Made by a program: the position numbers and the translations under genes | IMG/VR virus record: IMGVR_UViG_3300032282_003375 | Coordinates: 1 to 32,093 of that record | Strand: one strand, 5' to 3' | Length of the DNA stretch: 32,093 bases | Origin: a virus | Part shown: piece by piece, positions 1 through 32,093 of the stretch | How positions within the stretch are numbered: the first letter of the stretch is position 1 | How the letters are laid out: every line of letters begins with the position of its first letter | Notes under the pieces: model-generated | Told to the model about the DNA's origin: nothing | Database searches by the model: none | What the model saw: the letters and a program-made list of their open reading frames with translations, nothing else

Positions 1-1
1 A

Positions 2-601
2 AACGGTGGCAGCGCAAATTGTTACATAGGAACTGACAACACAAGTTTTACATTTGGCCAAGGTAGTGCCGAACGCTTACGCATTGACCCCAGCGGCAGG
101 TTGCTGGTTGGCACCACCACCGCTAACACATCCGGCGGCGTTCTCCAACTCTCCAGCGGCATCACGTTCCCCGCAACCCAAGTCGCCAGCGCCGACCCGA
201 ACACGCTGGACGATTATGAAGAGGGGACGTTTATTCCAACAGTTGCAGGAAGTTCTACTGTGGGAACTGCAAGCTATGCAGTTCAAAGTGCTCGATATAC
301 CAAAATTGGCCGAGTTGTGCATTTTGAAATGTATGTAAACTGGAGCGCGGGAACTGGCACCGGGAATCTACTAATCACCGGACTTCCCTTTACTTCGAGC
401 AATACGCAGACCTACCCTGGAGTAAATATTGGCTTCATAAGCAACGTAGCACTTTCGGCAAATAACTATGCCACAGCTCAAGTGGATAATAACGCTAACA
501 CAGTTCGCTTAAAGCAAAGTCCTGTTGGAGGAGGTGTTGCAACCGATGTTGCATATGATGCTGATGCTGCGTTAACTCTTTCTGGCTCTTATACCGTCTA
601 A
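2..601 (+). CDS. Tail fibre/tail spike protein, C-terminal part (5' cut by window edge)
   Basis: The frame is open from the first bases of the window to the TAA at 599-601, so only the last ~199 residues are seen. Near the start it reads GSAERLRIDPSGRLLVGTTT, a motif common in phage tail fibre and tail needle proteins that carry repeated 'ERMRID..G.VGIGT'-like strips. It is followed by LDDYEEGTFIPTV, a linker that often opens a terminal beta-rich domain in cyanophage fibres. The rest is rich in G, S, T and N, as expected of beta-structured receptor-binding tips. A TTG at 101 could be taken as a start, but the same frame is coding-like upstream of it. The 5' part lies outside the window, and the fibre gene at the right edge may be the same gene or a neighbour. 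Confidence 0.72.
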   Translation, partial: NGGSANCYIGTDNTSFTFGQGSAERLRIDPSGRLLVGTTTANTSGGVLQLSSGITFPATQVASADPNTLDDYEEGTFIPTVAGSSTVGTASYAVQSARYTKIGRVVHFEMYVNWSAGTGTGNLLITGLPFTSSNTQTYPGVNIGFISNVALSANNYATAQVDNNANTVRLKQSPVGGGVATDVAYDADAALTLSGSYTV

Positions 602-665
602 CCCCTAGCCCGCAATTCGGCTTAAAACTACGACCTAAACCTGTTACATCCGGAGGATGTTCCTA

Positions 666-869
666 ATGGCACTCATCAAAGAAGTCGTCATTGACAAGAT
701 TGAAGTCCTGGAATCTGGCGCCATCCAGGTCCGCCAGGCCACCCGCGTCCTTGAGGACGACGTCGTGCTGTCCACTTCCTACCACCGTCACGTCATCGAA
801 CCTGGCGCTGACCTGAGCGCCGAAGACCCCAAGGTGGCGGCAATCGCTACTGCTGCGTGGGCTGAATAA
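666..869 (+). CDS. Small conserved phage protein next to tail fibre (67 aa)
   Basis: Start chosen at ATG 666 because GGAGG at 652-656 lies 9 nt upstream; the in-frame ATG at 657 would sit directly on that ribosome site. The product begins MALIKEVVIDKIEVLESG, a pattern I recognise from short proteins placed after tail fibre genes in many aquatic phages (beta-strand rich, '..HRHVIEPGADLSAEDPKV..'). Function unknown. Relatives, as I recall them, often continue for another dozen or so residues. Here the gene stops at 867-869, one base before the stop of a reverse-strand HNH gene, so insertion of that gene may have trimmed the C-terminus. Confidence 0.75.
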   Translation: MALIKEVVIDKIEVLESGAIQVRQATRVLEDDVVLSTSYHRHVIEPGADLSAEDPKVAAIATAAWAE

Positions 870-877
870 GTTATTCA
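863..877. repeat. Perfect 15-bp dyad at convergent stop codons
   Basis: TGAATAAGTTATTCA is a 7-bp inverted repeat around a single central G (870). It contains the TAA stop of the rightward 67-aa gene and the TAA stop of the leftward HNH gene symmetrically. The loop is too short for an RNA hairpin, so if functional it is more likely a DNA-level site or an insertion scar. Confidence 0.5.
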
Positions 878-1380
878 AGCCTGGCAAAATCACCATGAAG
901 CCTGCGTGCAGCCTCACAATAGGCGGCGTAGGCTTCCTCGGATGTTTCAAAAGTACCCAAATTAACTTTTTGCCTTCTCACTGTTATACAGGCTCTGTAT
1001 TTTCCGTTTTCACGCTGATACACACCTTTATACCCAGTCTTGTTGTCTGACCGACGTTTTCTGTGATAACTATTTTCAGAATCACTAGCTAGTCTTAAAT
1101 TGCTTATACGGTTGTCACTGGTATTTCCATTTACATGATCAATTGTCATGCCGTATGGAATTGGTCCATAATGAACAATCCAGGCCAATCTATGTTCCAT
1201 GTAGTACTTGCCATCTAAATGTAACAATCTGTATCCTTTTGGTCCAACTGATCCAGATCTTTGCCCGTTTAACCACGGGCAATACTTGCTTGATTTTCTG
1301 TAGAAAAAACCATTTAGCGGATTAAAATCAAAAACTTCCAGAATCCTGGAACATGACGGCAATGCCTTAAACTGTTGCAT
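871..1380 (-). CDS. HNH homing-type endonuclease with C-terminal AP2 domain
   Basis: The 169-residue protein has an HNH_3-like core: HRLAW at ~63-67, then IDHVNGNTSDNRISNLR (residues ~80-96) with the catalytic D81-H82 pair and conserved asparagines. An AP2-type DNA-binding domain follows (~117-169: GYKGVYQRENGKYRACI... LGTFETSEEAYAAYCEAA). This architecture is typical of free-standing homing endonucleases in phages, which cut an allelic site and copy themselves by repair. The gene is opposite to its neighbours and abuts the 3' end of the preceding gene. It looks more AT-rich than its surroundings, which suggests recent arrival. ATG start at 1380; no clear ribosome site. Confidence 0.9.
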   Translation of the reverse strand: MQQFKALPSCSRILEVFDFNPLNGFFYRKSSKYCPWLNGQRSGSVGPKGYRLLHLDGKYYMEHRLAWIVHYGPIPYGMTIDHVNGNTSDNRISNLRLASDSENSYHRKRRSDNKTGYKGVYQRENGKYRACITVRRQKVNLGTFETSEEAYAAYCEAARRLHGDFARLE

Positions 1381-1406
1381 CGGTCCACTGCGATGGGTCG
1401 GTCATC

Positions 1407-1431
1407 CCCCAGGTGCGCTAACACGCTGGGG
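1407..1431 (+). other. GC-rich hairpin between HNH gene and next gene
   Basis: CCCCAG at 1407-1412 pairs with CTGGGG at 1426-1431 around a 13-nt loop that can pair further. No T-run follows, so it is not a standard intrinsic terminator. It may be a leftover of the gene end displaced by the HNH insertion. Confidence 0.4.
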
Positions 1432-1435
1432 ACAC

Positions 1436-1441
1436 TACTAT
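1436..1441 (+). promoter_or_regulatory. Possible -10 box (TACTAT)
   Basis: TACTAT lies 22 nt upstream of the ATG at 1464 in a short gap with no other genes. It resembles the TAnnnT hexamers seen before several other transcription units in this window. No convincing -35 box. Confidence 0.3.
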
Positions 1442-1463
1442 AGCCTCAAACACCTTCAATCCA

Positions 1464-1778
1464 ATGGCTGACACCACTTTTACTTGGGCCATTGCTCAAC
1501 TTGAAAGAGAAACTGCTGACGGTTTCGTTTTCTTGAGCCACTACACCGTCAACGCAAAAGACGATGCTTACGCCTCATCCGCCTACGGCAGCATCGGTTT
1601 CGAGCGTCCCGAGAATCTGATTCCGTATTCTGATCTCACCGAAGACGAAGTGATCAGCTGGGTGAAAGACGCACTAGGCGCCGACAAGGTTGACGAGGTG
1701 GAAGCTGCCCTGCAAAACCAACTCGATCAACAGCGCAATCCAACCCAAGCTGCTGGCGTGCCTTGGGCCACAGCATAG
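1464..1778 (+). CDS. DUF7936-like conserved phage protein
   Basis: The 104-residue acidic protein begins MADTTFTWAIAQLERE and has a central NLIPYSDLTEDEVISWV segment followed by a helical stretch and a terminal PW motif (GVPWATA). This layout (beta-rich N-half, 'F.PY..LTE..V..W', short helix, 'NP....PPW' end) matches a family very common in cyanophages and other aquatic phages, which I know as DUF7936. The role is unknown; the gene usually sits near tail fibre or lysis genes, as here. The start is the only ATG near the frame opening and follows a possible -10 at 1436. Confidence 0.8.
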   Translation: MADTTFTWAIAQLERETADGFVFLSHYTVNAKDDAYASSAYGSIGFERPENLIPYSDLTEDEVISWVKDALGADKVDEVEAALQNQLDQQRNPTQAAGVPWATA

Positions 1779-1806
1779 TTAAAATACATGCAGTAAATGC
1801 GGCGTC

Positions 1807-2049
1807 GTGTCAACCCCTGAGTTACAACCGGGGTTTTGGCGCGGCGTACGTCAGGAAGCATTAGCTGGCATCGTCGTGCTTGCCGTCGGCAGTGCCGGTG
1901 CTGGTATCTTTTACCTGTGCTACACCGTCCCAACCAAGCTGGATGATGTGCTTAGCAACCAGCAGGTGATCCAAAAAAAGCTTGGTGACGTCGAAGACAA
2001 AGTGCTCGATCATGACGTGCGTATTATCAAGCTGGAACTATCTAGGTAG
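1807..2049 (+). CDS. Small single-pass membrane protein, holin candidate
   Basis: GTG start at 1807, 80 residues. After a polar N-terminus (STPELQPGFWRGVRQEA) comes one hydrophobic helix at ~18-42 (ALAGIVVLAVGSAGAGIFYLCY), then an amphipathic heptad-like tail (LDDVLSNQQVIQKKLGDVEDKVLDHDVRIIKLEL) that could form a coiled coil. Size, topology and position upstream of an endolysin fit a holin or a lysis accessory membrane protein, but the family is not one I can name and no experiment links it to lysis. It is followed after 2 nt by the next ATG, so the two are co-translated. Confidence 0.7.
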   Translation: MSTPELQPGFWRGVRQEALAGIVVLAVGSAGAGIFYLCYTVPTKLDDVLSNQQVIQKKLGDVEDKVLDHDVRIIKLELSR

Positions 2050-2051
2050 GC

Positions 2052-2237
2052 ATGACTGAACGTGTGATCGTACACAGCACTGACATCGGTCAAGGCTTCA
2101 CCATCGAACAGCTTGAAAACGAACGTGGAGATCTGTACTACAGAGTATGTAAAGGTGGTGTATGCCGGTATTGCGAAGACGAGTATTTTGCCCACATGTA
2201 CGCAGAAGGCATGGGCTGGAAATCACCTACTGACTAA
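2052..2237 (+). CDS. Small Cys-containing hypothetical protein (61 aa)
   Basis: ATG 2052 follows the stop of the membrane protein by 2 nt. The sequence MTERVIVHSTDIGQGFTIEQ... contains a CKGGVCRYCEDEYF stretch whose three cysteines could bind metal or form disulfides; no family recognised. The 3' end overlaps the 3' end of the reverse-strand HNH gene by 11 nt. The last codons sit inside one copy of a 9-bp repeat (GAAATCACC) that bounds that HNH cassette, so this C-terminus (WKSPTD) may be a product of the insertion. Confidence 0.65.
   Translation: MTERVIVHSTDIGQGFTIEQLENERGDLYYRVCKGGVCRYCEDEYFAHMYAEGMGWKSPTD
2219..2227 (+). repeat. Left 9-bp direct repeat flanking HNH cassette
   Basis: GAAATCACC at 2219-2227 is repeated exactly at 2566-2574. 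Between them lies little more than the leftward HNH gene, whose stop codon starts at 2227. Confidence 0.55.
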
Positions 2238-2535
2238 GCCAGTAACAAATTGCATCTTCTAAGTGCGGCTCCCAAAAATGCTGCATACGAAACCAATCTT
2301 TCCATTCGTTGGAACTTTTACGCACGTTACAATTAAAACAGGCAGCAACCAAATTGGATGTTGAAGTTTCTCCGCCTTTGGATTTTGGACGCACGTGATC
2401 GAGCGTTCCAGATTTACCTAAATGCTCTCGACAGTACGCGCACTTGTAATCCCAACCTTTCAGTATTTGATCTCGAAATTTAGCCTTAGCCTGGCGTTTA
2501 CTTACAAAGCCAAGTTCCTCGTCGATGTAGTCCAC
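2227..2535 (-). CDS. HNH endonuclease (McrA-like, zinc-binding)
   Basis: The 102-residue protein has the full compact HNH signature: C32-x2-C35 (KCAYC), LDHVRPKSKGG at ~45-55 with the catalytic D46-H47, N61 (TSNLVAACFNCN) and a second zinc pair C66-x2-C69 followed by N70. This is the free-standing nuclease type found as homing elements, in restriction and next to phage packaging genes. Here it lies in reverse orientation inside the lysis region, away from the terminase. With flanking direct repeats, a mobile homing role is more likely than packaging. ATG start at 2535 (MDYIDEELGF). Confidence 0.9.
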   Translation of the reverse strand: MDYIDEELGFVSKRQAKAKFRDQILKGWDYKCAYCREHLGKSGTLDHVRPKSKGGETSTSNLVAACFNCNVRKSSNEWKDWFRMQHFWEPHLEDAICYWLSQ

Positions 2536-2545
2536 GCGAGGTCGA

Positions 2546-2564
2546 AGCTACCTAGACGGTAGCT
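2546..2564 (+). other. Perfect 7-bp hairpin upstream of HNH gene
   Basis: AGCTACC (2546-2552) and GGTAGCT (2558-2564) are separated by a 5-nt loop. It lies just outside the 5' end of the HNH gene and beside the right direct repeat. It could be a regulator of the endonuclease mRNA or part of its insertion site; no T-run. Confidence 0.45.
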
Positions 2565-2565
2565 A

Positions 2566-2574
2566 GAAATCACC
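2566..2574 (+). repeat. Right 9-bp direct repeat flanking HNH cassette
   Basis: Exact copy (GAAATCACC) of 2219-2227. The same core AAATCACC also occurs at 887-894 near the 3' end of the other HNH gene. Confidence 0.55.
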
Positions 2575-2631
2575 ATGCTTGCTGGACATCAGCTGGGCTA
2601 GCTGTAGACTTGCACAGAGTTCTGTATTCCT

Positions 2632-2775
2632 ATGGGCATCCTCGAAAACCCGATTTTCTGGATCGTTGTTGCTGCAGCATCCGAAATAATCGGCATTACC
2701 CCCTCCCTGAAAGCAAATAGCATCCTGCAACTGGTGATGCAAATCCTTACGTTGCTACGTCCAAAAAAGCCCTGA
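2632..2775 (+). CDS. Short hydrophobic protein (47 aa), holin-like; frameshift 0-frame product
   Basis: MGILENPIFWIVVAAASEII... then a second hydrophobic stretch (SILQLVMQILTLL) and a basic end (RPKKP), stopping at TGA 2773-2775. Two short hydrophobic helices and a charged tail, directly upstream of the endolysin, fit a small holin. I recall similar ~45-55 aa proteins ('NPxFWIVVAAASEII') in cyanophages, without a known function. Codons 44-46 are CCA AAA AAG, which place an in-phase slippery heptamer two codons before the stop. A long coding-like stretch without a start codon continues in the -1 frame. Confidence 0.7.
   Translation: MGILENPIFWIVVAAASEIIGITPSLKANSILQLVMQILTLLRPKKP
2763..2769 (+). 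promoter_or_regulatory. Candidate -1 ribosomal frameshift site A_AAA_AAG
   Basis: The zero-frame codons CCA AAA AAG contain A_AAA_AAG in the exact X_XXY_YYZ phase, the same heptamer used by bacterial dnaX. A -1 slip here joins the 47-aa frame to the frame that ends at 3008 (next codons GCC CTG ATC). A weak CAGT-CGGC-ACTG stem lies a few bases downstream; no strong stimulatory structure or upstream Shine-Dalgarno is evident. A one-base undercall in the six-A run would mimic the same signal. Confidence 0.5.
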
Positions 2776-3008
2776 TCACAGTCGGCACTGGTACTTTTAT
2801 CGCTGCAAAGCGTGAAAAGCAACAGAAAGCCTTTGAAGCCAAGCTTCCTGCTCAGATCATTGCGGCTGAGCAGGAGTGGCTTGCAACCCAACCAAAAACA
2901 CCAGAACCCGTAATTATTCACGAACCAGTAGATACCGAACTACAAACCAGTGACTCTCTAGATTTGGGCGGCCCCATGTCCATCCACGCACCCTGGTCTC
3001 GTGAGTAA
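2770..3008 (+). CDS. -1 frame extension of the holin-like protein (fusion ~125 aa)
   Basis: The frame is open from 2721 to the TAA at 3006-3008 and reads as real protein: ALITVGTGTFIAAKREKQQK, then EAKLPAQIIAAEQEWLATQP, then a Pro/acidic tail ending MSIHAPWSRE. Between the upstream in-frame stop (2718-2720) and this domain there is no ATG, GTG, TTG or CTG except one CTG just after the slippery run. Independent translation is therefore unlikely. A -1 shift at 2763-2769 would give a ~125-aa protein whose 46-residue membrane part carries a ~79-residue cytoplasmic or periplasmic tail. The end overlaps the GTG of the endolysin by 8 nt, as expected for coupled genes. Alternatives are a sequencing indel or a non-standard start. 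Confidence 0.55.
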
Positions 3009-4116
3009 CCCCAACGCCATCAGGCTGCTGGATTTAATGCGCTTTTACCGCAGCCTCCCGCACCAAATGGCTGCTGTAACCGAACTGGAAGAGGCCATCA
3101 ACAAAGCCAACCCTCATATCCTTGGTCGCAATCAGGAGTGGTTCAAGATCTGGAGCCAATCAAAAAAGCAAACTGAAATCTCCAACAACTGGAACGGCAT
3201 TGTTACAGCCGCCCGAATTGCTGGAGCAAAATTCCCCGAACTTGTCGCTGCCCAGTGGTCACTGGAATCCTCCAACGGCAAGGTTGTAGCAGGCCGCAAC
3301 AACTTTTTCGGGCTTAAGGGCCCTGGAAACGTAGCCACCACGCAGGAATTTGTAAACGGCCACTGGGTAACAGTTCGCGACAGCTTTCTCGACTTTCCTG
3401 ATATACAAACTGCTGTTTGTTATCTCGTAACTCACTGGTACAAAGACTACAAAAACTGGAAAGGTTGTAACAACGCACCTAACCGTGCAGAAGCAGCAAG
3501 GTGGCTCAAAAAGCAAGGGTACGCTACCGACCCCACCTACGCAGACAAACTGATCAAATTGATGGATACCCACCAAGCACCAGCATCCAAGGAACACCTA
3601 CTAAAAGTTGCCTACGAATACCAACTAGACAACAAATCAACAACCGGCTACAGAGAATGCTTCAGCTCCAGTTGCGCAATGGTGGCGCGTTACTGGCACA
3701 AAGTCGGCAATGACGACAGCTACAACATCGTCCGCAAAAAGTACGGCGATACAACCGATGTCCACGCCCAACTCAAAGCACTAAAAGAGCTGGGACTCCA
3801 CGCCACATTTGTCCAGGACGGCACTGCCACAGACCTTGAGGCCGAGATCAACATGGGCTACCCCGTACCCGTAGGCTGGCTCCACCGTGGCACCCTCACC
3901 AACCCCAGCGGTGGCGGCCACTGGAGTGTAGTGATCGGCTACACACCAACCCACTTCATCTTGAACGATCCAAACGGCCAAGCAAATCTTTTAGCTGGTG
4001 GTTACACCAGTAACAAAGGAGGCGCTGGAGTGGCGTATTCTCGTAAGAACTGGCTACCTCGCTGGCTCATTGATGGGCCCGAGTCCGGCTGGCTAATCCG
4101 CGTCAGACCAGCATGA
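3001..4116 (+). CDS. Endolysin: N-terminal glucosaminidase-like plus C-terminal C39-like peptidase
   Basis: The 371-residue protein has two recognisable catalytic modules. Residues ~65-190 match the endo-beta-N-acetylglucosaminidase (FlgJ/LytD-like) fold: AAQWSLESSNGK with a likely catalytic E89, NNFFGLKG, then the FLDFPDIQTAVCYLVTHWY and DPTYADKLIKLMD helices. Residues ~205-345 match Peptidase_C39_2-type papain-like domains: YRECFSSSCAMVARYW (nucleophile probably C225), GGGHWSVVIGY (H307), LNDPNG (D323). Together they would cut the glycan and the peptide of host peptidoglycan. No signal peptide, so it needs a holin, consistent with membrane-protein genes just upstream. GTG start overlapping the previous frame; an ATG at codon 13 is an alternative. 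Confidence 0.88.
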   Translation: MSNPNAIRLLDLMRFYRSLPHQMAAVTELEEAINKANPHILGRNQEWFKIWSQSKKQTEISNNWNGIVTAARIAGAKFPELVAAQWSLESSNGKVVAGRNNFFGLKGPGNVATTQEFVNGHWVTVRDSFLDFPDIQTAVCYLVTHWYKDYKNWKGCNNAPNRAEAARWLKKQGYATDPTYADKLIKLMDTHQAPASKEHLLKVAYEYQLDNKSTTGYRECFSSSCAMVARYWHKVGNDDSYNIVRKKYGDTTDVHAQLKALKELGLHATFVQDGTATDLEAEINMGYPVPVGWLHRGTLTNPSGGGHWSVVIGYTPTHFILNDPNGQANLLAGGYTSNKGGAGVAYSRKNWLPRWLIDGPESGWLIRVRPA

Positions 4117-4328
4117 ATCTCATCGAACAAAGCCTCGAAGCTAAACTAAGCGAACGCAGTACAGCCGACATGTTGAAGAAACGCTACGAGGAGAAGGATT
4201 GGAACGGCCTCCTCGAAGCGGCACTTCTATTGAATACGCTCCACCACATGGAACGCGCCAAGTCAGCCTGGGCTATCCGCGAAGCAGCAAATAACCTTCG
4301 CACTGGCCTCGACCGCGATTCTGCCTAA
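4113..4328 (+). CDS. Small helical hypothetical protein after endolysin (71 aa)
   Basis: ATG 4113 overlaps the endolysin stop (ATGA), so it is translationally coupled to it. The product (MNLIEQSLEAKLSERSTADM...) is predicted all-helical, charged and without membrane segments or known motifs. Its place suggests a lysis or late accessory role, but nothing in the sequence proves this. Its stop codon overlaps the stop of the leftward operon by 3 nt, with no terminator between them. Confidence 0.65.
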   Translation: MNLIEQSLEAKLSERSTADMLKKRYEEKDWNGLLEAALLLNTLHHMERAKSAWAIREAANNLRTGLDRDSA

Positions 4329-4486
4329 ACAGCAAAAATCCCCTTGTACTTTTCAGCAAGTCCCGTATAAAGACCATGAAACGGATGGGACTTTTTATCC
4401 CGTCCATCTAGCTGGTACAACCAGTCGATGTATTCCTGGCGATCATCTTCAATGACTACTTTTTGCCAAGGTTGAAGTTCAGGCAT
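4325..4486 (-). CDS. Hypothetical protein, last gene of the leftward early operon (53 aa)
   Basis: ATG at 4486 (MPELQPWQKVVIEDDRQEYI) gives a compact protein rich in W, Y, H and charged residues (EYIDWLYQLDGRDKKSHPFHGLYTGL). The open frame extends farther upstream, but this start overlaps the preceding gene by only 8 nt, whereas ATG 4525 would overlap it by 47. I recall similar short proteins at operon ends in cyanophages; no function known. Confidence 0.55.
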   Translation of the reverse strand: MPELQPWQKVVIEDDRQEYIDWLYQLDGRDKKSHPFHGLYTGLAEKYKGIFAV

Positions 4487-4727
4487 TGCGTTGAGTACGA
4501 CGACGTTTTGGTGTGGGACGGTCATAGTTTTCAGACCGCACAAGCGTGGGACGTTTAGCAGCAAGCGGTGGGATCTCCACCAAACAACCTGCATGGCGCA
4601 ATTTAGCTACTCTCATAGCCTCAAGCACCGTCTCCCCCTTAAAAATATCCCGCAACGGCCCCCTACCCGGCAACCACACCAGCAACTCAAAATACTCCTG
4701 CCCCTTGGGAATGTTAAGTTTTGTCAC
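4479..4727 (-). CDS. Hypothetical early protein (82 aa)
   Basis: I prefer the GTG at 4727 because it forms a GTGA overlap with the stop of the upstream gene; a TTG at 4754 would add nine residues and overlap by 31 nt. The protein has a conserved-looking core EYFELLVWLPGRGPLRDIFKG, then ETVLEAMRVAKLRHAGCLVE, and ends in an Arg/Lys-rich tail (PTPKRRRTQRNA) that could bind nucleic acid. No family recognised. Confidence 0.6.
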   Translation of the reverse strand: MTKLNIPKGQEYFELLVWLPGRGPLRDIFKGETVLEAMRVAKLRHAGCLVEIPPLAAKRPTLVRSENYDRPTPKRRRTQRNA

Positions 4728-4960
4728 TTTGTTGTACGGCCAGTGGACGTCCAACTTTTGGGATAGGTAGGCTCCTCAACAGCGTGGATAGCAACAGGAG
4801 CACCATGCCAGTCAGCAACAGCTCGCGCCGCTTCAACTGCCCTTTCGTACGTGAGCCACGACCCAGCATCTTCCTTTGAATAGGTCAGGCTAACGATGCG
4901 CGTATCCGGCTGGTACGCAGAAACATACCGGTCATCACAAACAATGATGTAGCGAGTCAC
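4724..4960 (-). CDS. Hypothetical early protein (78 aa)
   Basis: GTG start at 4960 (MTRYIIVCDDRYVSAYQPDT). An alpha/beta pattern with a hydrophobic first strand (YIIVCDDRYV), a Thr-Tyr-Ser loop and a helix EDAGSWLTYERAVEAARAVADWHGA; no catalytic motif I can name. It sits between the RHH protein gene and coupled downstream genes. The 83-nt gap upstream (4961-5043) holds an AT-rich stretch and a TACTGTGACA motif on the + strand but no gene. Confidence 0.6.
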   Translation of the reverse strand: MTRYIIVCDDRYVSAYQPDTRIVSLTYSKEDAGSWLTYERAVEAARAVADWHGAPVAIHAVEEPTYPKSWTSTGRTTK

Positions 4961-5043
4961 GAGTCCAATAAAATCGTGTGTACTGTGACAGAGTAACAGC
5001 TCAGGGGCCTTTAGTCCAGACTAATAAAGCCCATGAACGAGTC

Positions 5044-5319
5044 TCATGAGTCGATGTTTAAGCCAGTTTCGTTTTGCTTGGTGCGCATCCTTCCTTGTAC
5101 CCGCCTTTTTACTGAATCCGCCCATGCTGCATGATCCGCTGCTTCCGCAGCCCTGTATTCAGAGCCTGGAACAGCTTTTTCAAGCGCCGCGTACACCATA
5201 TCTCGCAAAAACGCCGTCACTCTTTTGCCTTCTCGCACAGCCAACTGCTCCACCAGCTCGTAACGATTCCTATCCAGCAGCAGCTGGCAATAAAACTTTT
5301 GTCCGTGCTTCAGCGGCAT
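5044..5319 (-). CDS. Ribbon-helix-helix-like DNA-binding protein
   Basis: The 91-residue protein has the length and pattern of an RHH regulator: a short beta-strand (KFYCQLLLDRNRYELV), helix 1 (ELVEQLAVREGK), turn RVTAF and helix 2 (FLRDMVYAALEKAV). A basic C-terminal segment follows (DSVKRRVQGRMRTKQNE). RHH dimers bind operator DNA through the beta-strand, so this could regulate early genes or host functions. Just upstream on its strand is TATTGTGTAG and a short repeated CACAAT pattern (5340-5356) that could be its promoter and operator. Family match is by pattern only. Confidence 0.62.
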   Translation of the reverse strand: MPLKHGQKFYCQLLLDRNRYELVEQLAVREGKRVTAFLRDMVYAALEKAVPGSEYRAAEAADHAAWADSVKRRVQGRMRTKQNETGLNIDS

Positions 5320-5362
5320 GATCTACTGTCTAGTCTGCTACACAATATCACAATGTACCACA

Positions 5363-5578
5363 CTAGCCACCCCATCTGACGTCCGGATCCACCTTTTTAC
5401 GCCACGCCCCGAGCTGCGCCTTCCGACTGGTACGTCTATTGCGGTCGCACCCCTTTCTAATTTCCCTAGCCCACGCTAAAAAACCGGCCATACGCTGGAG
5501 ATCCGCAGTCTTAGCCTGCCGAATCTCCTCGTACAGCCAGTCCAAAACAATCTGCCTTCCCGTGCGGGCTGGACTCAT
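5363..5578 (-). CDS. Small basic hypothetical protein (71 aa)
   Basis: ATG 5578 overlaps the stop of the upstream small gene as ATGA. The product is helical and strongly basic (MSPARTGRQIVLDWLYEEIR; later RKGCDRNRRTSRKAQLGAWRKK), consistent with nucleic-acid or protein binding, but no family is recognised. It is co-translated with the polymerase-linked gene before it. Confidence 0.55.
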   Translation of the reverse strand: MSPARTGRQIVLDWLYEEIRQAKTADLQRMAGFLAWAREIRKGCDRNRRTSRKAQLGAWRKKVDPDVRWGG

Positions 5579-5748
5579 GAGTCTCGACTTGAGACTGTCA
5601 TGATTTTGATGATGGTGTCCTGTGGAAAACGCGCCAAGGCTAGTTGCCTAGCCTCGAACGCATCCCGCGCTTCAGCTGTGTAGGTGTGAATCAGACCCTG
5701 CTTGGGACGTAGTATTACCTTGTAATACCTTATTTCGCTTGATCCCAT
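5575..5748 (-). CDS. Small hypothetical protein overlapping the polA 3' end (57 aa)
   Basis: An easily missed short gene: ATG at 5748 lies inside the last codons of the polymerase gene (19-nt overlap), and its TGA overlaps the next ATG (ATGA at 5578-5575). It reads MGSSEIRYYKVILRPKQGLI, then HTYTAEARDAFEARQLALAR and a short beta end. This beta-hairpin/helix/beta pattern resembles a compact alpha/beta protein. Overlap at both ends and codon use like its neighbours make it a probable real gene; function unknown. Confidence 0.65.
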   Translation of the reverse strand: MGSSEIRYYKVILRPKQGLIHTYTAEARDAFEARQLALARFPQDTIIKIMTVSSRDS

Positions 5749-7553
5749 GAATCTCCGATCTTGGCCTCCGCCAGGGGTGGAACGTCATCTAACCACTCTG
5801 CCTCAGCATCTTGCATGATGGCGGCAAGTTGCTGAGCCCATGACTCAGCATGATCCTCACGCACCAACAGGATCACTTCGTCATGGACCACGCCAGCTAG
5901 ACGCACGATGTCTTCGCCGTCTGCATGGAGCGGCTCCCACAGTTTGCCGAGGGTCCGTTTGAGAACAGCCGCGCCAGCACCTTGGATCGGCGTATTGCAA
6001 CGTGTGGTGAGTTTGTTGTTCTCGCCCGGAAGAAACCTCCGCATCCCGGAGCGGCGAATGTAGATGGGTGCAAGGCCCGAAGACGCATCAGCAGCCCGAG
6101 CATTTTCCCGCTGCCATTTGCTGATGCCCTTGTAAGCAGCGTGGAACTTCTCCCTGATTTCCGCAGCCTCAGCCAAATCCATTTGGATTCCCATCGCGGC
6201 TGCATAATTACGCAATCCTTTCGCTCCGCTGCCATACAACAGGCCAAAATTGGCTGACTTAGCAATTTGTCGCTGGTCCTTGGTGACATCGGCCTCATCA
6301 ACGCCATAGATCTGCATCGCAGTAAGAGTGTGCAAGTCCGTTCCGTCCTGGAACGCCTGGATCATGAGCGCATCATTTGCCTCAGCTGCAGCCAGCCTCA
6401 GCTCCATCTGCGCGTAGTCCGCAACCACCAGTTTGAATCCGGCTGGAGCCTGAACACAGGCCCGAAACCTTACATCTCTCGGTATTTGCTGAAGGTTGGG
6501 CGACATACACGACATCCGCCCGGTGTCAGCCCCAAGTTGCATGTAACTAGCCTTGATAAAACCATCATCTGTAATGTTTTTGAACAATGTCTCAGCCATC
6601 TGCCGCCGTTTCTCCAGTCGCTTCCAGGTCAAATACTCCGCAATAACCGGGTTATTTCCGATGTACTCCTGAAGTGCCAGTTTGCTGGAGCTGGGTTTAC
6701 CAGATTTCTGATCAATCGGTGGCTCACCTAGCAAAGCCGTAAACTTTTTCAACAATTGAACAGGACTATTTAAGTTGAAAAACTCTTTACTACCGATACG
6801 CTCAGCGTCCTCTTTTTTATAGAGGATAGTGTTGTGTTCAGGATCCCTGGGTAACTTGTGATCGTCAGGTAAAGCAGCATCAAAATTAGCGATAAAAGCT
6901 TCTCCAGCCTCAAAGTGGTCGTCATCAAGATCATCAATAAGTTTGTCTAGTAGTTGCTTATTAAAGGGAAGACCCGTTCGATTTAATAAAGCCATGGATC
7001 GAAGTGCCCGGCACTCCAGATCCCAGGCCCTGTGCAAGTTACCCTCAGCCATCCGCTGGTTGATGGGACCATCTAGCTGGATCAACAACTCAACGTCGGT
7101 GGCCGCATACTCCAGTTGCTCCTGGGTCAGATCACCTGACCAGTTGCTCTTCTGCTGCTCTTTTGAGATGTCCTTCTTCAAGTACCGCTTAACCACATGG
7201 GCCAGGCCATGCTTGAGATTTGGCATCCCATTGGTCAGGATGCGACTAGCCAGCATTGTGCAGCGAATATCACCAGCGGGGTGAATGCCATGCACCTGGA
7301 GCCAGCCAATATCGAATGCAGCATTGTGCGCCAGCCAGTACCGGCGCTGATTAAACAACTCCAGCAACGTATCCCAACCGGCATCGTCCAGATCCCAGCA
7401 ATCAACAATCACTGGAGTCCGATCAAGTGCTGCAAACTGCAGCAGCCGTAGACCTCCAACAGTCGGCTGAAGGCCAGTAGTTTCACAGTCAAATGCAATG
7501 GTGGTTGCATTCTGCATCGAGACAACATGCTCGATGCCCATTAAGTAATTCAT
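5730..7553 (-). CDS. polA: DNA polymerase I, family A, with 3'-5' exonuclease
   Basis: The 607-residue replicative polymerase has a proofreading domain with Exo I FDCETTG (21-27), Exo II HNAAFD (76-81) and Exo III YAATD (149-153). The polymerase domain has motif A VVADYAQMELRLA (D379), motif B RQIAKSANFGLLYG (428-441, K432 and F436) and motif C HDE (557-559). It lacks the 5'-3' nuclease of bacterial Pol I, as usual in phages. Phenylalanine at the motif B position equivalent to E. coli F762 predicts normal discrimination against dideoxynucleotides. It extends primers made by the PrimPol-helicase of the same operon. ATG 7553 lies 3 nt after the previous stop. Confidence 0.96.
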   Translation of the reverse strand: MNYLMGIEHVVSMQNATTIAFDCETTGLQPTVGGLRLLQFAALDRTPVIVDCWDLDDAGWDTLLELFNQRRYWLAHNAAFDIGWLQVHGIHPAGDIRCTMLASRILTNGMPNLKHGLAHVVKRYLKKDISKEQQKSNWSGDLTQEQLEYAATDVELLIQLDGPINQRMAEGNLHRAWDLECRALRSMALLNRTGLPFNKQLLDKLIDDLDDDHFEAGEAFIANFDAALPDDHKLPRDPEHNTILYKKEDAERIGSKEFFNLNSPVQLLKKFTALLGEPPIDQKSGKPSSSKLALQEYIGNNPVIAEYLTWKRLEKRRQMAETLFKNITDDGFIKASYMQLGADTGRMSCMSPNLQQIPRDVRFRACVQAPAGFKLVVADYAQMELRLAAAEANDALMIQAFQDGTDLHTLTAMQIYGVDEADVTKDQRQIAKSANFGLLYGSGAKGLRNYAAAMGIQMDLAEAAEIREKFHAAYKGISKWQRENARAADASSGLAPIYIRRSGMRRFLPGENNKLTTRCNTPIQGAGAAVLKRTLGKLWEPLHADGEDIVRLAGVVHDEVILLVREDHAESWAQQLAAIMQDAEAEWLDDVPPLAEAKIGDSWDQAK

Positions 7554-7556
7554 GGA

Positions 7557-7832
7557 TCAGGAGTGCATTGCTTGGTGTTCGGCCCATGCAGCACTGTGCA
7601 TCTCAGCCATGGTGATACCAGGCTCTTCCGCGTACTGGGGCGTGGGATCGTATTCAATTTCGTTGATGGCCTCAGCAAGCAGAGGCATTAGCTCATCTTC
7701 CAGCAGCATCAAAAGGCTGAGTGGCATGTGAGCGTCCATCAGGTGACGACTGGCGTCGCGCTTGACGACTACTTTGAGTTTGCGATGGAACTCGCAGATA
7801 AGCTTGGAAGCTTGGTCAAAATCATTGATCAT
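7557..7832 (-). CDS. Hypothetical helical acidic protein upstream of polA (91 aa)
   Basis: ATG 7832 (MINDFDQASKLICEFHRKLK). Mostly helical with a leucine-rich middle (PLSLLMLLEDELMPLLAEAINEIE) and an acidic, Met/His-containing tail. It ends 3 nt before polA, so it is translated with it and could be a polymerase accessory factor, but nothing specific shows this. TACAGT on its strand at about 7866-7861 may be a local promoter. Confidence 0.6.
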   Translation of the reverse strand: MINDFDQASKLICEFHRKLKVVVKRDASRHLMDAHMPLSLLMLLEDELMPLLAEAINEIEYDPTPQYAEEPGITMAEMHSAAWAEHQAMHS

Positions 7833-7859
7833 GGTGTGGCCTGTGTGGGGCGAACTCGA

Positions 7860-8324
7860 CTACTGTACTACACGAGCATGGGCATTGGGCTTGTAGACGC
7901 AACATTCTGTTGCAAAGTCCCCACCAGCCTCAGGGAAGCCCAAGCCGCAGCGCCTTTTGGTCCAGTTTATGCAGTTAATGCAATACATAACTGGACCGGT
8001 GCGCGGTTTGTAATAGTCAGCATGTATCTCTTTGTACATAATTCCTAGCTGAATCCTGGATATTGTCTGCCTAGTAGTTTTATACTTAGAAGCTAATGCA
8101 CTCTGCGACAAACTAGACTGCAAAATTTCAATAACTTCTTCACGAGAATGCCGTCTGTATTTACTTACTACGGCATCTGTAGGAGCTAAACAATCTTTAG
8201 TAAATGTAGACCACCTATATGAACACTCGGTACAAGCACGTCGTCTACGTCGTATACCACGAGCCGTAGGTCTACTTTCCAGTAACCGTGTCCGATCACT
8301 GGAACACTCAGGACACTGCTTCAT
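7860..8324 (-). CDS. Zinc-ribbon/helix-turn-helix DNA-binding protein with C-terminal Cys cluster
   Basis: Start placed at ATG 8324 (MKQCPECSSDRTRLLESRPT) because the zinc ribbon begins there; ATG 8360 would add 12 residues of poor character. Residues 4-34 form an NrdR-like ribbon (C4-x2-C7 ... RRRRRACTEC, C31-x2-C34). Residues ~72-93 (LSQSALASKYKTTRQTISRI) are a HTH like those in homing endonucleases and phage regulators. The C-terminus has a second cluster (C115-x2-C118, C126, C141-C142; CGLGFPEAGGDFATECC) that I have seen as a separate small domain in cyanophage proteins. Likely a regulator. The middle is more AT-rich than the ends, suggesting domain insertion. Confidence 0.72.
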   Translation of the reverse strand: MKQCPECSSDRTRLLESRPTARGIRRRRRACTECSYRWSTFTKDCLAPTDAVVSKYRRHSREEVIEILQSSLSQSALASKYKTTRQTISRIQLGIMYKEIHADYYKPRTGPVMYCINCINWTKRRCGLGFPEAGGDFATECCVYKPNAHARVVQ

Positions 8325-8637
8325 TTGGCAATGCCTCCAGTGCGCGGCTAATGGGTTCAATAATGTTCGGATCTGTTGTTCGCCGTTGTACCAATTCCAG
8401 TGCTTCCAGTGCTTGCTCCTTCAAACTCGGCGGCTTGGGGCGGCGGCGGTCGCGAAGTTTTGCAGCCAGAGCATTGCCTTCTTGCCAAAGCACCTCTTCA
8501 CAGCACGCCTCCAGCTCCTGGTCGGCGCCCCACTGGGCAGCAAAGCTGAACACGGCATGGTCTGAGCGGTGGCTCAACATGTCTGCCCACTGATGCACCA
8601 GCTCAAGCGGTGGGGTGATTGGGTGTTGGTTAGTCAT
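8308..8637 (-). CDS. Conserved cyanophage hypothetical protein (109 aa)
   Basis: Begins MTNQHPITPPLELVHQWADM, then RAAQWGADQELEACCEEV-like sequence (here AAQWGADQELEACCEEVLWQ), RRRPKPPSLKEQALEALE and a terminal RALEALP. This pattern is widespread in small early proteins of cyanosiphoviruses, where it is part of a family with a shared 'QWGADQELEACC' core and a 'RPPSLKEQAL' helix. Function unknown; always next to early replication genes in what I recall. ATG at 8637 overlaps the upstream gene by 8 nt. Confidence 0.75.
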   Translation of the reverse strand: MTNQHPITPPLELVHQWADMLSHRSDHAVFSFAAQWGADQELEACCEEVLWQEGNALAAKLRDRRRPKPPSLKEQALEALELVQRRTTDPNIIEPISRALEALPNEAVS

Positions 8638-8899
8638 TGTTCAATCTGTTAGCAACAAGTTGTGCGTAGCCAGCAATGTCGTGCCATGAATCGGCATAGT
8701 CTGGATCACCATTAAGGATCCGCCCAATCTTGTGGCAAATCATATCCAGTGCTTCGATTTGATCGGGCTCCAGTTTTTTCTCTCGTGTGATTGCATACTG
8801 AGCAATGATGCCTTTTAGCTCACACGTAATTTCAGCGTGGCCCGTGAAATCACCGTAACGTGTTCCACGTTCATCAAGTGTTGCCTGAATGTCGTTCAT
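8630..8899 (-). CDS. DUF6378-like protein
   Basis: The 89-residue protein has the family signature I associate with DUF6378: LDERGTRYGDFTGHAEITCE, a long helix, then EALDMICHKIGRILNGDPDYADSWHDIAGYAQLV. It is common beside nucleotide-metabolism genes in phages. The conserved H/D/E positions and all-helical form recall small MazG-like pyrophosphohydrolases, but that link is only my inference. ATG 8899 overlaps the dcd stop (ATGA), so it is co-translated with dCTP deaminase. Confidence 0.78.
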   Translation of the reverse strand: MNDIQATLDERGTRYGDFTGHAEITCELKGIIAQYAITREKKLEPDQIEALDMICHKIGRILNGDPDYADSWHDIAGYAQLVANRLNND

Positions 8900-9408
8900 G
8901 TTTTGGAGGCAGTAACGGTGGAGTCAAAGTTGTAATGGCCAGTAACTGAATAATCTTGAGCTGGAGTTTGTGACATGCGATGGAATACAATCTGCCCAAT
9001 ACGCATCCCAGGCCAAATAGCAACAGGGTGCATAGAACGTGCATTCTGTAACTCCAACGTAAGCTTGGATCCACTCCAGCCAGGATCACAATAACCAGCC
9101 ATGAGGTGCTCAATACCTGATCGAGCCCTGGAACTCTTAAGGGCGAATTGCCCTGCGATATTCGTAGGCAGATAGAACGTTTCTTCCGTACAAGCCAACA
9201 CAAACTCGTGGGGCTGTAAGTAGAAAGGTTCTGACTGCGTGTGCCAGCTGATGTCAACAGGCGTCATGGTGGACCACTCAGCCATCTCAACCAGTAAGTC
9301 GCAACCGAGTCTCACATCAAGACTGGCTGGATTCACAAGGGCTGGATCGTAGGGAGTCACAAGGCCCTGTTCGCACAGGGCCCGGATCTCTGTATCACAG
9401 AGAATCAT
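8896..9408 (-). CDS. dcd: dCTP deaminase (DCD/dUTPase fold)
   Basis: The 170-residue protein shows the trimeric DCD family motifs: NPASLDVRLG (26-35), LKSSRARSGIEH (90-101), AGYCDPGWSGSKLTLELQN (104-122) with the likely catalytic E119, and PGMRIGQIVF (133-142). It would convert dCTP to dUTP (or dUMP if bifunctional), feeding dTTP for phage DNA synthesis. This is reasonable for a phage that replicates with its own polymerase. Monofunctional and bifunctional forms cannot be separated by eye. Its ATG overlaps the stop of the HTH gene upstream, and its stop overlaps the DUF6378-like start. Confidence 0.93.
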   Translation of the reverse strand: MILCDTEIRALCEQGLVTPYDPALVNPASLDVRLGCDLLVEMAEWSTMTPVDISWHTQSEPFYLQPHEFVLACTEETFYLPTNIAGQFALKSSRARSGIEHLMAGYCDPGWSGSKLTLELQNARSMHPVAIWPGMRIGQIVFHRMSQTPAQDYSVTGHYNFDSTVTASKT

Positions 9409-9782
9409 GCGCCAGCTTGCTGGAGTTGGACGTGATTCCAGGTCTTGCCGTATTTGATGGCATTGATGGTGGTCACATGCACCTTGTAATCACGGCAGAT
9501 CGTGCCAGCTTTGTCGCCAGCAGCAAGACGCCGTTTAATTTCCAGCACCTTCCGCTCAGTCAACAACGCCCTCGCATGGCGCTTGGACTTACGAGTCTTA
9601 GGTTGAGACTGGACTGGAGCTTTTTCGACTGGAGCCAGCACAGACGGAGTGATAGCTGTTTCATCCATGTGAACAGTTTGGGCACCACCAATAATCAAAG
9701 TGATGTTGTCCATGGCAGCTGCAATTTCAGTCACGTAAGACGTGAGCTGATGCACTTCGCGGTCAGAAAGCAGAGTGATCAT
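9405..9782 (-). CDS. HTH DNA-binding protein, NUMOD-like C-terminus
   Basis: The 125-residue protein has an acidic/hydrophobic N-half (MITLLSDREVHQLTSYVTEI), a basic Pro/Lys linker (QPKTRKSKRHARALLTERK) and a C-terminal helix-turn-helix (LEIKRRLAAGDKAGTICRDY, then KVHVTTINAIKYGKTWNHV). The ending 'I.YGKTW.HV' is shared with DNA-binding modules of HNH/NUMOD proteins and with stand-alone phage HTH proteins. Probably an early-gene regulator, or a DNA-binding remnant of a homing element. Its stop overlaps the dcd ATG. Confidence 0.78.
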   Translation of the reverse strand: MITLLSDREVHQLTSYVTEIAAAMDNITLIIGGAQTVHMDETAITPSVLAPVEKAPVQSQPKTRKSKRHARALLTERKVLEIKRRLAAGDKAGTICRDYKVHVTTINAIKYGKTWNHVQLQQAGA

Positions 9783-9820
9783 TTCAAAAGTTGGGTAGTT
9801 GGAACATGAAAGAGAAGTAG

Positions 9821-10081
9821 CTATGCGCTGTTCTTCTCAATCTGGATAGCAGACTGAAAGTAGCTAGCCACTTTCATGCGATAGAAGATCTGACCAGCTT
9901 CTTTGGACTGGCGATCTTCAAGACTGGAGTAATCGTGCCGCGCATCGTTTAATGCGGACAGTGTTTCAATGTTCAGAGTCTCCAGATCCACGTCGGATAC
10001 ATCTTTGATGTCTTCCAGTGAAAATGTCTTGCCTAACAAGAATGACCTGAAAAAGGGAGCGTTAGTCGGTGTCTGCGTCAT
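9821..10081 (-). CDS. Hypothetical early protein (86 aa)
   Basis: ATG 10081 (MTQTPTNAPFFRSFLLGKTF). Acidic helical protein with SLEDIKDVSDVDLETLNIETL and a C-terminal amphipathic helix; no known motif. It overlaps the upstream gene by 20 nt and is followed by a 38-nt gap before the HTH gene. Confidence 0.6.
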   Translation of the reverse strand: MTQTPTNAPFFRSFLLGKTFSLEDIKDVSDVDLETLNIETLSALNDARHDYSSLEDRQSKEAGQIFYRMKVASYFQSAIQIEKNSA

Positions 10082-10400
10082 AGAAACTTGGATCCTGGGA
10101 TTTGAGGTCTAACAAAGTTGAAGCGGGGAGGCTGAGGATCTCGTGGATTACCAGCCTGGCAAGCTTCTGACTGTCCACAGTATCAGCAAGTTCGAGCTTG
10201 GCGATGATCTTGTGAAAAAGCTGGGTCAGTGTTTTGGGGCTAACCCAGCTTGTGTCGGATGGAATGGGCTCAGTGCCGTATTCCCAGTCGTCGTAATCGG
10301 CAGAGTTCCGAAGATCCCTAGCGTTAGACGTCCCAATCCGACGTGTCCACCAACTCCCAGTTGTCGATGCGTTCGGCAAACATTCGTTTGAGTCCATCAT
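10062..10400 (-). CDS. Hypothetical early protein, start uncertain (up to 112 aa)
   Basis: The frame opens at ATG 10400/10397 and would overlap the upstream gene by 77 nt. There is no ATG or GTG shortly after that gene's stop at 10324; only an ATT near 10337. The C-terminal part is coding-like: SWVSPKTLTQLFHKIIAKLE, ADTVDSQKLARLVIHEILSL, then an acidic end. The first ~20 residues look like out-of-frame sequence of the upstream gene. Either a long overlap is used or the true start is non-standard. Confidence 0.5.
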   Translation of the reverse strand: MMDSNECLPNASTTGSWWTRRIGTSNARDLRNSADYDDWEYGTEPIPSDTSWVSPKTLTQLFHKIIAKLELADTVDSQKLARLVIHEILSLPASTLLDLKSQDPSFYDADTD

Positions 10401-10587
10401 CGGTAGCTGGAATTACGTCCTCTTCAGAAAAGTAGAAGGAGCCTCTGCACAGAGCAGGGCAGTATTCTGCTGGGTCGTCCTGAGTTTGAGGACTTGAGAT
10501 GGCAGCGTCTTCGACAATAGCTTGCACAGTGCAAATGTTGTCGGGAGTGAAAGTAACGTCATAGATTTCCAGGACATCGGGATTCAC
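10324..10587 (-). CDS. Hypothetical acidic early protein (87 aa)
   Basis: GTG start at 10587, in a GTGA overlap with the upstream gene. Sequence MNPDVLEIYDVTFTPDNICT... is beta-rich and acidic with two cysteines (EYCPALCRGSFYFSEEDVIP). No family recognised. Coupling on both sides places it firmly in the early operon. Confidence 0.58.
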   Translation of the reverse strand: MNPDVLEIYDVTFTPDNICTVQAIVEDAAISSPQTQDDPAEYCPALCRGSFYFSEEDVIPATDDGLKRMFAERIDNWELVDTSDWDV

Positions 10588-10823
10588 TTCACCACCTCCT
10601 TATGGTTGCAGGTGGCTTCCATGCTGTCCATCCAGGCATCCCAAGACATCTTTAGGAATTGCTCCATGTCCTGGAGCTTTTGGAGGTTGTAGCGGTCATA
10701 GGTGCAGTTGAGGCCGACTTGCTCAAGCTCGTCGATGCGCTGCTCGAACACGATGGAGGAGTAGCGAACGGCAAAGTACCAGGAGCTGAGGTGCTCATTG
10801 GAAATTTCAGTGTGGGTAGTCAT
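10584..10823 (-). CDS. Hypothetical early protein (79 aa)
   Basis: The open frame is much longer, but ATG 10823 (MTTHTEISNEHLSSWYFAVR) is the sensible start. It follows a ~95-nt non-coding gap, and the residues before it are of poor character. The protein is helical with several Trp/Met residues (MEQFLKMSWDAWMDSMEAT). TACTGT on its strand at 10872-10867, 44 nt upstream, may be a -10 box for an internal promoter. Confidence 0.62.
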   Translation of the reverse strand: MTTHTEISNEHLSSWYFAVRYSSIVFEQRIDELEQVGLNCTYDRYNLQKLQDMEQFLKMSWDAWMDSMEATCNHKEVVK

Positions 10824-10918
10824 GTTATGTAGTAGAGGATTGAGGCAGGAAGCTTTCGCCTCCTGCACAGTAGTGTTACACAGCACCAGAGAGCTGACAA
10901 GTGTGCCAGTTGTAGAAC

Positions 10919-11248
10919 TTAACAATCCGTAGGGACGCCAAGCTGCTCGGCTGTGTAGGCAGTCAGGACGCAGACATCCGCACCACACCTCAGGGCCTGC
11001 CCCACGGTGTAGTGAAAGATCTGCTCCGCGTCCTCACACTCCTCGATCTGGAACTCGTCCACCTCCACGGGGTGACCAGCCTGGAACCAGGACAGCCGCA
11101 CGATGGAATGCACCTCGTCGGGCGTGGCACCCGTGGTAAACCCCAGCGTGGGACGCCGGGGTGGTTTTGGTTTGGGCTTACTGGCCACGGGTTTTCTCCA
11201 AAGCAGCCACGAGGCCACGCGCATCAGTCCAAGGTAGAGGTTTGGCAT
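10919..11248 (-). CDS. Hypothetical protein coupled to PrimPol-helicase (109 aa)
   Basis: ATG 11248 overlaps the primase stop by one base (TGATG), a coupling signal that favours it over the GTG-type start 12 nt farther. The protein begins MPNLYLGLMRVASWLLWRK (possible short hydrophobic anchor), then a basic Pro/Lys linker (KPKPKPPRRP) and an acidic alpha/beta domain (DEVHSIVRLSWFQAGHPVEV...). No family recognised; it may assist the primase-helicase it is coupled to. Confidence 0.6.
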   Translation of the reverse strand: MPNLYLGLMRVASWLLWRKPVASKPKPKPPRRPTLGFTTGATPDEVHSIVRLSWFQAGHPVEVDEFQIEECEDAEQIFHYTVGQALRCGADVCVLTAYTAEQLGVPTDC

Positions 11249-13695
11249 CAGTTCGACCAAAAGCTCCGAGCGTCTTCGACAAGCGCGGCAATCTCGTCTG
11301 CAGAACGCTCCTCGCGCGCGTGGGGATATGTCTCAGAGGTGTCCACTTGACCAGATTCATTGCAGGGCAGCGGATCTGCAATGGGACAGGGCGCAGATTT
11401 TGTGGGAAGTGTCCCAGTTGAATCAACGACCGAACCAGAAGTGGGACACCCAGGCTCAGAAGTAGGTATGTGTCCCATTGCAGAACCCTTGCTACCACTG
11501 GTAGTTTGGCTAACGAGACACTCCTCTACTACCTCTCCCCGCGAGGAAGGTTCTAGATCCTTAGCCACCACCGCTTGGTACACGTTTACAACACGACCCC
11601 CTTTCTCGGTCTTGCGTGTACCCGACACACAAATCAAACCCCGCTTCTCCAAACGCTGGAGCGATTTTCTGATTGCGGCCACGCTGCCACCACACAGAGC
11701 ATCCGAATTCAGCTCCTCACGGGTTTTGCCAGCTGGATACATGACACGAAGGCGCTGGAGCACCCTGTCTGTGATCCCAGAAGGCGCTGATTCGGTGGGA
11801 TTGATCTCTGGGGTCCAATCCTCCAGCGTGAAGTTCAGATCCGCTTCCTGGCGCATCAGGAGACTGGTACCACTACGACCAGACCGCGATTTTTCAACGG
11901 TGATGATCCGAGTGTTGTTACCGACTTTGGGTAGCTCCATTTCCTTATCCGTTGGCCGCCTGAGGCTCCATGTTTCGTCCACAGCATCCCGAATGGCGCT
12001 GGTGCCTCTGAACCCACCAGTTTTGTTGGCGTGGTGAATGATCAGGATTGTGGCTGCTGGGAACAGCACCCCGTTATTGCGAGTAAGCCAGTAAAGGGGA
12101 GTAGCAAAGTCAGATTTGTTTTCATCAAAGGCTCGACCACCAGAACAGCCAATGAGCGAGTCGATCACCACCAGCTGGGGCTTTACCCGGTGCATCAGTT
12201 TTGTGAATCGTGCATAGGACTGGAGTGTCCAGTCGGTCCGCAGTGTCACAGGGGCATCAGCAGGCATTTCAACCTCCTGAAGCTGTTCCTGCATCTGCCC
12301 AAGCGGTTGATCGCCATTTAGCAGTAGCACAGGGCCCTGTTCAACTGGGACGTGCTGTCCCCGAATCACAAAGGGATTACCTGTAGCCACATGTTTGGCC
12401 AAGGTCCAGGCAGCCATCGATTTACCATCGCCACCAGAGCCGTAAATCAGCACCACAGACGGGTTAGGAAGTAGGTCTGGAATCAAGTACGTCCGTTTAA
12501 AATCTTTGTCGAAAAGTTCAGCAACGGTCATGGTTTCAGCCTGTGACTCGTACTGGATCTGATCGACATACATTTTCTCCAACTCAAAAGCATCGCGCAT
12601 TTTTGCCTTGTAGGCAATTTTGTGCAGTTCGTACTTTTGTTCAGCTGGATTTTCAAGCTCTAAAGCTTTTTTAGTTGCCGCTATTAAATCGGTAAAACCA
12701 GGCAATCTATCTGGATCAGCATCTGCCTCAAGTTGCATGACAACCCTTCGCAGATCCTCAGGAAGCCACAATCGGCCAGGCATCTGCTGGTCCGCCATCC
12801 AGAACAGTGACCCCAAAGTCACAGGTCCTTTCTTGAACGATTTCCAAACCTCTTCACAAGGATTGGAACCTTTCCACTCGTTAGCAAACTCAGGATCCTC
12901 AGAAGACCACGCAGACCACAACGTGAGGCCAAGATCAGTAGGCAGCTCGCTGTGGATCGCCATGCCCACCTTCACCCAGTGGTCCCGGCTACCAGCACCC
13001 TGCCCTGGGATGACCTTCAAGGCCGACTGAATAATCTCAGCAACTTCACCAGGGTCCCGATCCGAGAAATCAAGGGCCTTACGGTTTTTGATAAAGCCTG
13101 CATCAGCCAGTTCCTTACCAGCGGCCTCTTTCATCTCGGCAATCAACCAACCAGGAGCCTCTGGAATGGAGTCCAGATCGCCTAGAAAGCCATATTCCCC
13201 TTCCAGGCCCTTCCCATCGGTAGAACCGGGATAGGCCCCGTACAGGAGCCCCTGGCGCCCCCACAGCACCTCATAGCCAGCTCCGGTATCGGACAGACCA
13301 AAACCCTTCACATGGGTCCACCAGTAATCCGGTACCAAAAAGAGGTACTTGGCGGCATTCGGCTTGGTGCTCTTTACAACAGGAGCACCGTCCAAGCTAC
13401 TGCCCCATTTTTGAAGCAGTTTCGCAAGGTTTTTGTCTACATCAAGGATCACAAGTCCCTTGCTGCGAGGCCCAGTAAACACCCCAACAGCCTGAAAGAC
13501 AAAAGGCTTCCGCTCGATCTGAAGCGCCACATCTCCTGGCGTCATCACAACATGATGACTTCTCTCCAATGGCGTTTTGCCCTTAGAGATTTTTCCCGAC
13601 TGGAGCGCACAGTCCTTGGCGTAAATGGGGGCATACGCAAACCCTTCAGGCAACTGACGAACAAACGCCAGCAACTCTTGCGACTTCTGAGACAC
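11248..13695 (-). CDS. Bifunctional primase-polymerase/RecA-like helicase
   Basis: An 815-residue replication initiator, first gene of the early operon. The N-terminal PrimPol-like domain (~10-180) has LVILDVDKN (acidic pair D85, D87). A PriCT-2-like segment follows (~212-305: RDHWVKVGMAIHSEL, LWSAWSS). The ATPase (AAA_25/RepA-like) has Walker A YGSGGDGKS (418-426), Walker B LVVIDS (508-513) and IIHHANK (552-558). A winged-helix-like region then precedes a low-complexity Ser/Pro/Gly tail ending DEIAALVEDARSFWSN. It should unwind DNA and make primers for the family A polymerase. GTG 13695 has AGGAG 9 nt upstream. The usual PrimPol His strand appears here as NAAKYLFLVP, with Lys where His is expected. 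Confidence 0.9.
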   Translation of the reverse strand: MSQKSQELLAFVRQLPEGFAYAPIYAKDCALQSGKISKGKTPLERSHHVVMTPGDVALQIERKPFVFQAVGVFTGPRSKGLVILDVDKNLAKLLQKWGSSLDGAPVVKSTKPNAAKYLFLVPDYWWTHVKGFGLSDTGAGYEVLWGRQGLLYGAYPGSTDGKGLEGEYGFLGDLDSIPEAPGWLIAEMKEAAGKELADAGFIKNRKALDFSDRDPGEVAEIIQSALKVIPGQGAGSRDHWVKVGMAIHSELPTDLGLTLWSAWSSEDPEFANEWKGSNPCEEVWKSFKKGPVTLGSLFWMADQQMPGRLWLPEDLRRVVMQLEADADPDRLPGFTDLIAATKKALELENPAEQKYELHKIAYKAKMRDAFELEKMYVDQIQYESQAETMTVAELFDKDFKRTYLIPDLLPNPSVVLIYGSGGDGKSMAAWTLAKHVATGNPFVIRGQHVPVEQGPVLLLNGDQPLGQMQEQLQEVEMPADAPVTLRTDWTLQSYARFTKLMHRVKPQLVVIDSLIGCSGGRAFDENKSDFATPLYWLTRNNGVLFPAATILIIHHANKTGGFRGTSAIRDAVDETWSLRRPTDKEMELPKVGNNTRIITVEKSRSGRSGTSLLMRQEADLNFTLEDWTPEINPTESAPSGITDRVLQRLRVMYPAGKTREELNSDALCGGSVAAIRKSLQRLEKRGLICVSGTRKTEKGGRVVNVYQAVVAKDLEPSSRGEVVEECLVSQTTSGSKGSAMGHIPTSEPGCPTSGSVVDSTGTLPTKSAPCPIADPLPCNESGQVDTSETYPHAREERSADEIAALVEDARSFWSN
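11378..11481. repeat. Four alternating TGTCCCA sites in nested inverted repeats (candidate origin)
   Basis: TGTCCCA occurs at 11410-11416 and 11471-11477, and as TGGGACA at 11382-11388 and 11442-11448; the orientations alternate with starts 28, 32 and 29 nt apart. The outer pair lies in 11-bp arms (11378-11388 and 11471-11481, GCAATGGGACA/TGTCCCATTGC), the inner pair in 8-bp arms (11409-11416, 11442-11449). All lie in the part of the initiator gene that encodes its low-complexity C-terminal tail, as lambda ori lies inside gene O. Confidence 0.55.
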
Positions 13696-13727
13696 AGTGT
13701 TAGACTCCTACAGAACATGGTGAACAG

Positions 13728-13760
13728 CACCCCAGGGGCATTGGCCTCTGGGGTGTTTTT
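13728..13760 (+). terminator. Strong intrinsic terminator pointing right, in the divergent early region
   Basis: CACCCCAG (13728-13735) pairs with CTGGGGTG (13748-13755), extended by a G-U pair and GGC/GCC around a 4-nt loop, and is followed by TTTTT. It terminates + strand transcription only, yet the genes to its left for 9 kb are all on the - strand. It may stop antisense read-through or a short leader RNA started near 13701-13715. Confidence 0.75.
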
Positions 13761-13789
13761 GTATGGTAGCCAAGGGGGCAACCCCGTGC

Positions 13790-13795
13790 TACTGT
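13790..13795 (+). promoter_or_regulatory. Possible extended -10 promoter (TGCTACTGT) for 13845 gene
   Basis: TACTGT with an upstream TG (CGTGCTACTGTGACAC) lies 50 nt before ATG 13845, just after the terminator at 13728-13760. The same TGCTACTGT occurs before 15946 and a close form (TACTGTTACAC) before the large terminase. A GGGG-CAA-CCCC mini-hairpin precedes it. No clear -35. Confidence 0.42.
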
Positions 13796-13844
13796 GACAC
13801 AACCTGCAGGACAAAACCTGCTGGAGCAACCACAACACTCAATC

Positions 13845-14432
13845 ATGGCCTTCCTTTCTAAGACTGCAACAGCTGCCATCACCACCTCGTCAAGCGGTGG
13901 CGGCTACCTGAACCTGAGCAAACTGCCCGACAAAGGCTCGGTCCGCATCACCATCCTGAGCGACCAGCCCCTGGAGTATTACGAGGTGTGGGGCACCAGC
14001 GGCACCCAGTCCAAGCCCTTCCGCTTTGACTACCAGCCCACCCCCGAGGACGTGACGGCTGAGATGGGCGACTTCGAGGCCCGCGAAGGTCGTGGCGGCC
14101 CTGGCACAACGGACATCAAGTTCGCCATCAGCGCCCCCGTCTTCAACTACGAAACAGGCAACGTCCAGGTCTGGAGCGTCACTCAAAAGACGATCATGAA
14201 GGAGCTGGACGACATCTCCCAAATGGAGGACTACGACAAGGATCTCACCAGCATCGACCTGATTATTTCCAAGGAGATCCAGGCCAACGGAATCCCCAAG
14301 TACACCGTCCGCCCTGTCCCCAAGAAAAAGGGCAGCCAAGAGCACATCACCGCAGCTTGGCTCGAAGCCCAGGAAGCTGGCTTTGAACTGGATCGCCTAC
14401 TGACCGGCGGCAACCCATTCAAAGCTGCTTAA
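13845..14432 (+). CDS. Possible single-stranded DNA-binding protein (195 aa)
   Basis: ATG 13845 chosen (MAFLSKTATAAITTSSSGGG); the upstream GTG at 13794 would overlap the putative promoter. Gly/Ser N-terminus, then a beta-rich core (GGYLNLSKLPDKGSVRITIL, VWGTSGTQSKPFRFDYQPTP, TGNVQVWSVTQKTIMKELDD). The later part is GIPKYTVRPVPKKKGSQEH, and the C-terminus is helical. OB-like strand pattern and position at the head of a recombination/replication gene group suggest an SSB, as similar genes are annotated in some cyanophages, but no diagnostic motif is present. Strong codon bias and its own terminator imply high, separate expression. Confidence 0.55.
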   Translation: MAFLSKTATAAITTSSSGGGYLNLSKLPDKGSVRITILSDQPLEYYEVWGTSGTQSKPFRFDYQPTPEDVTAEMGDFEAREGRGGPGTTDIKFAISAPVFNYETGNVQVWSVTQKTIMKELDDISQMEDYDKDLTSIDLIISKEIQANGIPKYTVRPVPKKKGSQEHITAAWLEAQEAGFELDRLLTGGNPFKAA

Positions 14433-14450
14433 ACAACGCTGCTAAGTAAG

Positions 14451-14479
14451 GCCCTTTGCACTATGCAGAGGGCTTTTTT
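14451..14479 (+). terminator. Intrinsic terminator after possible SSB gene
   Basis: GCCCTTTGCA (14451-14460) pairs with TGCAGAGGGC (14464-14473), 10 bp with one G-U pair and a 3-nt loop, followed by TTTTTT. Confidence 0.88.
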
Positions 14480-14512
14480 CATGGTATTCTTTAATGGGGA
14501 AATAGTATTCAA

Positions 14513-15316
14513 ATGCCTTCTAACACACAAGACACCCTAGCAACTTTAAGACGCTGGAACCTTGTGCAGGACAACAGCGGCCCCCACCGAACGTACTACC
14601 TAGCTGGAAATCCCGAATTCAAATACGCTAGTGTTACACACATCCTGAAGGAAACAAGCGATCAAACCGGGCTGGTGCAGTGGGAGAAGCGGCTGGGACC
14701 TGAGGAGGCCAACAATCAGCGGCAGACTGCAGCAACCCGAGGCAATATGGCCCATTCAAGTGCTGAATACTTACTTAAGACCGCCTCTGCACTGGCACGT
14801 CGAGCGGTCAACAAGCGCACCATCAAGTTTGACGACCGAGGGCTGGCGCGTATCCCACCCCCCATCACCAAATGGGCCCTCGAAAAGGTACACAAATCTC
14901 TACCGCCTGTTGGCTGGAGCGCCGCAGGATACGCCAGGGGACTGACGCAGTGGATCGTGGAGAACGTCACCCAGGTTCACGCATCAGAGTTCAGCATTCA
15001 TCACCCTGCCGGTTTCGCTGGGACCTGTGATGGGTTAGTAGACATCAAGGGCAAGCTCTACGTAGCGGACTGGAAGACAACAGCCCGCGACAAGCACCTC
15101 GACGAAAACCACCAATACGTGCATCAGCTTGGTGCATATAGCCTCGGTCTGCAGCACCTCACAGGACTAAGACCGCAAGGCGGAATAGTCGTCCTAGCCA
15201 GACGGTGTGGAGCGCCCCAAACGTATGAGCTGGGGCTCTCAGAACTCATTCATGCCGAGAATTGTTACCTGGAGCGTGCAAAGCTTTACTACGAAAAGCT
15301 CAATCAACCCGTATAG
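14513..15316 (+). CDS. PD-(D/E)XK exonuclease, RecB/Cas4-like
   Basis: The 267-residue protein shows the motif order of RecB-family nucleases: ASVTHILKE (39-47), RGNMAHSSAEYLL (76-88, motif I-like RG..H), E159 (ASEFSIHHP), GTCDGLVDIKGKLYVADWKT with D173, D186 and K188 as metal-binding/catalytic residues, and HQLGAYSLGL (204-213, QxxxY). Such enzymes resect DNA ends for recombination or degrade host DNA; beside an SSB-like gene, a recombination role is plausible. The ATG at 14513 is just downstream of a terminator, so an own promoter (for example TATTCT near 14486) is expected. The gene contains one isolated CCATTCA repeat copy at 14752. Confidence 0.85.
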   Translation: MPSNTQDTLATLRRWNLVQDNSGPHRTYYLAGNPEFKYASVTHILKETSDQTGLVQWEKRLGPEEANNQRQTAATRGNMAHSSAEYLLKTASALARRAVNKRTIKFDDRGLARIPPPITKWALEKVHKSLPPVGWSAAGYARGLTQWIVENVTQVHASEFSIHHPAGFAGTCDGLVDIKGKLYVADWKTTARDKHLDENHQYVHQLGAYSLGLQHLTGLRPQGGIVVLARRCGAPQTYELGLSELIHAENCYLERAKLYYEKLNQPV

Positions 15317-15346
15317 TGTGCTTACCCACAGTTTGTGACTGGTGCC

Positions 15347-15883
15347 ATGAGTTTGTTTGCGTCTAGCCCCGAAGAACAGTCCGTCAAGAAAACGACGGTA
15401 GCCAATGACCCTGAAAAGCGTTATTGCAAAGGGCGGCCAATCAACCAGGCCCAAATGGATGAGCGCGTCAATGCAGCCTATATGTTGATGCTTCAGGGTG
15501 GATCTCGTAGGGAGAATGCCCAGGTGCTAGCCACACGGTATGGAGTATCTCACCGTCAGGGCGAAAACTATATCCAACAGGCCAACCAGTTGATGAAGAC
15601 CGACTTCGTGGGTCAGAAAGAAGAGCTATTGAATCAAGTGAACAATATGCGGATGCACACTGTAAAGAAAGCTTTGAAGCGGGGTAATTTTCAGGTGGTG
15701 GCACACTTGCTGGATAGCCTGGCCAAGGGCGCTGGAGAAGGATCGGTGGAGGCCAGCGCAGCCCAAGCACCAACGTTGAATATCACCATCGACTCCAAAC
15801 GCAACGATGCGGAGATCGAAGCTCCCAAACCCATTCAAGAGCCTGGCGTAGAAGCCATTCAAGATGCTAGTGCTCAGGACTAA
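15347..15883 (+). CDS. Probable terminase small subunit (HTH)
   Basis: ATG 15347 (MSLFASSPEEQSVKKTTVAN); an upstream GTG would add four residues. A HTH-like region at ~40-75 (DERVNAAYMLMLQGGSRREN, AQVLATRYGVSHRQGENYIQ) is followed by a long helix (KEELLNQVNNMRMHTVKKAL KR) and a low-complexity acidic tail with PKPIQEPG and EAIQDASAQD. This architecture fits small terminase-like DNA-recognition proteins that bind pac/cos DNA and hand it to the large subunit. The large terminase gene is ~3 kb downstream, farther than usual. The last codons contain the first two copies of the CCATTCA repeat array, which could be its own binding site. TATAGT at 15314-15319 is a possible -10. Confidence 0.6.
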   Translation: MSLFASSPEEQSVKKTTVANDPEKRYCKGRPINQAQMDERVNAAYMLMLQGGSRRENAQVLATRYGVSHRQGENYIQQANQLMKTDFVGQKEELLNQVNNMRMHTVKKALKRGNFQVVAHLLDSLAKGAGEGSVEASAAQAPTLNITIDSKRNDAEIEAPKPIQEPGVEAIQDASAQD

Positions 15884-15913
15884 AGTCCTTCGCACGGAAA
15901 CCCATTCATATGC

Positions 15914-15919
15914 TACTGT
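15914..15919 (+). promoter_or_regulatory. Possible extended -10 promoter (TGCTACTGT)
   Basis: Same TGC-TACTGT as at 13787-13795, 27 nt upstream of the GTG at 15946, inside the repeat array. Confidence 0.35.
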
Positions 15920-15945
15920 CATAGAGTAGTAAATCCCATTCAAGA

Positions 15946-16140
15946 GTGATCGAGCTACTAGCTGCTGCCCTTGTGGCATCGCATCATCCCATTGAGAAGT
16001 CAGGTACCTGTCCCGTTGGCTGGTACACGTCTGGTAGTTACTGTGTACCCACAAGCCAGGACACCAAACCAGCCATTCAAAAATATGAGACTTGCCCGCT
16101 TGGCTGGTACTCAACCGGCGACTACTGCCGCAAGACCTAA
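15946..16140 (+). CDS. Mini-protein with two CPxGWYxxGxYC repeats (64 aa)
   Basis: GTG start at 15946. After a short hydrophobic N-terminus (MIELLAAALVASHHP), the protein carries two copies of a Cys/aromatic unit: TCPVGWYTSGSYCVP and TCPLGWYSTGDYCRK, each preceded by an (H/P)(P/A)I(E/Q)K stretch encoded by a CCATTCA-type repeat. The paired cysteines 11 residues apart suggest a small disulfide or metal-bound fold. I associate this motif with small picocyanobacterial and cyanophage proteins of unknown role. The N-terminus is too short and uncharged for a confident signal peptide. Confidence 0.65.
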   Translation: MIELLAAALVASHHPIEKSGTCPVGWYTSGSYCVPTSQDTKPAIQKYETCPLGWYSTGDYCRKT

Positions 16141-16167
16141 AACCCATTCAAGCCTCAAAAACCATTC

Positions 16168-16365
16168 ATGGCTCGCCTAAAACCCATTCAACGACCACCC
16201 CAGTACACGCTTGGCTTTAGTGAGCTGGAGTGGCTTGGCTATAAGGCCTGGTACCGGGAGGGTGTGGCGCGTGGCCAGTTGTTGCCTGACAGTAGCGAGA
16301 ATCATTCTCAGTCTCAAGTGTCTCAGACTGAGACAGTAGAAAGGGGCTCAACCTTTGAAGGCTGA
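16168..16365 (+). CDS. Small hypothetical protein (65 aa)
   Basis: ATG 16168 lies inside a repeat copy (ACCATTCATGG). N-terminus MARLKPIQRPPQYTLGFSEL, then EWLGYKAWYREGVARGQLLP and a Ser/Glu-rich tail. The aromatic 'W.G...W...G..RGQ' segment recalls short cyanophage proteins of unknown function. Its 3' end, including the stop codon, runs through a cluster of palindromes (16297-16369), so the C-terminal tail may be shaped by DNA-level constraints. Confidence 0.55.
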   Translation: MARLKPIQRPPQYTLGFSELEWLGYKAWYREGVARGQLLPDSSENHSQSQVSQTETVERGSTFEG

Positions 16366-16369
16366 GCCC
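16297..16369. repeat. Cluster of palindromes/hairpins next to the repeat array
   Basis: Three dyads follow one another. GAGAAT-C-ATTCTC lies at 16297-16309. CTCAGTCT/AGACTGAG (8 bp, 16307-16314 with 16325-16332) overlaps GTCTCA-GAC-TGAGAC at 16320-16334. A 10-bp stem GGGCTCA.CCT/AGG.TGAGCCC lies at 16344-16369. The last has a weak T-rich flank only on the - strand (CCTTTCT), so it may end leftward transcription; the rest could be origin or packaging-site structure. Confidence 0.6.
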
Positions 16370-16391
16370 ATAGGGTGACCAGCTGGGGGGC

Positions 16392-16826
16392 TTAGCGCTT
16401 GCGTGCTATCCCTGCGTCCTTTCTTTGGGGCTTAGGTGTGAGTTGCGCACGTTGTGAGTTTTCCACAAGATCAGCCTGGGGAAAACCTCCAGCCTTTAGA
16501 ACCGCTTCAGCCGTCAAGGTCTGATGCGAGATGCTGGCCCGATCCAAAACGGCTTGGAACTGCTCAGCCTTTCGGAGCTGAGCTTGCTTAGCCACAAGAT
16601 CGGGCAGCGTTTCTAGGTTCCAGCGATTAGCGCCGATCTTGCTAGCCTCCTGGCGGTTCTCACTGAGCCACGCCAGCACCGAGTCCCCGCATGGATGGTT
16701 CTGCGCCAGCCAGTAGCTATCGGCCCACGCTATCTGGAGCTGGCGTTTCTGTGCTCTGATCAGCTCGCGGGCATCGGCGGCATTGTGTTTCCGCTCCCTT
16801 TGCGTGGTCCACTCTCCTCCGCTCAT
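16392..16826 (-). CDS. Hypothetical basic helical protein (144 aa)
   Basis: Third gene of a small leftward unit; ATG 16826 overlaps the stop of the gene before it (ATGA). The protein is rich in Arg, Gln and Ala with long predicted helices (NAADARELIRAQKRQLQIAW, DLVAKQAQLRKAEQFQAVLD) and a basic Pro/Lys end (TPKPQRKDAGIARKR). Nucleic-acid binding is possible; no family recognised. Confidence 0.58.
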   Translation of the reverse strand: MSGGEWTTQRERKHNAADARELIRAQKRQLQIAWADSYWLAQNHPCGDSVLAWLSENRQEASKIGANRWNLETLPDLVAKQAQLRKAEQFQAVLDRASISHQTLTAEAVLKAGGFPQADLVENSQRAQLTPKPQRKDAGIARKR

Positions 16827-17026
16827 AGCTGGGGCTCCGATAGTGAGACCATCAGAACCGGGCGGCCTGTCGCTGTTGCCATGCCGCAGTCTGTGACATG
16901 GAGCAGCCCCCTACGTTCCAGGGAGCGGGCAACCTTGACCGATAGCCAGTCGGGGCTGATGGTGTGATGGCCGGGATACTTCCGGCAGAATGCCAGCATG
17001 TGGCGTTGATGGTGTCCTAGTCGCAT
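16823..17026 (-). CDS. Winged-helix-like small protein (67 aa)
   Basis: ATG 17026 preferred over GTG 17047 (seven residues longer). MRLGHHQRHMLAFCRKYPGH, then HTISPDWLSVKVARSLERRG and LLHVTDCGMATATGRPVLMV follow the helix-helix-recognition helix-wing pattern of compact winged-helix proteins ('LAFC.KYPG.H.I..D..T...A..L..RGLL.V'). I recall it as a repeated small protein in cyanophages. Likely a DNA-binding regulator. It overlaps the upstream gene by 10 nt. Confidence 0.65.
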   Translation of the reverse strand: MRLGHHQRHMLAFCRKYPGHHTISPDWLSVKVARSLERRGLLHVTDCGMATATGRPVLMVSLSEPQL

Positions 17027-17169
17027 GGCTGGAACTCCGGCAGGCACTCGGCCACTAGGCGAGTTTCGAGCGACTCCCAGAAACTGTGTTCTGGCTCGTC
17101 GTTGTATTGGTTGTTTGTGTGGACTAGCTCTAGCAGAGCTGCTAGGTCTTCAAAGGTCAAATGTTGCAT
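17017..17169 (-). CDS. Small acidic hypothetical protein (50 aa)
   Basis: ATG 17169 (MQHLTFEDLAALLELVHTNN) opens the leftward unit. The open frame continues upstream, but that stretch covers the putative promoter (TACAGT on this strand at 17211-17206). Acidic helical protein ending LVAECLPEFQPCD; no known family. Confidence 0.58.
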   Translation of the reverse strand: MQHLTFEDLAALLELVHTNNQYNDEPEHSFWESLETRLVAECLPEFQPCD

Positions 17170-17239
17170 GGCCTGTTTCGGCGAGAATGCCTGGCTACTG
17201 TACCACAGCACTGGCACGGGTCAACCGATCCGGCCGGTT

Positions 17240-17256
17240 TGTAAAGTATCACAACA
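17240..17256 (+). promoter_or_regulatory. Promoter-leader repeat copy 1 (TGTAAAGTATCACAACA)
   Basis: This 17-mer recurs exactly at 18290-18306. It contains TAAAGT, a plausible -10, and lies 69 nt before the ATG at 17325. A second shared element, CCCAAACCAAGGGAACCA, follows at 17302-17319, just before the start codon, and provides the AAGGGA ribosome site. Confidence 0.5.
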
Positions 17257-17324
17257 GAGGGAGGGTAAGGGCGGATGGTGCGCCTACCATTGGCAAGTTC
17301 ACCCAAACCAAGGGAACCACACCA

Positions 17325-17561
17325 ATGTTCGAACTCACTATTGTTCCGGCTTACGGCCGCACCTATAACAGCAAGGCTGCCATATGGGCAGACTGGTTAG
17401 CCGGTAAAGATTTTCAGATCGCAAGCTATGGCGCAGACTCCGGGCGTTACATCAACCGGGAGGATGCGGAGCGTAGCGGCTTGGCTTGCCTGCTGGTACG
17501 TTACGGCAAAGAACTGGCTAAATCTGCATCGATCAACCTAATCAGGGGCCGTATGAACTGA
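17325..17561 (+). CDS. Hypothetical protein with shared leader (78 aa)
   Basis: ATG 17325 follows AAGGGA in the shared leader, which decides the start although the frame is open for 300 nt upstream. MFELTIVPAYGRTYNSKAAI, then WADWLAGKDFQIASYGADSG and RYINREDAERSGLACLLVRY: an alpha/beta protein with a conserved-looking 'Y.S..A...DW..GKDF.I' core. I recall this as a common short cyanophage and phage protein of unknown role. It appears to be a single-gene transcript. Confidence 0.68.
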   Translation: MFELTIVPAYGRTYNSKAAIWADWLAGKDFQIASYGADSGRYINREDAERSGLACLLVRYGKELAKSASINLIRGRMN

Positions 17562-17607
17562 GCCCCGCTGATCTGCTACACTACAACCAACCCAAACCCA
17601 GGGAACC

Positions 17608-18294
17608 ATGATCACCCGTTACAAGCTCACCGCAGTTTCTAAAAACCGCAAGACGGGGCCCATAGCCACGACTATGACCTCGAGCGATTCTTGCCCTTCT
17701 ACCTGCCCTTTTAATAGTGGGAATGGCTGCTATGCAGCTGGGGGCCCTACTGCTATCAACTGGCGCAAGCTAGACCGTGGCGAGACTGGGTCAGACTGGC
17801 TAGGGCTTCAAACCCAGCTAGCAGCGGCCAAACTTAAGCCGGGCACCCTACTGCGCCACAACGTAGCCGGGGACCTTCCCCACAACCAAGGGATTATCAA
17901 CGTTGAAACACTGCGCTATCTCAGCACGATCTTTTTATCTGCTGGGGTGGTGCCGTATACGTACACTCACCACGTGCACAGCGCCACCAACCTAGGGGCC
18001 GTCAAGTCTGCCACCGCTGCAGGCTTTACGATCAACCTATCCTGTGACACTGAGACCCAGGCGGCCGCACGCCATAGGGAAGGGTTCCCTTCCGTGGTGG
18101 TGGTGCCAAGGGATGACCAGCGCAGATCCTGGGAGGTTGATGGCGTGCGCTTTCAGACTTGCCCCGCACAATTGGCGGATCACGTGACTTGCGAGACTTG
18201 CAAGCTATGCACCAAGGCTAGGTCTTGCGTGGTGGCGTTCCGTGCGCACGGGAACAAGGCGCGGAAGGTTTCGGAGACTGTAGCCAGTCTGTAA
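17608..18294 (+). CDS. DUF7227-like cysteine-rich protein (228 aa)
   Basis: ATG 17608 is preceded by CCCAAACCCAGGGAACC (17590-17606), the third version of the shared leader, and by TGCTACACT (17574-17582). Two Cys clusters flank a conserved core. The N-terminal cluster is SCPSTCPFNSGNGCYAAGGP (~28-47), the core holds RHNVAGDLP (~83-91), and the C-terminal cluster is HVTCETCKLCTKARSCVVAF with AHG. The arrangement, with conserved RHN..GD and a GFTINLSCDT strand, matches a widespread phage family I know as DUF7227. The cysteines could hold zinc or an iron-sulfur cluster, and some authors have compared the family to radical-SAM-like enzymes; no CxxxCxxC triad is present here. Confidence 0.72.
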   Translation: MITRYKLTAVSKNRKTGPIATTMTSSDSCPSTCPFNSGNGCYAAGGPTAINWRKLDRGETGSDWLGLQTQLAAAKLKPGTLLRHNVAGDLPHNQGIINVETLRYLSTIFLSAGVVPYTYTHHVHSATNLGAVKSATAAGFTINLSCDTETQAAARHREGFPSVVVVPRDDQRRSWEVDGVRFQTCPAQLADHVTCETCKLCTKARSCVVAFRAHGNKARKVSETVASL

Positions 18295-18306
18295 AGTATC
18301 ACAACA
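18290..18306 (+). promoter_or_regulatory. Promoter-leader repeat copy 2 (TGTAAAGTATCACAACA)
   Basis: Exact copy of 17240-17256, overlapping the stop codon of the previous gene and 64 nt before the GTG at 18370. CCCAAACCAAGGGAACCA follows at 18352-18369. A GGGAGG/CCTCCC hairpin (18309-18331) and a perfect palindrome lie in between. Confidence 0.5.
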
Positions 18307-18338
18307 ATGGGAGGTTACCAGCTAGCCTCCCTGGTACT

Positions 18339-18352
18339 GTTGACTAGTCAAC
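18339..18352. promoter_or_regulatory. Perfect 14-bp palindrome (GTTGACTAGTCAAC), possible operator
   Basis: Lies between a TACTGT (18335-18340) and the ribosome site of the GTG at 18370, the usual place for a repressor operator. No other full copy noticed in the window. Confidence 0.5.
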
Positions 18353-18369
18353 CCAAACCAAGGGAACCA

Positions 18370-18558
18370 GTGACCTTCACACCAAACCAACCTTACGAGT
18401 TTGCCGATCTTCCCCCGGCAGATATCAGGGAAGATTTTGCGGATCTGTGTTTCAGCCACAATCAAGACCCGCAAGAGCTGCTCGATACGCTGGCTTGTTA
18501 CTTACCTGCAGACAAGCTGGGGGAGTTTATGGACGACCTAGCCATGGGGCGGATCTGA
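18370..18558 (+). CDS. Small acidic hypothetical protein (62 aa)
   Basis: GTG 18370 is set by the leader copy CCCAAACCAAGGGAACCA immediately upstream; the longer frame from 18307 would read through that leader. The product is acidic and helical: MTFTPNQPYEFADLPPADIR, then EDFADLCFSHNQDPQELLDT and a C-terminal EFMDDLAMGRI. No known family; possibly a regulator or inhibitor of host protein, as many small acidic phage proteins are, but this is a guess. Confidence 0.6.
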   Translation: MTFTPNQPYEFADLPPADIREDFADLCFSHNQDPQELLDTLACYLPADKLGEFMDDLAMGRI

Positions 18559-18605
18559 CCTAAAAGCAGACTCTTTCGCTTCCCTAGGCGACTTGCAACA
18601 CAATC

Positions 18606-18624
18606 CCCGACCTAGCAAGTCGGG
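18606..18624 (+). terminator. Hairpin, weak terminator candidate
   Basis: CCCGAC/GTCGGG with a 7-nt loop (flanked by AATC/ATT pairing with one bulge), followed by ATTAACTCTTT, which is only partly T-rich. It could end the 18370 transcript. Confidence 0.4.
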
Positions 18625-18677
18625 ATTAACTCTTTCCTCACCTGTCACATCAACCAAAGTTGATCTAACCCGAAGCT

Positions 18678-18836
18678 ATGAACACCAACCGCGTCACCTG
18701 GGCCAGCATCGCCGCCACCATTGGCCTTATCAGCTGGGCCGCCCTAGGCCTACACTCCCAAACCGCTGACCTACTAGCAGCTTGCAAGCATGGCCCAGAG
18801 CCTGCCGCCTGCGAGTTGCGCCTACTGGGCCGCTAG
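18678..18836 (+). CDS. Small membrane protein (52 aa)
   Basis: An easily missed short gene, ATG 18678 to TAG 18834-18836. MNTNRVTWASIAATIGLISW is a short basic N-terminus leading into one transmembrane helix (~8-26). A periplasmic-type tail with two cysteines ten residues apart follows (TADLLAACKHGPEPAACELR). Similar one-helix proteins ending 'ACKHGPEPAAC.L' are familiar to me from cyanophages. It could be lysis-related or alter the host envelope. No clear ribosome site. Confidence 0.65.
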   Translation: MNTNRVTWASIAATIGLISWAALGLHSQTADLLAACKHGPEPAACELRLLGR

Positions 18837-18881
18837 GCCATATTGCAAACTGTTAACTGCTATTGACAAACGGCACAGCCA

Positions 18882-18937
18882 GCCCCCCATCCAGCCGGGG
18901 GGCATGGTTGGAAGTTTGAGGGGGCTTGGAAGCCTCC
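18882..18937 (+). other. Two GC-rich hairpins upstream of large terminase
   Basis: GCCCCCC (18882-18888) pairs with GGGGGGC (18897-18903), and a second stem GGGGGCT/AGCCTCC lies at 18920-18937. The ~200-nt gap 18837-19039 otherwise has a TTGACA at 18863 and a TACTGTTACAC at 18970-18980 (possible promoter). Position before the large terminase also fits part of a packaging site. Confidence 0.45.
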
Positions 18938-18969
18938 AGGGAACCTACTGATATATTCACATTTTCTAC

Positions 18970-18975
18970 TACTGT
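18970..18975 (+). promoter_or_regulatory. Possible -10 box (TACTGT) before terminase
   Basis: TACTGTTACAC lies 65-70 nt upstream of ATG 19040 and resembles the sequence at 13790-13800 (TACTGTGACAC). Confidence 0.35.
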
Positions 18976-19039
18976 TACACACCTCCAGGGGGTAGGGGTC
19001 GAGTTTCTGTACTACAGTGCAGGCCAGCCCCAAAAATAT

Positions 19040-20287
19040 ATGAGCACTGGCACTGATTTAACGCTGCGACATGCACAAGGCGAGGTATTTTCAAGCCGAA
19101 AACGTTTCCGAGTTTTAGTTGCAGGCCGCCGATTCGGCAAAAGTTACCTGGCGTGCATCGAACTGCTGCGTGCAGCCATCGAACGACCTGGCGAAACCTT
19201 CTTTTACGCCGCCCCAACGTACCGGATGGCCAAGGACATCGCCTGGAAGGTGATGAAAAAACTAGTCCCAAAAGCCTGGGTCAAAAGTAAAAACGAAACC
19301 GACCTAAAAATCGAGCTGGTAAACGGCAGCACCATCGAACTTAAGGGCACCGAGAACGCAATGGCCCTCCGAGGCCGCAGTCTGGCTGGCGTGGTACTCG
19401 ACGAAGCCGCATTTATGGACCGCGAGGTCTGGTTCGAGGTGATTCGCCCCGCATTAGCCGACAAACAGGGCTGGGCATTGTTCATCTCCACCCCGGATGG
19501 CACGGCTAGCTGGTTTTACGACCTCTGGTGCTATTGCGAAAGCGGCGACGAGAACTGGGCGAGGTGGCAATTCACCACAATCGACGGCGATAACGTCCCA
19601 GCTGCCGAAATCGAGGCCGCCCGAGGGCAGCTCGACCCTCGCACCTTCCGTCAGGAGTTCGAGGCCAGCTTTGAGAATCTCAGCGGTCTCGTCGCCGTCT
19701 CATTTTCAGACGCCAATATCGACGGCGTGGTGCAAGACCTCCCCGTTTTGCCCCTTTTACTGGGGGTGGACTTCAACGTGGACCCAATGTCTGGCGTCTG
19801 CGCGGTCAAAAAGGGCAACGACCTCTGGGTATTCGACGAAATCGTAATGACTGGTGGAGCAACCACCTGGGATTTCTGCGAAGAAGTTCAACGCCGTTAT
19901 GGCGTGGATCGTCGCATCATCGCCTGTCCTGACCCCACGGGTGGCGCCCGCAAAACGAGCGGCATCGGCGTCACCGACCACACCATCCTCAAACGCTCGG
20001 GTTTCAAGGTCTCCAGCCCCAGGGCTCCTTGGAAAATCCGCGACAAGATCACCTGCGTCAACACCGCCCTCCTCGATGCCTCTGGAACCCGCCGCCTTTT
20101 TATCCACCCCCGCTGCAAGGAACTAATCAAATCCCTCCGCACCTTGACCTATGCCCAAGGCACCGGCCTCCCCAACAAAAACCTAGGCGTAGACCACAGT
20201 TTCGACGCCCTGGGATACTTATGCCTCCAAGTTTTCAACCTCGCCAAACCAGAAACCATGGGCCAAACCGGCTATCGTGTGTATTAA
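19040..20287 (+). CDS. terL: Terminase large subunit
   Basis: ATG 19040 (MSTGTDLTLRHAQGEVFSSR) gives 415 residues, a usual TerL length; the frame is open further upstream but that part is not protein-like. ATPase domain: Walker A AGRRFGKS (28-35), Walker B VVLDEAA (118-124, with catalytic E122), coupling motif ISTP (149-152). The RNase H-like nuclease has GVDFN (D244), ACPDPTGG (D298) and LGVDHSFDALGY near the C-terminus (acidic residues for metal binding). It pumps DNA into proheads and cuts the concatemer. The nuclease-ATPase type looks like Terminase_6-related families. Confidence 0.95.
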   Translation: MSTGTDLTLRHAQGEVFSSRKRFRVLVAGRRFGKSYLACIELLRAAIERPGETFFYAAPTYRMAKDIAWKVMKKLVPKAWVKSKNETDLKIELVNGSTIELKGTENAMALRGRSLAGVVLDEAAFMDREVWFEVIRPALADKQGWALFISTPDGTASWFYDLWCYCESGDENWARWQFTTIDGDNVPAAEIEAARGQLDPRTFRQEFEASFENLSGLVAVSFSDANIDGVVQDLPVLPLLLGVDFNVDPMSGVCAVKKGNDLWVFDEIVMTGGATTWDFCEEVQRRYGVDRRIIACPDPTGGARKTSGIGVTDHTILKRSGFKVSSPRAPWKIRDKITCVNTALLDASGTRRLFIHPRCKELIKSLRTLTYAQGTGLPNKNLGVDHSFDALGYLCLQVFNLAKPETMGQTGYRVY

Positions 20288-20300
20288 CTGGAGCAGTTTG

Positions 20301-20492
20301 ATGGCCAAAAAACCTACCAAAGCGCAAAAGAAGACGGCCAAGGTAATGCGCGAATATGGCAAAGGCGAACTGCACTCCGGCAGTAAGGAAGGCCCTGTGG
20401 TGAAGTCCCGCAAACAGGCCATCGCCATTGCACTTAGCGAGGCTGGGTTGTCCAAGCCCAAGAAAAAGCCTGCCAAAAAGCGCAAAAAGTAA
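20301..20492 (+). CDS. DUF6496-like small basic protein (63 aa)
   Basis: ATG 20301 gives MAKKPTKAQKKTAKVMREYG, then KGELHSGSKEGPVVKSRKQA and IAIALSEAGLSKPKKKPAKK. The 'VM.E.K.G.L.SGS..G..VK.RKQAIAIALSEA' pattern is the DUF6496 signature, frequent in phages and bacteria. The Lys-rich ends suggest DNA binding. It is placed between terminase and portal and its stop shares bases with the next ATG (TAATG). Confidence 0.83.
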   Translation: MAKKPTKAQKKTAKVMREYGKGELHSGSKEGPVVKSRKQAIAIALSEAGLSKPKKKPAKKRKK

Positions 20493-20671
20493 TGGGCACG
20501 AGGATCTGCCAGGGCGGTTGCATCCACATGGAAGTGGACGCCCAAACCCGCATGACGGAGGCCACCTTTGTCTTCATGACACCCAGCGACCCCGACGATT
20601 TTGCCAACTTGATGGCCCGCCTGGCTGCTGGCATGGAAGTCATCATCGAAGTGGAGGACGAAGATGATTGA
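20492..20671 (+). CDS. Small acidic hypothetical protein (59 aa)
   Basis: A short gene in the TerL-portal gap, ATG 20492 in TAATG with the previous stop, and its TGA overlaps the next gene by 8 nt. MGTRICQGGCIHMEVDAQTR, then a beta/helix stretch and a very acidic end (EVIIEVEDEDD). Two cysteines near the N-terminus. Unknown family. Coupling at both ends supports it. Confidence 0.62.
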   Translation: MGTRICQGGCIHMEVDAQTRMTEATFVFMTPSDPDDFANLMARLAAGMEVIIEVEDEDD

Positions 20672-20936
20672 ATATCGCGGCGAGAAGTTCTCGGGCTACA
20701 ACAAGCCCAAACGTACCCCCGGCCACCCCAAAAAATCCCACGTCGTCCTCGCCAAGGAAGGCGACACGGTAAAACTGATCCGTTTCGGCCAACAGGGCGT
20801 ATCTGGATCACCCAAACAAGCTGGTGAATCCGCAGCCGACAAAGCACGACGCGAAGCCTTCAAAGCCCGCCACGCAAAAAACATCGCCAAGGGCAAGATG
20901 AGCGCCGCCTACTGGGCAAACCGTGAAAAATGGTAA
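20664..20936 (+). CDS. DUF6321-like protein (90 aa)
   Basis: MIEYRGEKFSGYNKPKRTPG, HPKKSHVVLAKEGDTVKLIR, FGQQGVSGSPKQAGESAADK and a C-terminal RHAKNIAKGKMSAAYWANRE. This is the DUF6321 signature ('GYNKPKRTP.HP.KSH.V', 'K.IRFG.QG', 'RH..NIAKG.MSAAYWA...KW'), common among marine and freshwater phages. Basic; probably associates with DNA or the capsid, but no function is known. Its stop abuts the stop of the reverse-strand gene at 20937. Confidence 0.85.
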   Translation: MIEYRGEKFSGYNKPKRTPGHPKKSHVVLAKEGDTVKLIRFGQQGVSGSPKQAGESAADKARREAFKARHAKNIAKGKMSAAYWANREKW

Positions 20937-21134
20937 CTACACAGCCTCCTGTTTACACAACCACTCTTTAAGTTCTCGCACATAATCACGCAATTCATGC
21001 GCTTTTTTAAGGTGCCAAATATTACCAGTCGTCAAAAAACACGCCACATGCCTATCAATAGCTTTTAGCTGGTGCGCGATGATGGGATTCCACGGTTCCC
21101 GCAGCGGCGTATTCCACTCACGCTTAGATACCAC
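20937..21134 (-). CDS. Small hypothetical protein on opposite strand (65 aa)
   Basis: GTG start at 21134: MVSKREWNTPLREPWNPIIA, then HQLKAIDRHVACFLTTGNIW and HLKKAHELRDYVRELKEWLC. All-helical, with Trp and His residues in regular positions; the ending 'LR.YV.ELK.WI' is familiar from short picocyanobacterial phage proteins. It is the only leftward gene in the packaging region, convergent with the DUF6321-like gene without a gap. Function unknown. Confidence 0.62.
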   Translation of the reverse strand: MVSKREWNTPLREPWNPIIAHQLKAIDRHVACFLTTGNIWHLKKAHELRDYVRELKEWLCKQEAV

Positions 21135-21218
21135 GGCTCTTTGCCAGATCGCCCTTATTTTGATCGAACAAGGTTAAGTTAGGTCTGTCAAAATAGAAGC
21201 AATGTAGGAGTCAACACC

Positions 21219-22667
21219 GTGGTCTACAGCGGCTCATCCCCCTTTACGCAAGCTGTAGTCAGCGAATCTCCGTTTGTCCGATCTCTAGAGGTGATCGGCA
21301 TGACCACCAACTGGAACGTAATGGCCGCCGTAACGAACGGCACCGATTATCTCCGCGACCTAGCCGACACCTATCTTCCCCAGGAACCGAGGGAAGACGA
21401 CACGGCCTGGCAAACCCGCATCGATCGCAGCGTCCTCTCCCCCTACACCAGCCGCCTAATCGAAACCGCAGCTGGAGCAATCCTGCGCAAGCCCATCCAC
21501 ATCGAAGGCGACCAATACTGGCTGGATCTTGCCCAGAACATCGACGGCATCGGCTCGAACATCAACGAGTATGCACGCCGGGCGCTGGTCAGCAGCATGA
21601 CCTTCGGCCACAGCGCCATTTTGGTGGATTATCCACCGATTGGAAACGCCCGCACATTGGCAGAAGAACGGGCGCTGGGTCGCCGCCCCTACTTCATCCA
21701 CGTTGACGCCCCCCAAATCTGGGGTTGGCGCCAAGAATCGACGATGCCCGGCTCCCGCCTTACCCAGGTAAGAATTCACGAGTACACCACCCTCCCCATC
21801 AACGAGTTTGGCGAGGATCAAGTCGAGCAGATGCGCGTCATCTATCCAGGCCGCTACGACCTGTACACACTGGGCCAGGAAACCGTCAACGTCTACGAGT
21901 CTGGAACCTACAGCCTCGACGAAATCCCACTGGTGCCGATCTATAGCAACCGGCGTGGCATGTTGCGCTCCCAGCCCCCGTTGCTGGACATCGCCAACCT
22001 AAATATCACCCACTACCAACGCCAAGCCGACCTAATCCACGCGCTGCACATCGCTGCAATGCCCACCCTCGTTCTAGAGGGCTGGGACGACACGACTGGT
22101 CCTGTGGCGATGGGCGTTAATTACGCCATCTCGATGACGCCGGGCAACAAGGCTTACTACGTCCAGGCCGATGCCACGAGCTTCGATGCCCAGATGAGTG
22201 AGATCCAGGCCCTCGAAGGCCAGATGTCCACGTTGGGCATCACCAAGTTATTCGGCCAAAAGTTTGTGGCCGAGTCTGCCGAGGCCAAACGCATCGACCA
22301 AGCCCAATCCAACTCGGTGCTGGCCATCGTCAGTCAAGAGCTGGAGTCCGCCCTCAACCAAGCCTTTGCCTTGGCCGCCCAGTACGTGGGCATCGAACCA
22401 CCAGAGATCAGCATCGACCGCGACTTCGATTATTACCGCCTAATCGGCCAGGACGTCGCAGTCCTTAGCCAACTCAATTCAGCAGGCAAGATCAGTGACG
22501 CCATGCTGCTGGAAATCCTGCGTCGCGGAGAAATTCTGCCCGACGACACCAACATCGAAGAAGAACTAACCAATGTAGAAGGTTCCGACCTTGTAGAAAC
22601 AGCACAAACAGCCGAAACTCCCGACATGGAAGACGAAACCGGACCAGAAACTAGCCCTAGTTCTTAA
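21219..22667 (+). CDS. Portal protein (DUF4055 type)
   Basis: The 482-residue protein follows the large terminase group and precedes scaffold and capsid genes. GTG 21219 has AGGAG 8-12 nt upstream (GTAGGAGTCAACACC), better than the ATG at 21300. The family features I recognise are an N-terminal LRDLADTYLPQEPREDDTAW segment, YTSRLIETAAGAILRKPI, and RALVSSMTFGHSAILVDYPP. Farther on are HYQRQADLIHALHIAAMPTL and a C-terminal acidic tail. It forms the dodecameric ring at the capsid vertex through which DNA enters and leaves. Confidence 0.88.
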   Translation: MVYSGSSPFTQAVVSESPFVRSLEVIGMTTNWNVMAAVTNGTDYLRDLADTYLPQEPREDDTAWQTRIDRSVLSPYTSRLIETAAGAILRKPIHIEGDQYWLDLAQNIDGIGSNINEYARRALVSSMTFGHSAILVDYPPIGNARTLAEERALGRRPYFIHVDAPQIWGWRQESTMPGSRLTQVRIHEYTTLPINEFGEDQVEQMRVIYPGRYDLYTLGQETVNVYESGTYSLDEIPLVPIYSNRRGMLRSQPPLLDIANLNITHYQRQADLIHALHIAAMPTLVLEGWDDTTGPVAMGVNYAISMTPGNKAYYVQADATSFDAQMSEIQALEGQMSTLGITKLFGQKFVAESAEAKRIDQAQSNSVLAIVSQELESALNQAFALAAQYVGIEPPEISIDRDFDYYRLIGQDVAVLSQLNSAGKISDAMLLEILRRGEILPDDTNIEEELTNVEGSDLVETAQTAETPDMEDETGPETSPSS

Positions 22668-22702
22668 GTGCTAAAGTAGATACGTCCAAGTAATACATTG
22701 CC

Positions 22703-23410
22703 GTGCCCGAAACTCAACAAACGGAAGTAACTCCTGTGGAGCCAACACCGTCTCAGCCTGTGGCTGAAACCCCGGACTTTGCGATTCAAATCGAGGCCCT
22801 CAAGGCCAAGAACGCCGAGCTTATCGGCGAACGTCGCAAGGATAAGGAGGCACGGGAACAACTCCAGGCGCAACTCGAAGAAATTCGGGTGGCGCAGGAG
22901 CAAGCCAAAACCCAAAAGCTTGCCGAGACCGGCGAATACAAAACTCTTTGGGAAGAGGCCCAAAAAACTGTTGCCGAACTCAAGCAACAGTTGACCGACA
23001 AAGAATCCACCATCGAAGAAATTCGCACTGGATTCACCAAGGAGCAGATCAAATCTGCTGCTATTGCTCAGCTTTCTAGTGCTGGTGCAGTTGCTCCTGA
23101 ACAGCTCTATCGTCTATTGCAGGAGAACCTTCGCGCCAAAGATGGACAGCCTGTGGCTGTCGCTGGAGGCGTCGAAGTTCCAGTTGGTGAATACATCGCC
23201 AACTTGAAAAATCCGGGCAGTGGTTATGAACATCACTTTTCTGCCACAAACCGCTCGGGTATGGGAGTTGCAGGCAGTGCCCGCCCTTCCGCCGTTCCAG
23301 GACAAAACAATCCTTGGTCCAAGGATTCTTGGAACGTAACGCAACAAATGATCCTTTTAGGTAAGGATCCCGATATGGCCCGCCTCTTGAAAGCCGAGGC
23401 CGGTGTCTAG
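22703..23410 (+). CDS. Capsid scaffolding protein
   Basis: GTG 22703, 235 residues. A Pro/Glu/Thr-rich start is followed by a long charged helix/coiled coil (~27-115: ALKAKNAELIGERRKDKEAR ... KTVAELKQQLTDKESTIEEI). A small C-terminal domain has LLGKDPDMARLLKAEAGV, the end that usually contacts the capsid shell. Composition, length and position between portal and major capsid protein are typical of phage scaffolds, which direct prohead assembly and then leave. No protease motif visible. Confidence 0.85.
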   Translation: MPETQQTEVTPVEPTPSQPVAETPDFAIQIEALKAKNAELIGERRKDKEAREQLQAQLEEIRVAQEQAKTQKLAETGEYKTLWEEAQKTVAELKQQLTDKESTIEEIRTGFTKEQIKSAAIAQLSSAGAVAPEQLYRLLQENLRAKDGQPVAVAGGVEVPVGEYIANLKNPGSGYEHHFSATNRSGMGVAGSARPSAVPGQNNPWSKDSWNVTQQMILLGKDPDMARLLKAEAGV

Positions 23411-23442
23411 CCCCTGTGGGGCACCCCGCTAACTAACCCCAC
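23410..23442 (+). promoter_or_regulatory. Structured leader of the capsid gene (alternative hairpins)
   Basis: GCCCC (23410-23414) can pair with GGGGC (23418-23422), or GTGGGG (23416-23421) with CCCCAC (23437-23442); the two cannot form together. It lies 13-45 nt before the capsid ATG and touches the scaffold stop codon. It may be an mRNA processing or stability element for the very highly expressed capsid gene. Confidence 0.4.
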
Positions 23443-23454
23443 TGGAGCAATCCA

Positions 23455-24558
23455 ATGTCTGCCAACCTTGCTAACTATTCCGGCGGAACATTCCTGTCGG
23501 ATCTGATCACCCGTCCCGAGTTCCTTCAGTACACCGCTGAAGGCATCTTCCTGCAGTCCAAGTGGATCCAATCTGGCATCGTTGCCCGCAACGCTGCTTT
23601 GGATGCCCGCGCTGGCGGCACCCGCGTCCAAGTGCCATTTTTCGACCCAATCAACCCCACGGAAGAGCGGATTACCTCCGCAGCTAACTGGGGTACCTCA
23701 ACTGCTGGTTACCTGACCCCGCAGAAGACGGGTGCTGACAGCCAGATCATGACCATTCTGCACCGTGGCTTTGCCTACGCTGCCGACGATCTGTCTCAGC
23801 TCGGCTCCGGCGCTGACCCCCTCGGTCATGTCCGCAGCCAACTGACTGCCGCCATCAACAAGCTGAAGACCGCCACGCTGCTCGCCCAGCTGAACGGTCT
23901 GTTTGGCCTGATCTCTGGCGCTGGCGTCCTTGGCGCTAACCAGACCAACAAAACCGGCACCACGACCGCAACTGAGGCCAACTACGCCTCGGCTGCCAAC
24001 GTAATTGCTGCTCGCAACCTGCTTGGTGAGCGTGGCTACGACCTCGACACCATCGCAATGCACAGCAATGTGTATGCGTACCTTATGCAGGTCGGCCAGC
24101 TGACCTTCTCGACCTCCTCCCTGGCTGCCGCTGGCAGCATCACCTGGGGTGGCGGCGGTGTTGGCAACACCAACGTTGACGTCGCGTACTTCTGCGGCCT
24201 TCGCGTCGTGGTTGACGACCAGATTGTCGCTCTGACTGGTGGTACCTCCACCCACCTGAAGAAGTACCCTGTGTACCTCTTCAAGTCTGGTGTGATCTCC
24301 GAGGGCGTCCAGCAGGATCTGCGTCTGGCTGCAGACCGCAACATCCTGTCCATGCAGGACGTGATCGCTGTGGACTACCACTACGGTTACCACGTGGCTG
24401 GTACCCGCTGGGCCGCTGCTGGCGACAACCCCGCCAACGGCACCGGCACTGGCGAACTGGCCGCTACTGGCAGCTGGGCACTCGCCTACAACACCACCCA
24501 GATGGTGCCCATCACCCGTCTGCTGGTCAACACCCCCTTCGATACCAGCGTGTATTGA
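23455..24558 (+). CDS. Major capsid protein
   Basis: The 367-residue protein after the scaffold has strong codon bias and many Ala/Gly/Thr residues. MSANLANYSGGTFLSDLITR begins a likely N-arm. It continues LQSKWIQSGIVARNAALDAR, AGGTRVQVPFFDPINPTEER, a helix HVRSQLTAAINKLKTATLLA (spine helix region), and GYDLDTIAMHSNVYAYLMQV. This arrangement fits HK97-fold coat proteins of the P22/coat-gp5-like siphophage group ('VQVPF', 'TIAMHS..Y', 'VVVDDQI'). Start after ACTGGAGCAATCC with GGAG 9 nt upstream. An efficient terminator follows. Confidence 0.92.
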   Translation: MSANLANYSGGTFLSDLITRPEFLQYTAEGIFLQSKWIQSGIVARNAALDARAGGTRVQVPFFDPINPTEERITSAANWGTSTAGYLTPQKTGADSQIMTILHRGFAYAADDLSQLGSGADPLGHVRSQLTAAINKLKTATLLAQLNGLFGLISGAGVLGANQTNKTGTTTATEANYASAANVIAARNLLGERGYDLDTIAMHSNVYAYLMQVGQLTFSTSSLAAAGSITWGGGGVGNTNVDVAYFCGLRVVVDDQIVALTGGTSTHLKKYPVYLFKSGVISEGVQQDLRLAADRNILSMQDVIAVDYHYGYHVAGTRWAAAGDNPANGTGTGELAATGSWALAYNTTQMVPITRLLVNTPFDTSVY

Positions 24559-24573
24559 TCTGGGTCTTACCCA

Positions 24574-24605
24574 CAAAAAAAGGCCCCCACTGGGGGCCTT
24601 TTTCT
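24574..24605. terminator. Bidirectional intrinsic terminator after capsid gene
   Basis: An A-run leads into AAAGGCCCCC (24578-24587), a 3-nt loop, GGGGGCCTTT and a further TTTCTTT. The stem has at least 10 bp and T-runs in both directions, serving the capsid gene from the left and the leftward HTH gene (stop at 24610) from the right. Confidence 0.92.
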
Positions 24606-24609
24606 TTAC

Positions 24610-24879
24610 CTACACGTCAGAATTAAGGCGCTTCTCCTCTTGTGCCTTAAACACCTGCACCGAATCAATCAGCATCTTGTACGACTGGAGCACGCACTGA
24701 TTAACCAGCACGTAGTTAACCTGCAGTTGATCCGCAATCTCAGTAACCGAAACACCAGCCTGTCGCAGCTTCTGAATTTCTGCAGCTACATCAGACCACT
24801 CTCGAACTACAGATAGATCAAATGCAGTTGATTTAGGCTCTTCTACGCTGGCGGCATCAACAGTCTTTTTGATCGGCAT
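24610..24879 (-). CDS. HTH protein on opposite strand within the head-tail module
   Basis: ATG 24879 (MPIKKTVDAASVEEPKSTAF) chosen; the frame continues upstream but that part is the shadow of the rightward gene. The 89-residue protein has a Lys/Glu linker then a helix-turn-helix (AAEIQKLRQAGVSVTEIADQ, LQVNYVLVNQCVLQSYKMLI) and an acidic end. Likely DNA-binding; a leftward regulator inside a late structural operon is uncommon. Its start codon overlaps the start codon of the rightward gene at 24878 (shared CATG). Confidence 0.65.
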   Translation of the reverse strand: MPIKKTVDAASVEEPKSTAFDLSVVREWSDVAAEIQKLRQAGVSVTEIADQLQVNYVLVNQCVLQSYKMLIDSVQVFKAQEEKRLNSDV

Positions 24880-25057
24880 GAAACTGGTGCGATTCTTTCT
24901 GTTACAGGATAACAAACACTCGTACATAGACATCCCCTATGGCGAGCACCTAGAAGCCGCCGCCGAATTCGAGATGCAAGGCATCGAAGTACGCCATGCC
25001 AGTCTGCTGGAACCTATTAAGCGCCGCAGAACACCAAGAGTTCGCCGCTACACTTAG
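24878..25057 (+). CDS. Small hypothetical protein (59 aa)
   Basis: ATG 24878: MKLVRFFLLQDNKHSYIDIP, then YGEHLEAAAEFEMQGIEVRH, then a very basic end (PIKRRRTPRVRRYT). Alpha/beta pattern with a hydrophobic first strand. The reading frame is coding-like throughout, and similar small proteins upstream of connector genes exist in cyanophages as I recall. The start overlaps the divergent HTH gene start, so any promoter for one must lie inside the other. Confidence 0.6.
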   Translation: MKLVRFFLLQDNKHSYIDIPYGEHLEAAAEFEMQGIEVRHASLLEPIKRRRTPRVRRYT

Positions 25058-25078
25058 TAAAAGTATTTTGTGTAGGCC

Positions 25079-25606
25079 GTGGCCGCAGTAATCGACGCCA
25101 CTCTTAGCGGAGCTTCGGCCAACAGCTACGTAACGCTGGCCGAGGCCAACACGTACTTCGAGACAGTCCCAGATTCCAGCACCTGGACCGCCAAAACTGA
25201 CGACCAAAAGAACCGCGCCCTGATCTCGGCCACCGGCTGGCTCGACGGCCTGACCTATTACGGCGACCGCTGCACCACCACCCAGGCTCTGAAGTGGCCC
25301 CGGGAAGAGTTCACAGTGGACGGCGTGGACCTTGCCTGCACATTGATCCCAACACCCATCAAAAACGCCACCTACGAGCTGGCACGGGCCCTAGCGAACG
25401 ACACCAGCGCCATCATCAACTCCACTGGCACGGGCCTCTACGAGCAAGTCGAACTAGGCGACCTCAAAGTCAAATACAACAAAAGTAGCCAATCTGCTGG
25501 CACGATCAACAACGTCTTCGACGTCTATCCCTGGCTCCAGGCATATCTAGGCCCCTACTGCCAAGGTGGTTCTGGTAACTACCAAATTCCCCTAGTGAGA
25601 GGCTGA
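25079..25606 (+). CDS. Head-tail connector (adaptor), DnaT-like fold family
   Basis: GTG 25079, 175 residues. MAAVIDATLSGASANSYVTL, AEANTYFETVPDSSTWTAKT and DDQKNRALISATGWLDGLTY follow the pattern of the 'DnaT-like ssDNA-binding' family in Pfam. In phages this family is actually the head-tail adaptor that docks under the portal ('SY.s..eA..Yf..r....W......Kq.aLi.At..lD.l.w.G'). The C-terminal GPYCQGGSGNYQIPLVRG contains the 'R' ending common to the family. Position right after capsid fits. Spacing of 1 nt to the next gene. Confidence 0.82.
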   Translation: MAAVIDATLSGASANSYVTLAEANTYFETVPDSSTWTAKTDDQKNRALISATGWLDGLTYYGDRCTTTQALKWPREEFTVDGVDLACTLIPTPIKNATYELARALANDTSAIINSTGTGLYEQVELGDLKVKYNKSSQSAGTINNVFDVYPWLQAYLGPYCQGGSGNYQIPLVRG

Positions 25607-25607
25607 T

Positions 25608-25985
25608 ATGTCGCTAATCGACTCCACTTTTGCTGGCATCCCAGCTCCGATTCTGGCCAAGTGGGGCCACGACATCACCTACCTCAAAACCAGTCAATCC
25701 CGCACGTATAACCCAAACACAGGAGCAGTTTCCGGGTATGACACTGCTGTAACCATAAAAGCAGTCATCAGCCCCGTAAATTCCCGCGAATCCGAAGGGC
25801 TATATCAATCTACCGACATCAAGGTAATCTTTGGCACCACAGAATTAGGGGCGTATTACCCAACTGAGCAAGACCGTATCCGATATGTACAAGACGGCAT
25901 CACCCGAGAGGCAAAGATAATTTCAATCCGCAGCTACCGTGGTGACAACCCAGTCCTTCACACCGTTATTGCGAGGCCCCAGTAA
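25608..25985 (+). CDS. Head closure / head-tail stopper protein
   Basis: A 125-residue beta-rich protein in the stopper position: MSLIDSTFAGIPAPILAKWG, then a strand-rich middle (TVTIKAVISPVNSRESEGLY here AVTIKAVISPVNSRESEGLY) and the ending EAKIISIRSYRGDNPVLHTV. Small beta-barrel proteins with this order between adaptor and tail-completion proteins are typical of lambda FII/SPP1 gp16-like stoppers. Assignment rests on gene order and fold pattern. Its TAA overlaps the next ATG by one base. Confidence 0.7.
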   Translation: MSLIDSTFAGIPAPILAKWGHDITYLKTSQSRTYNPNTGAVSGYDTAVTIKAVISPVNSRESEGLYQSTDIKVIFGTTELGAYYPTEQDRIRYVQDGITREAKIISIRSYRGDNPVLHTVIARPQ

Positions 25986-26575
25986 TGGCTAAAAAGGGAT
26001 TCTTTCAGCGTGGCATGAATTTACTGGATGAACTGGATCGTATTGCCGCAACAACAATTTATAACGGTCCCAAACGTGCTGCCGAACGGATCGTCAGTGA
26101 ACTTCAGCAGGCCGGACCCAGCTGGAGTGGAGCATTTTCAAATTCCTGGCAAATTCAAACACCGACACGACTTGTCAAAGGTACAGGTCAACCTGGAGAA
26201 CCTCGACCACTTACTACACCTTCCCTCCGTGGACGTGAAGTTTCAAGAAGTTTTGTAAGTAAAAACAGCGTGGTATTTACAATTTCCAACTTTTCTCCTC
26301 ATGCTTTAGAAGCAATAGACGCTGTACAACATGACCGTTCGTATTACGCACGCCGTTTAACAGCAGAACCAACAACACAACTAGGTCTAAGCAAATGGCA
26401 AAAAGAAGGTCCACGTGCAGATAGTTCATATCGAGGTCAAACAGGTGGCGGTAAAGAAGGCAGCGATTCCAGTCGCACCGCACCTTTAGACTGGTTTGCA
26501 GTTTACGCAAGCGCAAAACTAGATCGCGCAATTCAAATTGAGATGGACTCTGCCATCAACCGCCGCTTCTCATGA
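25985..26575 (+). CDS. Neck/tail-completion protein (HK97 gp10-like)
   Basis: The 196-residue protein MAKKGFFQRGMNLLDELDRI has the synteny and style of HK97 gp10-type neck proteins: a helix with KRAAERIVSELQQAGPSWSG, then AFSNSWQIQ, then SKNSVVFTISNFSPHALEAI. The middle and C-terminal third are clearly more AT-rich than the gene's ends, as in the tape measure gene, suggesting past recombination. The stop overlaps the next start (ATGA). Confidence 0.7.
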   Translation: MAKKGFFQRGMNLLDELDRIAATTIYNGPKRAAERIVSELQQAGPSWSGAFSNSWQIQTPTRLVKGTGQPGEPRPLTTPSLRGREVSRSFVSKNSVVFTISNFSPHALEAIDAVQHDRSYYARRLTAEPTTQLGLSKWQKEGPRADSSYRGQTGGGKEGSDSSRTAPLDWFAVYASAKLDRAIQIEMDSAINRRFS

Positions 26576-27003
26576 ACTACCAAGCCATCCGCGCCGCTGT
26601 CGAAAACCCACTCCTCACGGCTTTCGGTGCCTTGGTACCTGCCGTACCAGTTTATTTTGACAACATTACAGCTGTTCCAGCTAACACAACTACCGAGTAC
26701 GTCCGCGTCAACGTCACTTTCGGTCTTACCAATGATCCTACGCTTACCAGCAGCGTAGACAATGCGCGTGGAGCAATCGTCATCCGCATTTTCACAGAGA
26801 AAGGTAAAGGCCCTGCCCGCAATCAAACTCTTTTGACAACTGCTGTAAACGTACTGGAAACGCTTAACGACACCGCTAAGTTTTCAACAGGAGTATTTTT
26901 CCGCGTTGGTTCACTGAACGGCCCTACATTTTCATCCACAGAAGATGCGCCCCTATTCATGGGACGCATTGAAACATCGTTTACTGCCACGGTTTTAACT
27001 TAG
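26572..27003 (+). CDS. Tail terminator protein (DUF4128 type)
   Basis: The 143-residue protein begins MNYQAIRAAVENPLLTAFGA, then LVPAVPVYFDNITAVPANTT, EYVRVNVTFGLTNDPTLTSS and IVIRIFTEKGKGPARNQTLL. This is the DUF4128/lambda gpU-like pattern ('i..al...l......v.y.n......p...yvr......G..g.i.v..f...G.G'). It caps the tail tube at correct length and joins it to the head. ATG overlaps the previous stop. Confidence 0.85.
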   Translation: MNYQAIRAAVENPLLTAFGALVPAVPVYFDNITAVPANTTTEYVRVNVTFGLTNDPTLTSSVDNARGAIVIRIFTEKGKGPARNQTLLTTAVNVLETLNDTAKFSTGVFFRVGSLNGPTFSSTEDAPLFMGRIETSFTATVLT

Positions 27004-27065
27004 GTTAGATACGCGCTAACCTATTAGAAGCCGGGCAGTGCCCGTTCACTGCTAGTCCCTTCTAA
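27002..27065 (+). promoter_or_regulatory. Two tandem hairpins in the leader of the major tail gene
   Basis: AGGTTAG/CTAACCT (27002-27008 with 27016-27022, 7 bp) is followed by TTAGAAG/CTTCTAA (27024-27030 with 27059-27065) enclosing GCAGTG/CACTGC (27035-27040 with 27047-27052). A competing CGGGC-AGT-GCCCG stem overlaps the inner one. No T-run, so a stability or processing element is likelier than a terminator. Confidence 0.55.
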
Positions 27066-27074
27066 GTACGCCCC

Positions 27075-27848
27075 ATGGCCACTACTGTTCTGTCCGGCAC
27101 GTCCGGCGCCCTGTACTACAAGCCCGCTGGTACCACCGCCAGCTTCGCTCCCGCTGACGTCACCATTGCTGGTGCCATCCTGAACGTTGGCTCCTACTTC
27201 AACTTCAAAGTAGGCGATCCCGTCAAATTCCGCGTCGTCAACCAAGCTGGTGGTACTGCCACTGGTACGCTGCCCGCCGGTATCACTGCTGGCACGGTCT
27301 ACTACGTTATCGGCTACACAGCTTCTACTGGTGCCTTGACCGTTTCCGCCACTCTCGGCGGTTCTGTCATCACGATCACCACCCAAGGTACTGCCGTAAG
27401 CCCCAACAAATTTGAGGCTTACTACTCTGACTATGTTGTTGTCGGTCAAACACGCGACTGGAGCTTCGACATCAGCCGCGCTGAAATCGACGTCACCACC
27501 ATCGGTCAAACCCCTGGTCAGTACGTCCCCTTCAAGAACTACATCGCTGGTTTCGGTGATGGCACTGGTTCTTGCACGGTTTACATGTCCGACGACGATT
27601 TTGCAATCGCTAACCGCATGATTGAGGACGTGCTCCAGCGTCAACAGGGTGGTGCAGCTTTCAAGCTTTACACCAACCGCATCATCAGCAGCGGCACCAC
27701 TGTTGATGACACCAAGAGCCGCTCGATTGCTCTCGACGCAATCTTGACCAGCGCCTCGATCTCGGTGGATCCTGACAACGCTCAGACCATTGCGATCAAC
27801 TTCCGCCCCGCATCCACCCCCACCTTCGACTTCCTGACCACTGCCTGA
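27075..27848 (+). CDS. Major tail tube protein
   Basis: The 257-residue protein has strong codon bias like the capsid gene. MATTVLSGTSGALYYKPAGT, then a Gly/Ala/Thr-rich domain that looks like an inserted Ig-like or decoration module (~30-110), then QTRDWSFDISRAEIDVTTIG, QTPGQYVPFKNYIAGFGDGT and GSCTVYMSDDDFAIANRMIE. 'v..w.ld......d.T..g......r....d..G...g' is the typical tail tube core. It polymerises around the tape measure to form the flexible tail. A terminator follows after 21 nt. Confidence 0.88.
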   Translation: MATTVLSGTSGALYYKPAGTTASFAPADVTIAGAILNVGSYFNFKVGDPVKFRVVNQAGGTATGTLPAGITAGTVYYVIGYTASTGALTVSATLGGSVITITTQGTAVSPNKFEAYYSDYVVVGQTRDWSFDISRAEIDVTTIGQTPGQYVPFKNYIAGFGDGTGSCTVYMSDDDFAIANRMIEDVLQRQQGGAAFKLYTNRIISSGTTVDDTKSRSIALDAILTSASISVDPDNAQTIAINFRPASTPTFDFLTTA

Positions 27849-27869
27849 TAATCAGACAGTCGGGAACTG

Positions 27870-27898
27870 AGCCCCAGCCTCACCGCTGGGGCTTTTTT
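27870..27898 (+). terminator. Intrinsic terminator after major tail gene
   Basis: AGCCCCAGC (27870-27878) and GCTGGGGCT (27885-27893... reading GCTGGGGCTTTTTT) form a 9-bp stem with a 6-nt loop, followed by TTTTTT. Confidence 0.92.
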
Positions 27899-27911
27899 AT
27901 GGCTATTGCGC

Positions 27912-27917
27912 TACAGT
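27912..27917 (+). promoter_or_regulatory. Possible -10 box (TACAGT) for tail chaperone/tape measure genes
   Basis: TACAGT (GCGCTACAGTAAAAC) lies 24 nt upstream of ATG 27941, directly after a strong terminator, where a new promoter is needed. TACAGT also appears on the - strand before 7832 and 17169. Confidence 0.4.
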
Positions 27918-27940
27918 AAAACAACATCCCCGACAAGTGT

Positions 27941-28288
27941 ATGCCCGCTTCAATTCCAGTTCGCGCAATCGACCGTCTACGTAAAGCCGCCAACCTCGAA
28001 CCCACTAAAAAAGAGGTCGAGCTAAGTGATGGCAGCATTTTTGAAATGTGGATGGCACCACTGACCATGGCTGAGCGTGAACGCGCCCAGAAAAACGCCA
28101 AGTCTGACGACGCCAATGCTTTCGCTCTCCAACTTTTAATCCAGAAAGCCTGCGACGAAAATGGCGCCAAGTTATTCAGCGCTGGTGAGATCGATGTTCT
28201 CAAGAACGAAGTCAAGGACAGGGATCTCCAGTCGTTGATGCTGGCAATCTTGACTGACGATAGCGAGCCTATCGACCCAAAATCCTGA
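27941..28288 (+). CDS. Tail assembly chaperone G-like protein (115 aa)
   Basis: MPASIPVRAIDRLRKAANLE, then EVELSDGSIFEMWMAPLTMA and a helical middle (ERERAQKNAKSDDANAFALQ LL), ending DDSEPIDPKS. Position between major tail protein and tape measure is that of lambda gpG; the 'eW.apLt..er' strip is common in such chaperones. It should bind the tape measure during tail assembly. A slippery C_CCA_AAA seven nt before the stop lets a fraction of ribosomes continue in the -1 frame to make the longer G-T form. Confidence 0.82.
   Translation: MPASIPVRAIDRLRKAANLEPTKKEVELSDGSIFEMWMAPLTMAERERAQKNAKSDDANAFALQLLIQKACDENGAKLFSAGEIDVLKNEVKDRDLQSLMLAILTDDSEPIDPKS
28276..28282 (+). promoter_or_regulatory. 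-1 ribosomal frameshift site C_CCA_AAA (tail G/G-T)
   Basis: Zero-frame codons GAC CCA AAA contain C_CCA_AAA in the X_XXY_YYZ phase, two codons before the TGA at 28286-28288. A -1 shift continues with ATC CTG AGC GCC GAA and runs to TAA 28471-28473. This is the conserved tail-chaperone frameshift of siphophages. Confidence 0.8.
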
Positions 28289-28473
28289 GCGCCGAACTCC
28301 GTAAGGACAGCTGGCTCATGCTCCAGTTTGGCGTTGCTAAGGAGCTGGGCCTAACCCTTTCCGAAGTCCGGTCCATGATGACAGCCGAAGAACTCCTCGG
28401 CTGGAGCGCTTATTTTTGCATCCTGAACGAAGACCAAGAAAAGGCAATCGAACAGGCAAAACGTCGCCGCTAA
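28283..28473 (+). CDS. T extension of tail assembly chaperone (G-T fusion, ~177 aa in total)
   Basis: Read in the -1 frame after the slippery site at 28276-28282: ILSAELRKDSWLMLQFGVAK, then ELGLTLSEVRSMMTAEELLG and WSAYFCILNEDQEKAIEQAK with a basic end. 'LG.t..ev...mt..El..W.ay..l..e' is the pattern of gpT-like C-terminal parts. An internal ATG at 28318 could allow separate translation, but frameshifting is the rule for this gene pair. The extra domain recruits the major tail protein to the tape measure in the lambda model. Confidence 0.8.
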
Positions 28474-28524
28474 CCACGGCGGCTTTTTATTGGGTAAACT
28501 AAGGTACCAGATAGTAGCGGCGCC

Positions 28525-31110
28525 GTGGCTTACAGAGCCGATATTGAGATAGGCGTAAGGGGCACTCGCCAACTTGAACAGTTACGTTCACTTATTACAC
28601 AAACAACAACAGCATTTGAAAGTTTAAATCGCATTGCAGTTTCACGTGGAGGTTTAATACAAAGTTTAGATAACTACACAAATCAATTAAATAGAGCCAG
28701 TAGAGCAATAGATAATGTAATAATGGGTTCACAAGCAGAAACCAAGGCAATACGTGAATACGTAACAGCCCTGGGACAAGCCAATACAGCTCGTGCACGT
28801 CAAAACTATTTAATTGAACAAGAGATTGCAAATAGACGCAGAGTACAAGCAACAATGAATGCCGGATTTGGACAGCAAGGTCCAGCTGTTCCACCGTCAA
28901 TGCGTAATGCGGGCTTCGGCCAGTTTGGTCCAGCTCTACCTCCAACAACACCAAAGAGAACAGGGCCAGGTATCGGTAAAGGTATCAGCGGCGTAGTTAG
29001 TAACGCTGCAATCGGTGGCGCTTTTCCCTTGCTATTCGGGCAAAGTGGAGCAGCGGCAGCTGGTGGCGCTTTAGGCGGTATTGCCGGTTCATTTTTAGGT
29101 GGAGCAGGGGGATTTGCGGGTTCACTGATCGGAACAATTATCGGTGAAAAAATAGGTCAAGGTAGCCAAATCAAAGAGCTTGCAGCAGATATTGGATTCT
29201 CAACAGAGCAAACAAAACTACTTGCGGATGCGTTCAAACAGGCAGGAGCAGAGTTTGATAAGTTTGGTCTTGCTGTACAGAATATCCGAGGTTTAAGTCT
29301 ATCTATTAATGATCAAGCAGATGCTATAAATCTTGTAAGTACACTTACTGAAAAGTATGGCGGTCAAATCGATAAAGTAACTAACGCATTTACATCAGCA
29401 CTAGAGTCTGGCAAAGTTACGCAAGCAACATTAAATCAACTAACAAATGAAGGGATACCAATTCAACAAGCTTTAGCGGATAAATATAAAGTTAGTCGTG
29501 ATGCCATCCTTAAAATGGCAAAAGACGGCAAGATTTCAACACAAGAATTAACAGACACTCTAGTTGATATGGGCAATAAAGGTGTAACAGCAGTTAACAA
29601 ACCAGTGTCAGGCTTTGATCAATTTAACAAGGGCATTAAAAGTTTAATGTCTGCGATAGGTGATCTAGCAAGCGCAATTGTACGATTGCTGACTCCTGCT
29701 TTTAATTGGTTAGCCAAACAGTTAGCAGTAATTATTAACGCTGCTGCACAAGGAATACAAACAGTAGCAACATTACTCAGCGGAGGTAATGCTCAAACAG
29801 TTGTAGCAAATGCACGAGCACGTAAACGTCTAGCCGCTGAAGGAGGTCCATCTACTGGTACTAGATACTTAACACCTGCTCAACAGGCACGTCTAAATGT
29901 ACTCCAGCAAGAAGAACAGAAAAAATCAATTAAACCTACAAAAATTGGGTCTATCGAAGCACCGGGACAAGCACCTGCCACTGGCGGAAGCAGTAGTGCT
30001 GCTAACAAAGCTGCAAATGAAGCTAAGCGTCTTGCTGAGCAAACTAAAAAACAATTAGATGATGCATATAAGTTAAACGAGCTAGCTAACGCACGCTTAG
30101 AAATTCAAGTATCTATGACAGAAGAAGAAACACTAGAAGCTGAATTTAACAGAGTGTCCTTGGAACACCGACTTAAATTCCGTGATCTGCAGAAAGCAGC
30201 TTTATCTCAAAAAGAACGCGAGTTAATAGCAAGTGCTCAACTAAGTACAATTTTAGCGGATAATAATCAATACGAAAAAGACAAACAAAAACTTATCGCC
30301 AAACAAACTGCTGATTTGTACACACAAATTGGACTAGCAGATGTCCTTGGTAAAAAGTTCCAAGGAACACTAGCAGCTGGATTTATGGGAACTTCAGGCA
30401 CCGGAACATTTAGGACTGACATGAATCTAATGCCTGGTTTAACAGGTGGAAAACTTGGTGAAGAATATGGGGCAATTGAACAACAACTACAAAGACTACT
30501 AGATCCTGCTAATCAAGTTATCACAGTAGCTGAAGGTATTGGTACGGCATTTAGTAACTCGTTTAAAGGGTTGATTGACGGCTCCATGACTGCGCAAGAA
30601 GCACTCGCTGGTTTCTTCCAGAGTGTTGCTAGTAATTTTGCAGACATGGCTGCACAAATGATCACACAATATATAAAAATGCAAATCATTGGTTTAGCTC
30701 AAAAGTTTTTACCCATTACAGGAGGTATTTTTGGAGCCGGTGGAGCACCTGATTACTCAGGAGCATTCGGTGGAGCGGGTGGTTTAGGTTCTAGTCAATT
30801 CTCAGTAAATAATAATTTTGGAGGTTATCTAGCCTCTGGTGGTCCAGCTACCGCTAACACTCCTTACATTGTGGGCGAAAAAGGCCCCGAACTATTCATG
30901 CCTGGCCGCAGTGGCACTGTGATTCCTAACAACGCTTTGGGTGGTGGTAGTACCAGCGTCGTGGTCAACGTCGATGCCAGCGGCAATTCCAACGTCCAGG
31001 GCGACCAGGCCCAGGCTAAACAACTGGGAGTTGTCGTTTCTGCCGCAGTTCAGGCAGAATTGGTGAAACAACAACGCCCTGGTGGCCTCTTGGCTGGTAC
31101 CCGACGCTAA
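28525..31110 (+). CDS. Tail tape measure protein
   Basis: The 861-residue protein (GTG 28525) sets tail length. N-terminal helices (ADIEIGVRGTRQLEQLRSLI) are followed by a hydrophobic Gly-rich segment (~160-215: NAAIGGAFPLLFGQSGAAAA, GSLIGTIIGEKIG), the membrane-active part seen in cyanophage tape measures. Next come the conserved tape-measure domain (~220-370: EQTKLLADAFKQAGAEFDKF, NAFTSALESGKVTQATLNQL), long coiled coils (~490-610) and a C-terminal IVGEKGPELFMPGRSGTVIP. From ~28560 to ~30860 the DNA is strikingly AT-rich, while both ends match the GC-richer surroundings, indicating a recombined core. The stop overlaps the next ATG (TAATG). Confidence 0.92.
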   Translation: MAYRADIEIGVRGTRQLEQLRSLITQTTTAFESLNRIAVSRGGLIQSLDNYTNQLNRASRAIDNVIMGSQAETKAIREYVTALGQANTARARQNYLIEQEIANRRRVQATMNAGFGQQGPAVPPSMRNAGFGQFGPALPPTTPKRTGPGIGKGISGVVSNAAIGGAFPLLFGQSGAAAAGGALGGIAGSFLGGAGGFAGSLIGTIIGEKIGQGSQIKELAADIGFSTEQTKLLADAFKQAGAEFDKFGLAVQNIRGLSLSINDQADAINLVSTLTEKYGGQIDKVTNAFTSALESGKVTQATLNQLTNEGIPIQQALADKYKVSRDAILKMAKDGKISTQELTDTLVDMGNKGVTAVNKPVSGFDQFNKGIKSLMSAIGDLASAIVRLLTPAFNWLAKQLAVIINAAAQGIQTVATLLSGGNAQTVVANARARKRLAAEGGPSTGTRYLTPAQQARLNVLQQEEQKKSIKPTKIGSIEAPGQAPATGGSSSAANKAANEAKRLAEQTKKQLDDAYKLNELANARLEIQVSMTEEETLEAEFNRVSLEHRLKFRDLQKAALSQKERELIASAQLSTILADNNQYEKDKQKLIAKQTADLYTQIGLADVLGKKFQGTLAAGFMGTSGTGTFRTDMNLMPGLTGGKLGEEYGAIEQQLQRLLDPANQVITVAEGIGTAFSNSFKGLIDGSMTAQEALAGFFQSVASNFADMAAQMITQYIKMQIIGLAQKFLPITGGIFGAGGAPDYSGAFGGAGGLGSSQFSVNNNFGGYLASGGPATANTPYIVGEKGPELFMPGRSGTVIPNNALGGGSTSVVVNVDASGNSNVQGDQAQAKQLGVVVSAAVQAELVKQQRPGGLLAGTRR

Positions 31111-31514
31111 TGGCTTACTACTACGGCTACCAAGGCTCCGTCAAATTCAACAGCACAGGGGGTGCGGCCGCCACCCTTGTGCAAATCACGGACTGGAGCA
31201 TGAGCGTCGAAAAGCAGGTGTACGAAACCACCCAAATCAACGACACCTACTCCAAAAAATGCGGCGGCCTGATTTCCGGCTCTGGCACTGTCAACTTGAT
31301 CTACACGGGCGACAACAACACGTTCATCGAGGCGGTCAATACCTCATCTGACGCTGGCACAGCCCTATTCGAGTTGTACCTATCCCAGGCTGACACAAAA
31401 CGTATTGTCTTCAATGGCATCATCACCAATGCCTCGTACAGCGCGGCAGTCGATGACGTCTCCAAGATGAGCTGCGATTTTGTCACCAACGGCACCATCA
31501 CCCTGGATCTCTAA
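31110..31514 (+). CDS. Tail tube-like/distal tail protein (134 aa)
   Basis: MAYYYGYQGSVKFNSTGGAA, then TDWSMSVEKQVYETTQINDT, GGLISGSGTVNLIYTGDNNT and ISNASYSAAVDDV-type strands (here IITNASYSAAVDDVSKMSCD) ending NGTITLDL. The 'W.....v...dtT..g......v.G...g.g.....y.gd' arrangement is a small tail tube-like fold. Placed after the tape measure, it is probably a tail-tip or minor tail protein rather than the main tube, which is at 27075. It is coupled by TAATG on both sides. Confidence 0.7.
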   Translation: MAYYYGYQGSVKFNSTGGAAATLVQITDWSMSVEKQVYETTQINDTYSKKCGGLISGSGTVNLIYTGDNNTFIEAVNTSSDAGTALFELYLSQADTKRIVFNGIITNASYSAAVDDVSKMSCDFVTNGTITLDL

Positions 31515-31861
31515 TGGCCACCTTCCCAAGCATCGCACCAACCTACGGCGCTCAGAAGACCAGCCAACCCAAGGTGCGGCAGATGCAGTTCGGCGATGGC
31601 TATTCCCAACGGCTAACGGTAGGACTCAACCAAAACCCCAAGGTCTGGAGCCTTACCTGGGAGGTATCAGAAACCAATGCTGACACCATTGAAACATTTC
31701 TTGATGCACGGGCTGCTGATGGTGCATCGTTTACATGGACCCCACCGGATAGTGCAACGGCGTATCAGTGGATCTGCTACGACTGGTCTAAGTCAATTCC
31801 TTACCTGAACCGTGCCACAATACAAGCATCATTTACACAAGTTTTTGAGCCGACGCCATGA
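31514..31861 (+). CDS. Minor tail protein, lambda gpM-like
   Basis: The 115-residue protein MATFPSIAPTYGAQKTSQPK, VRQMQFGDGYSQRLTVGLNQ and WSLTWEVSETNADTIETFLD, followed by FTWTPPDSATAYQWICYDWS, is the clear signature of the phage minor tail (gpM) family ('P.v....fGDGY.qr...Gin....w.l.w..........l..fl.......F.wtpP'). It acts at the tail tip around the end of the tape measure. The stop overlaps the start of the tail fibre gene (ATGA). Confidence 0.9.
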   Translation: MATFPSIAPTYGAQKTSQPKVRQMQFGDGYSQRLTVGLNQNPKVWSLTWEVSETNADTIETFLDARAADGASFTWTPPDSATAYQWICYDWSKSIPYLNRATIQASFTQVFEPTP

Positions 31862-32093
31862 GCACCATTGTCACCCGTGCAGGCAAGGGTAGCCCGCTGA
31901 CCCACACCGAAGTTGACGCCAACTTCACCAACATCAACACCGATAAGGCTGGCTACATCACTGGCGAAGGCGGCACGGTTACGCAGGCCACCAGCAAGGC
32001 AACGGCGGTAACACTTAGCAAGAAATGCGGTCAGATCACAATGAACGCCGCATCGCTCGCAGCGGCTACCACCGTCAGTTTTACGCTGACCAA
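31858..32093 (+). CDS. Tail fibre protein, N-terminal part (3' cut by window edge)
   Basis: The 78 visible residues begin MSTIVTRAGKGSPLTHTEVD and continue ANFTNINTDKAGYITGEGGT, the usual opening of aquatic phage tail fibre genes ('TRAGKGSPLT..EvDaNF.NlN.dK'). A module VTQATSKATAVTLSKKCGQI follows, then TMNAASLAAATTVSFTLT, which in relatives continues ~40 more residues. The N-terminus likely attaches the fibre to the tail tip; the receptor-binding part lies beyond the window. The fibre end at 2-601 could be its C-terminus if the genome is circular or circularly permuted. Confidence 0.85.
   Translation, partial: MSTIVTRAGKGSPLTHTEVDANFTNINTDKAGYITGEGGTVTQATSKATAVTLSKKCGQITMNAASLAAATTVSFTLT

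Follow-up and report, generated by a model that had tools for sequence, protein, structure and literature searches.

Conserved frameshifting in tailed phages is known mainly from tail and capsid genes. In the tail chaperone pair G/GT of lambda, a -1 slip at the heptamer G_GGA_AAG, near the end of the short ORF, leads to a minority form that is extended at the C-terminus, and the locus described here is alike in this arrangement. It also resembles the dual-form holins (lambda S105/S107, S21, and SPP1 24.1/24.1* and 26/26*), in which two forms come from one small membrane-protein gene of the lysis cassette. In SPP1, each of the two forms has a start codon of its own, and the difference between them is N-terminal (PMC6316719). 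For MS2, Kastelein 1982 (cited in PMC10885494) is reported to have linked expression of the lysis gene with frameshifting; the shift is invoked there near the lysis gene start, which is a further likeness. Among the viruses that infect marine and freshwater cyanobacteria, many appear to make both a short membrane protein and, by a -1 slip just ahead of the stop codon, a long version of it, from a gene beside the one that lyses the host; the slip site is conserved in more than 100 distinct virus sequences.

The window (the whole stretch of viral DNA that was analysed, 32,093 nt) contains a short ORF that starts at ATG 2632 and stops at TGA 2773-2775; its product is MGILENPIFWIVVAAASEIIGITPSLKANSILQLVMQILTLLRPKKP. 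The other features are listed in Table 1. The short ORF ends in the codons CCA AAA AAG CCC TGA, which places A_AAA_AAG in the phase required for tandem slippage, as the initial annotation had claimed. The -1 frame is open through TAA 3006-3008, so that 79 codons follow the slip and the fused protein would measure about 125 aa, and it overlaps the GTG of the endolysin gene (3001) by 8 nt. No ATG, GTG or TTG in the -1 frame of the window yields an ORF of at least 40 aa, so that the frame, as previously described, is open but has no usable start of its own. The remark that the phage uses a tail G/G-T frameshift elsewhere also proved correct: C_CCA_AAA is found in phase at 28276-28282, and the region at about 27941-28473 holds the phage's ordinary G/GT frameshift pair. 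A homing-endonuclease-like gene with HNH_3 and AP2 domains is located near the tail genes, at 871-1380 on the minus strand.

Table 1. Coordinates of the features discussed, numbered from the first base of the window.
Feature	Position	Strand	Remarks
Upstream 80-aa protein	1807..2049	+	One hydrophobic segment and predicted coiled coil; corresponds in position to the gene upstream of the membrane ORF in relatives
HNH endonuclease gene	2227..2535	-	Between the two small membrane-protein genes of the cassette; Pfam HNH, E 1.5e-12
Short form, 47-aa membrane protein	2632..2775	+	Family of PHROG 22542, E 3e-15
Slippery heptamer A_AAA_AAG, in phase	2763..2769	+	Slip of -1: CCA_AAA_AAG -> AAA_AAA_GCC
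-1 extension, ~79 codons	2766..3008	+	Predicted ~40-aa helix, then C-terminal motif LGGPMSIHAPW; long form ~125 aa
Possible 3' stimulatory RNA structure	2770..2850	+	Weak in the window, stronger across the family
Endolysin, 371 aa, N-acetylglucosaminidase and C39-type peptidase	3001..4116	+	GTG start; overlaps the -1-frame stop by 8 nt
Tail assembly chaperone ORF	27941-28288		C_CCA_AAA in phase at 28276-28282; -1 frame open to ~28473; tape-measure gene downstream

The short ORF has 545 relatives in IMG/VR. When the fused 125-aa form was used as a tblastn query, S-CBS3, S-EIVl and KBS-S-2A were each matched in two pieces, corresponding to the two frames. The same A-run junction as in the window is present in S-CBS3, S-CBS1, KBS-S-2A, 7B11-B, S-B28 and WH11-B, while S-EIVl has G_GGA_AAG. 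Three scans of IMG/VR and one of genomes then brought in further relatives and located the membrane domain in 251 loci; since homologues were collected via this domain, extensions carried on other anchors are under-sampled. Among 149 distinct membrane ORFs of the family proper, 116 had both the heptamer and a homologous extension and 26 had neither, while the seven discordant cases had either the heptamer only (four) or the extension only (three). The association was strong by Fisher's test (p 1e-21 for the 149 distinct sequences, a value that is only indicative because kinship is not fully removed), and it was retained in 61 clusters formed at 90% membrane-ORF identity and split by state (p 8e-9, likewise indicative given residual kinship).

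Two of the four heptamer-only ORFs (L125 and L128) keep the conserved HIRAPW motif at their end, and their extensions have probably been shortened. In the remaining two (L004 and L018), a remnant of 15 codons is left, as it is in L017 (about 15 codons, with the slip site kept), and these three have apparently lost the long form recently. In five natural deletions (L023, L024, L129, L146 and L156), the site and the extension were lost together, and the stop codon of the short ORF itself now abuts or overlaps the endolysin start. The P60/S-CBP-type relatives were considered as counter-examples and rejected, because their C-terminal part runs on in frame 0, with no site and no extension. In this group (L168-L247, PHROG 15106-like), a charged frame-0 tail of the type KEDDKIQ... 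replaces the extension, and several members abut endolysin starts by ATGA overlaps.

The in-phase heptamer was present in 120 of the 149 distinct relatives, as A_AAA_AAG (104), G_GGA_AAG (13), or A_AAA_AAA, A_AAA_AAC and C_CCA_AAG (one each). G_GGA_AAG is the site of S-EIVl and of one marine group, whereas A_AAA_AAC and C_CCA_AAG each occurred in a single locus. As a control, the ends of other ORFs in the fetched loci were inspected, and an in-phase heptamer was found within the last five codons in only 11 of 967 (A_AAA_AAG in one). At the codon that contributes the first base of the heptamer, 12 different amino acids occur, and yet its third base was A in all 102 A-type sites; codons preceding Lys-Lys elsewhere in the same loci had a final A in 26 of 147 cases. 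Judged by this pattern of codon usage and by both controls, the heptamer region is selected for slipperiness and not for the amino acids that it encodes. In a few loci (L089 with A_AAG_AAG, L131 with G_GGG_AAG, L166, and also L090), the extension was retained with a weaker or non-canonical site; these may be weaker slip sites or sequencing variants.

The extension itself evolves as a protein. In 38 independent, non-overlapping pairs, dN/dS was 0.19 in the -1 frame compared to 1.2 and 1.8 in the other two frames, and substitutions at codon positions 1, 2 and 3 of the -1 frame numbered 320, 195 and 732. Purifying selection on the extension is thus seen in the -1 frame and in neither of the others. 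A conserved protein in this frame could also be made as a separate gene with its own start, or by termination and reinitiation at the overlapping stop, in which case there would be no fused form. Of 114 loci, 60 have a CTG over the stop (in the window, CTG 2772 lies over the TGA), and GenBank annotates the downstream ORFs separately in S-CBS3 and S-CBS1. However, the overlapping codon is GTA, CTA or TTA, none of them a start codon, in 48 of the 114 loci, and there is no ATG near the start of the extension in any of the 114; independent initiation can therefore not be general. Moreover, the conserved residues of the extension begin within a few codons of the slip site, and a separate gene would leave the strict conservation of a slippery heptamer unexplained. 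We consider this explanation very unlikely.

Downstream of the heptamer, the RNA shows signs of structure at the family level. For 74 representatives, the 90 nt 3' of the site had a mean folding z of -2.04 relative to shuffles, compared to -0.3 to -0.6 at control positions upstream and downstream (calculated over shorter lengths), and long hairpins were found in individual loci. The one subgroup that was tested gave a consensus hairpin with slight covariation (double changes in 3 of 20 pairs). In the window itself, z varied with length from about 0 to -2.4, and an Rfam search of the region returned only a sub-threshold chance match. The fold is thus a possible stimulatory element of the family that is weak in the window. 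Slippage of RNA polymerase on the A run, rather than ribosomal frameshifting, might also give access to the second frame, and most members do have six or more A's. However, G_GGA_AAG and C_CCA_AAG are poor sequences for transcriptional slippage and classic ones for tandem ribosomal slippage, and both the strictly kept phase of the heptamer and the enriched folding downstream argue against a transcriptional origin, which is highly improbable. The main alternative offered by the initial annotation, a homopolymer error in sequencing or assembly (or else a recent disabling frameshift) in what is truly one ORF or a broken gene, is scarcely credible: one more A would fuse the two frames in the window, and single contigs can bear such errors, but the same arrangement recurs in more than 100 distinct sequences, including independently sequenced cultured isolates, 13 of the distinct sequences carry G_GGA_AAG and have no long A run, and both frames are maintained, with the extension under purifying selection.

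The comparisons exclude, as general explanations, a sequencing error, a dead frameshift and an independent start. The alignment across relatives, which had been proposed as a check, showed an in-phase slippery run with both frames kept and a second frame that lacks a normal start, and the -1 frameshift was supported by each comparative test that the initial annotation had proposed, the fused form being a prediction from sequence. Recoding at a conserved site with a coding extension is very likely on these comparisons, and one gene with two products is the best explanation of the whole, with a probability of roughly 0.85. No report of frameshifting in this membrane-protein gene was found in the open-access literature (subscription papers and preprints lay outside the search).

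The short form and the extension were modeled separately with AlphaFold2, using alignments built without rows from the annotated phage collection. The model of the short form (pLDDT 78) has helices at residues 7-22 and 30-42, which agrees with the earlier description of a 47-aa protein with two helices. However, the first helix is short and bears an invariant Glu, so that the two helices need not be two true membrane spans. Neither the short form nor the extension had a match in Pfam or NCBIfam, and sequence and fold searches of the PDB gave no convincing match. For the membrane part, no homology to a known holin was found in Pfam, PHROG or NCBIfam; the only matches were PHROG 22542, which is the short form itself, PHROG 15106, the P60/S-CBP-type relative whose members have neither slip site nor extension, and PHROG 3509, all listed as function unknown.

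In the model of the extension (pLDDT 85), a helix some 40 residues long leads into short strands that cover the conserved LGGxMxIxAPW end. A fold search with the extension found S-PM2p159, a protein of a T4-like cyanophage, and a profile of seven members from T4-like cyanophages matched the C-terminus of the extension (hhalign probability 97.5%, E 7.5e-12) and did not match the membrane part. These homologues have a basic N-terminus and one hydrophobic segment, in several cases with a Cys near the end of the segment (LSSC in S-PM2), and in several genomes, e.g., S-PM2, S-B68, MA01 and DSL-LC03, they are located near endolysin or murein-hydrolase genes. A layout comparable to that of an i-spanin, with a single N-terminal membrane segment and a putatively periplasmic domain, houses the homologous module in T4-like cyanophages. 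S-PM2p159 itself (L255:17831-18229), with its lipobox-like LSSC, follows a gene for a DPBB (RlpA-like) lytic transglycosylase; L257-L262 also belong to PHROG 3316. The basic N-terminus of the T4-like proteins suggests a periplasmic module, whereas the Lys residues before the extension in the frameshift family suggest a cytoplasmic one, the two cues pointing in opposite directions for the topology of the extension.

The placement of the gene in a lysis cassette, as originally proposed, is supported by the neighboring endolysins. A long ORF, usually an endolysin, adjoins the extension stop in 75 of 118 extension-bearing loci, and in 64 of these 75 the two reading frames overlap by 4 to 32 nt, the long ORF starting at -32 to -4 nt relative to that stop. 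Shine-Dalgarno-like motifs were rare ahead of the long ORF (five of the 75). The type of adjacent endolysin varies between GH24, GH24+M15 and glucosaminidase+C39. In several marine loci, HNH or other genes come next instead of an endolysin, and an HNH gene follows in 26 marine loci. As would be expected of a holin gene, the locus encodes a small membrane protein next to an endolysin, although not in every marine locus. Often, the gene before the frameshift gene codes for a small protein that combines one hydrophobic segment with a coiled coil and that, in some cases, weakly resembles XhlA-type hemolysins. Membrane disruption in SPP1 and PBSX is the joint work of two partner holins (PMC6316719), which for this upstream protein provides a lead only.

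Under the reading of one gene with two products, most ribosomes would read 2632-2775 and make the 47-aa membrane protein, while a fraction would shift into the -1 frame at A_AAA_AAG, with one codon left before the stop, and continue for 79 more codons. The resulting long form of about 125 aa would consist of the shared membrane part, the helix and the conserved C-terminal module. Both forms probably act in host lysis, since the gene abuts several types of endolysin and the module recurs in membrane-anchored T4-like proteins near endolysin or murein-hydrolase genes. The short form would be a holin-like subunit of the membrane lesion. The long form would be the minor partner, produced at a fixed ratio; it would co-assemble with the short form and either regulate this or connect it with the envelope or endolysin. 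The ratio of short to long form would be set by frameshifting, as it is for the tail chaperones G/GT. This division between a lesion subunit and a co-assembling regulator or linker is the likeliest mechanism within the lysis reading, and we put it forward tentatively. As for the holin-like protein with timing control that had been suggested, a lysis protein with short and long forms remains the likeliest reading, but no profile library connects it to a known holin, and the timing is something that we infer.

By the homology of its extension, the long form may have a role in the envelope rather than that of a simple antiholin. Taken further, it would be a spanin-like or endolysin-tethering protein and not a holin regulator; this is in keeping with the same module in the T4-like proteins, with their basic N-terminus, single hydrophobic segment and nearby endolysin or murein-hydrolase genes, but the membrane parts of the two families are not homologous, and we regard it as somewhat unlikely. 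Alternatively, the frameshift might mainly gate translation of the endolysin, if only shifted ribosomes end at the endolysin start and reinitiate there, the slip efficiency then setting the endolysin level. The overlapping starts with few Shine-Dalgarno-like motifs would fit such coupling, as would the five deletions in which the short-ORF stop has come to abut the endolysin start instead. However, it is common for overlapping phage genes to lack Shine-Dalgarno motifs, and the extension is conserved as a protein with homologues in single-frame genes and so is not a mere carrier of ribosomes; gating as the main function is unlikely. A broader proposal, which is doubtful, combines these elements into a widespread lysis switch, in which slip efficiency at the heptamer would set the ratio between a short lesion protein and a long protein interacting with the envelope or endolysin, and also endolysin synthesis, since a ribosome that has slipped would terminate right at the start of the endolysin.

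If true, frameshifting in a lysis cassette would offer fixed-ratio control of lysis that needs no pair of start codons. It would account, too, for a number of small cyanophage ORFs that are 'hypothetical' or unannotated, and would predict fused proteins that current gene callers have missed in hundreds of viral contigs. Among the known systems, lambda G/GT shares its very heptamer, G_GGA_AAG, with 13 members of the membrane-protein family, but it is located between the major tail protein and the tape measure, whereas here a membrane protein of other function precedes an endolysin. In MS2, the proposal is that the shift terminates coat synthesis close to where the lysis gene begins, whereas here the shifted frame encodes a conserved protein. 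S-PM2p159 and its relatives (PHROG 3316) have a homologous C-terminal module of the EPDGSEAQxLLGGEMRLxAPW type that is likewise membrane-anchored, but they are encoded in a single frame, with another membrane anchor and no need of a slippery site. Finally, the dual-start holins use two starts and differ at the N-terminus, whereas the two forms predicted here share a start and would differ by about 80 aa at the C-terminus as a result of frameshifting; such a C-terminal, frameshift-made difference is new among the dual-form holins compared.

Follow-up and report, generated by a model that had tools for sequence, protein, structure and literature searches.

A direct-repeat array in an uncultured phage genome is shown, by comparison with related sequences, to be one instance of a family-wide feature: many copies of the heptamer CCATTCA lie upstream of the large terminase gene (terL), and nearly all of them point at it. 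With confidence just short of even, we read the array as belonging to a packaging-initiation field of pac type that is dispersed and directional. How small terminases choose phage DNA is still described as elusive and controversial, given that they bind pac in vitro weakly and mostly without regard to sequence (PMC9611059, PMC4737164). A heptamer that stays identical from 27% to 66% GC, is written through codons, faces terL and is purged elsewhere provides a clean sequence handle on recognition and direction.

The sequence studied is a linear IMG/VR virus record of 32,093 bp, the whole of which is called the window here. Its leftward genes, polA and primase/helicase among them, are followed by a rightward block from position 13794, and the head and tail genes run rightward after terL (Table 1). 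BLAST returned no isolated-phage match to the array region; all sequences are uncultured, and cyanophage-like neighbours lead us to suspect a cyanobacterial host. The Cys/Gly/Trp mini-gene adjoins arrays and is conserved in 32 loci.

When both strands of the window are counted, CCATTCA occurs ten times on the plus strand and never on the minus strand. Eight of these exact copies fall within about 360 bp (15831-16190), against 0.026 expected on one strand in 354 bp, and unrelated heptamers of the window reach at most 4 copies per 370 bp. An earlier note on this DNA had listed eight exact copies and one variant on a single strand, spanning the end of terS, two gaps and two mini-ORFs; direct counting and the coordinates bear out both statements. 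Its further rule, that coding copies always read P/A-I-Q or P-I-E, holds within the array and breaks down at the two isolated upstream copies, which read NPFK and A-H-S. The first of these likely owes its presence in a conserved peptide to codon chance.

Table 1. Genes and CCATTCA copies of the window discussed in the text.
Feature	Position	Strand	Remarks
polA	5730-7553	-	leftward
Primase/helicase	11248-13695	-	leftward
SSB-like gene	13794-14432	+	opens rightward operon; weak fold matches to PRD1 P12 and PrgE; without motif enrichment
Isolated CCATTCA copy	14415-14421	+	end of SSB-like gene; reads NPFK (conserved peptide)
PD-(D/E)XK exonuclease (exo)	14513-15316	+	PF12705, phrog_298
Isolated CCATTCA copy	14752-14758	+	inside exo; reads A-H-S
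Putative small terminase (TerS)	15335-15883	+	HTH and long helices; weak Foldseek top matches to G20c TerS
CCATTCA copy	15831-15837	+	inside terS; reads KPIQ
CCATTCA copy	15855-15861	+	inside terS; reads EAIQ
CCATTCA copy	15902-15908	+	intergenic
CCATTCA copy	15936-15942	+	intergenic, immediately 5' of the mini-gene
Cys/Gly/Trp mini-gene, 64 aa	15946-16140	+	two CPxGWYxxGxYC repeats
Variant CCATTGA	15989-15995	+	within the mini-gene; reads PIE
CCATTCA copy	16073-16079	+	within the mini-gene; reads AIQ
CCATTCA copy	16144-16150	+	intergenic
CCATTCA copy	16162-16168	+	final base doubles as the A of the 65-aa ORF's ATG
65-aa ORF	16168-16365	+	conserved in 6 loci
CCATTCA copy	16184-16190	+	within the 65-aa ORF; reads KPIQ
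Convergent gene	16392-16826	-	conserved; right-hand boundary of the array
Large terminase (TerL)	18926-20287	+	PF03237; closest to solved chain 4zni (large terminase of a phage)

Relatives share both the word and its polarity. In the 238 kb of loci that surround 30 TerS relatives, every other heptamer is less strand-biased than CCATTCA (192:2). All 40 loci of an unbiased, TerL-based sample with at least 4 kb of upstream sequence carry three or more same-strand copies in the 8 kb preceding terL, the totals being 294 same-strand and 13 opposite copies. In 75 loci with both exo and terL, plus-strand density per kb is 0.08 upstream, 1.72 from SSB to exo, 1.43 from exo to terL and 0.01 past terL, and minus-strand density is at most 0.06 per kb. 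The repeat is kept in relatives with the same gene order, which passes the conservation part of the refuting test set by the earlier note. A scan of 2.9 million viral contigs by the motif alone retrieved this phage group again, along with exo, SSB and TerL, so that CCATTCA also marks a large uncultured, probably cyanobacterial, group of phages; a genome-wide triple-motif search of prokaryote contigs gave unrelated scattered matches only.

The position of the arrays is less narrow than the window alone suggested. They lie at the 3' end of exo and/or directly past terS, ahead of the convergent gene, and most relatives have the array behind exo and terS at a distance of 2-3 kb. Because terS adjoins exo in the subgroup to which the window belongs, the array is seen there at the terS end; the proposed small-terminase 3'-end feature is only a local special case, and the limits first drawn for the array were too tight, the field in relatives covering exo and reaching terL. 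In 16 near-complete genomes, the 10 kb or less upstream of TerL holds 125 terL-facing and 6 opposite copies (7.8 and 7.4 expected). The remaining 531 kb of these genomes has 20 opposite copies against 24.3 expected and 6 terL-facing copies against 26.2 expected, a deficit whose Poisson P of 2e-6 is optimistic given that the 16 genomes are related, although the contrast between strands is internal to the same DNA. The terL-facing word is avoided outside the upstream field.

CCATTCA is selected at the DNA level. Under a null model that shuffles synonymous codons within each gene, the strongest motif enrichment in relatives is that of exo, with 206 copies against 34.7 ± 4.9 expected (about six-fold) in all three frames and no copy of the reverse complement; terS has 31 against 7.2, and terL and portal, in the same gene set, have none. 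Around the core CCATTCA the loose consensus AAAnSCCATTCAWR has, for the most part, A in positions -5 to -3, a G or C in position -1 and, after the word, T and then G or A. The A-rich upstream context described earlier is confirmed by the non-coding copies of relatives, with A in 54-60% of them at positions -5, -4 and -3. Spacing is loose, mostly 9-26 bp and without helical period, and tandem forms occur in some relatives, such as L017 (8133-8216, with a period of 9). Homologues of the convergent gene, 86 in number, contain no plus-strand copy, with 13.4 expected from their amino acids and codons.

The word is also present in two further groups of phages. Group C, AT-rich marine phages (26-36% GC) reached first via L042, L091 and G020 and subsequently through homology of exo, has exo opposite to terL in 22 of 22 loci with both genes. 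Its array, 2-9 kb upstream of terL and around other genes, nevertheless faces terL (112:1) and lies on the strand opposite to exo and to a gene for an O-like protein (332:7); in the latter, antisense copies number 90 against 39 expected. Since the word faces terL despite the inverted exo and the swapped replication genes, it is read as DNA, with a tie to genome direction and none to exo mRNA or replication genes. The near-complete group C genomes G020 and G424 have TerS, TerL (80%), portal and head/tail proteins in common with the window and give no match for its polA, primase, SSB or type of exo; replication and recombination genes in this group comprise an Erf-like annealing protein, a RusA-like resolvase and the O-like gene (L091, with homologues in G020). 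From this swap it follows that the word travels with the packaging and head module, an argument made from two near-complete genomes, the 22 partial loci giving orientation only. Group D, very divergent with TerL at about 25% and exo at 27-30%, carries the word 3' of exo and toward terL. Every group also has a distant phrog_298 nuclease near the field, so a nuclease-linked role remains a candidate.

The O-like protein of group C (L091 5645-6166, L446 8492-8995, L484 7792-8217) combines an RHH/Arc-like N-terminus with a C-terminus matching phrog_678, 'replication initiation O-like' (2e-7, 4e-9, 1e-8). Its gene is divergent from a small Arc-like repressor gene, and the array lies between and inside both. 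We rejected an RHH protein as general reader of the word, as it is at the array in group C only and RHH_1 gave nothing above cut-off in the main group.

A packaging field is the best reading of these data because the copies lie near terL, are linked to the terminase, are independent of transcription and of replication genes, and are avoided in the same orientation elsewhere. As one would expect of pac, the field is near the terminase genes and conserved with them, in all 40 TerL-sampled loci and after the replication swap, and it is directional with respect to the packaging and late genes, both in the 16 genomes and in group C. The many 7-bp words, 2-9 kb upstream of terL and pointing at it, would allow a component of the terminase, with the small terminase ring or a partner as likeliest candidate, to gather on the field in the concatemer; TerL would then make the first cut, and packaging would proceed toward terL and the head genes. 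Sites that are many, short and loosely spaced might favour the phage's own DNA and set the direction, and same-facing copies might be purged elsewhere for the false starts they could cause there. Presence, polarity, conservation, selection, direction and avoidance are observed; that a terminase is the reader and that packaging starts at the field is what we infer from them. Of the earlier note's reading, the iteron-like character of the repeat and a packaging-site role are supported, the latter as the best fit because orientation follows terL and the word outlasts the replication-gene swap; the specific tie to the 3' end of terS is not supported.

A weak fold match is what speaks for the small-terminase identity of the product of 15335-15883: the protein has no Pfam match and falls only in a PHROG of unknown function, and its AlphaFold model (mean pLDDT 74.8), with an HTH and long helices, has G20c small terminases as top Foldseek matches in the PDB (E 0.4, prob 0.87) and a VIA Z of 6.2. 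TerL is nearest to the solved chain 4zni and to T4 gp17. Contig breakpoints in the maps of relatives are scattered and several assemblies are circular, which would fit permuted genomes. Several points speak against a packaging field. The putative recognition helix of TerS is of at least three types among relatives, against one invariant heptamer; this is not fatal, because published work describes the binding of TerS to pac as weak and, for the most part, independent of sequence (PMC4737164, PMC9611059). A packaging signal that extends over kilobases and runs through other genes would be unusual, the pac sites of P22 and SPP1 being compact. The terminase is not the sole common factor, given the phrog_298 nuclease, and TerL relatives at about 43% (Vibrio phages and S-2L) have no motif field. 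The common orientation toward terL might also be luck, at about 1 in 4, because the independent lineages are few (three: A/B, C and D).

Known packaging signals offer partial precedents. The pac site of phage P1 is built of clustered short hexanucleotide elements that the packaging enzyme recognises, Dam-methylated TGATC elements within about 160 bp; the clustering of short elements is alike, whereas methylation and span set it apart from the CCATTCA field. The nearest precedent is SPP1, a headful phage whose pac, like that of SF6, has direct repeats within or next to the gene for the small terminase (PMC4737164). SPP1 has few box repeats, compact and over the start of terS, in contrast to a 7-bp word spread over kilobases, inside other genes and in very divergent phages. 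P22 pac is likewise an asymmetric signal that sets the packaging start, but consists of one 22-bp site within the terS gene rather than an array (PMC9611059). A literature search for the CCATTCA heptamer or for heptamer repeats in cyanophages found nothing relevant. We speculate, and consider it rather doubtful, that the copies form a distributed polar address field over 2-9 kb of coding genes, which the packaging motor would read by the number and direction of the words, same-facing copies being cleared from other parts of the genome; this would be the packaging counterpart of KOPS and not one pac box.

An iteron-type replication origin, the alternative named in the earlier note, would have an initiator bind the direct repeats and start one-directional replication; we consider it unlikely. 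In lambda-type origins the direct repeats are embedded in the O coding sequence, and here too repeats lie in coding sequence, adjoin SSB, exo and primase genes and, in group C, overlap and are enriched inside the O-like gene. In the near-complete genomes, rightward genes have a 4-fold-site GC skew between about -0.26 and -0.51 (G019: -0.09) and most leftward genes one of about 0, and a strand-wide bias of about -0.2 suggests one-directional replication. There is, however, no GC-skew switch at the array, spacing has neither a fixed value nor a helical phase, and the avoidance of same-facing copies elsewhere would have no obvious reason. The replication-module swap weakens an origin further: group C gives no match for polA, primase, SSB or an exo of the window's type, yet its word is identical, the gene that carries the word varies, and the O-like gene, an initiator candidate, occurs in group C alone and is not conserved with the repeats.

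The phrog_298 nuclease near the field in all groups speaks for a Chi-like or end-protecting signal, in which polar words near the packaging end would stop or modulate a PD-(D/E)XK or host recombination nuclease coming from the terL side. We give this little credence. Chi and KOPS octamers are short, strand-polar, position-tolerant and genome-wide; CCATTCA is likewise short, polar, insensitive to spacing and unchanged over the whole range of GC content, but it is local and avoided elsewhere, whereas Chi words are over-represented genome-wide. Nor is it enriched in the roughly 400 kb sampled from three small cyanobacterial genomes, which led us to drop it as a host Chi word, although these may not be the host's.

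Improbable in our view are sites for a phage repressor, whether as operators of transcription or as polar, stoperator-like roadblocks where operons end. The arrays at 3' ends of rightward genes, ahead of the convergent gene, and those around the start of the Arc-like RHH gene in group C would suit them, as would the L5-type stoperators of cluster A mycobacteriophages, which are many, asymmetric, oriented with transcription and placed in short gaps (PMC9283540). Stoperators are however 13-mers that cover the whole genome and follow transcription, whereas the 7-mers here are local and follow genome direction, many group C copies being antisense to their host gene. Copies also crowd within the exo coding region, the leftward arm has no site field, and nothing in the main group passed the RHH_1 cut-off.

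A sense-RNA element, such as a 3'-UTR or mRNA-binding motif of exo and terS transcripts, is very improbable. In its favour, nearly all copies in the window's group are sense to exo, terS or small genes, and the minus-strand convergent gene has none; against it, there is no Rfam match, and group C, where neither exo nor the O-like gene shares a strand with the word, largely refutes it. Base pairing of CCAUUCA with rRNA was also considered, and dropped as a chance-level 7-mer match.

Other repeated elements accompany the array or run through the same genomes. CTGGAGC and its kin CTGGAAC and CTGGATC are polar genome-wide, about 2-10 times commoner on the terL-facing strand and including the arm of leftward genes (main-group genomes such as G001-G007 and G412-G417); in its genome-wide spread this word resembles Chi or KOPS, and it has no relation to CCATTCA. 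Short hairpins, for example CTCGGCC-TAAC-GGCCTCGAC-AAAA, stand directly 5' of many copies (L024 6795-6880; after exo in G007, L341, L107 and L101), and hairpin, A-run and CCATTCA form a composite unit. In several relatives the array is followed by a second, GTAC-rich repeat (L017 8216-8400, L007 4700-4850, L360 near 5701), with up to 18 GTAC in 200 bp.
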